Shown: piece by piece, positions 1-64,000 of the stretch
Numbering within the stretch: position 1 is the stretch's first letter
Layout of the letters: every line of letters begins with the position of its first letter
DNA from: Dehalococcoidia bacterium
Lineage (GTDB): Bacteria; Chloroflexota; Dehalococcoidia; UBA2979
Assembly: GCA_009692725.1 (NCBI GenBank)
Contig: SHYP01000004.1
Coordinates: forward strand, 17,027-81,026
Reading direction: 5' to 3'
DNA length: 64,000 bases
The notes under the pieces: generated by a model
The model's database searches: none
The model's input: only the letters and a program-made list of their open reading frames with translations
What the model was told of the DNA's origin: nothing
Made by a program: the position numbers and the translations under genes

Positions 1-1
1 C

Positions 2-637
2 TCGCCCGTGCGCCTGCTCCCCGACGACTTCGAGATCTACCGCTCCGAGCTCGTCACCCAGACCACCACCGTGGTGATGGTGGACCTCTCGTGGTCGATG
101 GCCCTGCGCGGCTCGTTCCAGGCCGCCAAGAAGGTCGCGCTCGCGCTGCACAACCTGATCAGCGCCCAGTACGCGCGCGACACGCTGTACGTGATCGGCT
201 TCTCCGCCTACGCGCGCGAACTCAAGGTCCAGGAACTTCCCTACGTGCGCTGGGACGAATCCGTGCTCGGCACGAACATGCACCACGCGCTCATGCTCGC
301 CCGCAAACTGCTGGCGAAGCACCGCGGCGGCACCCGCCAGATCATCATGATCTCCGACGGCGAACCCACCGCCCACCTCGAACGCGGCCGCTCGCAGTTC
401 TCGTACCCCCCGAGCGCCGCCACGATCCGCGAGACGCTGAAGGAGGTGAAGCGATGCACCCAGGAGGGCATCACGATCAACACCTTCATGCTGGACCGCA
501 ACCACTACCTGAAGGAATTCGTGAACCAGCTCGCGAAGATCAACGGCGGCCGCGTGTTCTACACCACCCCGGACAAGCTCGGCGAGTACATCCTCGTCGA
601 TTACGTGCAGCACAAGCGCAAGCGGGTGGCGCACTGA
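2..637 (+). CDS. VWA-domain protein, C-terminal part (5' end outside window)
   Basis: The reading frame is open to the first base, so the upstream part lies outside the window; GTG at 8 is only an internal codon or alternative start. The visible ~209 residues are a von Willebrand factor A domain. A canonical MIDAS motif DLSWS sits near visible residues 26-30, followed by a GTNMHHAL segment that supplies the metal-binding Thr and by MISDGEPT with the second Asp. Such C-terminal VWA domains usually belong to proteins working with a MoxR/Mg-chelatase-type AAA+ ATPase, but the partner is not visible here. The next gene starts 23 bp downstream on the same strand. Function beyond metal-dependent protein binding is not determined. 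Confidence 0.85.
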   Translation, partial: SPVRLLPDDFEIYRSELVTQTTTVVMVDLSWSMALRGSFQAAKKVALALHNLISAQYARDTLYVIGFSAYARELKVQELPYVRWDESVLGTNMHHALMLARKLLAKHRGGTRQIIMISDGEPTAHLERGRSQFSYPPSAATIRETLKEVKRCTQEGITINTFMLDRNHYLKEFVNQLAKINGGRVFYTTPDKLGEYILVDYVQHKRKRVAH

Positions 638-660
638 CGCCACCCGCCCGCCGCTGACCC

Positions 661-1698
661 GTGACGCTCGCGCGCCGGCTGCTGCTGGCAGCCGCCGCGC
701 TGCTGCTGCTGCTCGGCGTCGGCGCCGCTTGGTACACGCTCGTCGAGGGCTATCGGGCGCTCGACGGGGCCTACGCCGCGGTGATATTCCTGACGACAGT
801 CGGCGAGCTCGCCGACATGCAGCTGGACGACAGCGGCAAGGCCTTTACCGCGGTCTACGTGCTGCTCGGCGTCGGCGTGATGTTCTACACCGCCGTCACC
901 GCCGTCGAAGGCCTGATCGCCGGCGACATCGCCGCGGCCCTCGCGGGGCGGCGCAGCGGCTGGAGAGTGCACAAGATGCGTGACCACGCGATCGTCTGCG
1001 GCTTCGGGCGCGTCGGCCGCGCGATCGCCGAGGACCTGCAGCACCACCGCATCGCTGTCGTCGTCATCGACCGCGACCCCGATGCCCGCGCCGCCGCCGC
1101 CACGCAGGGCTTCTCCGCCGTGCTCGGCGACGCGACCGAGGAGGACGTGCTGCGCGAAGCAGGCGTCGAGCGCGCGCGCGTGCTGTTCGCGGCATCCGAC
1201 TCGGACATCGGCAACACCTTCGTCACGCTCACCGCGCGCGCCCTCAACGCTCGCCTCGCGATCGTCAGCCGCGCCGGCAGCGATTCCGCCGAGCAGCGGC
1301 TACGCGCCGCCGGGGCGAATCGCGTGGTCTCGCCCTACCGCATCGCCGGCCGCCGCATGGCCATCGCCGCCGTCCAGCCGCTCGTGTTCGACTTCGTGGA
1401 AGCGCCCGGCGGCCCCGACCCCACTCGCGAGCGCCTGCTCACCGAACTGCTCGTCGCGAACGAAGCGGCGCCGCTCGCCGGCCGGACGCTCGCCGACGCG
1501 TTCGGCTCGCTGCGCGAGACACGCGTGCTCGCCGTCGAACGCGAGCGCGGCGAGCAGCTCGCCGCGCCCCCCGCCACCACCGAGCTGCGGCCCGGCGACC
1601 GCCTCGTGCTCTACGGCTCACGCGACGAGATCGAGGCGCTGTCCGCCCCGGCCGCCCCCCCCGTGCGCGGCGCGTCGAGCGCGCCCGTCGCGCCGTGA
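661..1698 (+). CDS. Ion-channel / RCK (TrkA-N) domain protein
   Basis: A 345-residue membrane protein combining a two-helix pore module with a cytoplasmic RCK unit, the layout of prokaryotic K+ channels gated by ligand. Residues ~5-27 and ~62-87 are hydrophobic helices. Between them the pore loop reads FLTTVGELADMQ, where a normal filter is TTVGYGD; the second half of the filter is therefore not canonical. From ~110 a Rossmann RCK-N domain begins with GFGRVGRAIAEDL (GxGxxG), and a TrkA-C-like domain follows at ~255-325. The start is GTG and the stop overlaps the next gene's GTG (GTGA at 1695-1698), so the two are translationally coupled. It could be a regulatory NAD-binding membrane protein rather than a conducting K+ channel. 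Confidence 0.85.
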   Translation: MTLARRLLLAAAALLLLLGVGAAWYTLVEGYRALDGAYAAVIFLTTVGELADMQLDDSGKAFTAVYVLLGVGVMFYTAVTAVEGLIAGDIAAALAGRRSGWRVHKMRDHAIVCGFGRVGRAIAEDLQHHRIAVVVIDRDPDARAAAATQGFSAVLGDATEEDVLREAGVERARVLFAASDSDIGNTFVTLTARALNARLAIVSRAGSDSAEQRLRAAGANRVVSPYRIAGRRMAIAAVQPLVFDFVEAPGGPDPTRERLLTELLVANEAAPLAGRTLADAFGSLRETRVLAVERERGEQLAAPPATTELRPGDRLVLYGSRDEIEALSAPAAPPVRGASSAPVAP

Positions 1699-2621
1699 CG
1701 CACACGCTCGTGATCCTGCGCAACCCACGCGCCCGCCACGCGCCCACCGAAGACGCGCTGCTGCTCGCCGCCCAACCGCTGCGCAACGGCGGCTGGGCCG
1801 TCACGGTCGAAACGCCCCGCGACAACATGCACACCGTCGCGCGCGCTCGTGCCGCCGCGGAGCGCGGCGTCGAAGCGGTCGCTGCATGCGGCGGCGACGG
1901 CACCGTGCACGCCGTCGCCAACGGACTCGCCGGCAGCGCCACGGCGCTCGCGGTGCTCCCCACCGGCACCACCAACATCTGGGCGCGCGAGGCCGGCATC
2001 CCGCGCGCCCTCCCCGCCGCGCTCGCGCTGCTGCCACACGCGCGCCGCCTGCGCGTCGACCTCGGCCGCGCGCACCTCGACGGCACCGAGCGGCGCTTCC
2101 TGCTCATGTGCGGCGTCGGCCTGGACGCCGACGTCGTGCAGCGCGTCGAGGGATCGCGCGGCAAGCGCCTGCTCGGCCGCGGCTGGTACGCCGCCGCCGG
2201 CGCAGTCGCGCTGGCGCGCACCCACGCCGGCCAGGCCACCGTCGAGCTCGACGGCGCGAGCCGCGTGGTGCCGCTACTGCAACTCGTCGTCGGCAACACC
2301 CGCCTCTACGGCGGCGTCGCACACCTGACCGGCGACGCCCGCATCAACGACGGCCTGCTCGACGTCTGCATCCTCGCCGGGCAGGCGCGCATCGACGCCC
2401 CGCGGCTCGCGCTCCAGGCGTTGCGCGGCGCGCTGCACCGCCGCCACGTGCGCGGCGCCGAGTACCTGCGCGCCGCGCGCGTCACGATCGACGCGTCCCC
2501 CGCCCGTAGCGTGCAGCTCGACGGCGAGTACGCCGGCACCACCCCCGTACGCATCGAGATCGACCGCGCGGCGCTCGACGTGCTCGTCGCGCCGGGCGCG
2601 CGCGCCCTCTTCAGCGACTAG
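1695..2621 (+). CDS. Diacylglycerol kinase family lipid kinase
   Basis: Predicted ATP-dependent lipid kinase of the DagK/YegS/sphingosine-kinase superfamily, 308 residues, the usual size. The catalytic-domain signature GGDGT is at residues 66-70, and the nucleotide-loop motif LPTGTTNIWARE follows at ~95. The C-terminal beta-rich domain contains the typical LDGEYAG segment. The substrate (diacylglycerol or another lipid) cannot be read from sequence. The GTG start overlaps the stop of the channel gene by 4 bp. The gene ends 45 bp before the convergent recF stop, and a strong inverted repeat lies in the gap. Confidence 0.88.
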   Translation: MTHTLVILRNPRARHAPTEDALLLAAQPLRNGGWAVTVETPRDNMHTVARARAAAERGVEAVAACGGDGTVHAVANGLAGSATALAVLPTGTTNIWAREAGIPRALPAALALLPHARRLRVDLGRAHLDGTERRFLLMCGVGLDADVVQRVEGSRGKRLLGRGWYAAAGAVALARTHAGQATVELDGASRVVPLLQLVVGNTRLYGGVAHLTGDARINDGLLDVCILAGQARIDAPRLALQALRGALHRRHVRGAEYLRAARVTIDASPARSVQLDGEYAGTTPVRIEIDRAALDVLVAPGARALFSD

Positions 2622-2637
2622 TCGCTCGCCTGTCCCC

Positions 2638-2685
2638 CGCTGCAGCCGATCGGCTGCGCCAGGCCCTAGCCGATCGGCTGCAGCG
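2638..2685. terminator. 18-bp perfect inverted repeat between convergent genes
   Basis: The arms CGCTGCAGCCGATCGGCT (2638-2655) and AGCCGATCGGCTGCAGCG (2668-2685) are exact reverse complements separated by 12 nt. It lies where the lipid-kinase gene and recF converge, and the recF stop codon (2666-2668) touches the right arm. There is no U-tract, so this is a hairpin-type, possibly bidirectional terminator rather than a classic intrinsic one. Confidence 0.7.
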
Positions 2686-3844
2686 CCCCATCCGCGATCG
2701 CGTACCAGCGCGCGCCCGGCAGCTCCGCGCGCCCCGGGCGGTCCGCGTCCGGCGTCGTGATGATCACCTGGTCGACGCCGAACGCGGCCGCGAGCACCCG
2801 CGCGCGCCGCCCCGCGTCGAGCTCCGACAGCACGTCGTCCAGCAGCAGCACGGGCGCGTCGGCAGTGCGCGCGAACGAGTACGCCACCTCGGCGAGTCGC
2901 AGCGCGAGCGCCGCCGTGCGCTGCTGTCCCCGCGACGCCGTCGCCGCCGCCGCGTGTCCGCCGATGTCGATCGCCACGTCGTCGCGGTGCGGACCGACGC
3001 GCGTCACGCCCGCCTGCACGTCGCGCGCTCGCTCGCCTCGCACGACCTCGCCCAGCTCGGCCGCGATCGCATCCGCGGGCGCGCCTGCGAGCACGCGCGC
3101 CCCGAGGTCGGCCGGCACGCCCGGACGGTAGCAGCACGCCAGCGCACCGTCGGCGGGCGCAAGCATCGCGTACTGCACCGCTGCCTCCGCCGCCAGCGCC
3201 GCCACGGTGCCGGCGCGCGCGTGCAGCAGCGCTGCCCCCGTGCGCGCCAGCTCGTCATCCCAGAAGTCCAGCTCGTGCGCGGCCGCGCGCCGCTCCTGCA
3301 GGCGCCGCAGCAGGCTGTTGCGCTGCTGCAGCACGCGCGTGTAGCGCTGCAACGCGCGCACGTATGCCGCATCGAGCTGCGCGATCGTCACGTCGAGGTA
3401 GCGCCGCCGCTCCGCAGGCGCGCCGCCGATGATCGCCAGGTCGTCCGCCGAGAACGGCACGACGCGCAGCCGACCGATCAGATCCGACGCGCGCCGCGCC
3501 ACGCCGTTCACGCGGAAGCGCCGCCCTGCGGCCACCGCGTCGCCGTCCAGCGCCGTGCGCGCCGTGATCACCACCTCCACGGTCACCTGCTCGCCGCCCC
3601 GCGTGAGCACCCGCCCCGCCGCGCGCGCTACCGGCGCGACGTCGCCGAGCGCGCTCCAGCTCACGATCTCCGCGTCGCTGCGCGCGCGCGCGCTGCGCGC
3701 CGTCGCGAGCAACGTGATCGCCTCCACGAGGTTGCTCTTGCCGCTGCCGTTCGGCCCGACCACCACGTGCACCCCAGCCTCGAGCCGCCACTCGAGGCGC
3801 GTGAACGTGCGCACATGCGTCAGCGACAGCTCCGCGAGATGCAC
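2666..3844 (-). CDS. recF: DNA replication/repair protein RecF
   Basis: RecF is an SMC-like ATPase that helps load RecA at gaps and stalled forks. The 392-residue length fits the family. Walker A GPNGSGKS is at residues 30-37, the ABC-like signature SRGQQRTAAL is near ~300, and Walker B LLLDDVLSELD follows. The start chosen is GTG at 3844 (V-H-L-A-E-L), 5 bp after the stop of the histidine-kinase gene; the frame stays open upstream but that part is only the antisense of the kinase. Here recF is the last gene of a two-component operon, not next to dnaN as is common. A hairpin at its stop codon ends the unit. Confidence 0.93.
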   Translation of the reverse strand: MHLAELSLTHVRTFTRLEWRLEAGVHVVVGPNGSGKSNLVEAITLLATARSARARSDAEIVSWSALGDVAPVARAAGRVLTRGGEQVTVEVVITARTALDGDAVAAGRRFRVNGVARRASDLIGRLRVVPFSADDLAIIGGAPAERRRYLDVTIAQLDAAYVRALQRYTRVLQQRNSLLRRLQERRAAAHELDFWDDELARTGAALLHARAGTVAALAAEAAVQYAMLAPADGALACCYRPGVPADLGARVLAGAPADAIAAELGEVVRGERARDVQAGVTRVGPHRDDVAIDIGGHAAAATASRGQQRTAALALRLAEVAYSFARTADAPVLLLDDVLSELDAGRRARVLAAAFGVDQVIITTPDADRPGRAELPGARWYAIADGALQPIG

Positions 3845-3849
3845 CGCGA

Positions 3850-5385
3850 TCAGGACGCCGCGGGCGCCTCGCCGACGGGCGTCGTGGCCGCCGGCGCACG
3901 CCCGGGCGCCGCCGCCAGCTGCGGTGCGGACGCGAGCTCGACGCAGAAGCACGAGCCGCCGCCCTGGCCGCCCTCCACCCAGATGCGCCCGCCTTGCAGC
4001 TCCACCAGCCGCCGCGCGACCGCCAGACCAAGCCCAGAGCCCGGCACCTCCGCAGCGCCCGGTCGCCGCACGCGGTAGAACGGCTCGAAGATGCGCACAC
4101 GATCGTCCGCGTCGATGCCGGGGCCCGCGTCCCGCACCTCCAGCCGCGCGCGACCGGCGCGCAGCACCGCGCACGCGCTCACCGTGCTGCCGCGCGGGCT
4201 GAAGCGGTTCGCGTTCGACAGCAGATTCAGCAACACCTGCTCCAGCGCGCGCGCGTCGCCCAGCGCCGGCACCGGCCCCTCCGGCGCCTCGACGAGCAAC
4301 TGCTGCCCGCGCGCCAGGAACGCCGGCCGCAAGAGCTCCTCCGCCGCGCGCAACGGCTCGCACAGGTCGACTCGCCCGACGCTCACGCTGAGCGCGGATC
4401 CCTCGAGCCGGCCGAGCCCCAGCAAATCGTCGACGAGCGAGTTGAGCCGGTCCACCCCCCGCGTCAGCGAGCCGAGCAATTGCTCGTGCTGCCCGTCCAG
4501 CAGCGTGTGATCCGCCGCCAGCAGCTCGGCAAACGCCTGGATCGCCGTCAGCGGCGACCGCAACTCATGCGTGATCGCGTACATGAACTCGCTGCGGCGC
4601 GCGTTCAAGTCCTCCATCGCCCGCGCGCGTTCCTCCGCCGCCTGGTACAGCCGCGCGTGATCGAGCGCGCCCGCGATCAACCCGGCCGCCGCGTCGAGCT
4701 GCCGCGCATCGCGCAGCGAGCGGCGGCTGTCGGACACCAACAGCAGCAGCCCCAGCGACTCGTCGCCGCGCTGGATCGGCACGCGCGCCACCCATGGCCG
4801 CCGCCCGATCGTATCGGCCAGCGGCTCGAGCCACGGATCGGACAGCGCCGGCTCGCGCGCCAGCACCGGGCGAATCGGAATCGCCGCGTCCGCTGATCGC
4901 GCCGGCGGCCGCCAGTCCGCCGCGTACCCCACCGCTGCGATCGGCTCCAGCATCGTCTCGTGATCGCCTTGCGCCACCGCGATCAGCCCTGCCTGCGCCA
5001 CCCCCGCGCCGACGAGCCGCGCGACGGCTGCCTCCCCCACGCCGCTGATCGACAGCGGCTCCGCGTACGCCTCGACGAGCGAATCGACGAGCGCGCGGTG
5101 CGTGCGCTCGCGCGTCAGCCGCCGCAGGAAGCCAACCGCCACCGTGCCCATCAGCACCGCGTCCGCGAGTCGCGCCGCGTCGATCGGCAGCGTCGCGACG
5201 TGGCCGTCCAGCAGATCGACCACGATGTTGCTCGCGTAGCTGACGGCGATCATCCCCAGCGCGAGCACGTACACGCGCAGCGCCGCGCGGCGGATCGCCT
5301 GCGCGCGAGCGGCCAGAGCGCCGATCGGTGCGACCACGGAGAAGATGGCGGTACCTCCGGCGAACGCCGCGGCGTCCGCGCTCAC
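3850..5385 (-). CDS. GAF-domain sensor histidine kinase
   Basis: A 511-residue sensor kinase. The N-terminus has hydrophobic stretches at ~10-26 and ~37-57 that could anchor it in the membrane. A GAF-like sensing domain covers ~100-245, and a dimerisation helix carries the H-box ITHELRSPLTA with phospho-accepting His at ~273. The ATPase domain shows N-box NLLSNANRFSP, G1 DAGPGID and G2 GSGLGLAVARR. The tail is Ala/Pro-rich. The GTG start overlaps the preceding stop by one base (TAGTG at 5387-5383). It is encoded with an OmpR-type regulator two genes upstream, its probable partner. The signal sensed is unknown. Confidence 0.92.
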   Translation of the reverse strand: MSADAAAFAGGTAIFSVVAPIGALAARAQAIRRAALRVYVLALGMIAVSYASNIVVDLLDGHVATLPIDAARLADAVLMGTVAVGFLRRLTRERTHRALVDSLVEAYAEPLSISGVGEAAVARLVGAGVAQAGLIAVAQGDHETMLEPIAAVGYAADWRPPARSADAAIPIRPVLAREPALSDPWLEPLADTIGRRPWVARVPIQRGDESLGLLLLVSDSRRSLRDARQLDAAAGLIAGALDHARLYQAAEERARAMEDLNARRSEFMYAITHELRSPLTAIQAFAELLAADHTLLDGQHEQLLGSLTRGVDRLNSLVDDLLGLGRLEGSALSVSVGRVDLCEPLRAAEELLRPAFLARGQQLLVEAPEGPVPALGDARALEQVLLNLLSNANRFSPRGSTVSACAVLRAGRARLEVRDAGPGIDADDRVRIFEPFYRVRRPGAAEVPGSGLGLAVARRLVELQGGRIWVEGGQGGGSCFCVELASAPQLAAAPGRAPAATTPVGEAPAAS

Positions 5386-6326
5386 TAGTCGAGCGTCATC
5401 GTGATGCTGCGGTCCGTGAGCGACGCCGCAGCCAACCGCGCCTCGCGCCCCAGCTGCCCGCTGAGCGACGTCGCCAGCTGCTCCGTGTCGAGGTTGCCCG
5501 CGAGCTGCAGCCGCAGCCGCGCCTCGCCCTGCGCGTACGCCTCGACGCCTGCCTCGCGCACGCCCGGCACCTGCGCGAGCGCGTCCTGCACACGCATCAG
5601 CCCCTGGAACCCCGCCACAGGCGCGATGCGCAGGATCACCGTCCCCTCGCTCGCTGCGAACACGACGGACGGCCCTGGCCGCGCCCCACCCGCCGACGCC
5701 TGCCCGTTCGGCGGCGGCGACGGCTCTGCACGAGCTGCCACCGGTGCCAGCAGCACCGGGGGCGTCGCGTCCTGGCTCATGGCCGCCGCCACCGGCGGCG
5801 ACGTCGGCACGGCCGGGTTTGGCTCGGCGCCTGCAGTGACGCCCGACGTGAGTGGCACGGCTGGCGGCGCTGGCACCGGCGGTACCGCCGCGCTCGGCGG
5901 TGGCGGCGGCGCCGGCGGAGGCGGAGCGTGCGCGGCCGGTGCGGTCGCGGTGTCGACGCCGGCAACCGGGCCTCCGTGCGGCGCAGCCTCGACGGCCCGC
6001 GAGGCCGCCGCACGAGCAGCGTGCGGCTCGTGCGCGCGCGCCCGCGCGTCCGCCAGCAGCAGCTCCACATCGTCGCCGCCCTCCGGCATCGGCGGCGGGG
6101 CGAATCGCGGCTCGCGCGCAGGTCGTGGCTCCGGCACCGAGGACTCCTCCCGCACGGCGCGCTCGTCGGCCGCGCGCATCGCCTGCCGGCCGCCAGGCGC
6201 ACGCCCGCGCTCACCGTCGGTCGACGCGTCCCCTGCGAGCGACAGCAGCAACTGCGCCATCGCGCGGAGTATGCCCGTGACGGCGCGCTCCGTGTGCGGT
6301 AGGCGCCAGTCGCCCTGGTCGTTCAC
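5385..6326 (-). CDS. Pro-rich accessory protein with a conserved C-terminal domain
   Basis: I do not recognise a named family. The 313 residues fall into a polar, acidic-to-neutral N-terminal part, a disordered Pro/Ala-rich middle (~125-215, including runs of five prolines), and a compact C-terminal domain (~228-313). That domain begins VILRIAPVAGFQGL and continues with VQDALAQVPGV and a beta-rich stretch. It is clearly related to the C-terminus of the protein at 43371-44738. The gene lies between the response regulator (30 bp gap) and the histidine kinase (1 bp overlap), so it probably works in that signalling pathway. Its predicted alpha/beta pattern would suit a ferredoxin-like fold, but that is inference. 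Start GTG at 6326. Confidence 0.75.
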   Translation of the reverse strand: MNDQGDWRLPHTERAVTGILRAMAQLLLSLAGDASTDGERGRAPGGRQAMRAADERAVREESSVPEPRPAREPRFAPPPMPEGGDDVELLLADARARAHEPHAARAAASRAVEAAPHGGPVAGVDTATAPAAHAPPPPAPPPPPSAAVPPVPAPPAVPLTSGVTAGAEPNPAVPTSPPVAAAMSQDATPPVLLAPVAARAEPSPPPNGQASAGGARPGPSVVFAASEGTVILRIAPVAGFQGLMRVQDALAQVPGVREAGVEAYAQGEARLRLQLAGNLDTEQLATSLSGQLGREARLAAASLTDRSITMTLD

Positions 6327-6356
6327 GCGCCCGTGGCTCCCCTGGCTCGCCGCACG

Positions 6357-7070
6357 TCACGCGCCCCGCGACGATGCACGGCCGGGATGCACGAACTTGT
6401 ACCCCACCCCGCGCTCGTTCACGATCATCGGCCGGCCCCCGGGATCGTCCCCGAGCTTGCGCCGCAGGTGCTGGATGTGCACCTTCAGGTAGTCCACCTC
6501 GTCCACGTACTCGCGGCCCCACACCTTCGCCAGCAGCGTGCGAAACGTCAGCACGCGGTTCTCGTTGCGGCTCAGGTGGTACAGGATCCCGCACTCGATC
6601 GGCGTCAGCTTCACCGCCTCGCCGCCCACGGTCACCTCGCGGCTCTCGTAGTTGATGCGCAGCGCGCCCGCCTCGAACGGCGCGCCCTCCGCCGCCGGCG
6701 CCTGCGACTCGCTGCGCCGCAACACCGCGCGCACCCGCGCGAGCAGCTCGATGTGCGAAAACGGCTTCGTGATGTAGTCGTCCGCCCCCAGCTCCAGCCC
6801 GCGCACCTTGTCCACCTCGTCGTGGCGCGCCGTCAGCATGATGATCGGCACGTCCGAGAAGCGGCGGATGCGCTCGCACACTCCGAAGCCGTCGCCGTCC
6901 GGCAGCCCGATGTCGAGAATGATCAGCGCTGGCGCGTCGCGGCGTGCGATCTCCGCGCCCTCCGCGCCCGTCGGCGCGTACAACACTTCCGCGTCCGGCC
7001 AGCGCAGCGCGAACGTGAGCCCGACGACTTCGACGATGTCCGGCTCGTCATCAACAATGAGGACATGCAT
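6357..7070 (-). CDS. OmpR-family response regulator
   Basis: A two-component transcription factor of 237 residues. The receiver domain has the acidic pair D7-D8, phospho-acceptor D53 in IILDIGLPDGDG, the conserved Thr in MLTAR and Lys in ITKPF. The C-terminal winged helix (~135-228) shows LTPIECGILYHL and the recognition region EVDYLKVHIQHLRRKLG. It is the first gene of the operon with the accessory protein, GAF kinase and recF. A near-consensus promoter lies immediately upstream with the ATG only 5 nt after the -10 box, so the transcript is probably leaderless. Confidence 0.95.
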   Translation of the reverse strand: MHVLIVDDEPDIVEVVGLTFALRWPDAEVLYAPTGAEGAEIARRDAPALIILDIGLPDGDGFGVCERIRRFSDVPIIMLTARHDEVDKVRGLELGADDYITKPFSHIELLARVRAVLRRSESQAPAAEGAPFEAGALRINYESREVTVGGEAVKLTPIECGILYHLSRNENRVLTFRTLLAKVWGREYVDEVDYLKVHIQHLRRKLGDDPGGRPMIVNERGVGYKFVHPGRASSRGA

Positions 7071-7075
7071 AACTG

Positions 7076-7106
7076 ATTATACCCGTTAGCAGTGTCGCAC
7101 CGTCAA
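7076..7106 (-). promoter_or_regulatory. Promoter of the response regulator-kinase-recF operon
   Basis: On the minus strand TTGACG (7106-7101) is followed after 19 nt by a perfect TATAAT (7081-7076). Only five bases (CAGTT) separate the -10 box from the ATG at 7070, so a transcript starting ~7 nt after the -10 would be leaderless. The 19-nt spacer is longer than the ideal 17. Confidence 0.7.
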
Positions 7107-7207
7107 GGCGCGCACCCGTCCCCTCGCTCCCGCGCGCGTGGGCGCGACGCCAGCGCGCCATGCGCGCATGATCGCCACTGCCCACAACACCCGCGAGGAG
7201 GCAGCAC

Positions 7208-8254
7208 GTGGCCACGCAACCGTTGCGCATCGCCGTCATCGGCGCCGGCGCGAACACCCGCCTGCGCCACATCCCCGGCTTCCAGGCGCTGCCCGGCGTC
7301 GAGATCGCCGCCGTCTGCAACCGCACCGAGGCGAGTGGCCGCGCCGTCGCCGACGTCTTCGCCATCCCCCGCGTCGAGACCGATGCGCTCGCGCTGCTGC
7401 GCGACCCGGACATCGACGCCGTCTGCATCGGCACATGGCCCTACCGCCATCACGCCTACGCGCTCGTCGCGCTAGCCGCCGGCAAGCACGTGCTGTGCGA
7501 GGCGCGCATGGCGATGAACGCCGCCGAGGCCCGCGACCTGCTCGCCGCCGCCGACGCTCGCCCCGACCGCGTCGCGCAGCTCGTGCCCGCCCCGTCGGAC
7601 CTGCGCTGGTGGCGCACCGTGCGCCGCCTGCTCGCCGAGGGCGCGCTCGGCCCGCTGCGCGAGGTGCACGCAACCATGCTCGGCGGCGGCGCGCTCGACC
7701 CGGCCGCGCCCCTGCACTGGCGCGAGCGCGACGACTACTCCGGCTACAACACGATGTCGCTCGGCATCCTCGCCGAGACCGTCGAGCGCTGGCTCGGCCC
7801 CACCGAGCGCGTGCTGGCGGACGCCGCGACCTTCACCGCCGCGCGCACCGACGCGGAGACCGGCCGCCCGCGCGCCGTTACGATCCCGGATTCGCTCGGC
7901 GTCCTCGCGCGCATGCCGGACGGCACGCGCGTCACCTACCGAGTAAGCGCCGTCACCGCCGGCGCGCGCGGCGCGAACGGCATCTCGCTCTTCGGCGCCG
8001 CCGCCTCGCTACACCTCTCGTTCGCTGACGACACGCTGACGCTCGTCCCGCTCCGCGGCCAGCCGCAGCCGCTCGCGCCCGACCCCGGCACCGACGTGGG
8101 CTGGGCCGTCGAGCGCGATTTCGTGGCGTCGATCCGCACCGGCGCCCCCGTCGAGCTCACCAGCTTCGCCGACGGCCTGCGCTACATGCGCTTCACCGAG
8201 GCGGTCTGGCGCAGCTGGAACGAAGCCCGCCCGCTCTACCTCGCCGACGTCTGA
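7208..8254 (+). CDS. Gfo/Idh/MocA-family oxidoreductase
   Basis: NAD(P)-dependent oxidoreductase-like protein of 348 residues. The N-terminal Rossmann fold has AVIGAGAN at residues 9-16. The usual EKP motif that carries the catalytic Lys is replaced by EAR (residues 98-100, in HVLCEARMA), so canonical dehydrogenase chemistry is doubtful. The C-terminal alpha/beta domain is complete and ends normally. The GTG start at 7208 is set by a strong ribosome-binding site, GAGGAGG at 7195-7201. It is transcribed away from the two-component operon. The substrate is unknown. Confidence 0.85.
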   Translation: MATQPLRIAVIGAGANTRLRHIPGFQALPGVEIAAVCNRTEASGRAVADVFAIPRVETDALALLRDPDIDAVCIGTWPYRHHAYALVALAAGKHVLCEARMAMNAAEARDLLAAADARPDRVAQLVPAPSDLRWWRTVRRLLAEGALGPLREVHATMLGGGALDPAAPLHWRERDDYSGYNTMSLGILAETVERWLGPTERVLADAATFTAARTDAETGRPRAVTIPDSLGVLARMPDGTRVTYRVSAVTAGARGANGISLFGAAASLHLSFADDTLTLVPLRGQPQPLAPDPGTDVGWAVERDFVASIRTGAPVELTSFADGLRYMRFTEAVWRSWNEARPLYLADV

Positions 8255-8278
8255 GCCGTACCGGCGCGCTCCTACTCG

Positions 8279-8611
8279 ATGCAGTTCGGTGGCCACGAGC
8301 CCCCGTGGTCGTGGCGCCGCGCCTCCGTGCAGCTCGCCGCGAACGCCGCCGGCCTCTGGCTCGCCGCCGCCCTCGTCCCCGGCATCGCCATCGACGACTG
8401 GCAGTCGCTCGTCGCCGGGACCGCCATCTTCGCGATCGTCAACACGCTCGTGCGCCCCATCGCCGCCTTCGTCTCATGCTGCCTGATCGCGCTGACGTTC
8501 GGCCTGTTCCTACGGTGTCCGAAACATACGCACGCGCTCCACGTGGAGCGTCTGCGTCGGCGCCCCCGTGGCGCGCGCATCCTAGCGGATCGGCACATGG
8601 CGCAGCGCTAG
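8279..8611 (+). pseudogene. Truncated phage_holin_4_2-like membrane protein
   Basis: The first ~80 residues look like the small four-helix membrane family often named phage holin family (Pfam Phage_holin_4_2). They include a helix LWLAAALVPGIAIDDW and the conserved IFAIVNTLVRPIAAF segment, then LIALTFGLF. After ~8515, where the third and fourth helices should continue, the frame switches to basic, non-membrane sequence (RCPKHTHAL onward). The 3' half therefore seems lost or frameshifted. A 16-bp palindrome lies just beyond this break. Confidence 0.6.
8535..8550. repeat. 16-bp perfect palindrome with CACGTG core
   Basis: CGCTCCACGTGGAGCG reads identically on both strands. It lies downstream of the point where the holin-like frame breaks. 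It could be a hairpin or a protein-binding site; the core resembles, but is not, parS. Confidence 0.5.
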
Positions 8612-8671
8612 GGGCCGCGCGCCGCGCGCGCGGGTAGCGGCAAGGCCGCTGCCGTCGCCTGACGATCGCGA

Positions 8672-9224
8672 TCAGTAGCGTCTCTCTGTGCAGTCGATCG
8701 CCGCGACAAAGCCACCTGGGCAGTACGTGTATCTGTGCGACCCGGTCTGCCCGTTCTTGATGTACATCGCCACGAAGGCGCGGTCGTATAATGCTGCCTC
8801 GGCGGCGGTAGCACGGTCTGCCAGGACGGCATCACGCAACTCAGCGGCGCGGCGATCGTTAAACACCATAACGACCGCGTTGCGATCGCCCCGGTAGTCT
8901 GTGCGCAAGTAATCGCCCACCCACGCCAAGTTTTGATCGGTCGAGACTACGATCGTCGCGCCCCTTCCGCCCGCGGGGATGGACCGCGAGGTCACCACTA
9001 CGTACCGTGGCTGTGGTGTTGACTGGGGCATCGGTGTCTCCGCTACGGCCGTCGCTGCGGCCGTCGCTGCGGCCGTAGCGGAGACACCTGTGCATCAACG
9101 TCGCATGCGCGTCCACTTCACTCCTGTCACCACTGTCTCCGCATGCCACGGCGGCTGACCCGAGCACAGCAATCAGGACGAGCGCCGCCCGGCCGCTTCG
9201 CGTCGGCCAACCCGAGTTCACCAT
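8672..9224 (-). pseudogene. Frameshifted small secreted lipoprotein
   Basis: The N-terminal frame starts at ATG 9224 and encodes a clear lipoprotein signal: charged start, hydrophobic ALVLIAVLGSA and lipobox AVAC followed by GDSGD. About 35 residues later the sense switches frame near 9095-9120. The second frame runs from the stop at 9095-9097 to 8672. It begins with an Ala/Thr-rich linker and continues as a compact domain with VVMVFNDRRAAELRD, AMYIKNGQTGSHRYTYCPGG and a final Cys. The KNGxTGxH pattern recurs in small secreted proteins of unknown function. One base inserted or deleted would rejoin the halves, so this is either a pseudogene or an assembly error. A 19-bp inverted repeat sits in the linker. 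Confidence 0.65.
9033..9088. repeat. 19-bp perfect inverted repeat around GGCCGTCGCTGC-type tandem units
   Basis: GGTGTCTCCGCTACGGCCG (9033-9051) and its exact reverse complement (9070-9088) flank an 18-nt spacer built of a tandem GGCCGTCGCTG unit. In the frame of the second half of the lipoprotein it encodes an Ala/Thr-rich linker. It could form a very stable hairpin. Confidence 0.8.
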
Positions 9225-9229
9225 CCGTC

Positions 9230-9383
9230 TCATGACTCGCATCCAATCCCGTCTCGGTCGCCGTCGAAGCCGTGGGGGTCGGCCCCCACCAAAGAGGCCC
9301 TCGCCGGAGTTATAGCAGGGGTTGTCGGCATCGCTCGCCGACGCCCGGTACAGACCCGAAGCCGCTCGTCACCACGCCACCAT
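9230..9383 (-). pseudogene. Excalibur-domain remnant
   Basis: The end of this stretch encodes GADPHGFDGDRDGIGCES followed by a stop, a clear C-terminal half of an excalibur calcium-binding motif (DxDxDGxxCE). The preceding part of the motif, DADNPCYNSGEGL, is present just upstream but in another frame, so a small indel near 9285 separates the halves. No intact upstream coding region is visible. The stop lies 5 bp before the ATG of the frameshifted lipoprotein, so both may once have formed one operon of secreted proteins. Confidence 0.55.
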
Positions 9384-9509
9384 CGTCTGCCGCGTGCCAG
9401 CGGCCGATCGGCCAACGCCGGAGCGGTCGCACGACGCCGGACGGCCAGTGCGCACACGTGTTCGGATTCGCCCGGTGCGCCACTCCGCGCTCCGCCAGCA
9501 GTCCAGGGC

Positions 9510-9836
9510 CGTCCGGCTGTTGTACGAGCTCAGCGCGAACTTCTGGGGCGTGGGCGCGCTGTTCTTCGGGCTCTGGCTGATCCCCATGGGGCTGGTCACC
9601 GCCACCTCGGGGCGGATGTTGCGGCCACTGGGTTGGACGTTGGTCGTGGGCGGGATCGGCTACATCCTCAGCGCCTTCGTCGACCACGGCTTTAGCGACG
9701 CCCCGAGCTGGCTGGTCGACGGCCTGACCGTACCGGCCACCATCGGCGAGTTCTGGATGATCGGCTCCAGCTGCTCGTGGGCATCCGCGCGACGACTCCC
9801 GAGCATTCGACCCCACGAGCCGCTCTCGCTGCCTAG
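9510..9836 (+). pseudogene. DUF4386 membrane protein fragment
   Basis: From ~9510 the sequence encodes LLYELSANFWGVGALFFG, LWLIPMGL and then TLVVGGIGYILSAFVD and TIGEFWMIG. This is characteristic of the C-terminal half of DUF4386 integral membrane proteins. The N-terminal helices are missing. The frame shifts near 9770: the expected LLVGIRATTPEHSTP ending is present one frame away and stops at 9834-9836. It is a remnant of an otherwise recognisable gene. A 14-bp hairpin lies just downstream at 9854-9893. Confidence 0.7.
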
Positions 9837-9853
9837 ACCCGCTAGATCGCTTG

Positions 9854-9893
9854 AGCAGTCGGCGCGCTCGCCCGTACGTGCGCGCCGACTGCT
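9854..9893. terminator. 14-bp hairpin between DUF4386 remnant and phosphodiesterase gene
   Basis: AGCAGTCGGCGCGC (9854-9867) and GCGCGCCGACTGCT (9880-9893) are perfect reverse complements with a 12-nt loop. It lies between two convergent coding regions and has no U-tract. Confidence 0.6.
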
Positions 9894-9963
9894 GCCCCTA
9901 CGCAGCCGACGACGCCATCGTCGCGTCGATCGTCCCGCTGCTCGACCGTTGACTGGCGCTTCG

Positions 9964-10524
9964 CTAGCTCACAGCTACGCTCGCGAGCTCGACGATGCGG
10001 GCCTGCGGCCCGTCCGACCCGAGCTCGAGCAGCGCCACCGTGCCGAGCTTCATCGTCTGCGCCACCATCGTCGGGCTGCCCGGATTCACGAACAGCACCC
10101 CCTGGTGCGTCTCCACCATCGCCTCGTGCGTGTACCCGAACACCACGATGTCCACCGGCTCGCCGAAGATGTTCCGCAACTCCTCCGGAATCGACTTCCC
10201 CGCGGGGTAGCGATTGAGGTTACCGGGCCACACGTCGTCCGCCAGCGGCTGCATCTCGATCTTGTGCACCATCCCGATCGTGTGCCCGCCCAGCTTCACG
10301 ACCATGGGGATGCTCACCCGCGGCCCCGCCGTCTCCGAGCCCACCAGCCCCCCCGGCACCGCGTGCACCGGCGCGATGCGTTCGAGCCAGTCGACGCACG
10401 ACTGGATGTAGATGTCCCCCGCGTGCAGGATCACATCCACGCCCTCGAACGCCCCGATCACCTGCGCTGGCGGCTCCGGCCCCATCGACGGGATGTGCGT
10501 GTCCGAGATCAGCCCGATGCGCAT
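9964..10524 (-). CDS. YfcE-type metallophosphoesterase
   Basis: A 186-residue calcineurin-like phosphoesterase, the usual size of the YfcE/MJ0936 family. It shows the metal-binding blocks SDTHIP (residues 7-12), HAGDIY, a degenerate GG(L) block where GNxD is usual, GMVHKIE and FGYTHEAM. The ATG at 10524 is preceded by AAAGGTGG with good spacing, so the longer frame upstream is not used. These enzymes hydrolyse phosphodiesters in vitro; the cellular substrate is unknown. The missing GNHD-type motif may alter metal binding. Confidence 0.87.
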   Translation of the reverse strand: MRIGLISDTHIPSMGPEPPAQVIGAFEGVDVILHAGDIYIQSCVDWLERIAPVHAVPGGLVGSETAGPRVSIPMVVKLGGHTIGMVHKIEMQPLADDVWPGNLNRYPAGKSIPEELRNIFGEPVDIVVFGYTHEAMVETHQGVLFVNPGSPTMVAQTMKLGTVALLELGSDGPQARIVELASVAVS

Positions 10525-10739
10525 GCGGCCACCTTTCAACGCGCGCCGCCGTCGACGCAAGTCGCGCGCGCACCCATTCAGCCGGTCGGCTTCGCCCGCT
10601 CGGCGCCTCAGCCTACTGCATCGCGGTGCGCATGGCGGGTGGTACCGCGGCGCGGCGAGTGCCGCGGTGGCGAACGCTATCGTCGCGCCCGCGAGCATCG
10701 CCCCTGCCGAAGCCGGAGCCGCCGGTCACGGCAAGTGAC

Positions 10740-13700
10740 CTAACCCGTCGACAAGCGCACCGTGCTGCCCGCGCCCTCGCGCACCACCTCGAAGCGGTCC
10801 GCCAGCCGCTCCGCGACGAGCGGCACGTGCGAGATCACGCCGATGACGCGCTGCCCGCCCGCGAGCAGCTCCAGCCCCTCCAGCGCCACGTCCAGCGAAT
10901 CCGCGTCGAGCGACCCGAACCCCTCGTCGAGGAACAGCGACTCGAGCGAGACCGCGCCGCCGTGCCCTGCCAGCTCCGGCAGCCGTTCCGCCAGCGCCAG
11001 CGCCAGCGCCAGGCTCGCCAGGAACGTCTCGCCGCCGGACAGCGTCTTCACGGACCGTGCCTCGTCACCGTTCAGCCGGTCCACCACCTGGAACTCGTCG
11101 TCCAGCACGCGCAGCCGGTACCGCCCGCGACTCAGCTGCTCCAGGTGGCCCGCCGCCTCGTTCGCCAGCGCGTGCATCGCCTCGCGCTGCACGAACGCGA
11201 CGAAGCGGTTGCGATGCAGCTCCTGCTCGAGCGCCCCCGCGAGCTCCGCGCCCTGCGCGAACGCCTGCTGCTGCTCCGCGAGCTGCGCCGCCTCCGTGCG
11301 CTCACGCGCCGCCGCCTCCAGCCGCGCCCCCAGCCCGCCGAGCGCGCCCGCCGCGTCCTGCTCCGCGCGATCGAGCCGCGTCGCCGCCGCCCCCAGCGTC
11401 GCCGCGTCCGGCGGCGATTCCAGACGCAGCCGCTCCCGCGCCGCGCCCGCGTACGCGTCGCGCGCCGCACACGCGCGCCGCTCCGCTTCCGCGCACGCCG
11501 CCTGCGCCGTCGCCGCCTGCGCCGCCGCGAGCCCGGCCGCGGCCGCACGCTCATCGCGGCGCGCGCTCGCCGCTGCTTGCGCCTGCGCGCTCTCGTGCAG
11601 CGCCGCGCCCAGCGCCTCAACGTGCGCCGCGAGCGCGAGCGCGGCCGCGAGCGCCGCCCGCAGCGCCGCCACGCCGCCCGGCGCCGCGTCGGGGTGCGCG
11701 GCCGCCAGCTGCTGCGCGTGCGCCGCCGCCTCCCGCTCCGTCCCCGCCGCCTGCTCCACCAGCGCCGCCGCCGAGCGCGCGCGATGCTCCGCCTCCAGCT
11801 CGGCGCGTTCCGCCGCGCTCACCGCCGCCGTCGCGGCTGCGGCCGCTGCTACCGCGCGCTCGAGCGCCTCCCGCGCCACGCTGAGACTCGCTACCGTGAC
11901 CGTCGCACGCGCACGTCCGTCCGCGCGGCCCCACGTGCGCACCGCGAGCGCAGACTCCGCCATTTCGTCTCCCCCTCGCCCCGCAGGGGAGAGGGGGCCG
12001 GGGGGTGAGGGTTCAGGCTCCGGCAGCCCCTCGGGGAGCGCGGCAAGCGCGAAGCTCAGCTCCCGTTCCGCGAGCGCCGCCGCGCGCTCGGCCGCCACCG
12101 CCGCTGTCGCGCGCCCGCGCTCCGCCGCCGCGGCCACCACCGCTTCGCGTGCCGCACCCTCGACGTCTACGCGCGCCACGTCCGCCGCCGCGCACGCCCC
12201 CACCAGCGTCGCCTCCGCGTCGGCGAGCGATGCCGCCGCGCTGCGCGCACCCTCGACGCGCGCGTGGGCCGCTGCCGCCTCGTTGCCCGCCCGCTCGAGC
12301 GTGGCGCGCGCAGCGTCCAGCGCCGCCGCCGCTTCCACGCACGTCGCCTCCGCGGCATCGAGGTCGGGCGCCGCGCACGCCGCCACGCGCTCGATCGGCG
12401 CGCCGCACACAGGACACGGGTCGCCCGGACGCAGCTCGCGTTGCAGCTGCGCGGCCGCGTTCACGCGGCGCGCGACCGCGAGCGCCGCCTGCGCGCGCTC
12501 CGCGTCCGCAGCCGCCGCCGCCGTGCAGCCAAGCGCCTCCCGGCGCGCCGCCTCACACTGCGCCGCCGCTACGACCGCGCGCTGCAACGCCGCGTCGGCC
12601 TGCTGCTGCTGCACCAGCAGCGCCGCGCCGCGCGCAGCAAGCTCCGCGAACACGTGCCCGCGCTGCTCCTCGCCGCTCGCCGCGGCCTCCGCGCGCGAGC
12701 GTTCGACTTGTGCGCTCGCCACCGTCGTCGCGAGCTCGTCGCGCGCGACACGCGCCCCGGTCGCGAGCGGCGCGAGCGCCGCCGCCGCGCGCCGCTGCGC
12801 TGCGCCCGCCGCCTCGAGGTCCCGCCGCGCGCCGTCCGCGGCCGCACGCGCCGCGTCGCGCGCCGCGCACGCGACACGCGCCGCCTCCGCATGAGCCGCC
12901 GCCTGCGCCACCGCGCGCGCGTGCGCGGCCTCCGCCTGCTCGCGCTGCGCCGCCATCGCCAGCGCGCGCTCCAGCTCGCGCTGCGCCGCCTCGTCGTACG
13001 CGACCGACGCGCGCTCCGTCGCCAGCGCCCGCGCACGCAGCTCGGCGTCCGCGAGCGCCGTCGCTGCACCGGCCGCCGCGCGCTCCGCGCCGAGGCACGC
13101 CTCCGCCGCCAGCCGCGCTGCCGCAGCCGCCGCGGTCGCCTCACGCGCCCGCTCCGCCGCCTCGCGTTCGAGCGTGACGAGCGCCGCCACCGCCTCGCGC
13201 TGCGCGACGATCGCCTCGCGCCGCCGCAGCAGCTCCGCGCGCTCACGCTCGAGCTCCGCCTGCGCCTCGGGCGTCGCTAGCGTCAGCCGCGCGCGCTGCT
13301 GCTCGAGCGCCGTCGCCGCCAGCCGCGCGCCGCTCGCGCGCGCCCGCCCCGCCCGCCCCATCGCCTCGTACACGCCCAGCCCGAGCAAGTTCGCGAGGAT
13401 GTCGCGCCGCTCGCCCGGATCGCCGCGCAGGAACGCGTCGAACGCGCCCTGCGGCAGCAACATCGTCTTCGTGAACGTCGCGTAGTCGAGCCCGAGCAGC
13501 GCGCGCACGCGCGCCGTCACGTCCTTCGCGCGGTCCGCCAGCGCCTCCCACGACCCATCCCCGAGCAACCGCTCGAGCCGGTACGCGCTCGCGCGCCCGA
13601 TCTGCCGGCTCACGCGATACGTCTCGCTGCCCACCGTGAAGTCGAGCCGCGCCGCCATCACCGTCGCGCCGTGCGACAGCAGTTGCCGCGTCTCCTTGCC

Positions 13701-13868
13701 GACGCGCGGCACCTCGCCGTATAAGGCCCACGTCATCGCGTCGAGCAGCGACGACTTGCCCGCGCCCGTCGGCCCCGTGATCGCGAACAGCCGCCGCCCG
13801 CGGAAGTCCACGACAGTGCGCTCGCGGAACGCCGTGAAGCCGCGCAGCTCCAGCTCCAGCGGCTTCAC
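10740..13868 (-). CDS. sbcC: SbcC (Rad50-like) ATPase subunit
   Basis: Large SMC-like subunit of the SbcCD nuclease, 1042 residues. It has Walker A GPTGAGKSS (32-40), two long Ala/Arg/Glu-rich coiled coils, the zinc-hook CPVC at ~485-488, the signature LSGGETF near ~940 and Walker B SLFLDEGFGSLD. With SbcD it processes DNA ends and hairpins. The GTG start overlaps the sbcD stop by 4 bp (GTGA at 13868-13865). Within the second coiled coil (~619-634) a Pro/Gly-rich EPEPSPPGPLSPAGRGG stretch breaks the Ala-rich pattern. It is encoded by a GC-rich palindromic repeat (11968-12014) also found in nurA, so it looks like an in-frame insertion. Confidence 0.95.
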   Translation of the reverse strand: MKPLELELRGFTAFRERTVVDFRGRRLFAITGPTGAGKSSLLDAMTWALYGEVPRVGKETRQLLSHGATVMAARLDFTVGSETYRVSRQIGRASAYRLERLLGDGSWEALADRAKDVTARVRALLGLDYATFTKTMLLPQGAFDAFLRGDPGERRDILANLLGLGVYEAMGRAGRARASGARLAATALEQQRARLTLATPEAQAELERERAELLRRREAIVAQREAVAALVTLEREAAERAREATAAAAAARLAAEACLGAERAAAGAATALADAELRARALATERASVAYDEAAQRELERALAMAAQREQAEAAHARAVAQAAAHAEAARVACAARDAARAAADGARRDLEAAGAAQRRAAAALAPLATGARVARDELATTVASAQVERSRAEAAASGEEQRGHVFAELAARGAALLVQQQQADAALQRAVVAAAQCEAARREALGCTAAAAADAERAQAALAVARRVNAAAQLQRELRPGDPCPVCGAPIERVAACAAPDLDAAEATCVEAAAALDAARATLERAGNEAAAAHARVEGARSAAASLADAEATLVGACAAADVARVDVEGAAREAVVAAAAERGRATAAVAAERAAALAERELSFALAALPEGLPEPEPSPPGPLSPAGRGGDEMAESALAVRTWGRADGRARATVTVASLSVAREALERAVAAAAAATAAVSAAERAELEAEHRARSAAALVEQAAGTEREAAAHAQQLAAAHPDAAPGGVAALRAALAAALALAAHVEALGAALHESAQAQAAASARRDERAAAAGLAAAQAATAQAACAEAERRACAARDAYAGAARERLRLESPPDAATLGAAATRLDRAEQDAAGALGGLGARLEAAARERTEAAQLAEQQQAFAQGAELAGALEQELHRNRFVAFVQREAMHALANEAAGHLEQLSRGRYRLRVLDDEFQVVDRLNGDEARSVKTLSGGETFLASLALALALAERLPELAGHGGAVSLESLFLDEGFGSLDADSLDVALEGLELLAGGQRVIGVISHVPLVAERLADRFEVVREGAGSTVRLSTG
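11968..12014. repeat. GC-rich palindromic repeat, copy A (inside sbcC)
   Basis: CCCCCTCGCCCC and GGGGAGAGGGGG form an imperfect stem around a short variable loop, followed by a conserved CCGGGGGGTGAGGGTT tail. It is translated in frame on the minus strand as EPSPPGPLSP plus flanking residues. The same element occurs at 16916-16964 and 18138-18190. Confidence 0.88.
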
Positions 13869-15055
13869 GCCACCGGCTCCGCCATCAGCGCGGCCTCTTC
13901 CGCCAGCACCTGCTCGTGCAGCTCCCGGAACAGCGCGAGCAGCTCGACGGCCGGCGCCGCGCCGTGCTGCTGCACGTAGTAGCGCGCGAACAGCTCCTCC
14001 GGCTGCAAATGCGCGATGCCGATCGGCTCCGCCTCCTCCACCGATGGATAGTCGAGCCGCACGTCCACCGCGCCCGGCAACTGCTCCCGCACGCGCTGCG
14101 CGAGCCCCGGCTCCGGTCGCTCGACGTCGAGCACGACGCGCAGGTGTGCATCCCCCGCGCGCTCCGCCTCCACCAGCACGCGGTCCAGCGTTCCGCGCAG
14201 CTCCAGCAGCGCACGCCCGCTGCGCAGCAGGATCGCGCGCTGCGTCGCCGGCCGCCCCGCCGACGCCTCCACCAGCCGCACGACCTTCTGCTGCCCGCGC
14301 TCGCCGAAGTCGAGCTGCAGCAACGAGCCCGCGTACGCCGCCGGCACCGGCGCGCCCTGCAGCTCCTGCGGCTCGTGCACGTGCCCCAGCGCGACGTACT
14401 GCGCGGACGCCGGCAGCCGCTGCGCGGGCAGCGCGTACGTCTGCCCGATGTGCACCAACCGCTCCGAGCCGTCCACCGTCGCCACGCGCGCGCCGTCGAT
14501 GAACACGTGGCCGAGCAGCAGGTTCACCGCGCCCGCGTCGAAGCCCGCGCACATCGCGGCGTAGATGCGCGCGACGCCGTCCGCGTAGCTCGCGAACCAC
14601 TGTTCCTGCAGCTCCATCACCTGCGCCGCGTCCACCACGCGCCCCTCCGCGACGAACGGCACCGCCGCGATGCGCGCCGTCTCCCCCGCGCGCCCCTCGA
14701 TGGTGAGCACGCCGCCGCCGTCCGGCCGCAGCAGCTTCGACTGCGTCTGCACGCCGAGCAGCTCCGACAGCAGCCCCAGCCCCTCGAGCTTGCGCGCCGA
14801 GTCGTGGTTGCCCGCGAGCAGCACTACCTGGATGCCGCTGTCGATGCACTGGCGCAGCGCGTCGTACACCAGCCGATCCGCCTCCGGCGGCGGCGTCTGC
14901 GAATCCCACACGTCCCCCGCCACGAGCAGCGCGTCGACGTGCTCCGCGCGTGCGATCCCCACCACCTCCGCCAGCACCTGCTCGAACTCCGCCACGCGGC
15001 TACGCCCGCGCATCGTGCGGCCGACGTGCCAGTCCGCGCTGTGCAGGAAACGCAT
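13865..15055 (-). CDS. sbcD: SbcD (Mre11-like) nuclease subunit
   Basis: Mn-dependent exonuclease/endonuclease subunit, 396 residues. Phosphoesterase motifs are complete: SADWHVG (D8, H10), LVAGDVWD, LLAGNHDS, LLGHVF and ALGHVHEP. The ATG at 15055 is preceded by GAGGAGGG-type sequence and fits the family N-terminus MRFLHSADWH. It sits between herA and sbcC and overlaps sbcC by 4 bp, so the two subunits are made together. Together with the upstream genes it forms an archaeal-type Mre11-Rad50-HerA-NurA cluster. Confidence 0.95.
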   Translation of the reverse strand: MRFLHSADWHVGRTMRGRSRVAEFEQVLAEVVGIARAEHVDALLVAGDVWDSQTPPPEADRLVYDALRQCIDSGIQVVLLAGNHDSARKLEGLGLLSELLGVQTQSKLLRPDGGGVLTIEGRAGETARIAAVPFVAEGRVVDAAQVMELQEQWFASYADGVARIYAAMCAGFDAGAVNLLLGHVFIDGARVATVDGSERLVHIGQTYALPAQRLPASAQYVALGHVHEPQELQGAPVPAAYAGSLLQLDFGERGQQKVVRLVEASAGRPATQRAILLRSGRALLELRGTLDRVLVEAERAGDAHLRVVLDVERPEPGLAQRVREQLPGAVDVRLDYPSVEEAEPIGIAHLQPEELFARYYVQQHGAAPAVELLALFRELHEQVLAEEAALMAEPVA

Positions 15056-15072
15056 CGGCCCCTCCTCGCTCG

Positions 15073-16839
15073 CTACGAGTCCCAGCGGATCGCGCCCACC
15101 GCGGGCGCGACCTCCGAGGCGCGCGTCGCCCACGCCGGGAACGGGAACTGCAGCAGTAGCGGCACCGGGATCTCCGGCTGGTGCACGATCATCGAGCCCG
15201 GCTTCAGCAGGCTCGCGCGCGCCCGCGCCGCCGGCGTGAGAAACCCGTACTCGTTGCGGTGCGCCTCCGCCGCGTCGAGCCGGCCAACGACGCGATACGC
15301 GCAGTTTGCGACCACGCGCGGCTCCACCTCGCTCGCCGTCTGCTGCGCGCCGATCAGCACCACGCCCATCGAGCGCCCGCGCTCCGCGATGTCCAGCAGC
15401 ACGTCCTTGATCGGGCTGTGCCCCTCGCGCGGCGCGTACTTGTTCAGCTCGTCGAGCACCACGAACACCAGCGGCCGCGCCGCCCCGCGCTCCTCCTTCT
15501 GCTCGAACATGCGCTTCAGCACCACGCCGACCACGAACCGCTTCGCGCGATCGTGCAGCCGGTGGATGTCCACCACCGTCACCTGCGCACGATTCCAGTC
15601 GATGCGGTGCGACGCGACGTCCTCCGATGCCTCTCCGCGCACGAGGTGCCCGACGTGCGGCGCCGCCGCTTCGAGCCGCCGCAGGAACGCGTGCACGGTG
15701 CCTGCCGCCGCGCGCCCGCCCCAGCCGCCGCCCTGCTCCGGGTCCGTCTGCTCCGCGATCGCCTCCACCAGCTCGTCGAAGTCCGTGACCAGGCGCCCGC
15801 CGATCTCCACGCTCGCCGCGTCCACCGGCCGCGACAGCCGCGCCGCCAGCGCCAGCTGCGTCTCCACCGCCTGCGCCACGTACCCCACCTGCGAGCGCTC
15901 GTCGTCCGCCTCCGCGAACAGGAAGCGCAGGTAGCGGTTCGCGCAGAACTCGCGCAGCGTCCAGAAGTAGCCCGTCACGCCCTCCAGCCGCGCGCCCGTG
16001 TCCGGGATCGGCTGCGCCCCGCGCCGCACCGGCGCGTAGCACGCCACCGACGCGAACGGCTCCGCCGGCAGCCCGAGCGCCGCGTAGCGCTCGCGATCGA
16101 CGTCGCGCAGCTCGCGGTTCGGCTGGTCCAGGAACAGCAGGTCCTCGCCCTTGACGTTAAACACGATCGATCGCGTGTTCGCCGCCTCGAGGCCGAGCGC
16201 GCCCGACCCGAACAGCGCGTGCAGCAGGAACACCGCGTACGAGGTTTTCGTCGCCACGCCCGAAATGCCCGAGATGTTCACGTGCGCGCCGCGCGTGCCG
16301 TCCAGGAACTCGAGGTTCGCGTACACTGGCTCCCCGCTGCGCGACAAGCCCACCGGCACGCGCGTGCGCATGCCGTCGAAGCACAACGCGGCCTCACGCG
16401 CCGCCCCGTGCGCGCGGAACACCGCGCCACCGGGCAGCGGCGGCACGAAGATCTCCGGCTCCAGCCGGGTCACCGCCACGTGCGCCGCCACCGCGATCTC
16501 CGCCGGCAGCAGCCCGTCGCGCACCAACTGCACGTCGGACTCGAACGTCACGCCCTCGTGCACTGCGCGTACCTCGTCGACGACCCCATACACGTCCACG
16601 GCGCGCCCGGCACTCCCCGGCAGCCCCCCTGGGGGCCCCCCCGGCAGCATCGTGCGCACCTGCACCACGTCGTCGAGCTGTAGGTAGCGCTCCGCCGCGA
16701 CGTGCACCCAGAACCCCAGCGGCGTCGCCGCCTCCCGCGGCGTCCCCAGCACCAGCCCCACCGGCGCCGCGTCGAGCGCCTCGAACTCCGCCACCGTGTC
16801 GCCGCTGCGCGCCTCGGCCCCCGCCGCGTACCCGTTCAA
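15073..16839 (-). CDS. herA: HerA-like DNA translocase ATPase
   Basis: A 588-residue HerA/FtsK-superfamily ATPase (DUF87). The N-terminal HAS-barrel region begins TVAEFEALDAAPVGLVLGT. The P-loop GISGVATKTS is near 190-198, Walker B FVVLDELNKYA near ~460, and downstream conserved RGRSMGVVLIGAQQT and RVVGRLD contain sensor and arginine-finger-like residues. HerA forms hexamers that drive NurA nuclease for DNA-end resection. The best start is TTG at 16839, giving a 4-bp TTGA overlap with the nurA stop; a GTG just before AEFEAL is an alternative. The sbcD ATG follows 17 bp after the stop. Confidence 0.9.
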   Translation of the reverse strand: MNGYAAGAEARSGDTVAEFEALDAAPVGLVLGTPREAATPLGFWVHVAAERYLQLDDVVQVRTMLPGGPPGGLPGSAGRAVDVYGVVDEVRAVHEGVTFESDVQLVRDGLLPAEIAVAAHVAVTRLEPEIFVPPLPGGAVFRAHGAAREAALCFDGMRTRVPVGLSRSGEPVYANLEFLDGTRGAHVNISGISGVATKTSYAVFLLHALFGSGALGLEAANTRSIVFNVKGEDLLFLDQPNRELRDVDRERYAALGLPAEPFASVACYAPVRRGAQPIPDTGARLEGVTGYFWTLREFCANRYLRFLFAEADDERSQVGYVAQAVETQLALAARLSRPVDAASVEIGGRLVTDFDELVEAIAEQTDPEQGGGWGGRAAAGTVHAFLRRLEAAAPHVGHLVRGEASEDVASHRIDWNRAQVTVVDIHRLHDRAKRFVVGVVLKRMFEQKEERGAARPLVFVVLDELNKYAPREGHSPIKDVLLDIAERGRSMGVVLIGAQQTASEVEPRVVANCAYRVVGRLDAAEAHRNEYGFLTPAARARASLLKPGSMIVHQPEIPVPLLLQFPFPAWATRASEVAPAVGAIRWDS

Positions 16840-17972
16840 GCCACCGCTCCCATCCGCTCCTGCTCTCCCTCGCCCGGCCCGGAAGCAAGCGATGGCGCGC
16901 TCGCGATCCGCTCCTGCTCCCCCTCGCCCCGTCCCGGGGAGAGGGGGCCGGGGGGTGAGGGTTCCGGCTCGTGAGCCCCGTGCACATCCATCGCATCGGG
17001 GGGTGAGGGCTCGGACGCCGCTGGCCGCGCCCCGCCAACGTGCGCGTGCAGCAGCCGCGCCACCCAGCGGCGGTCGCCGAGCCGCCGCGTGAGCTCGCGC
17101 TCCAGCGCGCCGACCGCGATCAGGTTCTGCGGCGAACGCGGATCGCGCACCGGCGACGAGGCCAGCCGCGGCAGCGCCGCCGCGCACTGCTCCGCGAGCG
17201 CCACGACCTCCGCCGTGGGCAGCGCGCCCGGTGCCTCCAGCCGCACGACGCCCGCCAGCGGATGGAAGTGCGGCGACAGCTCCGCGATGCGCAGGTACCA
17301 CGAGCTGCGCTCGTGCCCGCCCTCGAGGATGCGGAACAGCGGCGTGCGCTCGCCCACGCGCAGCTGCACGAGCAGCCGCTGCTGCGCGCCGTCGAGGTAC
17401 CAGCGATGCACGCGCTTCACGTACCCGACCACGCGCGGCCCCGGCGACCGCAGCCACAGCGGTCCGTCGACGAGCGTCAGCGCGCCCGTGTCGCGCGACA
17501 GCCGCTCCGCGAGCTTCGCCTCGTCGCCCAGCATCGCGCGGTTGAGCGCCGCCACCAGGTCGTTCGCGCTGCTCGCCTGCGGCGGCAACTGCGCGCGGAA
17601 GCGCAGCGTCGCCGCGCCGCTCCGCAGCTCCAGCGTCGAGGGTGCGCCGCCGGTCTGGAACAGCCGCCGCTCCACGTGGATCGCATCGTCGATGACGCGC
17701 GCGCCATCCCTGTCGACGACGACCGCGCCCGTCGCGTACGACCCAAACAGCCCGAACTGCAGCTCGCCCCCCGGCCCCTCGTCGAGCGCATGCGCCTCCG
17801 CGCGCCGCACGCCATCGACGATGCACAGCGATGGCAACGCCGCCCGCGCAGGCACCGCGACCGCGCGCCATGGCCCCTCGACTGCCACGTCGATGGCAGC
17901 CTCCGCCTCGTGCGCGTCGGCCTGTAGCGCGGTGCCGTACTCGGGAGCCCAGGGCAGCAGTCGGAGCGCCAT
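16836..17972 (-). CDS. nurA: NurA-domain 5'-3' nuclease
   Basis: A 378-residue NurA-like nuclease, recognised by the conserved catalytic block SLCIVDGVRRAEAH (Asp ~53), a later ALTLVDGPLWL block and its position directly before herA. NurA degrades DNA ends with HerA. ATG at 17972 has GAGG 8 nt upstream and a good -10/-35. The last ~60 residues are abnormal: Pro/Ser/Gly/Glu-rich, with EPEPSPPGPLSPGRGEGEQE. They are encoded by palindromic repeat copy B plus a 54-bp duplicated segment, so repeat insertion appears to have extended the C-terminus without breaking the herA overlap. Confidence 0.8.
   Translation of the reverse strand: MALRLLPWAPEYGTALQADAHEAEAAIDVAVEGPWRAVAVPARAALPSLCIVDGVRRAEAHALDEGPGGELQFGLFGSYATGAVVVDRDGARVIDDAIHVERRLFQTGGAPSTLELRSGAATLRFRAQLPPQASSANDLVAALNRAMLGDEAKLAERLSRDTGALTLVDGPLWLRSPGPRVVGYVKRVHRWYLDGAQQRLLVQLRVGERTPLFRILEGGHERSSWYLRIAELSPHFHPLAGVVRLEAPGALPTAEVVALAEQCAAALPRLASSPVRDPRSPQNLIAVGALERELTRRLGDRRWVARLLHAHVGGARPAASEPSPPDAMDVHGAHEPEPSPPGPLSPGRGEGEQERIASAPSLASGPGEGEQERMGAVA
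16852..16935. repeat. 54-bp tandem duplication in the nurA 3' end
   Basis: The segment starting ATCCGCTCCTGCTCTCCCTC at 16852 recurs, slightly diverged, at 16906 as ATCCGCTCCTGCTCCCCCTC. The offset is 54 bp, or 18 codons, so the frame is kept. It produces the GEGEQER motif twice in the NurA tail. Confidence 0.75.
16916..16964. repeat. GC-rich palindromic repeat, copy B (inside nurA)
   Basis: This is the same element as at 11968-12014, with the same CCGGGGGGTGAGGGTT tail and a different loop (GTCC). It is read on the minus strand in the same frame as copy A, giving EPEPSPPGPLSP. A solitary right half (GGGGGGTGAGGGCTCGG) lies at 16998-17013. Confidence 0.88.
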
Positions 17973-17999
17973 GCGATCGCCTCGGGGGGAACCGGGGGG

Positions 18000-18028
18000 A
18001 GTATATGAAGAACAGCCGTTCGTGTCGA
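18000..18028 (-). promoter_or_regulatory. Promoter of the nurA-herA-sbcD-sbcC operon
   Basis: On the minus strand TCGACA (18028-18023), a 17-nt spacer and TATACT (18005-18000) form a near-consensus promoter. The nurA ATG is 28 nt beyond the -10 box with GAGG between them, so this transcript has a short leader. Confidence 0.7.
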
Positions 18029-18088
18029 ACCGATCACCAGCATACGCGTCTCCACAAAGCCCTGGCAACGGACGCCACGCAGCACATA

Positions 18089-18104
18089 TGTTTCACGTGA
18101 AACA
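18089..18104. promoter_or_regulatory. parS centromere site 1
   Basis: TGTTTCACGTGAAACA is a perfect 16-bp palindrome matching the ParB-binding parS consensus. It lies in the intergenic gap between the divergent nurA and menG promoters. Its presence implies a ParABS system and a position in the origin region. Confidence 0.9.
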
Positions 18105-18137
18105 TTGGCCACGATCGAGGCGCAGGCCGCGGGGTCG

Positions 18138-18190
18138 CCTCCCCCTCGCCCCGCCGCGCGGGGAGAGGGGGCCGGGGGATGAGGGTCCGA
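18138..18190. repeat. GC-rich palindromic repeat, copy C (intergenic)
   Basis: The third copy of the family lies between parS and menG. It has stem CCCCCTCGCCCC / GGGGAGAGGGGG with a CGCCGCGC loop region and a slightly changed tail (GGGGGATGAGGGTCC). Confidence 0.88.
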
Positions 18191-18232
18191 TCTCCGCGCA
18201 CGCGCTGTGCCGGGACCGACGTGAGGGTCCGC

Positions 18233-18262
18233 TTGGGCCCCACCCACCCCATGCCGTAGCCT
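18233..18262 (+). promoter_or_regulatory. menG promoter, leaderless type
   Basis: TTGGGC (18233-18238), an 18-nt spacer and TAGCCT (18257-18262) precede the ATG at 18269 by only 6 nt. This matches the start-codon spacing of other promoters in the window. Confidence 0.55.
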
Positions 18263-18268
18263 CCCCTC

Positions 18269-19012
18269 ATGCCCGATGACGCCCCGAACCCTGAGCCCGC
18301 CGCGCTCTTCGCACACGGCGCCGATCGCGCGGGCTACGTGCAGCGCATGTTCGGCGACATCGCCGGCCGCTACGACCTCATGAACGCGCTGATGACCGGC
18401 GGCCGCCACCACGCGTGGCGACGCCTCACCGCCCGCGCGCTCGTCCGCCCCGGCGACCGCGTGCTCGATGTCGGCTGCGGCACCGGCGACCTCGCCCTCG
18501 CCTGCCGCGCCGCCGGCGCGCGCGCGGTGCTCGCCGTCGACTTCGCCGCGCCGATGCTCGCGCGCGCCCGCCGCAAGGCGCGCCGCCGCGGCAGGAGCGA
18601 CATCGCCGTCGCGCTCGCCGACGCGACGCGGCTCCCCTGCGCCGACGCCACCTTCGACGTGTGGTGCGCAGCCTTCGTCGTGCGCAACATCCCGGAGCTG
18701 GACGCCGCCCTCGCGGAGGCCGCGCGCGTGCTCCGCCCCGGCGGCCGCCTCGGCATCCTCGAAATCCCCCGCCTCGAACGCAGCTGGTGGCGCCCCTTCG
18801 CGCGCCTGTACTTCCAGCGCGTCGTGCCGCTGCTCGGCCGCGCGATCTCCGGCCACGCGAGCGCGTACCGCTACCTCCCGGTCTCCGTCGACCATTTCCT
18901 GTCGATCGACGAGCTCTCCGCCCGGCTCGCACGCGTCGGCTTCGCTGTCCGCGAGGCGCGGCCGCTCATGCTCGGCACGGTCGCACTGCACATCGCCGAA
19001 CGCCCCGCCTAG
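18269..19012 (+). CDS. menG: Demethylmenaquinone/ubiquinone methyltransferase
   Basis: SAM-dependent C-methyltransferase of the UbiE/MenG family, 247 residues, the last step of menaquinone (or a step of ubiquinone) synthesis. The family signature YDLMNALM(TGG) is at residues 35-45, SAM motif I VLDVGCGTGD at 65-74, and the C-terminal part has RYLPVSVDHFLS. In this kind of organism menaquinone is the likely product. The ATG is 6 nt after a -10-like TAGCCT and no ribosome-binding site is apparent. It is divergent from nurA across an intergenic region holding parS. Confidence 0.9.
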   Translation: MPDDAPNPEPAALFAHGADRAGYVQRMFGDIAGRYDLMNALMTGGRHHAWRRLTARALVRPGDRVLDVGCGTGDLALACRAAGARAVLAVDFAAPMLARARRKARRRGRSDIAVALADATRLPCADATFDVWCAAFVVRNIPELDAALAEAARVLRPGGRLGILEIPRLERSWWRPFARLYFQRVVPLLGRAISGHASAYRYLPVSVDHFLSIDELSARLARVGFAVREARPLMLGTVALHIAERPA

Positions 19013-19043
19013 CCTCGACGCGCGCGCGCGCCGCGGCCGCGCG

Positions 19044-19478
19044 TCAGCTCAGGCGCGCATCGTCCAGCGGCGCGCGCGACACGTCCTCGCCCGCGTTCAC
19101 CATGTGCTGTGCGAGCGGCGCCAGCGCCGCAAGGATCGTGGCGACGTCCGCGTCCGCGACTTCGCACGCGCGCAGCGCCGCCCCGAAGTGGTGCAGCCAG
19201 CGCCCCGCCGCCCGCTTGTCGATGACGAACGGGAAGTGCCGCCGGCGCAGCCGGGGATGCCCGAAGCGCTCCGTGTAGCGCTGCTCCCCGCCCAGCCACT
19301 GCTCCAGGAACAACTGCTGCTTCTCGCGCCCCGGCCCCAGATCCGCCGGGAAGATCGGGCTCAGCAGCTCGTCCTGCGCGACGCGCGCGTAGAACTCCTC
19401 GACGATGCGCGCGACGCCTGCGCGCCCGCCCACACGCTCGAAGAGCGAGCCGTCTGGCGGCAGCGGCGCGGTCGTCAT
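19044..19478 (-). CDS. Truncated haemoglobin (group II-like)
   Basis: A 144-residue 2/2 globin. It has FERVGGRAGVARIVEEFYARV at the N-terminus, an IFPADL block, the WLGGEQRY(T) segment typical of GlbO-type proteins, and the proximal His in RRRHFPFVID. Such proteins bind O2 or handle NO and reactive oxygen. Its ATG overlaps the stop of the small Zn-ribbon gene upstream (ATGA at 19478-19475), so the pair is co-translated. It converges with menG. Confidence 0.92.
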   Translation of the reverse strand: MTTAPLPPDGSLFERVGGRAGVARIVEEFYARVAQDELLSPIFPADLGPGREKQQLFLEQWLGGEQRYTERFGHPRLRRRHFPFVIDKRAAGRWLHHFGAALRACEVADADVATILAALAPLAQHMVNAGEDVSRAPLDDARLS

Positions 19479-19660
19479 CGCGCCACGCCGCCGCGCGCCG
19501 CCTCGAAGCCGGCGCACGCGCGCACCGGCAGCCGCGGGTAACGCGCATACGCGGCGTCGAGGTCCGACCGCCCGCACCGCAGGAAGCGCGACCCACGCGC
19601 GCTCGTCACGCTGCGCGCCCAGTCGCAGCGTCCGCACAGCCCCGCATCGCTCTCCGCCAT
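19475..19660 (-). CDS. Small Cys-rich (Zn-ribbon-like) protein
   Basis: 61 residues with LCGRCDWAR near the start, FLRCGRS in the middle and ARYPRLPVRACAGFE towards the end. The four Cys (CxxC...C...C) could bind one zinc or iron. The R-Y-P-x-L-P-V-x-x-C-x-G-F/W-E ending recurs in small proteins of high-GC bacteria. The ATG-stop overlap with the globin gene argues that it is a real gene functionally tied to it. Function unknown. Confidence 0.75.
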   Translation of the reverse strand: MAESDAGLCGRCDWARSVTSARGSRFLRCGRSDLDAAYARYPRLPVRACAGFEAARGGVAR

Positions 19661-19737
19661 GGCACTAGTCTAGCGAGCCCGAGCGCCTGGCCGGGGCTGC
19701 CCGCGCGGGGCGCTGGGCCGCAACCGCCGCGCCCGCC

Positions 19738-19743
19738 TATGAT
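19738..19743 (+). promoter_or_regulatory. purU -10 box, leaderless type
   Basis: TATGAT ends 6 nt before the purU ATG at 19750. There is no obvious -35 hexamer and no ribosome-binding site. Confidence 0.5.
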
Positions 19744-19749
19744 CGCGCG

Positions 19750-20619
19750 ATGACCCCACCCGACGACGGTACCGCGCGCCTCCTCGTCCAGTGCCAGGAC
19801 CGCCCCGGCATCGTCGCGGCGGTATCCGCGTTCCTCTTTGCGCACGGCGCAAACATCGTGCAGGCCGACCAGTACTCCTCCGACGGCGGCAGCGGCCGCT
19901 TCTTCCTGCGCATGGAGTACGCGCTCACCGGCCTCGACGTCCCGCCCGACGCGCTCTCGGCGCGCTTCGGCGCGGAGATCGCGCCGCGCTTCGACATGAC
20001 CTGGCACGTCTCCTACAGCACGCGCCGCCCGCGCATCGCCATCCTCGTCTCCAAGGCGGACCACTGCCTGCTGGACCTGCTGTGGCGCTGGCGCCGCCAA
20101 GAGCTCGCGGCCGATGTACGCATGGTCGTCTCGAACCACGAGGCGCTGCGCGACGCCGTCGCGCCCTTCGAGCTGCCCTACCACTGCTTGCCGATCGCGG
20201 ACGGCGGGCGCCCGGCGCAGGAAGCAGCGCTGCTGCAGCTGCTGCGCGGCGAGGTCGACCTCGTGGTGCTGGCGCGCTACATGCAGGTGCTGTCGCCAGC
20301 ATTCCTCGCCGAGTTCCCGCGCGCGGTGATCAACATCCACCACTCGTTCCTGCCCGCGTTCGCCGGTGCCGACCCCTACGGCCAGGCCTTCGATCGCGGT
20401 GTAAAGATCATCGGCGCGACCGCGCACTACGCCACCGAGGAGCTCGACGACGGCCCGATCATCGAGCAGGACGTGGTGCGAGTGACCCATCGCGACCGCC
20501 GCGCCGACCTCGTACGCCTCGGCCGCGAGGTCGAGCGGTCCGTGCTGGCGCGCGCAGTGCAGTGGCACCTCGAGGACCGCGTGCTCGTCGACGGGCGCAA
20601 GACGGTCGTCTTCCGCTAG
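19750..20619 (+). CDS. purU: Formyltetrahydrofolate deformylase
   Basis: Hydrolyses 10-formyl-THF to formate and THF, balancing one-carbon pools and feeding formate to purine synthesis. The 289 residues contain an N-terminal ACT domain (LLVQCQDRPGIVAAVS) and a formyltransferase domain with catalytic Asn/His in VINIHHSFLPAF and Asp in GATAHYATEELDDGPII. Length and motifs are complete. ATG at 19750 lies 6 nt downstream of a TATGAT -10 box, suggesting leaderless translation. Confidence 0.95.
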   Translation: MTPPDDGTARLLVQCQDRPGIVAAVSAFLFAHGANIVQADQYSSDGGSGRFFLRMEYALTGLDVPPDALSARFGAEIAPRFDMTWHVSYSTRRPRIAILVSKADHCLLDLLWRWRRQELAADVRMVVSNHEALRDAVAPFELPYHCLPIADGGRPAQEAALLQLLRGEVDLVVLARYMQVLSPAFLAEFPRAVINIHHSFLPAFAGADPYGQAFDRGVKIIGATAHYATEELDDGPIIEQDVVRVTHRDRRADLVRLGREVERSVLARAVQWHLEDRVLVDGRKTVVFR

Positions 20620-20647
20620 CGGGAATCCCGACGCGCGCACCCCCGGC

Positions 20648-20677
20648 TTCCCGGGCGTCGGCCGCTTCTGCTAGAAT
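20648..20677 (+). promoter_or_regulatory. Promoter upstream of the mini-ORF cascade
   Basis: TTCCCG (20648-20653), 18 nt and TAGAAT (20672-20677) lie just upstream of ATG 20686, which is 8 nt after the -10 box. Confidence 0.45.
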
Positions 20678-20685
20678 GCAAGGCG

Positions 20686-20819
20686 ATGACACCCCGCCCC
20701 CGCGCCGCAACGGCGCGGCCCCCGACTCCGACCCCTCGCTCTGAACGCCGTCCCGCCGTCGCGGGTCCAGTGCTGCCACGAGAGCTGTCATGAGTGCTGT
20801 CATGAGACTGCTGCCGTGA
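20686..20819 (+). other. Two overlapping upstream mini-ORFs (35 and 9 codons)
   Basis: An ORF from ATG 20686 to TGA 20793 would encode 35 residues rich in Pro, Arg and Thr. Its stop overlaps an ATG at 20790 (ATGA) that opens a 9-codon ORF ending at 20819. That stop in turn overlaps the GTG of the next gene (GTGA at 20816-20819). The three frames thus form a chain of 4-bp couplings. Two copies of GCTGTCATGAG lie in the segment. It may be a leader-peptide arrangement controlling the downstream gene, or a coincidence of GC-rich sequence. Confidence 0.4.
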
Positions 20820-21529
20820 AGCTGCTGCAGCGCATCGCGCTCGCGCTCGGGGGCGCCAAGCCGCCCGCCGGTCAGCGCGATGCGGGCGCCCCCGGCGCAG
20901 CCCCCGAGGAACGCCGCCGCCGTCGCGGCGGGCGCGGGCGCGGACGCGGCGCGGGTGCCCAGAACGGCGCCACTGCCGGCACCCAGCCCGCCCCCAGCAC
21001 CGATCGCAGCTCCCGTAGCAGCGCCCCCCCGCAGCGCGACTCCCGTGACGCTCGCGACTCCCGCGATGGCGCGCGCGGGCGCCCACGCTGGCAGCGCCCC
21101 CCGGCGCACATGCTCGAGCAGCCGCTCCCCGAGGACGTGGCGTTCCGGCCCGCCGCCGAAGGCGGCGACGCCTCGATTGTCCCCGCCCGCCGCCGCCGCG
21201 CGTCGCGCTCCGGCGAGCGCGTGTTCGCCCTCGGCAACGTCCCGTACGTCGCCCGCACGCAAGCACCGGGCCCGCCAGCCGCTGCCCGCGCGCCGCAGTA
21301 CGACGACGACACTCCCTACGCCGACGCCGACGCGGCAAACCTCGACATCGCAGCAGACGGCGACATCCCCGCGGGAGGCGACGCCACAACCGACGGCACC
21401 GACGGCAACGCGGGCGAGGGAGAGCGCAAGCGTCGCCGCCGGGGGCGCCGCGGCGGGCGCGGTCGCAAGCGGCCCGCACCGGATGGCACCCCGGAGGCAG
21501 ATAACGGCGGCCACGACGCGGTCGCGTAG
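20816..21529 (+). CDS. Arg/Gly-rich, largely disordered protein
   Basis: A 237-residue protein starting KLLQRIALALGG and then almost wholly low-complexity. It has two very basic RG-rich blocks (EERRRRRGGRGRGRG at ~32-46 and RKRRRRGRRGGRGRKRP near the C-terminus) separated by a Ser/Asp/Arg segment and an acidic Asp-rich stretch. Only ~95-150 (PPAHMLEQPLPEDVAF, SGERVFALGNVPYV) looks conserved in style. RG-rich tails often bind RNA, so an RNA- or ribosome-associated role is possible but unproven. The coding strand was chosen by this charge pattern and by GTG coupling to an upstream mini-ORF. It could be mis-called in such GC-rich DNA. Confidence 0.55.
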   Translation: MKLLQRIALALGGAKPPAGQRDAGAPGAAPEERRRRRGGRGRGRGAGAQNGATAGTQPAPSTDRSSRSSAPPQRDSRDARDSRDGARGRPRWQRPPAHMLEQPLPEDVAFRPAAEGGDASIVPARRRRASRSGERVFALGNVPYVARTQAPGPPAAARAPQYDDDTPYADADAANLDIAADGDIPAGGDATTDGTDGNAGEGERKRRRRGRRGGRGRKRPAPDGTPEADNGGHDAVA

Positions 21530-21574
21530 CGACAGCGCGCACAGCCTCCCCCCACCACCGGTCACGCCCGGCTG

Positions 21575-21603
21575 TTGACGCCCACCACCCCCCTGCCTAC
21601 GGT
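21575..21603 (+). promoter_or_regulatory. Promoter of the APH/P-loop kinase gene, leaderless type
   Basis: TTGACG (21575-21580), a 17-nt spacer and TACGGT (21598-21603) are followed after 6 nt by the GTG start at 21610. Confidence 0.7.
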
Positions 21604-21609
21604 CGACGC

Positions 21610-23217
21610 GTGACCGCTGAGCTGCCGGACTACGTGCGCGCGCTGCTCGACCAGGCGACGTACCCGCACCCGCCCGCGCAGCTCGAACTGCGCCAGACAC
21701 ACATCTCGTACGTCTTCATGGCAGGCGACGTCGTCTACAAGGCGAAGAAACCCGTCGACTTCGGCTTCATCGACCAGCGCACGCTCGCACAGCGTGAGCG
21801 CTACTGCCACGCGGAGGTCACGCTCAACACGCGCCTCGCGCCGGACGTGTACCTCGGCGTGGTGCCGATCGTGCGCACGGCGGACGGCCGCATCGCCGTC
21901 GAGGCGGCGGGCGAGGTGCTCGAGTGGGCCGTCAAGATGCGTCGCCTACCGGACGAGCGCACGCTCGACCGCGTGCTCGCCGCGGGCGCAGCGCCGCCCG
22001 CGCTCGTCGAGCAGCTCGTGCAGCGGCTGATCGCGTTCCACGAAGCGGCCGCCATCGTGCCGAACGACCCCGCGTTCGCGGGCGGCGCTGCGGAGCGCGC
22101 ATGGTGGGCGCGCGAGTACGGCGAGGCCGCCGGCTTCATCGGCCACACGTGGCGCACCGAGGACGCCGCCGCGACGCGCGCGTTCTTCGAGCAGGCGATC
22201 GAGGCGGAGCAGGCGCTGTTCGACGAGCGGCTCGCCGCCGGGCGCGTCGTCGAAGGCCACGGGGACCTGCAAGCGAAACACGTCTACCTGCTCGACCCGC
22301 CTTCCGGGATCACCATCGTCGACTGCATCGAGTTCACCGACTGGTTCCACTTCCGCTACGTGGACGTCGGCTACGACATTGCGTTCCTCGCGATGGACCT
22401 CGAGGCGAGCGGCTACGACACGCTGGGCGACGAGCTCGCGGGCCGCTACCTCGCCGCCGCGCACGACGAAACGCTGGGTGTGCTGCAACCGTTGCACCGC
22501 GCCTTCCGCGCGTTCGTGCGCGGCAAGGTGGAGTCGATCGGCGCGGCCGCGACGGAGCTCCCCGCCGACGAGCGCGCGCGGCTCGCCGCATCCGCCGCGC
22601 GCTACTTCGCGCTCGCCGCCGCGTACGCGCAGCGCCGTGCTGCGCCCGCTGTCGTGCTGCTGTGCGGGCTGCCGGCGACCGGCAAGTCGACGGTAGGCGG
22701 CACGCTTGCGGCGCGCATCGGCGCCGCCTACCTGTCATCCGACGCCGTTCGCAAGGCTGCGGCCGGGTTTGACCCACGCGCACGCGTGGGCGCGGAGTTT
22801 CGCGGCGGGCTGTACGCGCCAGCGGTCACGGAGCGCACCTACGCCGAGCTACGCGCGCGCACCGCGCAGCATCTCGCGGCCGGCCGCCCGGTAGTCGTCG
22901 ACGCGATGCACGGACGCGCGAGCGAGCGCGCCGCGTTGCTGGCCGTCGCGAGCGCCGCCGGCGTACCGGCGCTGATCGTCGAGCTGCGGCTCGACGACGC
23001 AGCCGCCGCGCAGCGCATCGCTGGACGCGAGGCGGACCCGCTGCGCACCTCGGACGCGACGTGGGAGGTGTACGCCGCGCAGCGCGACCGCTTCGAGCGG
23101 CCGGCGGCAGCGGAGGGCGCGCTCGTGACGCTCGACGCCGCGCGCCCGCCTGCGGAGCTCGCGCGCGCCATCGCGGCCGCGTGCCCCCTGCGCCCTAGCG
23201 TCGCGACGCAGCGCTGA
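21610..23217 (+). CDS. APH-like phosphotransferase fused to a P-loop kinase
   Basis: A 535-residue two-domain protein known widely as bifunctional aminoglycoside phosphotransferase/ATP-binding protein. Residues ~1-340 are a protein-kinase-like APH domain with HISYVFMAGDVVYKAKKPV, catalytic loop GHGDLQAKHVYL and metal-binding VDCIEF. Residues ~345-520 are a small-molecule kinase domain with P-loop CGLPATGKST and a later VVVDAMHG segment. No resistance function can be claimed; the substrates are unknown. The start is GTG, 6 nt after a TACGGT -10 box with TTGACG 17 nt further up, so the mRNA is probably leaderless. Confidence 0.88.
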   Translation: MTAELPDYVRALLDQATYPHPPAQLELRQTHISYVFMAGDVVYKAKKPVDFGFIDQRTLAQRERYCHAEVTLNTRLAPDVYLGVVPIVRTADGRIAVEAAGEVLEWAVKMRRLPDERTLDRVLAAGAAPPALVEQLVQRLIAFHEAAAIVPNDPAFAGGAAERAWWAREYGEAAGFIGHTWRTEDAAATRAFFEQAIEAEQALFDERLAAGRVVEGHGDLQAKHVYLLDPPSGITIVDCIEFTDWFHFRYVDVGYDIAFLAMDLEASGYDTLGDELAGRYLAAAHDETLGVLQPLHRAFRAFVRGKVESIGAAATELPADERARLAASAARYFALAAAYAQRRAAPAVVLLCGLPATGKSTVGGTLAARIGAAYLSSDAVRKAAAGFDPRARVGAEFRGGLYAPAVTERTYAELRARTAQHLAAGRPVVVDAMHGRASERAALLAVASAAGVPALIVELRLDDAAAAQRIAGREADPLRTSDATWEVYAAQRDRFERPAAAEGALVTLDAARPPAELARAIAAACPLRPSVATQR

Positions 23218-23254
23218 GCGGCGCGACACGGCTCTGAGCGACGAGGAGGCTCCC

Positions 23255-23458
23255 GTGCGACTCGGCGTACGCATCTTCATCGAGCGCTTCATGGCCATGG
23301 CAGCGGCGCTCGGCTTCGCGCGGCCGCAGGAGCCGCCGACCGAGCCTATCGAGCGTGACGCGTTGCCGCCGAGCGAGCTGCCGGAGCCGCCGCCGCTGCA
23401 CGAGCAGCACCACACCCCGCCGACGGAGGGCCAGGGGCCGCATGGCACGCTGTCGTGA
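23255..23458 (+). CDS. Small hypothetical protein
   Basis: 67 residues with an amphipathic N-terminal helix (RIFIERFMAMAAALGF) and a Pro/Glu/His-rich tail. The GTG start at 23255 has a strong GAGGAGG ribosome-binding site 7 nt upstream, the best argument that it is translated. It lies 37 bp after the kinase gene on the same strand and is probably co-transcribed. No family recognised. Confidence 0.5.
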   Translation: MRLGVRIFIERFMAMAAALGFARPQEPPTEPIERDALPPSELPEPPPLHEQHHTPPTEGQGPHGTLS

Positions 23459-23582
23459 AGCGGCGGCCTCAACTTGCTGCGCCGACAGATCGCTGGTCGC
23501 GACGGCCGGCGCTTTGTCGTAGTGGTTGCAATTGGATCCGGCCTCGACAGAATCGAGGGGCACTACTCCGGCGCGGGGCGCC

Positions 23583-23984
23583 GTGACCAACGAATCCGTG
23601 TCCTACAGGCTGAGCCCGACCGTCTCGAACGACGAGTTGAACGCCCTGTTCGACGTTTCGTGGCCCGCTCACGTGCGTCGAGACTTCACCGCGTCACTCG
23701 ACCGCAGCATCGCCTACGCCTGCGCCTATCGCAGCCGGGAACTTGTTGGATTCGTGAACGCGGCGTGGGATGGCGGCGTGCACGCCTTTGTCCTGGACGT
23801 GACCGTTTATCCGTTGCTGCGACGAAAGGGCATCGGCCTGGAGCTGGTCAAGCGGCTCGCGGTTACGTGCTCTGAAAAAGGCATCCAGTGGCTACATGTG
23901 GACTTTCAGCCATATCTAGCACCGTTCTACGAGCAGGCTGGCTTCCGGGACACCGAAGCGGGCCTGATCCGGCTCAACGCCTGA
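23583..23984 (+). CDS. GNAT-family N-acetyltransferase
   Basis: A 133-residue acyl-CoA-dependent acetyltransferase of the size of small GNATs. It has LVGFVNAAWDGGVHAFVLDVTV (strands 2-4) and the acetyl-CoA loop PLLRRKGIGLELVKRL, a good match to R/Q-x-x-G-x-G/A. It ends PYLAPFYEQAGFRDTEAGLI. The start chosen is GTG at 23583; a TTG at 23526 would add 19 residues of doubtful sequence. Codon use is less GC-biased than its neighbours (for example around 23870-23930), which may indicate recent acquisition. Substrate unknown. Confidence 0.85.
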   Translation: MTNESVSYRLSPTVSNDELNALFDVSWPAHVRRDFTASLDRSIAYACAYRSRELVGFVNAAWDGGVHAFVLDVTVYPLLRRKGIGLELVKRLAVTCSEKGIQWLHVDFQPYLAPFYEQAGFRDTEAGLIRLNA

Positions 23985-24024
23985 GTTCGAGTTCAAACTG
24001 ACCCACTGCTCGGCGCCCCATGCC

Positions 24025-24052
24025 TTGACGGCGCCGCGGCGCGCGCTACGCT
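24025..24052 (+). promoter_or_regulatory. Promoter of the thiamine transport operon
   Basis: TTGACG (24025-24030), 16 nt and TACGCT (24047-24052) precede the TPP riboswitch by ~20 nt, appropriate for transcribing the whole aptamer. Confidence 0.6.
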
Positions 24053-24075
24053 GCGGGGCGTAACGCAGCGCTCGA

Positions 24076-24165
24076 GATCCGCTGGGGGTGCCTCCGGGCT
24101 GAGAGGCGGTTCGCCGCCAACCCCTCGAACCTGATCACGGTCATCCGTGCGTAGGAATGCGGTTC
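24076..24165 (+). ncRNA. TPP riboswitch (THI element)
   Basis: Conserved aptamer blocks occur in order: GGGGGTGCC, GGGCTGAGA, a P3a-type GGCGGTTCGCCGCC hairpin, ACCCCTCGAACCTGATC and CCGTGCGTAGGAA. The outer P1 stem is formed by CCGC near 24079 and GCGG near 24159. It lies ~140 nt before thiB ATG and should repress thiBPQ when thiamine pyrophosphate is plentiful. The 320-bp gap between the GNAT gene and thiB holds only this element and its promoter; the stretch after the aptamer (24166-24290) shows no clear gene. Confidence 0.95.
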
Positions 24166-24304
24166 GGCTTCCGAACGTCAGGCCGGCGCTTGGGTGCGTG
24201 GTGTGCCGGTCTGGCTGTTGCCGCAGCCTGTCGATGCATTGCGTACGCTCGCCCCGGCCGAGCCTTCTCGGAGCAGCGGTCTCGCATGTTGGGGAGGACC
24301 CGAG

Positions 24305-25447
24305 ATGCGGATGACCACGCCCCTGCACGCTCGACGCGTGCGCCACATGTTCCTTCGGCAGCACCTAGCCGCTCGGCGCCCCGTGGCCCCTCGGCGCCAC
24401 ATGGCCGGCTGGCGACGCGTTGCCGGGCTCGCGCTGGCCGGCGCAATGCTCGCGCTGGCCGCGGCGTGCAGCAGCGACGAGCCCGCACGCCGCGAGCTCG
24501 TGCTGCTCACGCACGACTCGTTCGACATGCGCGCGGAGCTGCTCCAGGCGTTCGAGCGCGAGCACAACGCGAAGGTCACGCTGCTCAAGGGCGGCGACGC
24601 GAACGCCGTCGTCAACCGCGCGATCCTCAACGCGGGTCGCCCCGAAGCCGACGTGCTGTTCGGCATCGACAACCTCACGTTCCCGCGCACGGCGGGCAAG
24701 GCCGTGTTCGCGGAGTTCATGGCCACCCGCCGTGCGCAGATCCCCGAGGACGTGCACGCGCAGTTCGGCGACTCGACGGCGGTCACCCCGATCGATGTCG
24801 GGTACGTGGCGCTGAACTTCGATCGCGCGCAGGGCCAGCCGCCCGCGCGCTTCGAGGAGCTGACGCAGCCGCCGTGGCGCGGCAAGCTCGTGGTCGAGGA
24901 CCCGACGACGTCGTCGCCGGGGCTGCAGTTCCTCGCGACGACGGTGGCGCATTTCGGCGAGCGCGGCACGTACACGTGGCGCGAGTTCTGGCGCGATTTG
25001 CGCCGCAACGACGTGCTGGTGGTGGACGGCTGGGATACCGCGTATAACACGCACTTCACGCGCAACAAGGGCGAACGCCCGCTGGTCGTGTCGTACACGA
25101 CCAGCCCGGCGGCGGAAGTGTTCTTCAGCGAGGGCGCGCTCAAGGAGCCACCGACGGTAAACGTGCTGCCCACCGGCACGCGCCCGTTCCGCCAGGTGGA
25201 AGCGGCGGGCGTGCTGGCTGGCGCGCGTCAGCCGGAGCTCGCGCGCGCGTTCGTGAACTTCATGCTGCGCGACGAGTTCCAGCGGCAGATTCCGGAGACG
25301 ATGTTCGTGTACCCGGTCATCCCCAACATCGAGACGCCCGACTGGTGGCGCTGGGCACGCATCGACGTGCAGCCTGCCACACTCACCGTCGACGCCGCGA
25401 CGATCGACCGCTGGCTGCGCGAGTGGAGCGAGGTGATGCGCCGGTGA
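24305..25447 (+). CDS. thiB: Thiamine ABC transporter substrate-binding protein
   Basis: Extracytoplasmic thiamine/TPP-binding lipoprotein, 380 residues. A long, Arg-rich N-terminus leads to a hydrophobic signal (RVAGLALAGAMLALA) and lipobox LAAAC followed by SSDE. The mature part has LVLLTHDSFDM, LFGIDNLTF, TPIDVGYVALNFDR, DPTTSSPGLQFL and VDGWDTAYN, typical of ThiB. ATG at 24305 is preceded by GGGGAGGA (24291-24298); later ATGs at 24347 and 24401 would also keep the signal peptide. It overlaps thiP by 4 bp and is controlled by the upstream TPP riboswitch. Confidence 0.93.
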   Translation: MRMTTPLHARRVRHMFLRQHLAARRPVAPRRHMAGWRRVAGLALAGAMLALAAACSSDEPARRELVLLTHDSFDMRAELLQAFEREHNAKVTLLKGGDANAVVNRAILNAGRPEADVLFGIDNLTFPRTAGKAVFAEFMATRRAQIPEDVHAQFGDSTAVTPIDVGYVALNFDRAQGQPPARFEELTQPPWRGKLVVEDPTTSSPGLQFLATTVAHFGERGTYTWREFWRDLRRNDVLVVDGWDTAYNTHFTRNKGERPLVVSYTTSPAAEVFFSEGALKEPPTVNVLPTGTRPFRQVEAAGVLAGARQPELARAFVNFMLRDEFQRQIPETMFVYPVIPNIETPDWWRWARIDVQPATLTVDAATIDRWLREWSEVMRR

Positions 25448-27111
25448 GCGCGCGCGCCGGCCGCGTGCTGCTGGCGCTGCCGCTGCTCGCGCTGCTGGCG
25501 GTGTTCCTCGGCTGGCCGCTCGGCACGCTCGTCGCGCGCGCGCTCGCGCTGGACGGCGCCGGCGCGGGGGAGACGGTGCGCGCGCTCGCCTCCGACCGCT
25601 ACTACTGGGAGCGCGCGGCGTTCACGACGGGGCAGGCGCTCGCATCGACGGCGCTCACGCTGCTCGTGGGCGTGCCGGCCGCGTACGCGCTCGCGCGCGT
25701 CCGCTTCCCGGGCCGGGCGCTGCTGGGCACGCTGCTGACCGTGCCGTTCGTGCTGCCGACGCTGGTCGTCGCGCTCGCGTTCCAGCAGCTGCTGGGACCG
25801 CGCGGCTGGCTGAACGACGGGCTCGCGCTGGCGGGGCTCGGCCCGCTGCGGCCACTCGGCACGCTGTGGTTGATCCTCGCGGCGCACGTGTTCTACAACG
25901 TGTCGATCGTGGTGCGGCTCGTCGGCGCCGCATGGTCGACGCTCGACCCGGCGACCGAGGAGGCGGCGCGCACGCTGGGCGCGGGCCGCGTGCGCGCGTT
26001 CACGGCGTCGACGCTCCCCCAGCTCGCGCCCGCGATCGCGGCCGCGGGGGCGCTGGTGTTCATGTTCTGCTTCACGTCCTTCGGCGTCGTGCTGGTGCTC
26101 GGCGCCGGCAATCCGCACCTCGATACGCTCGAGGTGGTGGTGTACCGGCTCACGACGCGGCTCGTCGACCTGCCGAGCGCGGCGTTGCTCGCGCTCGTGC
26201 AGATCGCGGTCACGCTCGGCGCGCTTGTGCTGTACGGGATGCTGCAACGGCGGGGCAGTGCTGCGCTGCGGTCCGCTGCTGCGCCGCTGCGGCCGTGGCG
26301 CGCGCTGCGGCCAGGCGCGCGCGCGCTGCTGGCGCTACTGCTCGCAGGGCTGCTCGCGTTCGTCGTGCTGCCGCTCGCCGCGCTCGTGCACGCCGCGTTC
26401 ACGCTCGGCGCGAGCGAGCTCGTGACGGCGCGCCACGTGCAGGCGCTGTTCCGCGACACGGAGCGCGTCTCCTACATCGCGCCGCTCGACGCGCTGCGCT
26501 GGAGCCTCACCTTCGCGACGAGCGCGAGCCTCGCCGCGGCGGCGATCGGGCTCGCGGCGGCGCTGGTGCTGCGGCGGCTGCGCGGGCGCGTGGGCGCGAC
26601 TGCCGACGCGCTGCTGATGGCGCCGCTCGCAGTGCCGGCGGTGGTGCTGGGCTTCGGCTACCTCGTGACATTCAATCGCGGCGTGCTGGACCTGCGCGGT
26701 TCGCCGTGGCTGCTGTTCGCGGCGCACACGCTGCTCGCGTACCCGTTCGTCGTGCGCGCGCTGGTGGCGGCGCTGCGCGCGCTCGACCCGCAGCTCGCGG
26801 AGGCGGCGCGTGTACTCGGCGCGTCGCCGCGACGGGCGTGGCGCCACGTCGAGTTTCCGCTGATCGCGCCGGCGCTCGCCGCGGGCGCAGCGTTTGCGTT
26901 CGCGATCTCGATCGGCGAGTTCGGCACGACGCTGCTGCTGCAGCGACGCGAGTTCGCCACCATCCCGATCGCGATCTACGACTCGCTCGCGCGGCCTGGC
27001 GACGCGAACGTCGGGCGCGCGCTCGTGCTCGCGTGCGGGCTGCTGCTCGTGACCGGCAGCGTCGTCGCGCTCATCGACCGAGTACGATACCGCGTGACCG
27101 GGGTGCTCTAG
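25444..27111 (+). CDS. thiP: Thiamine ABC transporter permease
   Basis: Fused double permease of 555 residues with about twelve membrane helices, the usual ThiP layout. Each half carries an EAA loop for contact with the ATPase: EEAARTLGAGRVRAFTA in the first and EAARVLGASPRRAWRHV in the second. The GTG start overlaps the thiB stop (GTGA at 25444-25447). It acts with ThiB and ThiQ to import thiamine or its phosphate. Confidence 0.93.
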   Translation: MSARAGRVLLALPLLALLAVFLGWPLGTLVARALALDGAGAGETVRALASDRYYWERAAFTTGQALASTALTLLVGVPAAYALARVRFPGRALLGTLLTVPFVLPTLVVALAFQQLLGPRGWLNDGLALAGLGPLRPLGTLWLILAAHVFYNVSIVVRLVGAAWSTLDPATEEAARTLGAGRVRAFTASTLPQLAPAIAAAGALVFMFCFTSFGVVLVLGAGNPHLDTLEVVVYRLTTRLVDLPSAALLALVQIAVTLGALVLYGMLQRRGSAALRSAAAPLRPWRALRPGARALLALLLAGLLAFVVLPLAALVHAAFTLGASELVTARHVQALFRDTERVSYIAPLDALRWSLTFATSASLAAAAIGLAAALVLRRLRGRVGATADALLMAPLAVPAVVLGFGYLVTFNRGVLDLRGSPWLLFAAHTLLAYPFVVRALVAALRALDPQLAEAARVLGASPRRAWRHVEFPLIAPALAAGAAFAFAISIGEFGTTLLLQRREFATIPIAIYDSLARPGDANVGRALVLACGLLLVTGSVVALIDRVRYRVTGVL

Positions 27112-27142
27112 CCGCCCGGCGCACGGCACACGTCGAGGCACA

Positions 27143-28252
27143 GTGGCGACTCTCACAGTCGAATCGTTGTCACGCACGTTCGAACCGCACGTGCAGGCGG
27201 TGCGCGACGTGTCGTTCACGGTGGGCGACGGGCGCATCGCGGCGCTGCTCGGCCCGTCGGGCTGCGGCAAGACGACGCTACTGCGGCTGATCGCGGGGCT
27301 CGAGCGGCCAAGCAGCGGCGCGATCTACCTCGACGAGCACGCGGTGACGGACGTGGAGCCGCAGCGCCGCGGCGTCGGCCTGATGTTCCAGGAGCTCGCG
27401 TTGTTCCCGCACCTGCGCGTCTTCGACAACGTCGCCTTCGGCCTGCGCATGCTGCGCTGGCCGAAGGCGGAGCGCGCACGGCGCGTGGCGGAGATGCTGG
27501 ACCTAGTCGGGCTGACGCGGCTGGCGAACCGACGCATCGACGAGCTCTCGGGCGGGGAGCGGCAGCGCGTGGCGCTGGCGCGCACGCTCGCGCCGGCGCC
27601 GGCGGTGCTGCTGCTCGACGAACCGCTCGGCGCGATCGACGAGCCGCGCAAGCGCTGGCTGCGCGACGACCTGCGCAGTCTGCTGCGCGACGTGCACACG
27701 ACGGCGCTGCTGGTCAGCCACGACTTGCGCGACGCGGTGGCGATCGCGGACGACGTGATCGTGATGGAGGCGGGCGAAGTGCTGCAAACCGGTGAGCTCG
27801 CGCGGGTGCTTGCGTTCCCGGCCACGGCGGCCGTCGCCGAGCTCGTCGGCTACGCGACGCTCGTGCTCGGCGAGGTGCACGGCGGGACGGTCGCGGAGCG
27901 CGATGTCGGCGCGGTGGCGGTGCCCGCGGACGTGCCGCTGGACGGGCGCGCGCGCGTGATGGCGCACCCCACCACGCTGCTGGCCGTCCCCCCGCGTCGC
28001 GGGTTGGGCTGCGGCGTCGTCGGCAGCGTCGTGGGGCGGCGGCCGGACGGGCCGCAGCACGTGCTCGACGTCGCGCTCGGGGCGCGCCGCGTCGAAGCGC
28101 GCTGGGAGTGGGACCTCGAACCACCGCCGCTGGGCGAGCGCGTGGAGATCGCAGTGCGCCCGGGCACGCTGCGCTTCTTCTCGTCCGGCGGCGCGCCACC
28201 GAGCACGAACGGGCACGCCGCGAATGGGAGCGATACTGCTCACGATCGGTAG
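27143..28252 (+). CDS. thiQ: Thiamine ABC transporter ATP-binding protein
   Basis: 369-residue ATPase. Walker A is LGPSGCGKTT, the Q-loop is in LMFQELALFPH, the signature is LSGGERQRVALART, Walker B is VLLLDEPLGAID, and the switch His is in LLVSHDLRD. The C-terminal ~130 residues form a TOBE-like regulatory domain, making it longer than E. coli ThiQ and more like Pot/Ugp-type ATPases. GTG start, 31 bp after thiP. The stop codon lies in the loop of a 13-bp hairpin that probably ends the operon. Confidence 0.9.
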   Translation: MATLTVESLSRTFEPHVQAVRDVSFTVGDGRIAALLGPSGCGKTTLLRLIAGLERPSSGAIYLDEHAVTDVEPQRRGVGLMFQELALFPHLRVFDNVAFGLRMLRWPKAERARRVAEMLDLVGLTRLANRRIDELSGGERQRVALARTLAPAPAVLLLDEPLGAIDEPRKRWLRDDLRSLLRDVHTTALLVSHDLRDAVAIADDVIVMEAGEVLQTGELARVLAFPATAAVAELVGYATLVLGEVHGGTVAERDVGAVAVPADVPLDGRARVMAHPTTLLAVPPRRGLGCGVVGSVVGRRPDGPQHVLDVALGARRVEARWEWDLEPPPLGERVEIAVRPGTLRFFSSGGAPPSTNGHAANGSDTAHDR

Positions 28253-28263
28253 CGGTATCGCTC
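28228..28263 (+). terminator. Hairpin spanning the thiQ stop codon
   Basis: GAGCGATACTGCT (28228-28240) pairs with AGCGGTATCGCTC (28251-28263) through one T-G wobble, with a 10-nt loop holding the start of the stop codon. There is no U-tract. It separates the thi operon from the next gene's -10 box at 28273. Confidence 0.65.
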
Positions 28264-28272
28264 GGGCGGGCG

Positions 28273-28278
28273 TACGCT
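28273..28278 (+). promoter_or_regulatory. GAF-gene -10 box, leaderless type
   Basis: TACGCT ends 6 nt before the ATG at 28285. I see no convincing -35 hexamer, as the region is occupied by the thi terminator hairpin. Confidence 0.45.
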
Positions 28279-28284
28279 TTCGCA

Positions 28285-28806
28285 ATGCGCTTACCGGCAA
28301 TGCTGCGGCCGGACCCCGAAGCGCGCGCGCTCCGCTCGCTGGCGGAAGAGCTGCGCGCGCTACCTCCGCGCCACCACGTCAACGACGTGCTGCAGGTGGT
28401 GGTGGACCTCGCAGCCGCCGAGGCGCGCGCGCTCTACGGCGCGCTGACGATCACGGACGTCCACGACCGCACGCAGGGCTTCTTCACCTCTGGACTGAGC
28501 GACGAGCAGCTACGCGGCCTGCGCACGCCCCCGCAGGGCCACGGCCCGCTGGGCGCGCTGCGTGCCGACGGCCGGCCGCTACGCATCGACGATGTGCAGA
28601 CGGATCGCAAGTCGTTCGGGTTTCCGCCGCGGCACCCGCACATGCGCTCGCTGCTCGGCGTGCCGCTGTGGGCGCGCGGCGAGATGCGCGGCTCGCTCTA
28701 TGTCACGAACCGCCGCGACGGCCGCCCGTTCGACGATGACGACGAGCGCGCGCTGGTACTGCTGGCCGAGCACGCCTCGCGCGTGATCGAGGAGCGCTGG
28801 GCGTAG
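28285..28806 (+). CDS. Stand-alone GAF-domain protein
   Basis: 173 residues forming a single GAF sensor domain, with ARALYGALTITDVHDRTQGF, GHGPLGALRADGRPLRIDDV, RSLLGVPLWARGEMRGSLYVTN and a C-terminal helix. There is no output domain, so it may act as a ligand-binding subunit or signal through a partner kinase. The ATG at 28285 lies 6 nt after a TACGCT -10 box and no ribosome-binding site is visible; the longer open frame upstream runs antisense-like through thiQ and is not used. Confidence 0.8.
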   Translation: MRLPAMLRPDPEARALRSLAEELRALPPRHHVNDVLQVVVDLAAAEARALYGALTITDVHDRTQGFFTSGLSDEQLRGLRTPPQGHGPLGALRADGRPLRIDDVQTDRKSFGFPPRHPHMRSLLGVPLWARGEMRGSLYVTNRRDGRPFDDDDERALVLLAEHASRVIEERWA

Positions 28807-28828
28807 CCGTTCCAAGTGGCCGTTCGGT

Positions 28829-29434
28829 CTAGCCCCCGGTCAGCTCGCGCGGCAGCGGGAACGTGAAACGCGCCTCGTCGCCCACGGCGAGGCCGTTGGC
28901 GCGGAACCAGCCGGCGGGGGCCTCGACGGCGTACTGGTAGTCGGCGCTCGGCGTGACGAGGTCCGTGCTCTCCGCGCGCATCTCGCGAACCTCGACGATG
29001 CGATGCGACGCGCTGACGAACGCGATGGCGAGGTTGATGTGCGTGTTCTTCATCCAGAATGAGCCGCGGCCGACCTCGCGGTAGTAGAAGAGCATGCCGC
29101 GTTCGTCAAGCTGGCGGCGCCCCGAGAGGCCGATGCTGTACTCGGTCGGCGGAGGCACCTCCACGGGCAGCCGCGCAACGGTGCCGTCGGCGCGCACGAA
29201 CTCGATCACGGACAGCCGTGAGCGCGCCGTGCCCGCAGTGCTGGCGGCCGGCTCGCCGGCGCTGAGCACGGGCGTCGCCTCCGAGGACGGCGTGCCGCCG
29301 GGGGCGAGCGTGACGCCACTGATCGCAGCGGTCGCGTCGGCGGGCGGCGCCGCGGGCGCCGCGTCGCCGCAGGCGGCGAGGGCGAGCGCGGCGAGCAGCG
29401 CCGCGAGGGGCAGCAGCACAATGGCGCGTGGCAC
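28829..29434 (-). CDS. DUF192 lipoprotein
   Basis: 201-residue exported protein. A signal peptide ends in lipobox LAAC followed by GDAAPA, then comes a ~60-residue Ala/Pro/Thr linker. The DUF192 domain spans ~90-200, with LSGRRQLDERGMLFYY, SFWMKNTHINLAIAFV and a YAVEAPAGWFRANGL block. DUF192 proteins are small secreted beta-barrel-like proteins of unknown role. GTG at 29434 is 6 nt after a TACGAT -10 box on the same strand. The gene converges with the GAF gene and is divergent from the next. Confidence 0.9.
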   Translation of the reverse strand: MPRAIVLLPLAALLAALALAACGDAAPAAPPADATAAISGVTLAPGGTPSSEATPVLSAGEPAASTAGTARSRLSVIEFVRADGTVARLPVEVPPPTEYSIGLSGRRQLDERGMLFYYREVGRGSFWMKNTHINLAIAFVSASHRIVEVREMRAESTDLVTPSADYQYAVEAPAGWFRANGLAVGDEARFTFPLPRELTGG

Positions 29435-29440
29435 GGGGCG

Positions 29441-29446
29441 ATCGTA
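29441..29446 (-). promoter_or_regulatory. DUF192-gene -10 box, leaderless type
   Basis: On the minus strand TACGAT (29446-29441) is followed by 6 nt and the GTG start at 29434. A -35 element 17 nt upstream would fall in the 7-bp tandem repeat that begins at 29463. Confidence 0.55.
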
Positions 29447-29462
29447 GCGGCGGCGGCGACCG

Positions 29463-29490
29463 CGCGCCACGCGCCACGCGCCATGCGCCA
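29463..29490. repeat. Four tandem copies of a 7-bp unit
   Basis: CGCGCCA repeats four times (the fourth as TGCGCCA) between the divergent promoters of the DUF192 gene and the gene at 29549. The first copy overlaps the expected -35 region of the DUF192 promoter. Confidence 0.85.
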
Positions 29491-29513
29491 CGCGGAAGGC
29501 CGCTCGCGCCACG

Positions 29514-29542
29514 TTGACGGCGCGCGCGGGCGTCGGTAGCGT
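29514..29542 (+). promoter_or_regulatory. Promoter of the 29549 gene, leaderless type
   Basis: TTGACG (29514-29519), 17 nt and TAGCGT (29537-29542), then 6 nt and ATG 29549. Confidence 0.65.
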
Positions 29543-29548
29543 CGAGGC

Positions 29549-30319
29549 ATGGCCGCTGATCCGCTCGCGCTGGCGCTCGTGCTGTGGCCGCAGGCGCGCG
29601 ACTACGGCCGCGTCGACGACTCCGCGCAGCTCGATGTGCTGCTCGACGCGATCGGGCGGCCGGGCGCGCCGTGGCACGACTGCGGCTTGCGCCACACCTT
29701 CGCGTGCTTCGAGCCGGGGGTGGAGGCGGCGTGCGTGCTGCCGACGGGTGAGCGCGCGGCGACGGACGCGGACGCGCGTTTCCTGGGGCACCTGCTGGTG
29801 ACGCGCGTGTTGCTCGCGACCGGCCTGGGCGTCGATGAGCGCGTTGCGCGCGCGGTCGCAGAGGCGCACGCGCTGTCGTGGGTGACGGCGGGGGGCGCGC
29901 CGTACCACCAGACGCCGCTCGCGCTCGCGACGGCGCTGTGGCTCGTGGCGCTCGACGCGGACGGCGAGTCCGATCACCCGCTGCCGATCGACTGGACGCC
30001 GAACTGCTACCGCGAGCACGACTGGTGGGACCCGGACGAGCGGCTGTACTCCCACTACGACGTGCGCGAACGCGCGCTCGACTGGGCCGTCTACGCGAGC
30101 TACGACGCGCGCCGCCACGCGGGCGTATCGCTGTACACGCTCGCCGAGCCGCTGCTGCGGCTGGAGGCAGACGGGCGCGCGCGGCTGGCGCTCAGCCAGC
30201 TCACGAGCGACCACGACATCGGCGACCGCCCGCCCGCGGCGGCGATCCTGGAGCGCAACCGCGTCGCGCTGCGGCTGCGCGAGTTCCATGCGCGCACCAA
30301 CGGCACGGGGCCGCACTAG
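29549..30319 (+). CDS. Hypothetical protein, cytosolic
   Basis: 256 residues with no family I recognise, no signal peptide and no membrane helix. It is rich in Trp, His and Asp: WHDCGLRHTFACFEPGVEA, ALSWVTAGGAPYHQTPLALA, NCYREHDWWDPDERLYSHYD and SDHDIGDRPPAAAI. The HDWWDPDE and SDHDIGDRP clusters could be metal-binding or catalytic. The start ATG lies 6 nt after the -10 box of a good TTGACG-N17-TAGCGT promoter, which supports the strand and start. It converges with the HAD gene. Confidence 0.7.
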   Translation: MAADPLALALVLWPQARDYGRVDDSAQLDVLLDAIGRPGAPWHDCGLRHTFACFEPGVEAACVLPTGERAATDADARFLGHLLVTRVLLATGLGVDERVARAVAEAHALSWVTAGGAPYHQTPLALATALWLVALDADGESDHPLPIDWTPNCYREHDWWDPDERLYSHYDVRERALDWAVYASYDARRHAGVSLYTLAEPLLRLEADGRARLALSQLTSDHDIGDRPPAAAILERNRVALRLREFHARTNGTGPH

Positions 30320-30359
30320 CGCGCTGGCGAGGCTAAGTGGTGGAGGCGGGCGCCCGCGG

Positions 30360-30800
30360 CTAGGCGGGCGGCGGGGCGAGCACCGGAGCGTCGCCGGCGG
30401 CGTACGTCGGCGCCGGCAGCAGCGCTGCAGCCTCGATCAGCTCGAGCACCTTCAGCAGCTCGCGGTCGTCGCGGCCGGCGCTGTCGGGGATGTGGTAGCC
30501 GCCGAGGTCGTCCACGACGCCCTTGTGGTCGTCGATGACGAAGTCCGGCAGCACGTGCACGTTGAACTCGGCGAGCCGGGCGCGGTAGCCCCACAGCGGC
30601 TTCACGAAGTACGCCGTGACGTACTCGTGCAGGCCGTGGTGCTCCATGTCCCACTTGCGGATGCCGACGCCGGACCAGACGTAGATGGAGTGCCCGGAGT
30701 CGCGCAGGCGCGAGAAGACCTCGTGCGCGTGGTTGCGCAGGCGCCCGTCCCACATCACGAGCGTGTGGTCGACGTCGAAGAACACGTTCAGCTTGCGCAT
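30360..30800 (-). CDS. HAD-superfamily hydrolase
   Basis: 146 residues, a minimal HAD fold without a large cap. Motif I NVFFDVDHTLV has the nucleophile DxDxT. Motif II is a Ser in YVWSGVG. A Lys lies near residue 68, and motif IV is DFVIDDHKG. It probably hydrolyses a phosphomonoester; no substrate is evident. ATG at 30800 with GGGAG upstream was chosen because the frame further upstream is the antisense of the lytic transglycosylase gene. Confidence 0.85.
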   Translation of the reverse strand: MRKLNVFFDVDHTLVMWDGRLRNHAHEVFSRLRDSGHSIYVWSGVGIRKWDMEHHGLHEYVTAYFVKPLWGYRARLAEFNVHVLPDFVIDDHKGVVDDLGGYHIPDSAGRDDRELLKVLELIEAAALLPAPTYAAGDAPVLAPPPA

Positions 30801-30873
30801 GTGGCTCCCGTGCCACACATCATGGCCCCGCCGAGACGGCCCGACAACCGGGGCGCGCACCGCTGGCCGACGG

Positions 30874-30879
30874 TATGGT
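30874..30879 (+). promoter_or_regulatory. Lytic transglycosylase -10 box, leaderless type
   Basis: TATGGT (30874-30879) precedes GTG 30887 by 7 nt. It contains the alternative ATG at 30875, which argues that the GTG is the true start. Confidence 0.5.
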
Positions 30880-30886
30880 GGGTGCC

Positions 30887-32983
30887 GTGACGAAGCTCCG
30901 GCTGCGCGCCGCCGGGCTGCTGGTCGCCGTGCTGCTGTCCGTCGGGGCAGTCGCCGCCGCGGCGTGCGACACGGACCGCCCCGCGTCGACGGCGGAGCCC
31001 GGGGCGTCAGAGGCGACAGCCGGCGGGTCCGACCCCGCCGCGGAGGGCACAAGCACGCCGGCCGCCACGCCGACCTCGCCCGAGGCGAGCGAGGCGTCCG
31101 CCTACCGCCGCGCCAGCGCCGCCGCGCGCGCGGAGCGGGCCACCGAGGCGGCCGCAGGCTACGGCGAGGTGCGGCGGCGCGCGAGCCCCCTCGCCGGCAT
31201 CGCCGCGCTGCGCGAGGCGCAGGCGCTGGTCCGGGCGGGGCAGCACGCGCTCGCCATCGATCGGTTCGAGCAGGCGGCGGGCGACGCCCTGCTGCCGCAC
31301 GAGACACGTACCGAGGCGGCGACCGCGGGCGGGACCGCGGCCAGCCGCACCGGCCGCCCGGATCAGGCGATCGCGCTGCTGGAGCGGATCGGGCGCGACT
31401 GGCCGGCCTCGACGGCGGCGCGCGCGGCCGCGCTGTGGAGCATCGCGCGCGTGCGGCGCGACGCGGGTGACGCGGCATGGACCGCCGGCGCGCTGGCGGT
31501 GGTGGCGCTCTCCGCGGGCGCGGCGGTGGCCCCGGCCGCCCTCGACGCGCTCGAAGCGGCGGGCGTCACTGCGCCTCCGCTCACGATGGCGCTCGTGCGC
31601 TACCGCGCGCGCCAGAACGCGCGCGCCGACTCGGCGTACGCAGACGCGCTGGCGGGCCCGCTCGCCCCGCACGAGGCGGCGCAGGCGTGGTTCTACCGCG
31701 GCGCGCTAGCCGAGCGCGCGGACCGCGCGCAGCCGGCGCTGGACGCGTACGCCCGCTCGCTCGACTACGACCCGGCCGGTCCGCTCGCCGACGACGCGCT
31801 GTGGTGGCGGGCGCTGCTGCTGGAGCAGTCGGGCGCGCTCGACGCCGCGCTTACTGCCTTCGACGCGCTTGCGCAGCGGCATCCGGGCTCGCCCTTCGCC
31901 GCCGACGCGCGCGAGCGAGCCGCGCTCACGGCGGCGGCGGCCGGCCGCCCGGACGAGGCGGCAGCACGCCTGCGCGCGATCACGACACGGGGGTCGCCAG
32001 CCGACGTCGCGGAGGCCGCGTACTGGCTCGGCGTGCTCGGCCTCCGCGCGGCGGGCGACGCGTTGCCCGCCGCTTATGACGTAGCGTCGTACGCGACCCT
32101 GCTTGAAGCGACGCCAGGCGCGCGCCTGACGCTACCCCCCGCCGCCGTGCGTGAGCGCACGCTCGCGCGCCCTGCGGGCGACGCTGGCGCGATCGCCACG
32201 TGGCTCTCGGCGCCGGGGATCGTGCCCGGCGCCGGCGACGCGGAGATCGCGGTGCTGCCGGAACTACAGTTCGCGCGCTTGCTCGGGAGCGTGGGCGAGG
32301 ACGAGGTGGCGCGCGCCGTGCTGAACGCGCTCGCGCCGCAGCTGCGCGATCGGCCGCACGCGCTGCTGGCGCTCGCAGCCAGCGCGACGGAGCTCGGCGC
32401 GCCCGACGCCGCGCTGTTCGCGACCGCGCGCGTGCTCGCGCTGTTGTCGCCGGCCGCACGCGTCCGCGCGCCCGGGGCGCTGCTCGCGCTCGCGTACCCG
32501 GCGACGTTCGCGCGCGAGGTGCTCGCCGCCGCCGACGCGGAGGGGTTGCCGCCGCTGCTGCTGCTCGCGCTGGTGCGGCAGGAGTCGGCGTTCCACGCGC
32601 GCGCGGGCTCGACGGCGGGCGCGCTCGGGCTGACGCAGGTCATCCCGCCGACGGGCCGCCAGCTCGCGGCAGCGCTGGGCGTCGCGTGGGACGAGGAGCT
32701 GCTGTACGACCCCGCGACGTCGCTCCGCTTCGGCGCGCGCTACCTCGCCGACCAGTTGCGCCGGTTCGATGGCGACGTCGCGGCAGCGCTGGCCGCGTAT
32801 AACGCGGGGCCCGGCGCCGCGGACCGCTGGCTCAACGCGCAGCGCTTTCCGGGGGCAGACGGCTTCATCGATGCGATCGAGTACGCCGAGACGGAGCAGT
32901 ACGTGGCGCGCGTGCTGGAGCACTACGCGTGGTACCGCTTCGTGTACGCCGGCGCACCGCTGCCCGAGCTCCCGCGCCGCTAG
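30887..32983 (+). CDS. Lytic transglycosylase with TPR-like region
   Basis: A 698-residue envelope lipoprotein of the Slt70/MltC type that cleaves peptidoglycan. The signal LLVAVLLSVGAVAAAAC ends in a lipobox Cys followed by DTD. A long Ala-rich helical-repeat region (~60-560) contains TPR-like pairs. The catalytic SLT domain lies at ~545-690, with catalytic Glu in LALVRQESAFHARA, GALGLTQVIPPTG and ALAAYNAGPGAADRW. GTG at 30887 is favoured over ATG at 30875, which lies inside the -10 box TATGGT. Confidence 0.92.
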   Translation: MTKLRLRAAGLLVAVLLSVGAVAAAACDTDRPASTAEPGASEATAGGSDPAAEGTSTPAATPTSPEASEASAYRRASAAARAERATEAAAGYGEVRRRASPLAGIAALREAQALVRAGQHALAIDRFEQAAGDALLPHETRTEAATAGGTAASRTGRPDQAIALLERIGRDWPASTAARAAALWSIARVRRDAGDAAWTAGALAVVALSAGAAVAPAALDALEAAGVTAPPLTMALVRYRARQNARADSAYADALAGPLAPHEAAQAWFYRGALAERADRAQPALDAYARSLDYDPAGPLADDALWWRALLLEQSGALDAALTAFDALAQRHPGSPFAADARERAALTAAAAGRPDEAAARLRAITTRGSPADVAEAAYWLGVLGLRAAGDALPAAYDVASYATLLEATPGARLTLPPAAVRERTLARPAGDAGAIATWLSAPGIVPGAGDAEIAVLPELQFARLLGSVGEDEVARAVLNALAPQLRDRPHALLALAASATELGAPDAALFATARVLALLSPAARVRAPGALLALAYPATFAREVLAAADAEGLPPLLLLALVRQESAFHARAGSTAGALGLTQVIPPTGRQLAAALGVAWDEELLYDPATSLRFGARYLADQLRRFDGDVAAALAAYNAGPGAADRWLNAQRFPGADGFIDAIEYAETEQYVARVLEHYAWYRFVYAGAPLPELPRR

Positions 32984-33017
32984 GACCTGCGCAACTGGCG
33001 GCCGTATCAGCCAGAGG

Positions 33018-33023
33018 TATGAT
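33018..33023 (+). promoter_or_regulatory. -10 box upstream of the PAP2-family gene
   Basis: TATGAT lies 54 nt before the ATG at 33078 in the gap after the transglycosylase gene. No clear -35 was found. Confidence 0.4.
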
Positions 33024-33077
33024 GAAGGCTGTATAGACGCTGGCTCGTGGGCAGCTATGCGCGACGGGGGGCGAAGC

Positions 33078-33827
33078 ATGGCGATCCTGCGCCGGCCGGG
33101 GCCATGGACATCCGTGACGCGCGAGCTCTCGATCGCGGCGGGCTGCGGCGGCCTGTACGTTGCGTCGCGCGCCGCCACCGAGGGGGACTTCGACACTGCG
33201 TACGTGCACGCGCGCGCCATCGTGCGCGTCGAGCGCCAACTCGGCATCTTCCGGGAGAGCCGACTGCAGCCCCTCGTGCTCAACCACGAGGGGCTGATCA
33301 CGCTCGCGAACTGGATCTACATCTGGTGCCACTGGCCCGTGATCCTGAGCGTGGGCGGGTGGCTGTTGCTGCGCCGTCCCGAAGCCTACACGCTCTACCG
33401 CAACGCGATCCTGGTGTCCGGGGGCATCGGGCTGGCGATCTTCATGCTGTTCCCGGTGGCGCCGCCGCGGTTCACCGACATCCCGATCGTCGATACGGTG
33501 ACGTTGTTCTCCACGTCACACCTCTGGCTACAGCCGCACGGCTTCGTGAACCAGTACGCCGCCGTGCCGAGCCTGCACCTGGGCTGGAACCTGCTGATGG
33601 GCATCGCGCTGGCCCGGCAGGCGCCGTACCGCGCGCTACGCGTCGCGGGGGCAGTCATGCCGGCCGCGATGTGGGGCGCGATCGTGCTGACGGGCAACCA
33701 TTTCATCGTGGACGGTGTCGTGGGGGTGGTGGTCGCGCTGATCGGGCTGCGCATTGCGACGCGCTGGCGGCGGCACGCGGTGCGCCGCGCGGCACAACTC
33801 GAGGCGCCGGTCGCGCACTCCGCGTGA
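33078..33827 (+). CDS. PAP2-family membrane phosphatase
   Basis: A 249-residue protein with about five to six membrane helices. It matches the PAP2/AUR1-like group: QYAAVPSLHLGWNLL carries the SLHxGW motif, and TGNHFIVDGVVGVVVAL carries the NHxxxD motif. It probably acts on lipid phosphates or transfers a phosphoalcohol to a lipid. ATG at 33078 follows a G-rich ribosome-binding-like stretch; ATG 33057 in the same frame is the alternative. The GDPD gene follows 37 bp downstream, so both may act in lipid turnover. Confidence 0.88.
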   Translation: MAILRRPGPWTSVTRELSIAAGCGGLYVASRAATEGDFDTAYVHARAIVRVERQLGIFRESRLQPLVLNHEGLITLANWIYIWCHWPVILSVGGWLLLRRPEAYTLYRNAILVSGGIGLAIFMLFPVAPPRFTDIPIVDTVTLFSTSHLWLQPHGFVNQYAAVPSLHLGWNLLMGIALARQAPYRALRVAGAVMPAAMWGAIVLTGNHFIVDGVVGVVVALIGLRIATRWRRHAVRRAAQLEAPVAHSA

Positions 33828-33864
33828 GCACACCGCCCGCCCTACTCCCACCGCCACTCCGCAG

Positions 33865-34503
33865 ATGACGATCACCGTCGCGCACCACGCCGGCAACCGG
33901 CTCGACTGGTTGCGCCGCGCGGAGGCAGCGCACGTGGACTACATCGAGACCGATGTCTGGTTCGAACGGGACGCCGTCGCGGTGCGCCACGCGGCGCGTG
34001 TCGGGCGGCTGCCGCTGCTGCGGGAGCGCTGGCGCCTTTCGCTCGCGCGCGGGGCGCCGGCGCTCGAGCTGCTGGTCGACGCGCTCGCGCCGGGCACGCG
34101 TCTGCTGCTGGACCTGAAGGGCACGGACCTGCGGCTGGCGCTGGCGGTACGTGAGCTGCTGGCCGCGCGCGCACCCGCACGCACCTACGCGGTGTGCTCG
34201 CCGGTGTGGCCGCTGCTCGCGCCGTTCGCGGACGTCGCGGAGGCCGAGGTGTGGCACTCGGTGGGCAGCGCCGCAGCACTCGACGCGGTGGGCGCCGCCC
34301 TCGTGGGCAGCGCGCGCCCGGCGCTGATGGTGGACCACCGCGTGCTCACGGAGGAGCGCCTGGCGGCGCTGCGCGCGTTCGCGCCCTTGGTGGTGGCGTG
34401 GACCGTCAACTCCGTGCCACGCGCGCACGAGCTGCTGCGCTGGGGCGTGAGCGGCATCACGAGCGACGACCTGGCGTTGCTCGCCGAGCTCCCGCGCGAC
34501 TAG
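33865..34503 (+). CDS. Glycerophosphodiester phosphodiesterase-family protein
   Basis: 212 residues with a GDPD TIM-barrel pattern: VAHHAGNRLDWLRRA at the start (His-x-Gly-N), DYIETDVWFERDAVAVRH (ExD plus the second His), LLLDLKGTDLRLA (the Lys of the fold) and AWTVNSVPRAHELL near the end. It is shorter than typical GDPDs (~240-250). It should hydrolyse glycerophosphodiesters from lipid breakdown. Its 3' end overlaps the convergent aminopeptidase gene by 47 bp. Confidence 0.85.
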   Translation: MTITVAHHAGNRLDWLRRAEAAHVDYIETDVWFERDAVAVRHAARVGRLPLLRERWRLSLARGAPALELLVDALAPGTRLLLDLKGTDLRLALAVRELLAARAPARTYAVCSPVWPLLAPFADVAEAEVWHSVGSAAALDAVGAALVGSARPALMVDHRVLTEERLAALRAFAPLVVAWTVNSVPRAHELLRWGVSGITSDDLALLAELPRD

Positions 34504-37153
34504 CCTGCGGCTGCCGGCGGGCCGGCGTCTTGCGCACGCGCTCCCCGGCCGGTGGCTCCGGCTCGCCGGGGCCTTCGAGCTGCACCAGGCGATCGCGCAG
34601 TGCGTGCTGCTCCTGCTGCAGGCGCTCCACCTGCTCGCGCAGGGCGCGTAGCTCGGTGCCACGGTCCGCGCCCTCACGGAGCGCCTGCGCGGCGACAAGC
34701 GCGCTGCGGCGCAGGCGGCCGTCGAGCGCGCGCTCGGCGCAGCGGCCCAGCGCGGGCACGGCCCGCGCGTCCTTGAGCGCGGCGAGCGCGCCGACCGCCG
34801 ACAGCTGCACGCGCAGCCACGGGTCGTCGAGCAGCTGCTCCAGGCGCTCGCGCACGCGCAGCCGCGGCGCCTCGTCGGCGAGCGGCGCGAGCACGCCGAG
34901 CCCGTCGATGGCGGCGCGGCGGGCGTTCTGGTGCCGCCCCCACGTCGTGTAGTCGAGCAGCGTGTCGAGCACACGTGGCTCACGCGAATGCGCGAGGCCG
35001 GTCAGCGCCCCCGCGGTGATCACGGCGTTGTGCGAGGGGCGGTCCAGCACGCGCAGCAGCGCGGCGTGCGCGGAGCGGTCGCGCGTACGCCCGAGCGCGT
35101 CAGCGGCCGCCGCCTGCACGTAGTACGAGCGATCGCCCCGCCCCGCGAGCAGCCGTCCGAGCGCGCGCGCGGCCGTCGCGTCGTCCGCGAACTGGCCAAG
35201 CGCGGTGGCCGCAGCGCGGCGCACGCGCGACGGTTCGGCGTCGAGCGCCGCGATCAGCGCGTCGCGCGCCGTCTCGCCGCGTGCGCCGCCGAGCGCGGCT
35301 GCGATCTCCGCGCGCACGAAGTCGCGCTCGTCGGCGCGCAGCAGCGCGGCGCGCAGCGCGTCGATCGCGGTCGCCGACGCGAGCTTCGCGAGGCCGCGCG
35401 CGGCCTCGATGCGTCCCAGCGCCTGCGGGTCGTCGGTGAGCTGCGCGCGCAGCATCGCCTCGCCCGGCTCGAACGTGAGCGTCTTGAGCACGCGCGCGCC
35501 GGGGTCGATCGCGACGAAGCGCGGCTCCGCGGGCAGCGCGAACACGAAGCTGTGCCGCGCCTCCGTCACCTCGACGTCGAACTGCGGGAGCGCGCCGCCG
35601 ACGCCGAATGCGATCGTCAGCGGCACGCGGTACACGGAGGTGAGCACGCCGTCGGCCTGCTGCGTCTGCTCGAGCGTGACGGTGGCGCTGCTGCGCTTGG
35701 CGTCCCAGCGGTACGCGGCCTTGAACTCCGGGTGCCCGCCCTTCCACACCCACTGGTCGAAGAACCAGTCGAGGTTGCGGCCGGTGGCGTCCTCGATCGC
35801 GCGCTGGAGGTCGAAGGTGAGCACATCGGCGCGTGCGTGCGTGCGCACGTAGTGGCCCATCGCGCGCCACCACTGCTCGTCGCCGAGCTCGCTGCGCAGC
35901 ATGTCGAGCACTACCGAGCCGCGCTCGTACAGGTGGCGGTCGAAGATGTCGATCGGCTCGCTGAAGACCTGTTGCACGAGCGGTCGCCGGTAGCTGTTCG
36001 CGTCCTCCTGCAGGTAGAGCTGCGCGTTCTGCTGCAGCTTGTAGCGAAATTCGTCCCAGCCGCGGTGGTGCTCCGCGAACAGCGCGTCGAAGTAGGTGGC
36101 GAACGACTCATGCAGCCAGCCGTGCGACCATTCGCGACACGTGATCAGGTCGCCGAACCACTGGTGCGCGAGCTCGTGCGCGGTGATCGAGTCGGCCGTC
36201 GCGACCATGTCCTCGTGCGCACGCTCGTCGTGCAGCAGCGTGTCGGTCATGGTGGTCGCGGAGGTGTTCTCCATGCCGCCGAAGATGAAGTCGGCGACCG
36301 CGACGGTGGCGTACTTCGCGTACGGGTACGGCACGCCGATCTTCGAGGCGAAGAACTCGATCATCTCGGGCGTGCGGCCGAAGGCGCGACGCAGGTCGGC
36401 GGCGCTGCCGGGCGGCCCGTAGTACTGCACGGGCACGCCGCCCGCGTCCGCCTCGACCGCCTCGAGCGCGCCCGCGACGAGCGTGACGAGGTACGCGGGG
36501 TGCGGCACGTCCTGCCGCCAGTGGTACGTGGTGCCGCCGCGCGCGGCGCTGGTCGACTCGAGGCTGCCGTTGGAGAGCGCGAACCAGCCCGCGGGCACCG
36601 TCGCGATCATCTCGGTGGTGCACTTCTCGCCGGGGTAGTCGACGCAGGGAAAGTAGTGCGCGCTGTCCTCGGCCTGGCCCTGCGTCCAGATCTGCGCGGG
36701 GCGATCGGGGTAGCCCGCGTCGGGCTGGTTGAAGTACAGGCCGCGGCGCGGCCGGCAGCGGTAGCGCACGACCGTGGTGATCGACTCGTCGGCGGGCCGC
36801 GGCGAGCCGAGGTCGATGCGCAGGCGGCCGTCGCCGGGGACGTACGGCAGCGCGCGGCCGGCCTCGTCCTCCACCGCCTCGATCTCCAGCTCGACGGCGT
36901 CGAACACGGCCTCGCGCAGGCCGTCGACGCGGGGGCGGAACGTCGTCGTCGCGACGCCGCGCACCTCGCGCCGCGGGATGTCGAAGGCGAGCTCGAGGCG
37001 CAGATGGTCGAGCAACAGCGGGCGGTCGCGGCCCCACGCGGGGCGGTCGCCCGCGAGCGCGAACGGGCGGCGGTCGGCCGCGAGCAGGCCGGTGGTCGCG
37101 GCGGCGCCGCCGCACGCGAGCAGTCCGCCGTCGAATCGTTCGTTCTCGCTCAT
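34457..37153 (-). CDS. M1-family aminopeptidase with C-terminal HEAT-like repeats
   Basis: An 898-residue gluzincin. The N-terminal beta-saddle is followed by the catalytic domain with GGMEN near ~288 and HELAHQW near ~325, with the third zinc ligand in WLHESFATYF. After ~560 the protein continues into a tail of Ala/Leu/Arg-rich helical pairs (ALGRIEAARGLAKL, AATALGQFADDATAARAL, AAADALGRTRDRSAHAAL) that look like HEAT repeats. It ends in a short coiled coil (LREQVERLQQEQHALRDRL) and a basic tail. There is no signal peptide. It cleaves N-terminal residues from peptides; the tail may recruit partners. Confidence 0.92.
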   Translation of the reverse strand: MSENERFDGGLLACGGAAATTGLLAADRRPFALAGDRPAWGRDRPLLLDHLRLELAFDIPRREVRGVATTTFRPRVDGLREAVFDAVELEIEAVEDEAGRALPYVPGDGRLRIDLGSPRPADESITTVVRYRCRPRRGLYFNQPDAGYPDRPAQIWTQGQAEDSAHYFPCVDYPGEKCTTEMIATVPAGWFALSNGSLESTSAARGGTTYHWRQDVPHPAYLVTLVAGALEAVEADAGGVPVQYYGPPGSAADLRRAFGRTPEMIEFFASKIGVPYPYAKYATVAVADFIFGGMENTSATTMTDTLLHDERAHEDMVATADSITAHELAHQWFGDLITCREWSHGWLHESFATYFDALFAEHHRGWDEFRYKLQQNAQLYLQEDANSYRRPLVQQVFSEPIDIFDRHLYERGSVVLDMLRSELGDEQWWRAMGHYVRTHARADVLTFDLQRAIEDATGRNLDWFFDQWVWKGGHPEFKAAYRWDAKRSSATVTLEQTQQADGVLTSVYRVPLTIAFGVGGALPQFDVEVTEARHSFVFALPAEPRFVAIDPGARVLKTLTFEPGEAMLRAQLTDDPQALGRIEAARGLAKLASATAIDALRAALLRADERDFVRAEIAAALGGARGETARDALIAALDAEPSRVRRAAATALGQFADDATAARALGRLLAGRGDRSYYVQAAAADALGRTRDRSAHAALLRVLDRPSHNAVITAGALTGLAHSREPRVLDTLLDYTTWGRHQNARRAAIDGLGVLAPLADEAPRLRVRERLEQLLDDPWLRVQLSAVGALAALKDARAVPALGRCAERALDGRLRRSALVAAQALREGADRGTELRALREQVERLQQEQHALRDRLVQLEGPGEPEPPAGERVRKTPARRQPQASRAGARRATPGRRS

Positions 37154-37251
37154 GCGCCCACCCCGTTCGTGCTCGGCTGCCCGCGTCGCCGCGAGTATCG
37201 CGGCCGTTCCGCGCGCAGTCCACGCCGCGCCCCCGCCGTGCGCGACGCGGC

Positions 37252-37281
37252 TTGCTGCCCGGCAGAGCGCGCCAGTACGCT
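37252..37281 (+). promoter_or_regulatory. Promoter of the aminotransferase gene
   Basis: TTGCTG (37252-37257), 18 nt and TACGCT (37276-37281), then 9 nt to GTG 37291. This spacing leaves no room for a normal ribosome-binding site. Confidence 0.5.
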
Positions 37282-37290
37282 GAACGGACC

Positions 37291-38532
37291 GTGACGAGCC
37301 CCGAACCCACGCCGTGGACCGACGCCGACATCGAGCAGCTGCTCGCGCCGGTCGCGCGTGCGTTGCCCGCCCCGACTGCGCTCTCGCCGCTGCCGTTCGA
37401 CCTCAACGCGGGCGTGCCGGACGCGGCGAGCCTGCCCGCGCAGGCGCTGGCCGAGGCGACCACGCGCGCGCTGGCGGCGGACCCCGCGGGCGCGCTCACC
37501 TACGGCGGCGCGCTAGGCTTCGAACCGCTGCGGGCGTGGATCGCGGAGCGCCAGGCCGCCGAGACCGGCGTCGCGGTCACCTCGGCGCACGTGATGCTGA
37601 CCTCCGGCAGCGCGCAGGCGATCGACAACGTCGCGGCGACGTTCCTGGCGCCGGGCGACATCGTGATCATGGGCGCGCCGACGTACCCGGGCGCCATCCG
37701 CGCGTTCCGCGCGCGCGGCGCGCACATCGTGGACGTGCCGCAGGATGCCGACGGCCTGGAGATGGTGGGGCTCGCGAGCGCGCTGGAGCACCAGCGCGCG
37801 ATCGGCGCGCCCGCGAAGCTCATCTACGTGATCGCGAACTACGACAACCCGAGCGGCGCGACGCTGCCGCTGCACCGCCGCCAGGAGCTGGCGCTGCTCG
37901 CCGCGCGCTACCACGCGCTCGTCGTCGAGGACGACGCGTACACGGGGATCGACCTCGACGGGCCCCCGCCGACCTCGCTGTTCCAGATCGCGCGTGGGCG
38001 CGGGATCATCCGCGTGGGCACGTTCTCCAAGACGATCGCGACCGGTCTGCGCGTCGGCTGGGTGGTCACCGACCCCGCGATCGTGCGTGCGCTCGCGTTC
38101 ATGCGCTTCGACAACGGGTCGTCGCCGCTGGTGCAACGGACGGTGTTCGAGTACCTGCGCAGCGGCGCCTACGACCCGCACGTGACGCAGCTGCGCGCGA
38201 TCTATCGCGAGCGGCGCGACGTGGCCAGCGCGGCAGTGCGGGAGCACTGCGGCGAGCTCGTGCGCTGCGAGCTGCCGGCGGGCGGCTTCTTCCTCTGGCT
38301 GCACCTCGCCGAGGGGCTGGAGGCGGAGCAGGTAGTACAGGCGGCGCAGCAGCGCGGAGTGGCGGTCACGCCGGGCCGCGGCTACTACGCGAACGGCGGC
38401 GGGCGGCGCGAGATACGCCTCGTGTACTCGGCGTTGCCGCCGGAGCAGCTGCGCGCCGCGATCGCGCTGTTCGGCGAGGCGGTCGCGAGCGTCGCGGGGC
38501 GCGCCTCGCAGCCGGCCACGCCCCCGCGCTGA
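37291..38532 (+). CDS. PLP-dependent aminotransferase, class I/II (MocR/LysN-like)
   Basis: 413 residues of fold-type I. It shows LTYGGALGFEPLRAWIAERQ, LTSGSAQAIDNVAATF, the PLP-contact ANYDNPSGATLP and VVEDDAYTG, and the Schiff-base Lys in GTFSKTIATGLRVGW. The pattern resembles 2-aminoadipate/aromatic aminotransferases of the LysN/ARO8 group and lacks the N-terminal GntR domain of MocR regulators. Substrate undetermined. GTG 37291 is 9 nt after a TACGCT -10 box. Confidence 0.9.
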   Translation: MTSPEPTPWTDADIEQLLAPVARALPAPTALSPLPFDLNAGVPDAASLPAQALAEATTRALAADPAGALTYGGALGFEPLRAWIAERQAAETGVAVTSAHVMLTSGSAQAIDNVAATFLAPGDIVIMGAPTYPGAIRAFRARGAHIVDVPQDADGLEMVGLASALEHQRAIGAPAKLIYVIANYDNPSGATLPLHRRQELALLAARYHALVVEDDAYTGIDLDGPPPTSLFQIARGRGIIRVGTFSKTIATGLRVGWVVTDPAIVRALAFMRFDNGSSPLVQRTVFEYLRSGAYDPHVTQLRAIYRERRDVASAAVREHCGELVRCELPAGGFFLWLHLAEGLEAEQVVQAAQQRGVAVTPGRGYYANGGGRREIRLVYSALPPEQLRAAIALFGEAVASVAGRASQPATPPR

Positions 38533-38619
38533 CCGCGGGAACCGCCGCACGCAGCTCGGCGTCTCATCGGCAGGCCCCCGGGCCGATCGCGCGTCCGGGG
38601 ACGCTCGAGGGAGACCGCC

Positions 38620-39330
38620 ATGCGCCACGCCCGCTTCGCCGTGCTCGCCTGTCTGCTCATGCTCGCCGCGGTGCTGCCCGCCGGAGTGGCGGCGCAAACG
38701 CCCACCCCCAGCGCGGGGCCGACCGGCACGATCATGAGCGGCAGCGTGCCGCCGGACGGCGGCTTCGGGCTGGTGGTCTTCGGCGGCGGGAGCTATCAGC
38801 AGCTCGTCACCGCGTCGCGCTGCGATGTCGCGCAGGTCGCGTTCTGGGTCACGCGGGACGGGCAGTTCCTGATCTTCGTGCCAGGCAGCGCCGTCGGCGC
38901 GGTGAACGCTCCGTTCATGGCCGCGCTCCCCAACGACTTCATCCCGTACGGCACGCCGCTGCTGGGGCGCTGCCAGCCGCGGCCGGGCGGTGGAGGCGTA
39001 CAGGGCACGGTCACGCTCGGACCGCTCTGCCCGGTCTCGACGCCGCTGCTGCCGTGTCCGGACCGCCCGTACCAGGCGACGCTCGTGTTCCTCGACGGCA
39101 ACGGGCGCGAGGTGGCGCGCACCGTCTCGGGCATCGATGGCCGCTACCGCATCGGGCTGCCGCCCGGCGCGTACACGCTCGTGCCGTTGAGCCCACCCGG
39201 CGCGATCCTGCCGCGCGCGAGTTCGGTGCTGGTGCTGGTGCCGGCGGACCGCTACCTCACCGTCGACGTCGCGTACGACACCGGCATCCGCACGGTGCAG
39301 AGCGCGCCGCTCGGAGCGGCGGCACCCTGA
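38620..39330 (+). CDS. Secreted protein with carboxypeptidase-regulatory-like domain
   Basis: 236 residues with a clean signal peptide (RFAVLACLLMLAAVLPAGVA, cleavage likely after VAA). The first mature half (~35-120) is unique, Gly/Phe-rich, with paired Cys. The second half (~125-230) resembles a carboxypeptidase-regulatory/SpaA-type beta-sandwich: VQGTVTLGPLCP, ATLVFLDGNGREVARTVSGIDGR and YRIGLPPGAYTLVPL. The function is probably surface or extracellular. ATG with GAGGGAG upstream. It converges with the MFS gene. Confidence 0.75.
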   Translation: MRHARFAVLACLLMLAAVLPAGVAAQTPTPSAGPTGTIMSGSVPPDGGFGLVVFGGGSYQQLVTASRCDVAQVAFWVTRDGQFLIFVPGSAVGAVNAPFMAALPNDFIPYGTPLLGRCQPRPGGGGVQGTVTLGPLCPVSTPLLPCPDRPYQATLVFLDGNGREVARTVSGIDGRYRIGLPPGAYTLVPLSPPGAILPRASSVLVLVPADRYLTVDVAYDTGIRTVQSAPLGAAAP

Positions 39331-39348
39331 GGCGGTGCCGGGCGCGGC

Positions 39349-40707
39349 TCAGGCCGCGAGGGCGGTCGCGTCGTTGCGCAAGTCGCGCAGCTCGCGCTGC
39401 GTGAGCGTGACCACGGCGACGGCCACCGCCATCAGCGCGGCGCCGGCGAACAGCGCGACGCGGACGTTAGAAAGCTCCGCGATCTCGCCGCCGAGCAGCC
39501 CACCGAGCATCGCCATAGAGAAGGTGATGCCGTGGATGCCCATCACGCGGCCGCGCATCGCGTCCGGGACGCGCAGCTGCAGCGCGGTCATCGAGACGAT
39601 CAGGAAGATCGCGTTGCAGATCGAGGCGACGAGCAGCAGCCCGAGCGCGAGCTCGTAGCGCGGCGCGAGCGCAAAGCCGCAGATCAGCAGCTCCGCCGCG
39701 AACAGCGCCCCCAGCAGCAGCCGCCCCTGGTGGGCGAAGCGCTGCAAGCGCAGCGTGATCGCGGTTCCCGTGACCGCGCCCACTCCGATCATCGTGAGCA
39801 GCGTGCCGAAGCCGCCCGCCCCGCGCTCGAACGTCTTCGCGACGAGCGGCATCAGCTGGAAGTACTGCAGCCCGAAGAACATGTGCGAGTACGACAGCAG
39901 GATCAGCAGCGTGAACAGCCGATGCGCCGCGATGAAGCGCACCCCGCCCGCCAGGTCCGCGAGCACGTCGCGGCTGCGCTCGGGGCGCGTCTCGGCGATG
40001 CGCAGCGTGAGCAGCACCGGCAGCATCAGCGCGAACCCGACCGTGCCGAGCGCGAACACGACCGCGGTCCCCGCGAGCGACACGAGCACGCCGCCGATCA
40101 TCGGCGCCACGATGCGCGTCGCCTGCCACATGATGGCGTTGAGTGCGACGGCGCTCTGGATGAAGCGCCGCTCAATGAGGTCCGGGAAGAACGCGTTCCG
40201 CGCCGGGTTGTCGATGCCGAAGATCACGCCCATCAGCGCGGCGACCACGATCACGTGCCAGATCTGCACCGTGTTCGTTACGTCGAGTATCGTGAGCGCG
40301 AGCAGCAACGCGGCCGAGCATAACGAGGTGCCCGCCATCACCACGCGCCGGTTCACGCGGTCCGCCAGCACGCCGCCGAACAGGTTCACGAGGATCGTCG
40401 GGACGGCGGTGGCCGCGCCCAGCGTGCCGAGCACACGTGGGGAGCCGCCGAGCTCGTCGACGATTAGCCAGCCCTCGCCGAGGGCCGCGAGCTGGATGGC
40501 CGCGACCGTGGCGAGCGAGCCGAGCCAGTAGCGACGGTAGCGCGGGACCGTGAGCGCGCCGAGTGCGCCGGCGGGCCGCTCCGGCGGGGCGCCGGCGTCC
40601 TCGATGGCAACGGCGGGGGTGGCGGCGAGGCTCCCGCGGTGCGCGCCCGCGGGCGATGCGTCGAGCCCGGGGCTCGCGAGTGGGGCGCGGGGTGCGCGGC
40701 GCTGCAT
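39349..40707 (-). CDS. MFS transporter (EntS/MFS_3-like)
   Basis: 452 residues, about twelve membrane helices after a ~50-residue Ala/Pro-rich cytoplasmic N-terminus. It has PRYRRYWLGSLATVAAIQL (helix 1), the loop 2-3 motif FGGVLADRVNRRVVM and GVIFGIDNPARNAFFPDL, typical of the enterobactin-exporter-like MFS_3 group. Substrate unknown, probably export. The start may be one of several in the long N-terminus; the first ATG is given. Confidence 0.88.
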   Translation of the reverse strand: MQRRAPRAPLASPGLDASPAGAHRGSLAATPAVAIEDAGAPPERPAGALGALTVPRYRRYWLGSLATVAAIQLAALGEGWLIVDELGGSPRVLGTLGAATAVPTILVNLFGGVLADRVNRRVVMAGTSLCSAALLLALTILDVTNTVQIWHVIVVAALMGVIFGIDNPARNAFFPDLIERRFIQSAVALNAIMWQATRIVAPMIGGVLVSLAGTAVVFALGTVGFALMLPVLLTLRIAETRPERSRDVLADLAGGVRFIAAHRLFTLLILLSYSHMFFGLQYFQLMPLVAKTFERGAGGFGTLLTMIGVGAVTGTAITLRLQRFAHQGRLLLGALFAAELLICGFALAPRYELALGLLLVASICNAIFLIVSMTALQLRVPDAMRGRVMGIHGITFSMAMLGGLLGGEIAELSNVRVALFAGAALMAVAVAVVTLTQRELRDLRNDATALAA

Positions 40708-40882
40708 CGGGACAGGATACGCCAGCGCTTGCGCTTCGCGGCTCCCCCCGAGGTTGCGGCCTCAGGGTTGCGGGCGGGGCAACTCAGGGGGAACCCCAGC
40801 CTGGGCGCTTGTAAGAGAGGTCCGCGCGCCGGGTCTCATTCACATCAAGCGGTACGTACGCCATTCGGCAAGGAGAGCGGCG

Positions 40883-41533
40883 ATGGCGGTGGAGGTTGCG
40901 GGCCCGAGGCCCACGGTGCAGAAGGTGCACCCGGACCTCGCCGCGGTGGCCACGCAGCTGCCGGACGGTCCGGGCGTGCAGTGCATGCTGGCCCTCCACG
41001 CGCAGGTCGACGTCCCGGTGATCCTGCTCGCCGCCGACGCGAACGACCCGGAACGCCTGCGCGGACTGCTGCTGGGCGCGGACGACTGCGTCACGAAGCC
41101 GTTCGACCCGCAGGAGCTGACCGCCCGCGTGGGCGTGGTGCTCCGCCGCGTGCGCCGCAGCTCCGGCGCAGCCGCCGCCACCCAGGAAGGCCTGCAGCTC
41201 GACATCCGCCACCGCGTCGCCCGCGTCGATGGGGTGCTGGTCCACCTCAACGCCACGGACTGGCGGCTGCTCGAGCGGCTGACCGCGGGTGCGAGCCGCG
41301 TCGTGCCCGCCGCCGAGCTGATCGCCGCCGCGTGGGGCGCCGACCTGGATGCCGACACGCAACGGCTGCGCGTGGCGATGTCGCGCCTGCGCGCCAAGCT
41401 CGGGAGCGCCGGCTGGGTGCTGCAGACTGCGCGCGGCGAGGGCTACCGCTTCGATCGCCGGCGCCCCGCCGAGCATCGCGCGCCGCGCCCGCTGCGCAGC
41501 GAGCCGCGAGCGCCCACAGAGCGCGCCGGCTAG
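40883..41533 (+). CDS. Degenerate response regulator with winged-helix DNA-binding domain
   Basis: 216 residues. The C-terminal half (~105-200) is a full OmpR-type winged helix (LNATDWRLLERLTAG, AMSRLRAKLG, GEGYRFDRR). The N-terminal half is an incomplete receiver: the first strand with the acidic pair is absent, and the phospho-acceptor Asp is replaced by Ala (VATQLPDG where LLDxxLPDG is expected). VILLAAD and the Lys of VTKPFD remain. It therefore cannot be phosphorylated in the normal way. ATG at 40883 has AAGGAG 8 nt upstream, so the short N-terminus is probably real. Its stop is 1 bp from the convergent murB stop. Confidence 0.85.
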   Translation: MAVEVAGPRPTVQKVHPDLAAVATQLPDGPGVQCMLALHAQVDVPVILLAADANDPERLRGLLLGADDCVTKPFDPQELTARVGVVLRRVRRSSGAAAATQEGLQLDIRHRVARVDGVLVHLNATDWRLLERLTAGASRVVPAAELIAAAWGADLDADTQRLRVAMSRLRAKLGSAGWVLQTARGEGYRFDRRRPAEHRAPRPLRSEPRAPTERAG

Positions 41534-41534
41534 G

Positions 41535-42509
41535 TCAGTCCTCGAGCTCCGCGCTCGGCGGGGCGGGGAACGCCGCCGGCGCGGGCGCGGGCCCCCACCA
41601 CTCGATCTCCGGCACGAGCCAGATGCCGGCGTGCGCCTGCACGCGCTCCTGCAGCTCGCGCATGAGCGCGGCGACGTCGCGCGCGGTCGCGCCACCGTCG
41701 TGCACGATGAAGTTCGCGTGGAGCTCGCTCACGCGGGCGCCGCCGACGGCGAGGCCCTTGCAGCCCGCCGCCTCGATCAGCCGGCCCGCGTGGTCGCCGG
41801 GCGGGTTGCGGAACACGGAGCCCGCGTTCGGCTGCGCCGTGGGTTGCGCCGCCGCGCGCGCAGTCAGCAGACGCCGCATCTCTGCCTCGATCGCCTCGCG
41901 CGGGCGCGGGCCCAGCTGGAGCGCCGCGGCCGTGACCATCACCCCAGAGCCGCGCAGGCTGCTTTCGCGATAGCCGAAGCGCAGCTCCTCGCGCGGCAGC
42001 GCCAGCGGCCCGCGCGCGCCGAGTACGTCGACGCTGTCGATGAGCGGGCCGATGCTGCGCCCGTCACCGATGCCGGCGTTCGTTTGCAGCGCCCCGCCCA
42101 ACGAGCCGGGGATGCCGACCGCGAACTCGAGGCCGCTCAACCCTTCTGCCGCTGCGGCGCGCGCGAGCGCAGGCAACATCACCGCAGCGCCCGCCGTCAC
42201 GCGTGTGCCATCGAAGCGCACCTGGCCGCACGCGCGGCGCAGCGTGATCACGAGCGCGTCGACGCCCTCATCCGCCACGAGGATGTTCGAACCGCCGCCG
42301 ATCACGCGTACCGCGACGGGCACCGATCGCGCCCACGCAAACAGCAGCGCCACCTCGTCGAGCGAGCGCGGCTCGGCGAAGAAGCGCGCAGGCCCGCCGA
42401 TACGCAGGTATGTGTGTCGCGCGAGCGGGACCTGCGTTCGCACGTCGATCCCGGCTGGGACGCCGGGCGGGATGTCAGAGGGCAGCGGCAACAGCACGCT
42501 GGCGATCAT
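41535..42509 (-). CDS. murB: UDP-N-acetylenolpyruvoylglucosamine reductase
   Basis: FAD-dependent reductase giving UDP-MurNAc for peptidoglycan, 324 residues. It has an FAD-binding block VRVIGGGSNILVADEG, GLEFAVGIPGSLGGALQTNAG, the catalytic-region RESSLRGSG, and PNAGSVFRNPPGD with the catalytic Ser. The C-terminal part is GRLIEAAGCKGLAVGGARVS. It stands alone rather than in an mra/mur cluster. It implies a peptidoglycan-containing wall, consistent with the lytic transglycosylase in this window. Confidence 0.95.
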   Translation of the reverse strand: MIASVLLPLPSDIPPGVPAGIDVRTQVPLARHTYLRIGGPARFFAEPRSLDEVALLFAWARSVPVAVRVIGGGSNILVADEGVDALVITLRRACGQVRFDGTRVTAGAAVMLPALARAAAAEGLSGLEFAVGIPGSLGGALQTNAGIGDGRSIGPLIDSVDVLGARGPLALPREELRFGYRESSLRGSGVMVTAAALQLGPRPREAIEAEMRRLLTARAAAQPTAQPNAGSVFRNPPGDHAGRLIEAAGCKGLAVGGARVSELHANFIVHDGGATARDVAALMRELQERVQAHAGIWLVPEIEWWGPAPAPAAFPAPPSAELED

Positions 42510-42530
42510 GCTGCGCGGCCGAAGCTGGCG

Positions 42531-43205
42531 CTAGCTACGCCCCACTGCTCTGCGCCGCCTCGCCCTGGCGCGCGGGTCGGCGCACGGTACGCCAGCCCTG
42601 GCACATACGGCAGGTCTCGCGAGACCAGCGCTCCGGCCGGTACACGGGGTCTGTGTCGTCCCAGTTGTAGTAGACGTGCGCGCCTTCCCCATCGCATTCG
42701 GGGCAACGCACCGTCTCGCGCGGCCCGTCCTGCACGTGCAGCTGTCCAATCGGGCCGCGCGGGCCGCGGTGCGGTCGCCGGCGAGCGGCGCGAGCACGAT
42801 CGGGTCGTTCTCGAAGGCGACGACTGCCACCTGCGCGCCGGGCGGGAGCGCGTCGATTACGGCACGCGCTGCCGCCTGCGCGGTGGCGAGGCGCCCGTCG
42901 CCCATGCTCGCGCTGGTCTCGACGGCGATCACGACGCTGGCGGGCGCGCTTACCGCCAGCGCGGCCGCCACCGGCTGCCCGTCGAGCAGCAGCTCAGGCG
43001 CGGCCGCCCCTGGGACAGCGCCCGACACGGCCACGCGCGCCGTCAGCGAGCCGTCGCTCGCCACGGTCGCGTCCACCTCGATCGCCGGCTCTGCCGACGC
43101 GCCGCCACCGACGGCAAGCGCCAGCGCGGCTGCGAGCGCGGCCCCGAGCCACCTCGAACGCGTGTTCCACACTGGCACGCAGACCACCTCCACGCCGGAA
43201 ATCAC
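42531..43205 (-). pseudogene. VWA-domain exported protein, C-terminally cut short
   Basis: Residues ~1-38 are a signal peptide (ALAAALALAVGGGASA). A short beta region and the start of a VWA domain follow: VVIAVETSASMGDGRL with Glu in place of the first MIDAS Asp, VIDALPPGAQVAVVAFEND and LAPLAGDRTAARAAR. From ~42755 on, the frame encodes Cys/Arg/Thr-rich sequence that is merely the other frame of the Zn-ribbon gene. About two thirds of a normal VWA domain is missing. A deletion joining the VWA gene to the Zn-ribbon gene would explain this. Confidence 0.6.
42535..42735 (-). CDS. Small Zn-ribbon (DnaJ-like CxxCxGxG) protein
   Basis: 66 residues with VRCPECDGEGAHVYYNWDD and ETCRMCQGWRTVRR, i.e. 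CPECDGEG and CRMCQG, a DnaJ-type zinc ribbon. The GTG start at 42735 lies in a 12-bp palindrome CTGCACGTGCAG. The open frame also runs a little upstream (IGQLHVQDG), so the true start may be earlier. It is read in a different frame from the overlapping tail of the VWA-like gene, and its composition is more protein-like than that tail. Confidence 0.6.
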   Translation of the reverse strand: MQDGPRETVRCPECDGEGAHVYYNWDDTDPVYRPERWSRETCRMCQGWRTVRRPARQGEAAQSSGA

Positions 43206-43370
43206 AAGCGAGATGTCAGGAGAATCGGCAGCCGTGGCCGCTCCTGAACCCCTAGGGGACGGCGGTTCCGCAGTGGGGATGTGCGCCTCGGGCCCGCGAA
43301 CCTGTAAGGGTTGCCCCGCATCGGGGGTCTCTCCCTAGGGGAAGAGCGGCGCGCCGGGCAGGAGCGAGCG

Positions 43371-44738
43371 GTGACCGAGAGCAGCAGCGCCCAGCCCGAA
43401 CCGGCCGAGGATCCGCACGTCGCGGACCCCGCCCTACCGGCCGCAACGCCACTGCCGGCGTGGCTGCGACCGGAGGCCGGCGACGTCACCGTCGCCGCCC
43501 GCCTGCTCGACCTGCTGGACCGCGGCTGGACCCCGCGAGCCATCCACGACACGCTGGTCGCCGAGTTCGGGCTCCGCGCCGCGTCGGCCCGTGCGATCCG
43601 CGAGCAGATGCTCGCGCAGCGGCCGGCCGCCGCCGAAGCTCCGTGGCGCCTCTCCGACGCCGACCCGCAGGTGGCGGCGCTGGTGATGCCGGTGATCGTC
43701 GCGGTGTGCGAGCACACCCACGGCGCGCGCACGCACATCGACGCCGCGGCAGGCGCCTGGGTCGCGACGCTGCGCGCGGCCTCGCCGGACCTGCCGCTGT
43801 GGGGTGCCTACCGCCTGGCCGCGGAGTACGCGCGCCGCGCCGCCGCCGGCGAGCCCGCAGACGACCTCGACGCCGCGCTCGCGCTCGCCCCGTGGCGCGA
43901 CCCCGCGCTCGACGCCTCCGGGCCGGGCGCACGCACGCTCCCGCACGACAGCTACGACGCAGTGCTGGAGCGCCTGGCCGCACGCGCGTCGTGGCAGCGC
44001 TACCGGGCGGCGGTGTCGCGCTCCGCGGCGCTGGAGCGCTCCTACCCGCTGGTGCTCGGCATCTGCGCCGACGCGTTGCTCGTGCGTCCCGCCGCGACAC
44101 CGGCGCCGGCGCGCCGCCGCCCCGCGCCCCCGCGCGCCACTGCCCAGCCGGCGTTCCGCGCCGAGCTGCGGCGCCTGAGTCGGCGCGTCGAGCGGCTGGC
44201 AAGCGACTCGCCGCGCGCCGCGCGCAGCCCGCGCCGCACGGCGAGCCTGGGCGCGCCACCCGACGCGGCAACCACAGCGGCGCTGGCCGCGCTCGCGCCC
44301 ACGATCACGCGCATCGCGACGCCCGGCGTGGACTTCCCCACGAACGTCCAGCCGCTGCCGACGCGGCCATTGGTCTGGCCGCCGCTCGCAGACGGCGGCC
44401 CGGGCAGCGCAGCGCCGGATGGCGCAGCGCGCATGCCTTTCACGGACGCCTTCACGGACCAGCCGATGCCGTTCGCCGCGGAGCTCGCGCTCGTCGTCTC
44501 CCCCGTCGAGGGCTTTCGCGGGCTGATCGAGGTGCAGGACGCGCTCGCGCGTGTGCCCGGCGTCGACGCCGCGCGCGTCGAGGCGTTCACGCACGGCGAC
44601 GCGCGCATGCTGCTGGAGTCGCGCGAGGCGCTCGACCCCGCCGCGCTCGCGAGCGAGTTGGCACGGCTGCTGGGGCGCGTGGCACGCGTCGCGGGCGGGT
44701 CGGCCCCGAACGGCGAGCTGCAGATCGCGCTGGGGTAG
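43371..44738 (+). CDS. Hypothetical protein sharing the accessory C-terminal domain
   Basis: 455 residues. The N-terminal ~200 are helical (AARLLDLLDRGWTPRAIHDT, WGAYRLAAEYARRAAAG, LERLAARASWQRYRAAV). A disordered Pro/Ala/Arg region occupies ~215-330, and the last ~85 residues form a domain starting LALVVSPVEGFRGL followed by VQDALARVPGV. That domain matches the end of the two-component-operon protein at 5385-6326. GTG at 43371 has GGAG upstream. Function unknown; the RGWTPRAIHDTLVAEFGL segment resembles a helix-turn-helix but is not convincing. Confidence 0.75.
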   Translation: MTESSSAQPEPAEDPHVADPALPAATPLPAWLRPEAGDVTVAARLLDLLDRGWTPRAIHDTLVAEFGLRAASARAIREQMLAQRPAAAEAPWRLSDADPQVAALVMPVIVAVCEHTHGARTHIDAAAGAWVATLRAASPDLPLWGAYRLAAEYARRAAAGEPADDLDAALALAPWRDPALDASGPGARTLPHDSYDAVLERLAARASWQRYRAAVSRSAALERSYPLVLGICADALLVRPAATPAPARRRPAPPRATAQPAFRAELRRLSRRVERLASDSPRAARSPRRTASLGAPPDAATTAALAALAPTITRIATPGVDFPTNVQPLPTRPLVWPPLADGGPGSAAPDGAARMPFTDAFTDQPMPFAAELALVVSPVEGFRGLIEVQDALARVPGVDAARVEAFTHGDARMLLESREALDPAALASELARLLGRVARVAGGSAPNGELQIALG

Positions 44739-44750
44739 CCGCCGCCCGCG

Positions 44751-46016
44751 CTAGCCGGCCACGACGCTTGCACCGCTGGACGGCACAGTCACGGGCTGCC
44801 GTCGCGCGGGCTCGCGACCGAGCAGCAGCGCGCCCAACGCCGACACCAGCGGCGCCGCCGAGGCGACCAGCAGCACGCCGCGCATCGGCACCAGCTCGCC
44901 CGCGACGCCCGCGAGGATCGGTCCGAGCGCCAGCGCCGCCCCGTTCACGACCACGAACAGCGCCGTCGCGAGCGCCACGTCCTGCTGGTCAAAGCCCTCG
45001 AACTCAAAGGGCAGGCTGAGCAGGATCGGGAAGTACATCCACGTCAGCCCCTGCAACAGGCCGACGCCGATCAGCAGTGGCACGCTGCCGGTCAGCACGA
45101 AGATGCCGAACGTCGGCACCTGCGCCAGCGTCGTGATCAGCAGGAACGGCAGCCGCCCGCCCGCCATGCGCAGCGCCCACGTGGCGGCGAGCGAGCCCGG
45201 GATGATCGCGACGGCCGCGCAGCCGAGCACGAGCCCCGTCTGGCCGTCGCTCAGTCCGAACTCGTCGCGCGCGACCTGCGGCCAAAACGTCAGGAAGGTT
45301 GCCCACGTCCCCGCGCCCCCGACACCGATCAGGCACAACGCGAGCACGTCGCGGCGCGCGAAGAGCGCGAGCCACGAGCGCCGCGGCGCCCCTGCCTCGG
45401 CCACCAGCGGCGGCTGCGTCGGCGGCGGCGCCGCGCGCGCGATGAACGTCCACACCACCGCGCCGAGCGCCGCCAGCACGACGAACAGCGCCGTCAGCGC
45501 GCGCCAGCCACCGAGCAGGCCGAGCAGCGCGCCCGACGTCCAGAAGCCGACCGTCTGCACGGTGCCGAAGCCGCTGTTGAACACGCTGTTGGCGCGCGGA
45601 ATCTCGTCGCGGCCGAACCAGCCCGCGAGCAGCATCGTGCGCACCGGATTGAGCGCGACGAACACGATCGCCACGCCGAGGCGCATCGCGAGCTGCACCC
45701 AGTACGACGGGAACAGCACCGCGAGCCCGATCAGCACCGCCGCGAGCGCGTACGCGACGCCCATCGCGCGCAGCGGCGGGTAGCGCGCCATCAGCGCGGT
45801 CACCGGCAGTGAGAACACCACCTGCCCGAGGAAGAACGAGGAGCTGAGCCACCCCTTCGCCGCCGAGCCGATGCCGAGGTCCTCGCTCATGTCCGGCAGC
45901 AGCACGCCAAGCGTGAACCCGTACCAGAGCATCCCCCACGAGCACAGCACCAGGCCGCCCATGAGCACCCAGCGGTACGGGTGCAGCTCCGGCGCCAGGG
46001 GCTCGGGCTCGGTCAT
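44751..46016 (-). CDS. MFS transporter
   Basis: 421 residues with twelve predicted helices. It has YRWVLMGGLVLCSWGMLWYG (helix 1), LMARYPPLRAMGVAY, the RTMLLAGWFGRDEIPRANS loop and a VWTFIARAAPPPTQPP central loop. It resembles the CynX/NIMT or general NNP-like MFS group. Substrate unknown. A -10-like TATACT lies ~35 bp upstream on the minus strand (near 46045-46050). It is in tandem with a second MFS gene and may be co-transcribed with it. Confidence 0.88.
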   Translation of the reverse strand: MTEPEPLAPELHPYRWVLMGGLVLCSWGMLWYGFTLGVLLPDMSEDLGIGSAAKGWLSSSFFLGQVVFSLPVTALMARYPPLRAMGVAYALAAVLIGLAVLFPSYWVQLAMRLGVAIVFVALNPVRTMLLAGWFGRDEIPRANSVFNSGFGTVQTVGFWTSGALLGLLGGWRALTALFVVLAALGAVVWTFIARAAPPPTQPPLVAEAGAPRRSWLALFARRDVLALCLIGVGGAGTWATFLTFWPQVARDEFGLSDGQTGLVLGCAAVAIIPGSLAATWALRMAGGRLPFLLITTLAQVPTFGIFVLTGSVPLLIGVGLLQGLTWMYFPILLSLPFEFEGFDQQDVALATALFVVVNGAALALGPILAGVAGELVPMRGVLLVASAAPLVSALGALLLGREPARRQPVTVPSSGASVVAG

Positions 46017-46115
46017 CGCGCAACTCCGGTCAGCGGCCCGCGGCAGTATAGGCGTTGTTGCCGACGGCGGCGGTCGCGGCGGCGCCGAACTCGGGCAGCA
46101 GGCGCCGTAGCCCCG

Positions 46116-47363
46116 TTAGTGCGCGGGTAGTGCGAACTCCTCGGCGGTGCGAGCACCGCCGAGGCCATCCGGCCACGGCGGACGGCGGATCAGCGAGACC
46201 GCGAACGCCGCCACCATCGCGAGCACGCCGAACACGATGAACACCGGCACGTACGACCCGGTGCGGTCGAAGTAGAGCCCGGCGAGCACGGGCGAGAGCA
46301 CGCCTGCCGGCATCTGCGCCGCGCCGATGAGCCCGTTGATCGTCGCCACGCGACGCGGGCCGAAGTAGTCCGCCACCACCGCCAGCTGCATCACCACCCA
46401 CGCCGCCTGCCCGAACGCGAACGTCATGAAATACACCGGCAGCAGCCACACGCGCTCGCTGGAGATCAGCGCGAAGACGACCATGCCCACGCCCTGCAGC
46501 GCGAACGCGATCACGAACAGCCGCTTACGGCCGATGCGGTCGCCGAGGAAGCCGCTCGCGGGGCGGAACGCGATCTGGCATACGGCGTACGCCACGCCCA
46601 CCGAGGCGGCCTCACCCGTCGAGAAGCCCTCCGCCTTAAGGTGCGGTATCTGGTGCACGATCCACCCGAGGATCGCCGCACCGTTGAGCGCTCCCGCGAG
46701 CGCGAGCAGGTAGAACATCGGCGTGCGCACAGCGTCGTGCACGCTCATGCCGCTCGCCGCGACCGGCACCGCGATCTCCTGTGCCGTGAGCGACACCCCG
46801 TCCGGGCCCAGCCCCAGCTCCGTGGGGTCGTCCCGCAGGAGCAGCGCGATCGGCACCGTCACCACGAGCAGCACGATCGCGGAGATGACAAGGGTCTCGC
46901 GCCACCCGACCGCGGTGATCAGCCACGACAGCGGCAGCACGAGCGCGTAGCCCGCGCCGTTGCCGGCGTTCAGCACGCCCATGGCTCGGCCGCGGTAGCG
47001 CCGGAACCAGCGCATGAGCGCGGCCGAGTACGCGACGAACGAGCCGACGCTCTGGCCGAGCGCCATGACGACGCTCGCGCCGTAGTACATCCCCTTCGAG
47101 TGCGCCTGCGAGAACATGAGGATGCCGATGGCGAGCACGATCGCGCCGGTCACGGCCATCTTGCGCGGGCCGAAGCGGTCCACCATCAGCCCGGTCACCG
47201 GCGCCATCAGCCCCTGCTCGAAGCTGCGGATGGAGAAGCCGAGCGCGATCACGGCCGTGCTCCAGCCGAGCTCCTCGCGCAGGGGCGCGATGAAGATGCC
47301 GAAGCTCCAGACGGAGATGCCGGCGGTGAGGAAGTTGCCCACCGCGCCCGAGCCGGCGATCAC
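46116..47363 (-). CDS. MFS transporter (monocarboxylate/OFA-like)
   Basis: 415 residues from GTG 47363, with twelve helices, RSFEQGLMAPVTGLMVDRFG, WFRRYRGRAMGVLNAGNGAG and GFLGDRIGRKRLFVIAF, characteristic of oxalate/formate- and monocarboxylate-type MFS proteins. The N-terminus is problematic. The same frame encodes a plausible RTPYYGWVIAGS start of helix 1 but has no ATG/GTG/TTG before the GTG inside it. An upstream GTG at 47460 is in another frame. A one-base indel near 47390-47450, or a non-canonical start, is likely. Possible substrates are organic acids of the nearby catabolic genes. Confidence 0.85.
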   Translation of the reverse strand: MIAGSGAVGNFLTAGISVWSFGIFIAPLREELGWSTAVIALGFSIRSFEQGLMAPVTGLMVDRFGPRKMAVTGAIVLAIGILMFSQAHSKGMYYGASVVMALGQSVGSFVAYSAALMRWFRRYRGRAMGVLNAGNGAGYALVLPLSWLITAVGWRETLVISAIVLLVVTVPIALLLRDDPTELGLGPDGVSLTAQEIAVPVAASGMSVHDAVRTPMFYLLALAGALNGAAILGWIVHQIPHLKAEGFSTGEAASVGVAYAVCQIAFRPASGFLGDRIGRKRLFVIAFALQGVGMVVFALISSERVWLLPVYFMTFAFGQAAWVVMQLAVVADYFGPRRVATINGLIGAAQMPAGVLSPVLAGLYFDRTGSYVPVFIVFGVLAMVAAFAVSLIRRPPWPDGLGGARTAEEFALPAH

Positions 47364-47484
47364 CCAGCCGTAGTAGGGCGTGCGGAAGCGGCCCGGAGTG
47401 CGCGTGCTGGCGATAGTCGGGTCCTTCCGGTCGCGCTGCGCGTAGAGCCGGGCCGCTCACGCCGGCGCCGGACGCCGCGCGGCG

Positions 47485-47922
47485 CTACTCCTCGGCTGGC
47501 AGGTCCTCGGCAGGCAGGCGATTCAGCTCGACGAACACGTTGCCGTTCGACAGCGGGTGGACCCACGCCGCGTTCGGCGAGTCCGCCTCGCGCGTAATCC
47601 TACCGCCCGCGGCCTGAATGCGCTCGACCATACCCTCGAGGTCCGCCACCTGCAGCCCGACGAGGTACAGCCCCTCGCCGTTCGGGTACGCGTCTCCATG
47701 GCGCAGGTTCATGAAGCGCAGCAGCGCGCTGTCCTCGCGCTCCGGCTGGATCAGCTCGAGCACCGGTCCGTCGTCCGTGCCGAGCATCACGCCCTTGAAG
47801 CCCCAACGCTGCGTGTTCACCTCCGCCACCGGCTTCAGGCCGAAGAACTATGCATAGCGCCGCACGCCCTCGTCGAGGTCCCGCACCGCCACGGAGAAGT
47901 ACTGGAACCGCAGCTCCGCCAT
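47485..47922 (-). pseudogene. VOC-family (glyoxalase-like) gene with in-frame TAG
   Basis: From ATG 47922 the frame encodes FQYFSVAVRDLDEGVRRYA, then TAG (47850-47848), then FFGLKPVAEVNTQRWGFKG, continuing without shift to the stop at 47485. Every VOC signature is there: VAVRDLDEGVRRY(x)FFGLKPV and LVGLQVADLEGMVERIQAAGGR. The stop replaces codon 25, where Gln (CAG) would fit by one C-to-T change. It is either inactivated, read through, or a sequence error. Translation could restart at GTG 47829 but that product would lack the first strand. Confidence 0.8.
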
Positions 47923-48098
47923 CGCCCGCCTCCGCTCTTCGCGGCCATCGCGGCGGCCGCGCTGCGCACGATAACACTGCCCGGCTATCCTCGCGGTCGA
48001 GCGCGGACGCGTAGCAGCGCGAATACGGGTATCGTGCGCGTGCGCCGCGCCGCGCCGAGCCGCGCTGAGAGCCGCGCTGGGAGCCGACGGAGGAACGC

Positions 48099-49256
48099 AT
48101 GCCCGAGCACCTGTCGCCCGAACTGCTGGCCCTGCGCGAGCGCACGCAGGCGTTCGTCGCCGCCGAGCTCGCCCCGATCGAGGCGCAGCTCCCCCCCGGC
48201 GCGGACGCCGCCGGCGTCGACGCCGCGACCCGCGCGGAAGCGCGCCGGCGTTCCGCCGCCGCCGGCTTCTTCGGCATGACGCAGCCGCGCGAATACGGCG
48301 GCTCGGCCGCCGACGCGCTTGCGCTCACCGTCGTGCGCGAGGCGTTCGCGGCGAGCAACCTGCTGGTCGCAGACTTCGTGCTCGGACCCGGCCCGGGCGC
48401 GCTGGCCGCCGCCACCGGCGCGCTGCGCGCGCGCTACCTCGAGCCACTGATGCGCGGCGAGCAAGCCGCGGGCTTCGCGTTCACCGAGCCGTCCGGTCCC
48501 GACGCCACTCGCCCGACGTACGCCGAGCGCGATGGCGACCGCCTGCTCGTCACCGGACGCAAGTCGTACGTCTCGAACGGGCCGTTCTGCGACTTCTTCA
48601 CCGTGCTCGTAAACGTAGAGCCGTCCGGCGACGCGCCGAGCGGCACCGCGCTGCTCATCGTCGACCGCGACACGCCCGGGCTCACCATGCCGCGGCAGTT
48701 CAGCACGCTGGACGGCTCGCTGCACTGCGAGCTCGCGTTCGAGCGCATGGCCGTGCCCGCCGCGAACGTGATCGGCGAGGTCGGCGGGGGCATGGGCCGC
48801 GCGCTCGGGCAGATCGGCGACATGCGCCTCGCCATCGGCGCGCGCGCCGCGGGCACCGCGATGTGGACCGTCGACTACACGCGCGAGCACGTCTCGCAGC
48901 CGCACCGCCAGGGCGGCCGGCTCGCCGACCGCGAGGGCGTGCGCCGCATCCTCGCCGAGATGATGATCGACACCTACGCGGCGCGCGCCGTCGTCTACCG
49001 CACGGCGCGCCTCGCCGCCGGCGGCGCCGACGTGATGAACGAGGGCGCGATCGCGAAGGTCTTCGCCACCGAAGCCGTCGGCCGCGTCGTCGACCAGGCG
49101 ATCCAGCTCGTCGGCGGTAACGCGCTGATCACCGGCCACCCGCTGGAACGGCTGTACCGCGAGGTGCGCTCGTTGCGCATCGCGGAGGGCGCGTCGGACC
49201 TGCTGCGGCTGAACGTCGCGCGCGGCATCCTCGAGTTCGGCGCGGGACGCGTCTGA
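48099..49256 (+). CDS. Acyl-CoA dehydrogenase-family protein
   Basis: 385-residue FAD enzyme introducing a double bond into an acyl-CoA. It has GFFGMTQPREYGGSAADALAL (N-terminal helical domain), AGFAFTEPSGPDATRP (FAD-binding loop), YVSNGPFCDFFTVLVNV and the C-terminal QAIQLVGGNALITGHPLERLYRE. Its catalytic-base region is RIAEGASDLLRLNVAR, so Glu is retained. ATG follows GGAGG at 48090-48094. It begins a catabolic region. Specific acyl chain unknown. Confidence 0.92.
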   Translation: MPEHLSPELLALRERTQAFVAAELAPIEAQLPPGADAAGVDAATRAEARRRSAAAGFFGMTQPREYGGSAADALALTVVREAFAASNLLVADFVLGPGPGALAAATGALRARYLEPLMRGEQAAGFAFTEPSGPDATRPTYAERDGDRLLVTGRKSYVSNGPFCDFFTVLVNVEPSGDAPSGTALLIVDRDTPGLTMPRQFSTLDGSLHCELAFERMAVPAANVIGEVGGGMGRALGQIGDMRLAIGARAAGTAMWTVDYTREHVSQPHRQGGRLADREGVRRILAEMMIDTYAARAVVYRTARLAAGGADVMNEGAIAKVFATEAVGRVVDQAIQLVGGNALITGHPLERLYREVRSLRIAEGASDLLRLNVARGILEFGAGRV

Positions 49257-49281
49257 GCGCCGCCCCGCGACAGCTGCACAG

Positions 49282-50148
49282 CTACTGGCGGTAGCCCTGG
49301 TCGCGCTCCTGCTTGAACGCCGCCCAGCCCTGCTCGTTGCGCACGCGGTGGCGCTCGGCGGCCACGGTGTCCTCGGACTTCCAGAGCGCGCGCAACGCCG
49401 TGTCCTCACCCCACGCCATCGCGCCGCGCAGCCCCGCCAGCTCGTACACGCGGTTCACGAGCAGCTTGTTCAGCCGCACGGTGTTCGGCGGCAGCGCCGC
49501 GAGCTTCTTCGCCATCGCTTCGGCCGCCGCTTCGAGCTCGCCGTCCGGCACGACGCGATTGACGAGGCCGAGGCGCAGCGCGTCCTGCGCGTCGGCCGCC
49601 TCGCCGAGCAGCAGCAGCTCCTTCGCCTGCTTCTGCCCCACGAGGTACGGCGTGATCAGGATTGGCGGCGGGTAGCCGTGGCGAATCTGGATCTCGCCGA
49701 TACGCGCGGTCTCCGAGGCGATCGTCAGGTCGCACACGCCCGCGAGCTCGCAGCCCTGCCCGACGGCGTGCCCGCGCACCGCCGCGATCACCGGCTTCGC
49801 GAGCGACCATATCTTCAGCTGCACCGCCACGCCGTCCGGCGCCGGCGCGTCGTCCGGGTAGAGCGAGGCCCACATGTCGCCGCCCGCCGAGAACGCGCGG
49901 CCCGCGCCGATCAGCACGACGGCGCGCACGTCCTCGTCGCTCTCAGCTCGCTCCATCGCCGCGTGCAGCAACCGCTGCACGTTGCGGCTGATGGCGTTGA
50001 GCACCAGCGGCCGGTTGAGCGTGATCCACGCCACGCCGTCGCGGGCCTCGTACCGCACGTCGTCGGGCGAGGGCGGCGGGATCGCGATGCCGTCCGGCGT
50101 CTTCTTCCAGTCGCTCGTGTCCGGCTGCGCGCTCTGTTCGGTCGTCAT
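49282..50148 (-). CDS. Enoyl-CoA hydratase/isomerase-family protein
   Basis: 288-residue crotonase. It has AWITLNRPLVLNAISRNVQ (CoA-binding start), the oxyanion hole GAGRAFSAGGDMWASL and VRGHAVGQGCELAGVCDLTIAS. The catalytic-loop GEIQIRHGYPPPIL keeps one Glu but differs from the usual PGAGG segment, so the exact reaction may not be simple hydration. The C-terminal helix ends EQGWAAFKQERDQGYRQ, as in a known crotonase subgroup. ATG at 50148 has GGGAG upstream. It converges with the acyl-CoA dehydrogenase gene and is divergent from the LLM gene. Confidence 0.9.
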   Translation of the reverse strand: MTTEQSAQPDTSDWKKTPDGIAIPPPSPDDVRYEARDGVAWITLNRPLVLNAISRNVQRLLHAAMERAESDEDVRAVVLIGAGRAFSAGGDMWASLYPDDAPAPDGVAVQLKIWSLAKPVIAAVRGHAVGQGCELAGVCDLTIASETARIGEIQIRHGYPPPILITPYLVGQKQAKELLLLGEAADAQDALRLGLVNRVVPDGELEAAAEAMAKKLAALPPNTVRLNKLLVNRVYELAGLRGAMAWGEDTALRALWKSEDTVAAERHRVRNEQGWAAFKQERDQGYRQ

Positions 50149-50302
50149 CGCCTGCTCCCGTCGCCGCGGCCGCGCCGCCCGCAGTGCGGGTCCGGCCGAG
50201 GGGCAGCGTGCACAGCTGCGCGCGATCCTGCAACCACCCGTCTCGACGCGCGATACTGGGGCGCGCCGGCCGCGCCCGCGCGCCGCATTCGAGGAGGACG
50301 CG

Positions 50303-51229
50303 ATGATCGGCGTGTTGATCCAGGGCCGCACCGCTACCGAGGCGGTCGCGCAGGTCGAGCAGGCCGAGGAGGCAGGCGTGCCCGCCGCGTGGGCCACGAT
50401 GGGCGGCGCCGGCGGCGCGGACATGCTGGCGACGTTCGCCGCCGCCGCCACGAAGACCAGCCGCATCCTGCTCGGCACCGCGATCCTGCACACCTGGCCG
50501 CGCCACCCCGTGGTGTTCGCGCAGGAGGCGCTCGCCATCGACCAGCTCGCGCCGGGGCGGCTGCGACTCGGCCTCGGCCCGGGCGGCGCGCCCGCCGTCG
50601 AGCGCTCGTACGGCATCGAGTTCCGCGCGCCGCTCACCAACGTGCGCGAGTACGTGACCACGCTACGCGCGCTGCTGCACGATGGCGAAGCGACGTTCGC
50701 CGGCACGCATGTGCGTGTCCAGCACCGCCTGGGCCAGACCGCCGCCGTGCCGGTGATGGCCGCCGCGCTGCGCGAGCGCGCGTTCGCGCTAGCCGGCGAG
50801 GTCGCGGACGGCGCGATCTCGTGGCTCGGGCCCCGCGGCTACCTCGTGCGGCACGCGCTGCCGGCGCTGCGCGCGGGCGCCGAGCGCGCGGGCCGCGCCA
50901 CCCCGCCGCTCGTCGCGCACGTGCCCGTCGCCGTCACGGCGGATCGCGAGGCGGCACGCGCCCTCGCGCGCGAGCAGTTCGCGTTCTTCCTGCGCCCGCC
51001 CGCCTATCGCGAGATGTTCGCGCAGGCGGGCTTCCCACCCGACGACGGCTTCAGCGACGCGCTGCTCGACGAGCTCGTCGTCTCGGGCACGCGCGACGAG
51101 GTCGCCGCGGGCCTGCGCGGCTGGCTCGACGCCGGCATGGGCGAGGTGATCGCGCACCCGCTCATCGACGCCGCCGACCGCGAAGGCTCGATCGCGCGCG
51201 CGTTCGAGGCGGCCGCCGCCGCGCACTGA
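50303..51229 (+). CDS. LLM-class flavin-dependent oxidoreductase
   Basis: 308-residue bacterial luciferase-like TIM barrel using FMN or F420: QVEQAEEAGVPAAWATMG, ILLGTAILHTWPRHPVVFAQ, RLRLGLGPGGAPAVERSYG and GEVADGAISWLGPRGY. The substrate is unknown; related enzymes oxidise or monooxygenate small organics, or reduce with F420H2. ATG at 50303 is preceded by GAGGAGG. It is clearly related to the second LLM protein at 54157-55104 (shared TWPRHP and ADGAISW motifs), so the two are local paralogues. Confidence 0.92.
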   Translation: MIGVLIQGRTATEAVAQVEQAEEAGVPAAWATMGGAGGADMLATFAAAATKTSRILLGTAILHTWPRHPVVFAQEALAIDQLAPGRLRLGLGPGGAPAVERSYGIEFRAPLTNVREYVTTLRALLHDGEATFAGTHVRVQHRLGQTAAVPVMAAALRERAFALAGEVADGAISWLGPRGYLVRHALPALRAGAERAGRATPPLVAHVPVAVTADREAARALAREQFAFFLRPPAYREMFAQAGFPPDDGFSDALLDELVVSGTRDEVAAGLRGWLDAGMGEVIAHPLIDAADREGSIARAFEAAAAAH

Positions 51230-51316
51230 CGTACCCGCGCACGGTCACCACGCCCGCGTACTCCACCGCAACAGCGGCGCGCGAGCGGGGTGACCGCGGC
51301 GCAACATTGCTGAGCG

Positions 51317-53616
51317 CTAGCGGCGCAGCTCCTCGATCCACTCGATCATGCGGTTTGGCGAGGCGGGCAGCGCCGTCGCGCGCACGCCGATGGCGTCGCG
51401 AATGGCGTTGGTCACCGCCGCCAGCGGCGGGATGATCGGCACCTCGCCGACGCCACGCACGCCGTACGGGTGGCCCGGGTTCGGCACTTCGACGAGCAGC
51501 GTCTCGATCATCGGCAGGTCGAGCGCTGTCGGCATACGGTAGTCGAGCAGCGTCGAGTTCTGCATGCGCCCGTCGTCGCCGAAGATGTACTCCTCGGTGA
51601 GCGCCATGCCGATGCCCTGCGCCACGCCGCCCTGGATCTGCCCCTCGACGTAGTCCGGGTGCACTGCCTTGCCGACGTCCTGCGCGGCCGTGTAGCGCAG
51701 GATCTGCACCTTGCCCGTGTCCGGGTCCACCTCCACGTCGACGACGTGGCACGCGAACGCCGGACCGGACGTCGTCGGCGCGACATCCGCCTGCGCCTGG
51801 ATCAGTCCGCCCGTCGCCTGCAGCTGCGCCGCGAGCGCGTTCAGCGTGAGCTGCTTGCCGCCGGGGCCGCGGATCACCGCGTCGGCGGCGTACTGTACCA
51901 GCGTGCGGTCGCACTCCCAGATCAGCGCGGCGCGCTCCTCGAGCTTGCGACGCAGCTCCTGCGCCGCCTCGTACACGGTCGGCAGCCGCCCGCGAACGTG
52001 GTGCGGCTGCCGACCGTGGGGAACGTGTAGCCGACCGAGTCCGTGTCGACGATGTGCGGCTTCACCTGCTCGTACGGGATGCCCATCGCCTCCGCGAACT
52101 GCATCGCCAGCGAGGCGCGGCTGCCGCCGATGTCCGCCGAGCCGATGCCCAGCGCCACCGTGCCGTCCGGGTGGATCGACGCGATCGCGCCGGACTCCCA
52201 CCGATGGTGAACCAGTACCCCGCCGCCACACCGCGCCCGCGGTTCGACCCGTGCAGCTCGGAGCGGTAGTGATCGGAGTCGCGCACCGCCTCGAGGCACG
52301 CGACGTTGCCGATCGGGCCGAATTGCGCGCCGTCGACGCGCGGTCGCCTTCGCGTACCGCGTTCTTCAGGCGGAAATCGAGCGGGTCCATGCCGAGCTCG
52401 CGCGCCACGTCGTCGACGAGCGACTCGACGGCCCACTCGGCGGCAGGCGCCGCCGGCGCGCGATACGCCTGCACACGCGGCTTGTTGTTCAGCACTTCCC
52501 ACGCCACCGAGCGGAAGTTCGCGATCTTGTACGGACCGAACGCCGCCATCGCCCCCGCCGTGAACGACGACGCGGGGTACGCGCCCGACTCGTAGATGCC
52601 TTCCCAGTCGATCGCCACGATCGTGCCGTCGCGCTTCGCGCCGATCTTCACGCGGATGTGCGTGCCCGGCGTCGGGCCCGTCGCCTCGAACACCTCGGCG
52701 CGCGTCATGTACATCTTCACCGGCCGGTGGCCCGCCTTGCGCGACAGCAGTGCCGCGAGCGGCTCCATGTACACCGAGCTCTTGCCGCCGAAGCCGCCAC
52801 CGATCTCCGCCGGGTTGACGCGCACCTTCGAGATCGGCTGCTTGAGCAGCGTCGCCACGCTGTCGCGCACGCCGAAGTACGCCTGCGGCTCACCCACACG
52901 TTGATCTGGCCGTCCTCGCTCCACAGCGCGGTGCCGTTGTGCGGCTCGATGTAACCCTGGTGGTACATCGGCGTGTCGAACTCGCGCTCGATCACCACGT
53001 CTGAGGCGCGGAAGCCTGCATCGAGGTCGCCGCCCGTGAACTCCACTTTCTTCGAGACGTTCGAGGGGCGCTTGCCGTACTGCTCCGACCCGCCCGAGCC
53101 GAAGAACCCGAACACCTGCTCTGTCACCACGCTGTCGTGCAGCACTGGGGACTGGTCGCTCATCGCGCGCTACAGGTCGACCACCGGCTCCAGCAGCTCA
53201 TAGTCGACCTTGGTCAGCTCCAGCGCGTCCTCGGCGATGTGCGGGTCGACGGCCGCGACCGCCGCCACCGCGTGCCCGCGGTACAGCACCTTGTCCGAGG
53301 CGAGCACGTTGTCCAGCACCCAGCGCGCGCTGGTCTCCTCGCCCTCCCCGACGGCCATGTGACTGTCGTCCTGGCGCGGGAAGTCCGCGTTCGTGATCAC
53401 GGCCAGCACGCCGGGCAGCGCCTCGGCCTGCGTGGTGTCGATGTGGCGGATGATCGCGTGCGCGTGCGGGCTGCGCAGCACGCGCCCGAAGAGCATGCGC
53501 GCCATGCGCACGTCGCCGCCGTACACCGCGCGACCGTTGACCTTGTCGACGCCGTCCGGGCGGACCGGCCGCGCACCAATGACCTTCAGATCCTTGGATG
53601 GCTCAGTCGCAACCAC
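51317..53616 (-). pseudogene. Molybdopterin hydroxylase (xanthine dehydrogenase/CoxL-like) large subunit, broken
   Basis: The whole large subunit of an aldehyde oxidase/xanthine dehydrogenase-type enzyme can be followed, but through several frames. The N-terminal piece starts at GTG 53616 (AGAGGAG upstream) with VIGARPVRPDGVDKVNGRAV. An in-frame TAG follows at 53170-53172, before RAMSDQSPVLHDS. Shifts follow near 52890, 52340, 52200 and 51990. Motifs survive: GGGFGGK, YRAPAAPAAEWAVESL and the C-terminal catalytic region GVRGVGEVPIIPPL. Each shift can be repaired by one base, mostly in GC runs. The companion FAD and Fe-S subunits are not adjacent, so the locus looks orphaned as well as broken. 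Confidence 0.85.
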
Positions 53617-53734
53617 CGGGGCTCCTCTCACTCGTCACTCGCCTCGTTCGCACGCCCCTGGCAGGGCTGCGCCACATCACGCATATGATGATACGAGGTT
53701 CACGGCGCGCGATCGCGGCATCGCGCAGCGCACC

Positions 53735-54397
53735 ATCACGCTTGCGAATCAGCCCATTACGCCGCGAGAGAAGGAGTGGTGGGCGACCACGAAGCAGCAT
53801 CGGCTGCTGTACCAGCGTTGCTGGCTGTGCCAGCCGCCCGTGTTCCCGCCGCGTGACGGATGCCCCGGCCCGGACTGCCTGGGCTTCCAGGCGAACGAGT
53901 GGCAGGAGTCCGCGGGGCGCGGCACGATCTACTCGTTCACCACCGTGCGCCAGCCCATGGACCCGCGCTTCAACGACGACGTGCCCTACACGCTCGCCCT
54001 GATCGAGATGGACGAGGGCTTCCGCATGTGGAGCAACATCACCGGCACCCCGGTCGAGGATGTGCGCATCGGGCAGCGCGTGGCGGTGGCGTGGGAAGAC
54101 GTCACGGATGAGGTCGCGCTGCCGAAGTTTACGTCGCCGGCTGACGGACCGCGGCCCTACGCGGTGGCGCGCGCGGCGGCCGCCGCCGCGTGGAACACCC
54201 GCTCGATCGATGCGTCGCGCTCGCGGTTGGTGACCAGCGGCATCACCAGCAGCTCCCCCATGCCCGCCCGCAGCAGCTCGGCGAGCCGCGCGACCACCTG
54301 CTGCTCGTCGCCCCACACCACCAGCGCATCGATCAGCTCGTCGCCGACCGACCCGGCCTCCTGCGGGACGCCGGCCTGCTCGTACATCGCGCGGTAG
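53735..54397 (+). CDS. DUF35 Zn-ribbon/OB-fold protein, start and end unclear
   Basis: The core from ~53760 to ~54150 is a typical DUF35 protein. A rubredoxin-like zinc ribbon (CWLCQPPVFPPRDGCPGPDC) is followed by an OB fold (GRGTIYSFTTVRQPM, PYTLALIEMDEGFRMW, RIGQRVAVAWEDV). Such proteins accompany thiolases and acyl-CoA lyases. No ATG/GTG/TTG lies in this frame between 53600 and the conserved region (ATT 53756 is the only near-start), and at the other end the frame runs 240 bp into the antisense LLM gene. Both ends therefore seem disturbed by indels, or a rare start is used. It is divergent from the broken hydroxylase. Confidence 0.65.
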   Translation: MTLANQPITPREKEWWATTKQHRLLYQRCWLCQPPVFPPRDGCPGPDCLGFQANEWQESAGRGTIYSFTTVRQPMDPRFNDDVPYTLALIEMDEGFRMWSNITGTPVEDVRIGQRVAVAWEDVTDEVALPKFTSPADGPRPYAVARAAAAAAWNTRSIDASRSRLVTSGITSSSPMPARSSSASRATTCCSSPHTTSASISSSPTDPASCGTPACSYIAR

Positions 54398-55104
54398 AAC
54401 GGGATGCTGCTGTAGCCCGCCACCTGGCGCCCGGCCGCCTCGCGCACCGCGGCGCGGTCCGTGGTGATCGCCACCGGCACGTGCGCCATCAGCGGCGGCA
54501 CCGCGCGACCGGCGCGCGCAGCACCGCGCGCGAGCGCCGGTAGCGCCTGCTCGACGAGGTACGCGGCGGGGCACTGCCAGGAGATCGCGCCGTCCGCGAG
54601 CTCCCCGCACGCCTCGAACGCCGCGGGGCGCAGCGCCGAGGCGAGCAGCGGCGTGCGCGGCGGCTGCGCGAGCTGCGCCCGCGCGACCACGTGCTCGCCG
54701 ACGAAGTCCACGGCGCCCTCGTGCAGCAGCGCGCGCAGCACCTGCAGGTACTCGCGCAGCTGCGTCAGCGGCTTGCGCCACTGCACGCCGAACATGCTAG
54801 TCATCGACGGCTCATGACTCGGGCCGATGCCGAGGCGGATGCGCCCCGAGGCGAACGACTCCAGCGCGACGATCTGCTGAGCGATGGCGATCGGGTGCCG
54901 CGGCCAGGTCGGGATGATGCACGTGCCCAGCGTGATGCGCTCCGTGCGCATCGCGGCCGCAGCGAAGATCGTCAAGGCGTCCGGCCCCACGCCGCCGGTG
55001 GTCATCCAGGCGTGCGGCACGCCGGCGGCCTCCGCCTGCGCGATGCGATCCACCGCCTCGGCGGCGGTGAACGCGTTGATGACCACGCCGACGCGCCCGG
55101 GCAT
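54157..55104 (-). CDS. LLM-class flavin-dependent oxidoreductase
   Basis: 315 residues, paralogous to the protein at 50303-51229. It has VGVVINAFTAAEAVDRIAQA, ITLGTCIIPTWPRHPIAIAQ, RIRLGIGPSHEPSMTSMFG and GELADGAISWQCPAAYL. ATG at 55104 with GGGAGG 8 nt upstream is preferred over GTG 55131, which overlaps the upstream gene. It is co-directional with the HbpS-like gene (about 20 bp apart) and probably in one transcript with it. Cofactor FMN or F420; substrate unknown. Confidence 0.9.
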   Translation of the reverse strand: MPGRVGVVINAFTAAEAVDRIAQAEAAGVPHAWMTTGGVGPDALTIFAAAAMRTERITLGTCIIPTWPRHPIAIAQQIVALESFASGRIRLGIGPSHEPSMTSMFGVQWRKPLTQLREYLQVLRALLHEGAVDFVGEHVVARAQLAQPPRTPLLASALRPAAFEACGELADGAISWQCPAAYLVEQALPALARGAARAGRAVPPLMAHVPVAITTDRAAVREAAGRQVAGYSSIPFYRAMYEQAGVPQEAGSVGDELIDALVVWGDEQQVVARLAELLRAGMGELLVMPLVTNRERDASIERVFHAAAAAARATA

Positions 55105-55123
55105 CGCGCGCGGGCCTCCCGCG

Positions 55124-55525
55124 CTAACCACTCACGTACGCGTCGCGCGCGGCGCGAGCGCACTCGCCGTCCTGGTCGTCCGTGGCGCCGCTGCAGCCGA
55201 CGCTGGCGATCACGACGCCGTCCTGGCGCACCGGCGTGACGCTGCCCATCGCGAGCACGCGGCCGGAGTACATCGCGCCGATGGCCGAGAGCACCGCGGG
55301 GTTCATCGACTGCAGGTCCGCGCCGTCGCGGCGGAGTAGCGCGCCCGTGAACGCCTTCGCCTGTGCGACATCGATCGACAGCCAGTGCACGCCCTCCATG
55401 CGCCCGAACGCGAACAGGCGACCGTCGGCGTCGACGATCGCGGTGCACACCCCCACGCCAATCTCGCGCGCCTTCGCCTGGCTCGCCTGGATCATCTGTT
55501 GTGCATTCGCGGCGGTCAGTGGCAC
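55124..55525 (-). CDS. GlcG/HbpS-family protein
   Basis: 133 residues, full length for the family: MPLTAANAQQMIQASQAKARE at the N-terminus, VCTAIVDADGRLFAFGRMEG, AKAFTGALLRRDGADLQ and the C-terminal VIASVGCSGATDDQDGECARAA. Family members bind haem or small ligands, or accompany catabolic enzymes such as glycolate oxidase; no enzymatic activity is established. It lies directly upstream of the LLM oxidoreductase and may help it. Confidence 0.88.
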   Translation of the reverse strand: MPLTAANAQQMIQASQAKAREIGVGVCTAIVDADGRLFAFGRMEGVHWLSIDVAQAKAFTGALLRRDGADLQSMNPAVLSAIGAMYSGRVLAMGSVTPVRQDGVVIASVGCSGATDDQDGECARAARDAYVSG

Positions 55526-55577
55526 GGGGTGCTCCTCTCGTAGTCGCGGGATGGCGAGTCGCGTGCGAGCCGGGTCG

Positions 55578-55958
55578 TCAGCGCGGCGCCGGCTCGAACA
55601 GCTCGATCGGGTTGCCGGACGGGTCCTCGGCGACCACCTGGCGGCCGCCGGGCCCGCTCAGCGGCTCGTTGCGGAAGCGCACGCCGGCGTCGCGCCAGCT
55701 TGCGACGACCGCGGGCAGGTCCTCGACCTCGAGCGCGGGGCGGTTCCAGCCGCCCGGCGCCGGCAGCGCGCCGTCGGGCATCGGCCGGCGCGCAGACGAG
55801 CCGGGGCCGGCGAGCCAGAGCCGTAAGCCGTCGCGCTCCAGCAGCGCGAACGGCGCCCCCATCTGTTGGACGAGCGTGAAGCCGAGCCGCTCCGTGTAGA
55901 ACGCCACGGCCGCGTCGACGTCATCGACGATGTAGCGAACGGCCAAGGCTGACGCCAT
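55578..55958 (-). CDS. VOC-family protein
   Basis: 126 residues forming one vicinal-oxygen-chelate (glyoxalase/dioxygenase-like) unit: RYIVDDVDAAVAFYTERLGF, LLERDGLRLWLAGPGSS, ALEVEDLPAVVASWRDAG and VVAEDPSGNPIELFEP. The final Glu in NPIELFEP is the usual metal ligand. The gene is intact, unlike the VOC gene at 47.5-47.9 kb. It precedes the HbpS-like and LLM genes on the same strand. Confidence 0.9.
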   Translation of the reverse strand: MASALAVRYIVDDVDAAVAFYTERLGFTLVQQMGAPFALLERDGLRLWLAGPGSSARRPMPDGALPAPGGWNRPALEVEDLPAVVASWRDAGVRFRNEPLSGPGGRQVVAEDPSGNPIELFEPAPR

Positions 55959-56141
55959 CGCCCCTCCTCGGACGCGCCGCGCCGATTCGCGGCGGTGACG
56001 CCCCAGTCATACCACCCGCGACGCGCCCCGTCACGAGCCGGCGCGAGGCTCGGCTGGGGCGAGCGAGCGCGCCGCGCACCAGCTAGACTGCGCGCCAGCG
56101 GGCGCACGCCCGAGCAAGCGGGCAGCAACGAGGGGGCGGCG

Positions 56142-57647
56142 ATCAGCAACGAAGCACTGGGGCCCGGGGCCGCCGCCGAGGCGGCCGTCCTCCGTCACGA
56201 CCACCCACTCGACCCGATCTTTCACCCCCGCGCCACCGCCGTCGTCGGCGTCTCCACGCGCCCGTCGTTCGACGGGCAGCTCGGCGGCATCTTCCTGAAC
56301 GCGATCCTCGAGCAGGGGTACCAGGATCGGCACCCCCTGTACGCCGTGAACCCGAAGATGACCGAGGTGCGCGGCGTGCCGTGCTACCCGAGCGTGCTCG
56401 ACATCCCCGGCCCCGTGGACCACGTGATCTCGCAGATCCCGGCCGTGGGCCTCGAGCAGCTCGTCGACGAGTGCATCGCCAAGGGCGTGCGCTCGCTGCA
56501 CTCGTTCACGGCGGGGCTCGCGGAGACGGGCGACGCGGAGCTCGCCGCGACGCAGGACCGCATCGTGGCGAAGGCGCGCGCGGCGGGGATGCGGCTGATC
56601 GGGCCCAACTGCATGGGGCTGTACGTGCCGGGCGTGGGGCTTTCGTTCATGCCGCGGGTGCCGCACGAGCCCGGGAACATCTTCATGCTCTCGCAGTCCG
56701 GCGCGAACGCCAGCGGCATACTCTACGGGCTCGGGCGGCGCGGGCTGCGCTTCTCCAAGGGCGTGAGCTACGGCAACGGCGCCGACTTGCGCGCGCACGA
56801 CTTCCTAGACTACGCGGCGGCGGACCCGCAGACCGAGTACGTGGTCGGCTACATCGAGGGCGTGCGCGACGGGCGCAAGTTCTTCGACGCGCTGCGCCGG
56901 CTCGCGGCGACGAAGCCGACGATCCTGCTCAAGGGCGGCATCACGGCAGACGGCGCGCGCGCGGCGAACTCGCACACGGGCTCGCTCGCAGGCTCGAGCG
57001 AGGTGTTCGAGGCGTTGTGCCGGCAGACGGGCGCATGGCACGCGCCGCGCATGGACGACCTACTGGACCTCGCGACCGTGGTGACGTCGTTCGTGCGGCG
57101 CGCGCGGGGGCGCAACGTCACGATCGTGGGCGCGGGCGGCGGCACGGCGGTGCTCGCCTCGGACCAGCTCGCGCTCGCGGGGCTGCGCGTGCCGCCGCTG
57201 CCGGAAGCCGTGCAGGCGGAGCTGCACAGCTTCATCCCAATCGCCGGGACCAGCGTGCGCAACCCCGTGGACGCGACGTTCGGGCGCGACCACCCGCTGG
57301 ACTTCACGCAGGACACCGAGCTGACGCGTCGCGCGTTCGACGCGATCGTGCGCTCGCCGACGACCGACATCATCTTCACGACGGTGGGCGGCAGCTTCAT
57401 GCGCGACGAGGACCTGGCGACGCGCGAGCGGCGCGTGCGCGTGACCATCGACGAGTTCGCCGCGATCCAGGAGCGCTCGGGCGTGCCGATCGTGATGCTG
57501 CACGAAGAGCACCGCATCGGTGACGCCGCGGTGCACGCGCACCAGCGCGGCGTGGCGCTGCTGCCGAGCATCGAGCGCGCCGCGCGCGCGGTGGCGGAGC
57601 TGATGGAGTGGCGCGACGTACGCGCCGGTCTGCCGGAGTTCCTGTAA
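56142..57647 (+). CDS. Acyl-CoA synthetase (NDP-forming) alpha-type / CoA-binding protein
   Basis: About 500 residues. A CoA-binding Rossmann domain carries AVVGVSTRPSFDGQLGGIF, then MRLIGPNCMGLYVPG and a succinyl-CoA-ligase-like domain with LLKGGITADGARAANSHTGS. The His in SHTGSLAG corresponds to the phospho-His of ADP-forming acyl-CoA synthetases. A third ligase-CoA-like domain follows. The ATP-grasp subunit is missing, so it needs a partner or acts differently. The coding sequence most likely begins at ATC 56142, 5 nt after a strong GAGGGGG site; the only upstream start (GTG 55995) adds non-coding-like sequence. A TAGACT -10-like box is at 56085. Confidence 0.82.
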   Translation: MSNEALGPGAAAEAAVLRHDHPLDPIFHPRATAVVGVSTRPSFDGQLGGIFLNAILEQGYQDRHPLYAVNPKMTEVRGVPCYPSVLDIPGPVDHVISQIPAVGLEQLVDECIAKGVRSLHSFTAGLAETGDAELAATQDRIVAKARAAGMRLIGPNCMGLYVPGVGLSFMPRVPHEPGNIFMLSQSGANASGILYGLGRRGLRFSKGVSYGNGADLRAHDFLDYAAADPQTEYVVGYIEGVRDGRKFFDALRRLAATKPTILLKGGITADGARAANSHTGSLAGSSEVFEALCRQTGAWHAPRMDDLLDLATVVTSFVRRARGRNVTIVGAGGGTAVLASDQLALAGLRVPPLPEAVQAELHSFIPIAGTSVRNPVDATFGRDHPLDFTQDTELTRRAFDAIVRSPTTDIIFTTVGGSFMRDEDLATRERRVRVTIDEFAAIQERSGVPIVMLHEEHRIGDAAVHAHQRGVALLPSIERAARAVAELMEWRDVRAGLPEFL

Positions 57648-57676
57648 CTGGTGCGGTAGCCGAAGGGGGCACGAGC

Positions 57677-58462
57677 ATGGCGCTCGACGGTCGGGTGGCG
57701 TTGGTGGCGGGCGCGAGCCGCGGGATCGGCGCGGATATCGCGCGCTACCTCGCGCGCGCGGGGGCGAAGGTGGCGGTGGCGGCGCGGACCGAGGTCGCGC
57801 AGGACCCGCGGTTGCCCGGCACGATCCACTCGGTGGTGAAGGACATCACCGACGCGGGCGGCACAGCGATCCCGGTGGTCCTGAACATGCGCGACCCGGA
57901 GAGCATCGAGGCGGGCGTACAGCGCGTGGTGGCCGAATGGGGCCGCGTCGACATCCTGGTCAACAACGCGGCGATCTTCGTCCCGGGCGACCTGTACGCG
58001 GTGCAGCCGCGGCACATCAACCTCGCGTGGGAGGTGAACGTGCGCGGCTACATCCTGACGATGAAGGCGTGCGCGCCGCACATGAAGGCGGCGGGCGGGG
58101 GGCGCATCATCAACCTGTCGTCGCGCGGGGCGATCCCGCCGGGACCCGGCCCGTACGCGGAGGCGACGCCGCCGGCGGACATCTTCTACGGCTCCGAGAA
58201 GTCGTACATCGAGCATTTCTCTCAGGAGATGGGGCGGCTGCTGCAGCGCGACGGCATCTCGGTCAACGTGCTCGCGCCGATGGGCGGCGTGAAGACGCCG
58301 GGGCTGATGTTCTTCCAGAACGACCCGCAGAACCCCATCACGGAGTTCGAGTCGGCCGACAACATGGGCAAGGCCGCGGTGTGGATCTGCGAGCAGGCGC
58401 CGACCGCGCTCAATGGCGCGATCCTGTACGACGGGGATGTCGTCCGGGAGCACAGCCTCTAG
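57677..58462 (+). CDS. Short-chain dehydrogenase/reductase
   Basis: 261-residue NAD(P)-dependent SDR. The cofactor motif is VAGASRGIG, the structural motif is NNAAIF, and the active site is Ser in RIINLSSRGAIPPG plus YGSEK (YxxxK). ATG at 57677 has AAGGGGG upstream. It follows the synthetase gene by 29 bp and probably shares its transcript. Likely acts on a hydroxyacyl or alcohol intermediate of the neighbouring pathway. Confidence 0.93.
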   Translation: MALDGRVALVAGASRGIGADIARYLARAGAKVAVAARTEVAQDPRLPGTIHSVVKDITDAGGTAIPVVLNMRDPESIEAGVQRVVAEWGRVDILVNNAAIFVPGDLYAVQPRHINLAWEVNVRGYILTMKACAPHMKAAGGGRIINLSSRGAIPPGPGPYAEATPPADIFYGSEKSYIEHFSQEMGRLLQRDGISVNVLAPMGGVKTPGLMFFQNDPQNPITEFESADNMGKAAVWICEQAPTALNGAILYDGDVVREHSL

Positions 58463-58489
58463 CGCTGTGCTCGGCCCGCGTAGCACAAG

Positions 58490-58505
58490 TGTTTCACGTG
58501 AAACA
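58490..58505. promoter_or_regulatory. parS centromere site 2
   Basis: TGTTTCACGTGAAACA, identical to the site at 18089-18104, lies in the gap between the convergent SDR and CoA-transferase genes, about 40.4 kb from the first. Confidence 0.9.
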
Positions 58506-58526
58506 TCGATACGGGCGGGCGAGGCG

Positions 58527-59831
58527 CTAGGCGTGCGCGCTCTCGAGGTAACTCTCGCCGATGGCCTGGTCGGCGACGAGCTGCGCGTAGTGCTCGTCGG
58601 AGATGCCAAGTAGCTCTTTGAGCACGTAGGCGTTGTGCTGGCCGAGCGTCGGCGCGGGCTTGAAGGGCGGCACGTCCGCCGTGTGCTCGAGCTTCGCGAG
58701 CGGTCCCGGGTAGAGGTGCGTGCCGGCGGCGGGATGCGTGATCGCGTTGAAGAAGCCGCGCGCGCGCAGGTGCGGATCCTCGTGCATCTCTTGCTGGTGC
58801 GCGAGCGGCGCCGCGGGGACGCCGGCGGCCTGCAGCTGCGTCGCGAGGGCCTGCGCGTCGTGCGGTGGGGTCGCGGCCGCGATCAACGCGTCGATAGCGT
58901 CGCGGTCGCGGAGGCGCGCGGGGAGCGTCGCGAAGCGCTCGTCGTGTACGAGCTCGGGCAGGCCGAGCACGCCGCAGAGCGCGGCGAACGCGGCGTCGGA
59001 CGGCGCGCTGATGGCGATCCAGCGGTCGTCGCCGGCGCAGCGGAAGACACCGTACGGTGCGATCGCGGGGTGCGTGTTCCCGCGCGGGCCCGGCTCGCGT
59101 CCGTTCATGTCGTAGTCGAGCAGGTCGTAGGCGATGTGGTGCGTGACGGCCTCGGCCTGCGCGATCTCGACGAGCTGGCCGCGTCCGGTGCGCTCGCGCG
59201 CAAGCAGCGCGGCCTGGATCGCCCACGCCACGTGCGCGCCGGCGTTCGGGTCGCCGTGCAGCGAAGCGGGTGTCGTCGAGGCGTCGGAGTCGCGGTAGCC
59301 GCGCACCATAGTGTGACCGGCCACGGCTTCCATGTTCGAGCCGTAGCCCTTGTGGTGGCGGTAGGGCCCCGTGATGCCAAAGCCGGGGAAGCGCACCATC
59401 ACGAGCCGTGGGTTGATGCGCTGCAGCGTGTCCCAGTCGACGCCGAGCGTCTCCGCGACGCCTGCGGCGTTGTTCTCCAGGAACGCGTCGGACTTCCGCA
59501 CGAGCTCGTAGAACAGCTCGCGTCCAGTGTCGCTGCCGAGATCGAGCGTGACGGACTTGCAGCCGCGCTTCGCGTAGTTGAACCACGCCTGGCGGTCCCA
59601 GAAGCCCTCGGAGCCGTCGCGGTTCAAGTAGTACGTGCCGCCGATGCCCTGCATCACCACGTCGGGGATGTGGCGCATGCTCGTACGGGTGGGGTTGAGG
59701 TGCTGAATCGACTCGATCTCGATCACCTCGGCGCCGAGGTCGGCGAGGATCAGCGTCGAGAACGGGCCAGCCCAGACGATGCCCTGCGCGAGCACGCGCA
59801 CACCATCGAGTGGGGGCTTGCGGTCGGGCAT
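58527..59831 (-). CDS. CaiB/BaiF-family (class III) CoA transferase
   Basis: 434 residues of the interlocked-dimer family: DGVRVLAQGIVWAGPFSTLI, DLGAEVIEIESIQHL, RGCKSVTLDLGSDTGRELF and ERTGRGQLVEIAQAEAVTHH. These enzymes move CoA between organic acids to activate substrates. ATG at 59831 with GGGGAGGA-type site upstream. It is the second of two tandem CoA-transferase genes (20 bp apart), so the two may form a heteromer or act on different acids. Confidence 0.92.
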   Translation of the reverse strand: MPDRKPPLDGVRVLAQGIVWAGPFSTLILADLGAEVIEIESIQHLNPTRTSMRHIPDVVMQGIGGTYYLNRDGSEGFWDRQAWFNYAKRGCKSVTLDLGSDTGRELFYELVRKSDAFLENNAAGVAETLGVDWDTLQRINPRLVMVRFPGFGITGPYRHHKGYGSNMEAVAGHTMVRGYRDSDASTTPASLHGDPNAGAHVAWAIQAALLARERTGRGQLVEIAQAEAVTHHIAYDLLDYDMNGREPGPRGNTHPAIAPYGVFRCAGDDRWIAISAPSDAAFAALCGVLGLPELVHDERFATLPARLRDRDAIDALIAAATPPHDAQALATQLQAAGVPAAPLAHQQEMHEDPHLRARGFFNAITHPAAGTHLYPGPLAKLEHTADVPPFKPAPTLGQHNAYVLKELLGISDEHYAQLVADQAIGESYLESAHA

Positions 59832-59851
59832 CGGTGCTCCTCCCCGCCGCG

Positions 59852-61060
<1,209 letters not shown>

Positions 61061-61096
61061 GCTCCGCCTCCGCGTGTGCCGGCCGGGTGAGGGCGA

Positions 61097-61123
61097 GCGC
61101 GCGCGGGGGTTCCCCGCGCGCGC
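61097..61123 (-). terminator. 12-bp GC hairpin after the enoyl-CoA hydratase gene
   Basis: GCGCGCGCGGGG and CCCCGCGCGCGC are perfect complements around a 3-nt loop (GTT), 13 bp beyond the hydratase stop on the minus strand and 37 bp before the CoA-transferase start. No U-tract. Confidence 0.6.
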
Positions 61124-61135
61124 CGGCTGGCTGTG

Positions 61136-61927
61136 CTAGCGCCCGTGGAAGACGGGCTGGCGCTTCTCGAGGAACGAGCGCACCGCCTCGATGCGGTCCT
61201 CACTGGGCATGGAGGGGGCGTTCGCGTCGTGCTCGTGCGGGATGGCGTCGTCGAGCCGCTGGCGGCGGAACAGCAGCTGCTTGGCGGCGCGCACGGCGAG
61301 CGGGGGGTTCGCGGCGATCTCGTCGGCGATCTCGTTCGCTGCGGCGAGCAGCTGGTCGGGCGGCACGACGCGGTTGACGAGGCCCTTTTCGAGCGCCCAC
61401 TGCGCGTCGACGAGGCGGCCGGTGTAGGCCATCTCGGCCGCGATGCCGAGGCCGACGAGGTCCGGTAGCGAGACGGAGGAACCGGTGTCCGGGACGAGGC
61501 CGCGCTTGACGAAGATCGAGGCGAAGCGCGCCTCGGTGGAGGCGACGCGAATGTCGCTGGCGAGCGTGAGGGCGAGGCCAGCGCCGACGGCGAGGCCGTT
61601 GACGGCGGCGATCACGGGCTGCTGCACGCGCCGGAGGTGCGGGGCGAGCGGCGGGATGCTGTCGAAGGGGTCCCACGCCGTGCGCTCGGGCTCGCCGCCT
61701 TCCTGGCGCGCGGCCATAGCGGTGACGTCGGCGCCTGCGCAGAAGCCGCGACCGGAGCCGGTGAGGATGAGGGTGCGGATCTGCGGGAACTCGTCGCTGA
61801 CCTCGTCGAGCGCCTGGTGGAGCTCCCTGGTGAGGTCGCGGCTGAGCGCGTTGAGGCGCTCCGGCCGGTTGAGCGTGATGGTGGCGGTGTAGCCGTTGCG
61901 TTCGATCGTCAGCAGCTGGTAGCTCAC
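61136..61927 (-). CDS. Enoyl-CoA hydratase/isomerase-family protein
   Basis: 263-residue crotonase: ATITLNRPERLNALSRDLT, oxyanion hole GSGRGFCAGADVTAMA, VNGLAVGAGLALTLASDIRVAS, then FASIFVKRGLVPDTGSS, where an Asp occupies the position before the TGSS turn. The C-terminal tail has EDRIEAVRSFLEKRQPVFHGR, typical of 2-(1,2-epoxy-1,2-dihydrophenyl)acetyl-CoA isomerase-like and short-chain hydratase groups. GTG at 61927 is preceded by GGGAGGT; the longer frame lacks a site. Confidence 0.92.
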   Translation of the reverse strand: MSYQLLTIERNGYTATITLNRPERLNALSRDLTRELHQALDEVSDEFPQIRTLILTGSGRGFCAGADVTAMAARQEGGEPERTAWDPFDSIPPLAPHLRRVQQPVIAAVNGLAVGAGLALTLASDIRVASTEARFASIFVKRGLVPDTGSSVSLPDLVGLGIAAEMAYTGRLVDAQWALEKGLVNRVVPPDQLLAAANEIADEIAANPPLAVRAAKQLLFRRQRLDDAIPHEHDANAPSMPSEDRIEAVRSFLEKRQPVFHGR

Positions 61928-62001
61928 GTGACCTCCCTCGTCGCGTTCGTCGGTGCGCCGTCCGTGGCCGCAGACGTAGCGCACGATGGCGCATTGGAGC
62001 C

Positions 62002-62030
62002 GCGCCCGCCAGCGCGGTGCTGGCGGGCGC
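62002..62030. terminator. 12-bp hairpin in the gap before the hydratase gene
   Basis: GCGCCCGCCAGC (62002-62013) and GCTGGCGGGCGC (62019-62030) with a 5-nt loop. It is the second of two hairpins downstream of the solute-binding protein gene. Confidence 0.55.
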
Positions 62031-62089
62031 CATTATGCACCGCGCGGGTGCGGGCGGGGGCGGTGCGGGAGCGCGGCGGACGGATATGT

Positions 62090-62117
62090 CGAGGGCGCGG
62101 CAGGTGCCGCGCCCTCG
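62090..62117 (-). terminator. 13-bp hairpin downstream of the solute-binding protein gene
   Basis: CGAGGGCGCGGCA (62090-62102) pairs with TGCCGCGCCCTCG (62105-62117) with almost no loop (GG). It lies 40 bp past the stop of the minus-strand gene at 62157 and probably ends that transcript with the next hairpin. Confidence 0.65.
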
Positions 62118-62156
62118 GGCCAGGTGCACGGCCCCGAGGCGGGCCGCGTCACCGGG

Positions 62157-63929
62157 CTACTTGTCCAGCCACATCGTGTGCGCCTGGTGTCCCCAGTCGT
62201 AGTACGAGCTTGCCACGCCGAGGCCACCGCCCCAGCGCAGCGCGCGCAGCCACGGCTGCAGGACCTCGAAGTAGTAGCCGGCGGCCTGGGGGATGCGGTA
62301 CATCTGGTCCAGGTCGCGGTCCCAGATCTTCTTGTGGATTTCCTTGCGCTTTTCGGGATTGAGCTCGGTCCGCTGCTGCTCAGCCCAGCTGTCGATCTGC
62401 GTGTCTTCGATATGCCAGCGGTTGCCCGGCGACTTCGAGTGCACCTGGTTGTAGAAGTAGTTGTCGGCGTCGAAGCCGACGGCGTTCCAGCCGCTCGTGG
62501 TCGCCTCTGGCAGCTTGCCGCCGACCCACTGCGAGTTGAACTCGGTGTAGTCGACGCGCCGGGCGTTGAGCGTGATGCCCGCCTTGCGGAACTGGTCGGT
62601 GAGCAACTCGGCGCGCTGCGAGTCGAAGGCCGCGTACGTGTAGAAGTTGGCGTTGATGGTGAAGTCCTTCGCGCCGGCGGCGTCGAGGAGCTTCTTCGCT
62701 TCGGCTGGGTCGCCGGCGGGCTTCACCCACTGGCCGAGCTCGCCCTTCTTCATGTCGGGACGGGTGGCGTGTGTGAACTGGAACGGTGTGTTCGGCAGCG
62801 AGACGCCGGCGCTCTCAAAGAGCACCGCGATCGTCGTGTCGTGGTCCGTGGCGAGCGAGATCGCGCGGCGGATGCGCTCATCCTTGAACTTGGTGTTCTG
62901 GTGGTTCATGCCGAAGCCGTAGCCGCCGGCGGTGATCGCGTACACCGATATCTGCACGCCGGGATTCGAGCGCTCAACGGCCTTCGCCTCGGACAGCTTG
63001 CCGACCGGGCTGTAGGCGTAGTCCACCTGGCCGGCGCGGAACGCCGCCAGGCGCGCAGCGCCGTCCGGCATGATGCGGTAGTTGATGCCGTCGAGGTACG
63101 GCTTGCCGCCCCAGAAGTTGGGGTTGCGTTCGAAGGTGACGTCCTGGCCCTGACGGATCTCCTTGAGGATCATCGAGCCTGTCCCGATCGCCTTCTTGTC
63201 GATCTCGCCAGAGTCCACGAGCTCTTTCGGGAAGACGGACTGGTAGCGGCCGGCAAGGTTCGCGACAAAGTCGGCGAGCGGGCGCTTGAGGGTGATCTTC
63301 AGCGTTTTCGCATCAGGCGCCTCGATCTTGTCGAGGTCCGTCCAGAGCGCCTGGTGCACGCCTTCCTTGGCGTAGCGCTCGAAGACGAACTTGGCGTCGG
63401 CCGCTACAAAGTCGCGGCCGTTGAGCGGGGGCACGTTCTGCCACTTCACGCCAGGACGGATCTTGAACGTGTAGACGGCACCGTCCGGGGAGCGCTCCCA
63501 TGATTCCGCGAGCCCGCCGGTCATCTCGACCTTGGTTGGGCTCATCTTCGGGCCAACCACGAACTCGAGCAGTCGGTCGTACGCAGTGTTCGGGATCGTG
63601 ATCGTGCCGCCGGCGGCGGACTTGGTGGTGTCGAGCGTGGACGAGTCCCAGCTGACGGCGACGGCGAGTACGCCCCCGGCTTTCGGCGTCTTGCCCGCAG
63701 GCTCCGGGTACTGGTACGGATACGGTGCCTCAGCGTCCTTGACCAGCTCGCCCTCGCCCTTGGCGGGCTGCGCGGCGGCGGGCTGTGCGGCGCCGGTATC
63801 GGCGTCGTCGTCGCCGCCGCAGCCGACGAGGGCGGCCGCCGCGAGGCCGCCGAGGCCGAGCGCGGCGCCCCGCATCGCCGTACGCCGGCTGAGCGACAGC
63901 GAGCGTAGTCGTTCAAGTTCGTCGGTCAT
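62157..63929 (-). CDS. ABC transporter solute-binding protein, family 5 (lipoprotein)
   Basis: 590-residue periplasmic-type binding protein (SBP_bac_5), usually for peptides, nickel or other solutes. The N-terminus has a Tat-like SRRTAMRG followed by a hydrophobic stretch and lipobox ALVGC, then GGDDD. Mature blocks include GGLAESWERSPDGAVYTF, LRPGVKW-type IRPGVKWQN, FERNPNFWGGKPYLDGI and RIRRAISLATD. A GGAGGACC site precedes the ATG. Permease and ATPase genes are not seen in the window and could lie beyond its right end. Confidence 0.92.
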   Translation of the reverse strand: MTDELERLRSLSLSRRTAMRGAALGLGGLAAAALVGCGGDDDADTGAAQPAAAQPAKGEGELVKDAEAPYPYQYPEPAGKTPKAGGVLAVAVSWDSSTLDTTKSAAGGTITIPNTAYDRLLEFVVGPKMSPTKVEMTGGLAESWERSPDGAVYTFKIRPGVKWQNVPPLNGRDFVAADAKFVFERYAKEGVHQALWTDLDKIEAPDAKTLKITLKRPLADFVANLAGRYQSVFPKELVDSGEIDKKAIGTGSMILKEIRQGQDVTFERNPNFWGGKPYLDGINYRIMPDGAARLAAFRAGQVDYAYSPVGKLSEAKAVERSNPGVQISVYAITAGGYGFGMNHQNTKFKDERIRRAISLATDHDTTIAVLFESAGVSLPNTPFQFTHATRPDMKKGELGQWVKPAGDPAEAKKLLDAAGAKDFTINANFYTYAAFDSQRAELLTDQFRKAGITLNARRVDYTEFNSQWVGGKLPEATTSGWNAVGFDADNYFYNQVHSKSPGNRWHIEDTQIDSWAEQQRTELNPEKRKEIHKKIWDRDLDQMYRIPQAAGYYFEVLQPWLRALRWGGGLGVASSYYDWGHQAHTMWLDK

Positions 63930-63953
63930 CGGTCCTCCTCGGCTTCCCGGGCG

Positions 63954-63981
63954 TGCGCAGCTGCGCAGGCGCCTGAGTGTA
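63954..63981 (-). promoter_or_regulatory. Promoter -10 and palindrome upstream of the solute-binding protein gene
   Basis: TACACT (63981-63976, minus strand) is a good -10 box; its -35 would fall in the last bases of the window. Between it and the ATG lies the 14-bp palindrome TGCGCAGCTGCGCA (63954-63967), placed where a repressor could block transcription. Confidence 0.45.
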
Positions 63982-64000
63982 TTACGTCCATGCTGTACGG

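Follow-up and report, generated by a model that had tools for sequence, protein, structure and literature searches.

A short hairpin repeat of Chloroflexota with copies inside coding sequence and a strand-specific reading-frame bias

Three near-identical palindromic elements in the window, i.e. the 64,000-nt stretch of Dehalococcoidia DNA analysed here, belong to a dispersed repeat of Chloroflexota, which we consider a previously undescribed family of an established type whose frame bias differs between the strands. The family is mostly intergenic, and in some GC-rich lineages copies also lie within coding sequence. We observed the family and its dispersal, covariation of its hairpin in two sets of genomes, coding copies in recognisable genes, and a bias in the frame in which these are read. 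The explanation that we favour, with a probability of roughly 75%, is a REP-like selfish hairpin repeat whose insertions are subsequently filtered by selection acting on their length and peptide.

The elements and the host operon comprise the following features.

10740-13868, minus strand: sbcC, 1042 aa; Pfam AAA_23 above cut-off; best NCBIfam match TIGR00618, below its cut-off
11969-12011, minus strand: palindromic element inside sbcC, with the C-rich strand coding and a 3-nt loop; reads PSPPGPLSPAGRGG
13865-15055, minus strand: sbcD, 396 aa; Pfam Metallophos and SbcD_C
15073-16839, minus strand: presumed herA-like ATPase; no Pfam matches
16836-17972, minus strand: nurA, 378 aa; Pfam NurA barely over cut-off; conserved to about residue 313, followed by a lineage-specific tail
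16852-16880, minus strand: partial duplicate of the element right arm plus flank, in the nurA tail; 90% match to 16906-16934
16917-16961, minus strand: palindromic element in the nurA 3' tail, with a 5-nt loop and 45 nt (15 codons); reads PSPPGPLSPGRGEGE
16997-17012, minus strand: partial duplicate of the element left end, in the nurA tail; 94% match to 16949-16964
18139-18185, minus strand: intergenic palindromic element, flanked by nurA and the divergent gene at 18269, with a 7-nt loop

We take the gene at 15073-16839 to be herA-like from its position beside nurA. The C-rich strand is the minus strand in all three window copies. Their arm-to-arm lengths are 43 nt (sbcC), 45 nt (nurA) and 47 nt (intergenic), and the loop accounts for the difference. 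With the C-rich strand coding, the sbcC and nurA copies share the reading EPEPSPPGPLSP, with the peptide PSPPGPLSP. The initial annotation had described these palindromes and their common frame, and both claims were borne out once the limits were corrected to those above. A 23-nt half-element from the G-rich strand matched the window three times at ≤3 mismatches and had no match in 100 dinucleotide shuffles. Four G runs of at least 3 nt are present on this strand, and from the letters the element may have G-quadruplex or triplex potential.

The initial annotation had also held that all copies cluster at one operon, which is true of the window only. The copy census was made in relatives, chiefly genomes G001 and G002, the nearest as judged by the herA-like gene (96% for L001 of G001 and 88% for L002 of G002). 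At ≤3 mismatches in a 26-nt arm, 51 copies in G001 and 28 in G002 were dispersed genome-wide, and the reversed-pattern control gave none. These densities predict about two (G001) or one (G002) copies per 64 kb, and three points placed at random in 64 kb would lie within 6.2 kb of one another with a probability of ~0.027.

Relatives of the host genes were compared for absence of the insert, as the initial annotation had proposed. The sbcC gene of G001 carries a copy at the same position as the window gene; in G002 the contigs on either side stop short of this region. The nurA tail is common to G001 and, in diverged form, G002 (23 of 26 arm letters), and the matching gap of G002 also contains a copy (L172:4779-4825), the counterpart of 18139-18185. 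PSPPGPLSP was found in none of the 21 more distant SbcC homologues aligned and in none of the 15 more distant NurA proteins of an 18-row alignment; NurA homologues that bear a name are from Dehalococcoidia and Chloroflexi. Two of the 21 SbcC proteins, P0121 and P0125, which were seen as protein only, have short Pro-rich stretches of different sequence at the same place. Convergent Pro-rich linkers that lack the palindrome were rejected as the source of the window peptide, since unrelated genes share an almost identical DNA core. The predicted structure of NurA has a mean pLDDT of 71, with residues 314-378, element included, below 50. The nurA copy is therefore in a C-terminal tail that is predicted to be disordered and is outside the conserved part of the protein.

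The search with the 26-nt arm, extended to eight other relatives, found no copies in seven and one in G005. In the class of G001, 46 of 294 genomes matched, several by one weak match only. The arm motif (23-nt pattern, 1 mismatch) was present in 45 of 251 sampled Chloroflexota genomes, with up to 153 copies. It was found in none of 32 genomes whose titles, which can be wrong for such assemblies, name other phyla (Actinobacteria, Acidobacteria, Gemmatimonadetes, Deltaproteobacteria and others) or just 'bacterium'. The reversed-pattern control gave no match in the phylum census or in these 32 genomes; background matches of the reversed pattern were one in G035, one in G289 and two in G212.

Across nine genome sets the core of the element is CCTCACCCCC-YRG-CCCCCTCTCC, a variable apical stem-loop and GG(A/C)GAGGGGG. 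Where measured, arm-to-arm length is mostly 38-47 nt. In the window, G001 and G002 taken together (42 distinct loops), none of 1000 shuffles reached the observed apical pairing. The same was true of G212, where 24, 23 and 21 of 26 distinct loops pair at three positions and the first position includes A-T, T-A and C-G pairs. Covariation was not significant in the other seven of the nine sets, and G328, G394, G366 and G336 pair at or below the shuffled mean. Folding-energy z-scores of the element were 0 to -1.1, and the sole Rfam match was to mir-150, far under its cut-off.

It is possible, though we hold this only tentatively, that the element is chiefly a nucleic-acid signal (a REP-like transcript end, a hairpin, or a G-quadruplex or triplex former) and that its coding copies are incidental. 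The covariation in two sets and the G runs are consistent with a signal. Conservation also points this way: 12 comparisons covering 10 orthologous filled sites show 36-40 of 40 arm letters preserved and flanks that are 64-91% identical, with each arm above its own flanks, but this identity is inflated, as the pairs were chosen because both copies match the pattern. Similarly, 14 of 27 intergenic copies in G212 lie between convergent genes, compared with 14 of 49 gaps, whereas the window, G001 and G002 show no such enrichment (8 of 48 copies and 29 of 202 gaps).

We infer that the repeat spreads as DNA in a transposition-like manner. Y1_Tnp was found in none of seven near relatives and in 7 of 13 element-rich genomes; the assemblies may be incomplete, and these counts neither support nor exclude a RAYT-like mobiliser. 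Eight filled/empty alignments of insertion boundaries contained one clean empty site (L171 against L124), a likely empty site (L151:2016/L163) and a shorter copy opposite the element (L132/L169), the remainder being ambiguous. None of the eight revealed a clear target-site duplication. The flanks are half-conserved in the window, G001 and G002, with GGAG on the left and CGGA on the right.

A copy was scored as coding when both flanks were called coding by a codon-bias gene caller, our own script trained on the fetched loci. By this measure 16 of 88 copies were coding in the window, G001 and G002 (every copy location in the two genomes covered), 12 of 77 in G351 (74 of 76 locations), 2 of 33 in G289 and 0 of 32 in G212 (30 loci in each, of 34 and 69 locations, respectively). 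Genomes with coding copies have a GC content of 67-73%. In five genomes of 51-61% GC, for which the first listed locations were covered, none of 81 copies was coding (G328, 0/15; G394, 0/19; G366, 0/15; G478, 0/20, where the caller marks only 59% as coding; G336, 0/12). Most copies are ordinary intergenic repeats, and the in-frame insertion of a palindromic repeat that the initial annotation proposed is supported.

Many of the host genes could be named with Pfam and NCBIfam. In the window's lineage these encode PurL, a GAF-HisKA kinase, NuoG, RecG (which holds two copies), Lhr-LigD, a flavoprotein resembling fumarate reductase/succinate dehydrogenase, a thioesterase, CysS and a NUDIX protein. 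In G351 they encode a membrane protein of DUF2298, a glycosyltransferase of family 21, an MmeI/Eco57I-type methyltransferase and a ketoacyl-synthase protein that carries several copies. No Pfam family was found for the L162 protein or for three G351 proteins (L314, L386 and L415), and the L394 and L411 proteins had Pfam matches below cut-off only. The insert-bearing PurL and CysS still score above their NCBIfam equivalog cut-offs. Judged from homologues in other genomes, the inserts in CysS, RecG, NuoG, Lhr-LigD and PurL are in variable linkers or near protein ends. The histidine kinase orthologue in G002 is broken into two frames at the element, and GT-MBL possibly represents a fusion of genes.

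Insert length was compared between coding and intergenic copies. The ratio of 5-nt to 7-nt loops was 7:1 in coding genes and 13:27 in intergenic copies (Fisher P = 0.006), counting measurable loops only, with coding events merged over orthologues and intergenic copies unmerged. Comparison of the 5-nt loop (45 nt, 15 codons) with all other lengths gave only P = 0.09.

Reading frames were then tabulated by strand. The C-rich strand has frames PSP, LTP and PHP, and the G-rich strand has GEG and VR, its third frame being closed by TGA. Orthologues were merged by hand and each gene was counted once per strand. On the G-rich strand all 12 genes use GEG, one of two open frames (one-sided binomial P = 0.0002): Lhr-LigD, L162, flavoprotein, thioesterase, CysS, NUDIX, five G351 loci (L317, L325, L386, L392 and L411) and L227 of G289. 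On the C-rich strand 9 of 14 genes use PSP, the frame of the window copies (one-sided binomial P = 0.017). These are SbcC, NurA, PurL, the kinase, GT-MBL, L167, L317 and L382 of G351, and L210 of G289. LTP is used by three (NuoG; L394 and L415 of G351) and PHP by two (RecG; L314 of G351). The G-strand bias is firm. The C-strand bias, the one first noticed, is suggestive, and we regard the G-strand bias as the firmer one because the C-strand figure falls to 6 of 11 (P = 0.12) when SbcC and NurA, the genes of the window, are left out together with L167, a weak case with 25 codons upstream. G351 alone has two PSP, two LTP and one PHP gene on this strand. The frame preference that the initial annotation proposed therefore spans many genes rather than two, but a single frame for all copies does not hold, as the bias is strand-specific and 5 of the 14 C-strand genes use another frame.

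Several assignments bear on these counts. The final frame label was taken from the tail end, by which L163 is GEG; the label depends on the end used, because loop length shifts one arm relative to the other, as in L163. In G351, two copies in the L317 gene that the script labelled 'stop' have GGEG at the tail, and this gene entered the tally once for each strand. The gene call at L152 was on the opposite strand, and its event was counted through the orthologue L162. Copies scored as 'edge' were left out (17 in the window, G001 and G002; 8 in G351; 6 in G289; 4 in G212; 1 in G366). The script also classed as 'edge' the copies in nurA and one of the two in RecG, the second; we added nurA to the count by hand and counted RecG once. 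Among the 'edge' copies of the window, G001 and G002, five are in VR (four overlapping a predicted start and one near a gene end) and five are in LTP; elsewhere VR occurs once in G351 and once in G212, the latter overlapping a start.

The frame bias could arise from the insertion target if the mobilising machinery prefers a sequence that has one codon phase in high-GC genes, in which case peptide selection would be unneeded. The half-conserved GGAG and CGGA flanks could be such a target rather than part of the element, but intergenic copies carry the same flanks. Moreover, the second open G-strand frame occurs in no counted coding copy across three lineages with differing flanks (one of them a single gene), and the frames used in the window's lineage are the less basic ones. 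We consider target choice an unlikely source of the bias and infer instead that codon phase is set by selection after insertion. For the consensus with a 5-nt loop, net charge is -2 in the common C-strand frame versus +2 and +3 in the others, and 0 in the used G-strand frame versus +4. This pattern is compatible with a filter against basic peptides; the C-strand frames of G351 do not obey the charge rule.

Insertions in repair genes could have been selected for altering repair, in line with a speculation on REPs in the available text of PMC3733652, where genes for Uvr, RecBCD, DNA polymerase I and DnaE/DnaE2 are mentioned. SbcC, NurA, RecG and Lhr-LigD account for 4 of the 14 coding insertions in the window's lineage. 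Two of these four, however, prompted the choice of the window, and repair is not the role of PurL, CysS, NuoG, the flavoprotein, the thioesterase, the kinase or the genes named in G351; we think this improbable. It is very doubtful that genes for enzymes that process hairpins and forks (SbcC, NurA, RecG and Lhr-LigD) preferentially retain the repeats, with inserts that weaken or retune the palindrome-destroying machinery; if true, the family would make conditions for its own spread by that retuning. Chance GC-rich or Pro-rich low-complexity sequence might be suspected from the GC content of the coding-copy genomes, the variable low-complexity linkers at the same places in SbcC and RecG of relatives and the few reversed-pattern matches, but chance GC-rich sequence was rejected on the evidence of the shuffles, the reversed-pattern control (none in G001 and G002) and the 32 genomes of other or unstated phyla, and an assembly artefact is hardly credible given that the sbcC and nurA insertion points are identical in separate assemblies.

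The most likely explanation remains a selfish repeat that is filtered after insertion. Short non-autonomous hairpin repeats of many Chloroflexota, each built from a conserved tail and arm rich in C, an apical stem-loop that varies and a right arm rich in G, would spread as DNA and end mostly between genes. In some GC-rich lineages copies would also enter coding sequence. Survivors there would be those whose net insertion preserves the frame and whose phase yields a Pro/Gly/Ser/Glu peptide that is short, flexible and not strongly basic, and they would sit in a linker, a loop or a protein end. The peptide stretches from coding copies are probably flexible.

Several known systems resemble this family. 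The available text of PMC3733652 describes GTAG/CGTC REPs as palindromes of 20-40 bp, mostly intergenic, with some inside genes, many of them for DNA synthesis or repair; its authors suggest that such inserts may occupy linkers or loops, and GTAG repeats are also reported there from Chloroflexi. The Chloroflexota repeat is likewise a short palindrome in many, mostly intergenic copies, but those REPs carry a terminal GTAG or CGTC tag, which is absent from the left and right consensus ends in all nine genome sets. The initial annotation had drawn a parallel with Rickettsia palindromic elements (RPE), which are also short palindromic repeats found between genes and in frame in unrelated conserved genes (available text of PMC2229807 and PMC10969869). 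In-frame palindromic repeats in protein-coding genes, an RPE feature, were found here, and the repeat can be said to work like RPE. The parallel fails in length, as RPE are 105-146 or ~150 bp in the same sources compared with ~45 nt here; this repeat is also GC-rich, has Chloroflexota hosts and uses both strands. No RPE-named model was among the NCBIfam matches listed for the host proteins. Wolbachia palindromic elements, represented in these sources by a reference title, are grouped here with RPE. ERIC, YPAL/RU-2 and NEMIS MITEs are small repeats that form in-frame fusions with reading frames, but they are ~100-200 bp and mostly have target duplications (available text of PMC2229807); no such length and no clear duplication was seen here. 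Palindromes with coding potential are also fused into genes in Methanocaldococcus jannaschii (same text). That organism is archaeal, and its repeats are likened to ours by description, not sequence. A literature search, weak in that most subscription papers were outside its coverage, found no recognised description of this Chloroflexota family, and its hits for the DNA and peptide of the element were unrelated.

The best-known palindromic inserts read in frame are those of Rickettsia, intracellular bacteria for which genome decay provides a ready excuse; some other bacteria are reported to have tagged REPs within genes. The same phenomenon is seen again in two or more lineages of Chloroflexota, where it affects housekeeping proteins, PurL and CysS among them, on both strands and with separate frame rules. 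The 45 element-bearing genomes among the 251 sampled make it testable whether the conversion of selfish inserts into protein is governed by peptide selection or by the choice of target.

The nurA tail (window 16836-17040) seems to consist of the element together with local partial duplications of the element arms and flank. When this region was compared with the two nearest relatives, nurA of G001 was found to carry a tail resembling that of the window gene, and nurA of G002 contained one diverged element copy followed by a short end.

Examination of window 11986-12011, inside the sbcC element, and of the other copies, revealed that the tail CCTCACCCCC is a near mirror of the arm and that the G-rich strand contains four G runs. 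Judging from its sequence, the tail could lie upon the element hairpin as a third strand. Sister subfamilies were present in two other Chloroflexota genomes, one in G289 (loci L229-L235) with CCTCATCCCCCGGCCCCTTCTCC, which was accompanied by a matching right arm, GGAGAAGGGG, in most of these seven loci, and another in G212 with CCTCACCCCCCGGCCCCCTGCTC.

Element copies were also observed at several other genes. In Chloroflexota genome G351, five copies, in both orientations, lay within one ketoacyl-synthase-like gene (L317:1078-6900), which is 1941 codons long. The G002 orthologue of a G001 histidine kinase gene was broken into two frames at its element copy (L169:7400-7950). Elsewhere in G002, a single open frame (L168:4506-5447) comprised a glycosyltransferase C-terminus, an element copy and a beta-lactamase-fold domain, and is perhaps a gene fusion.
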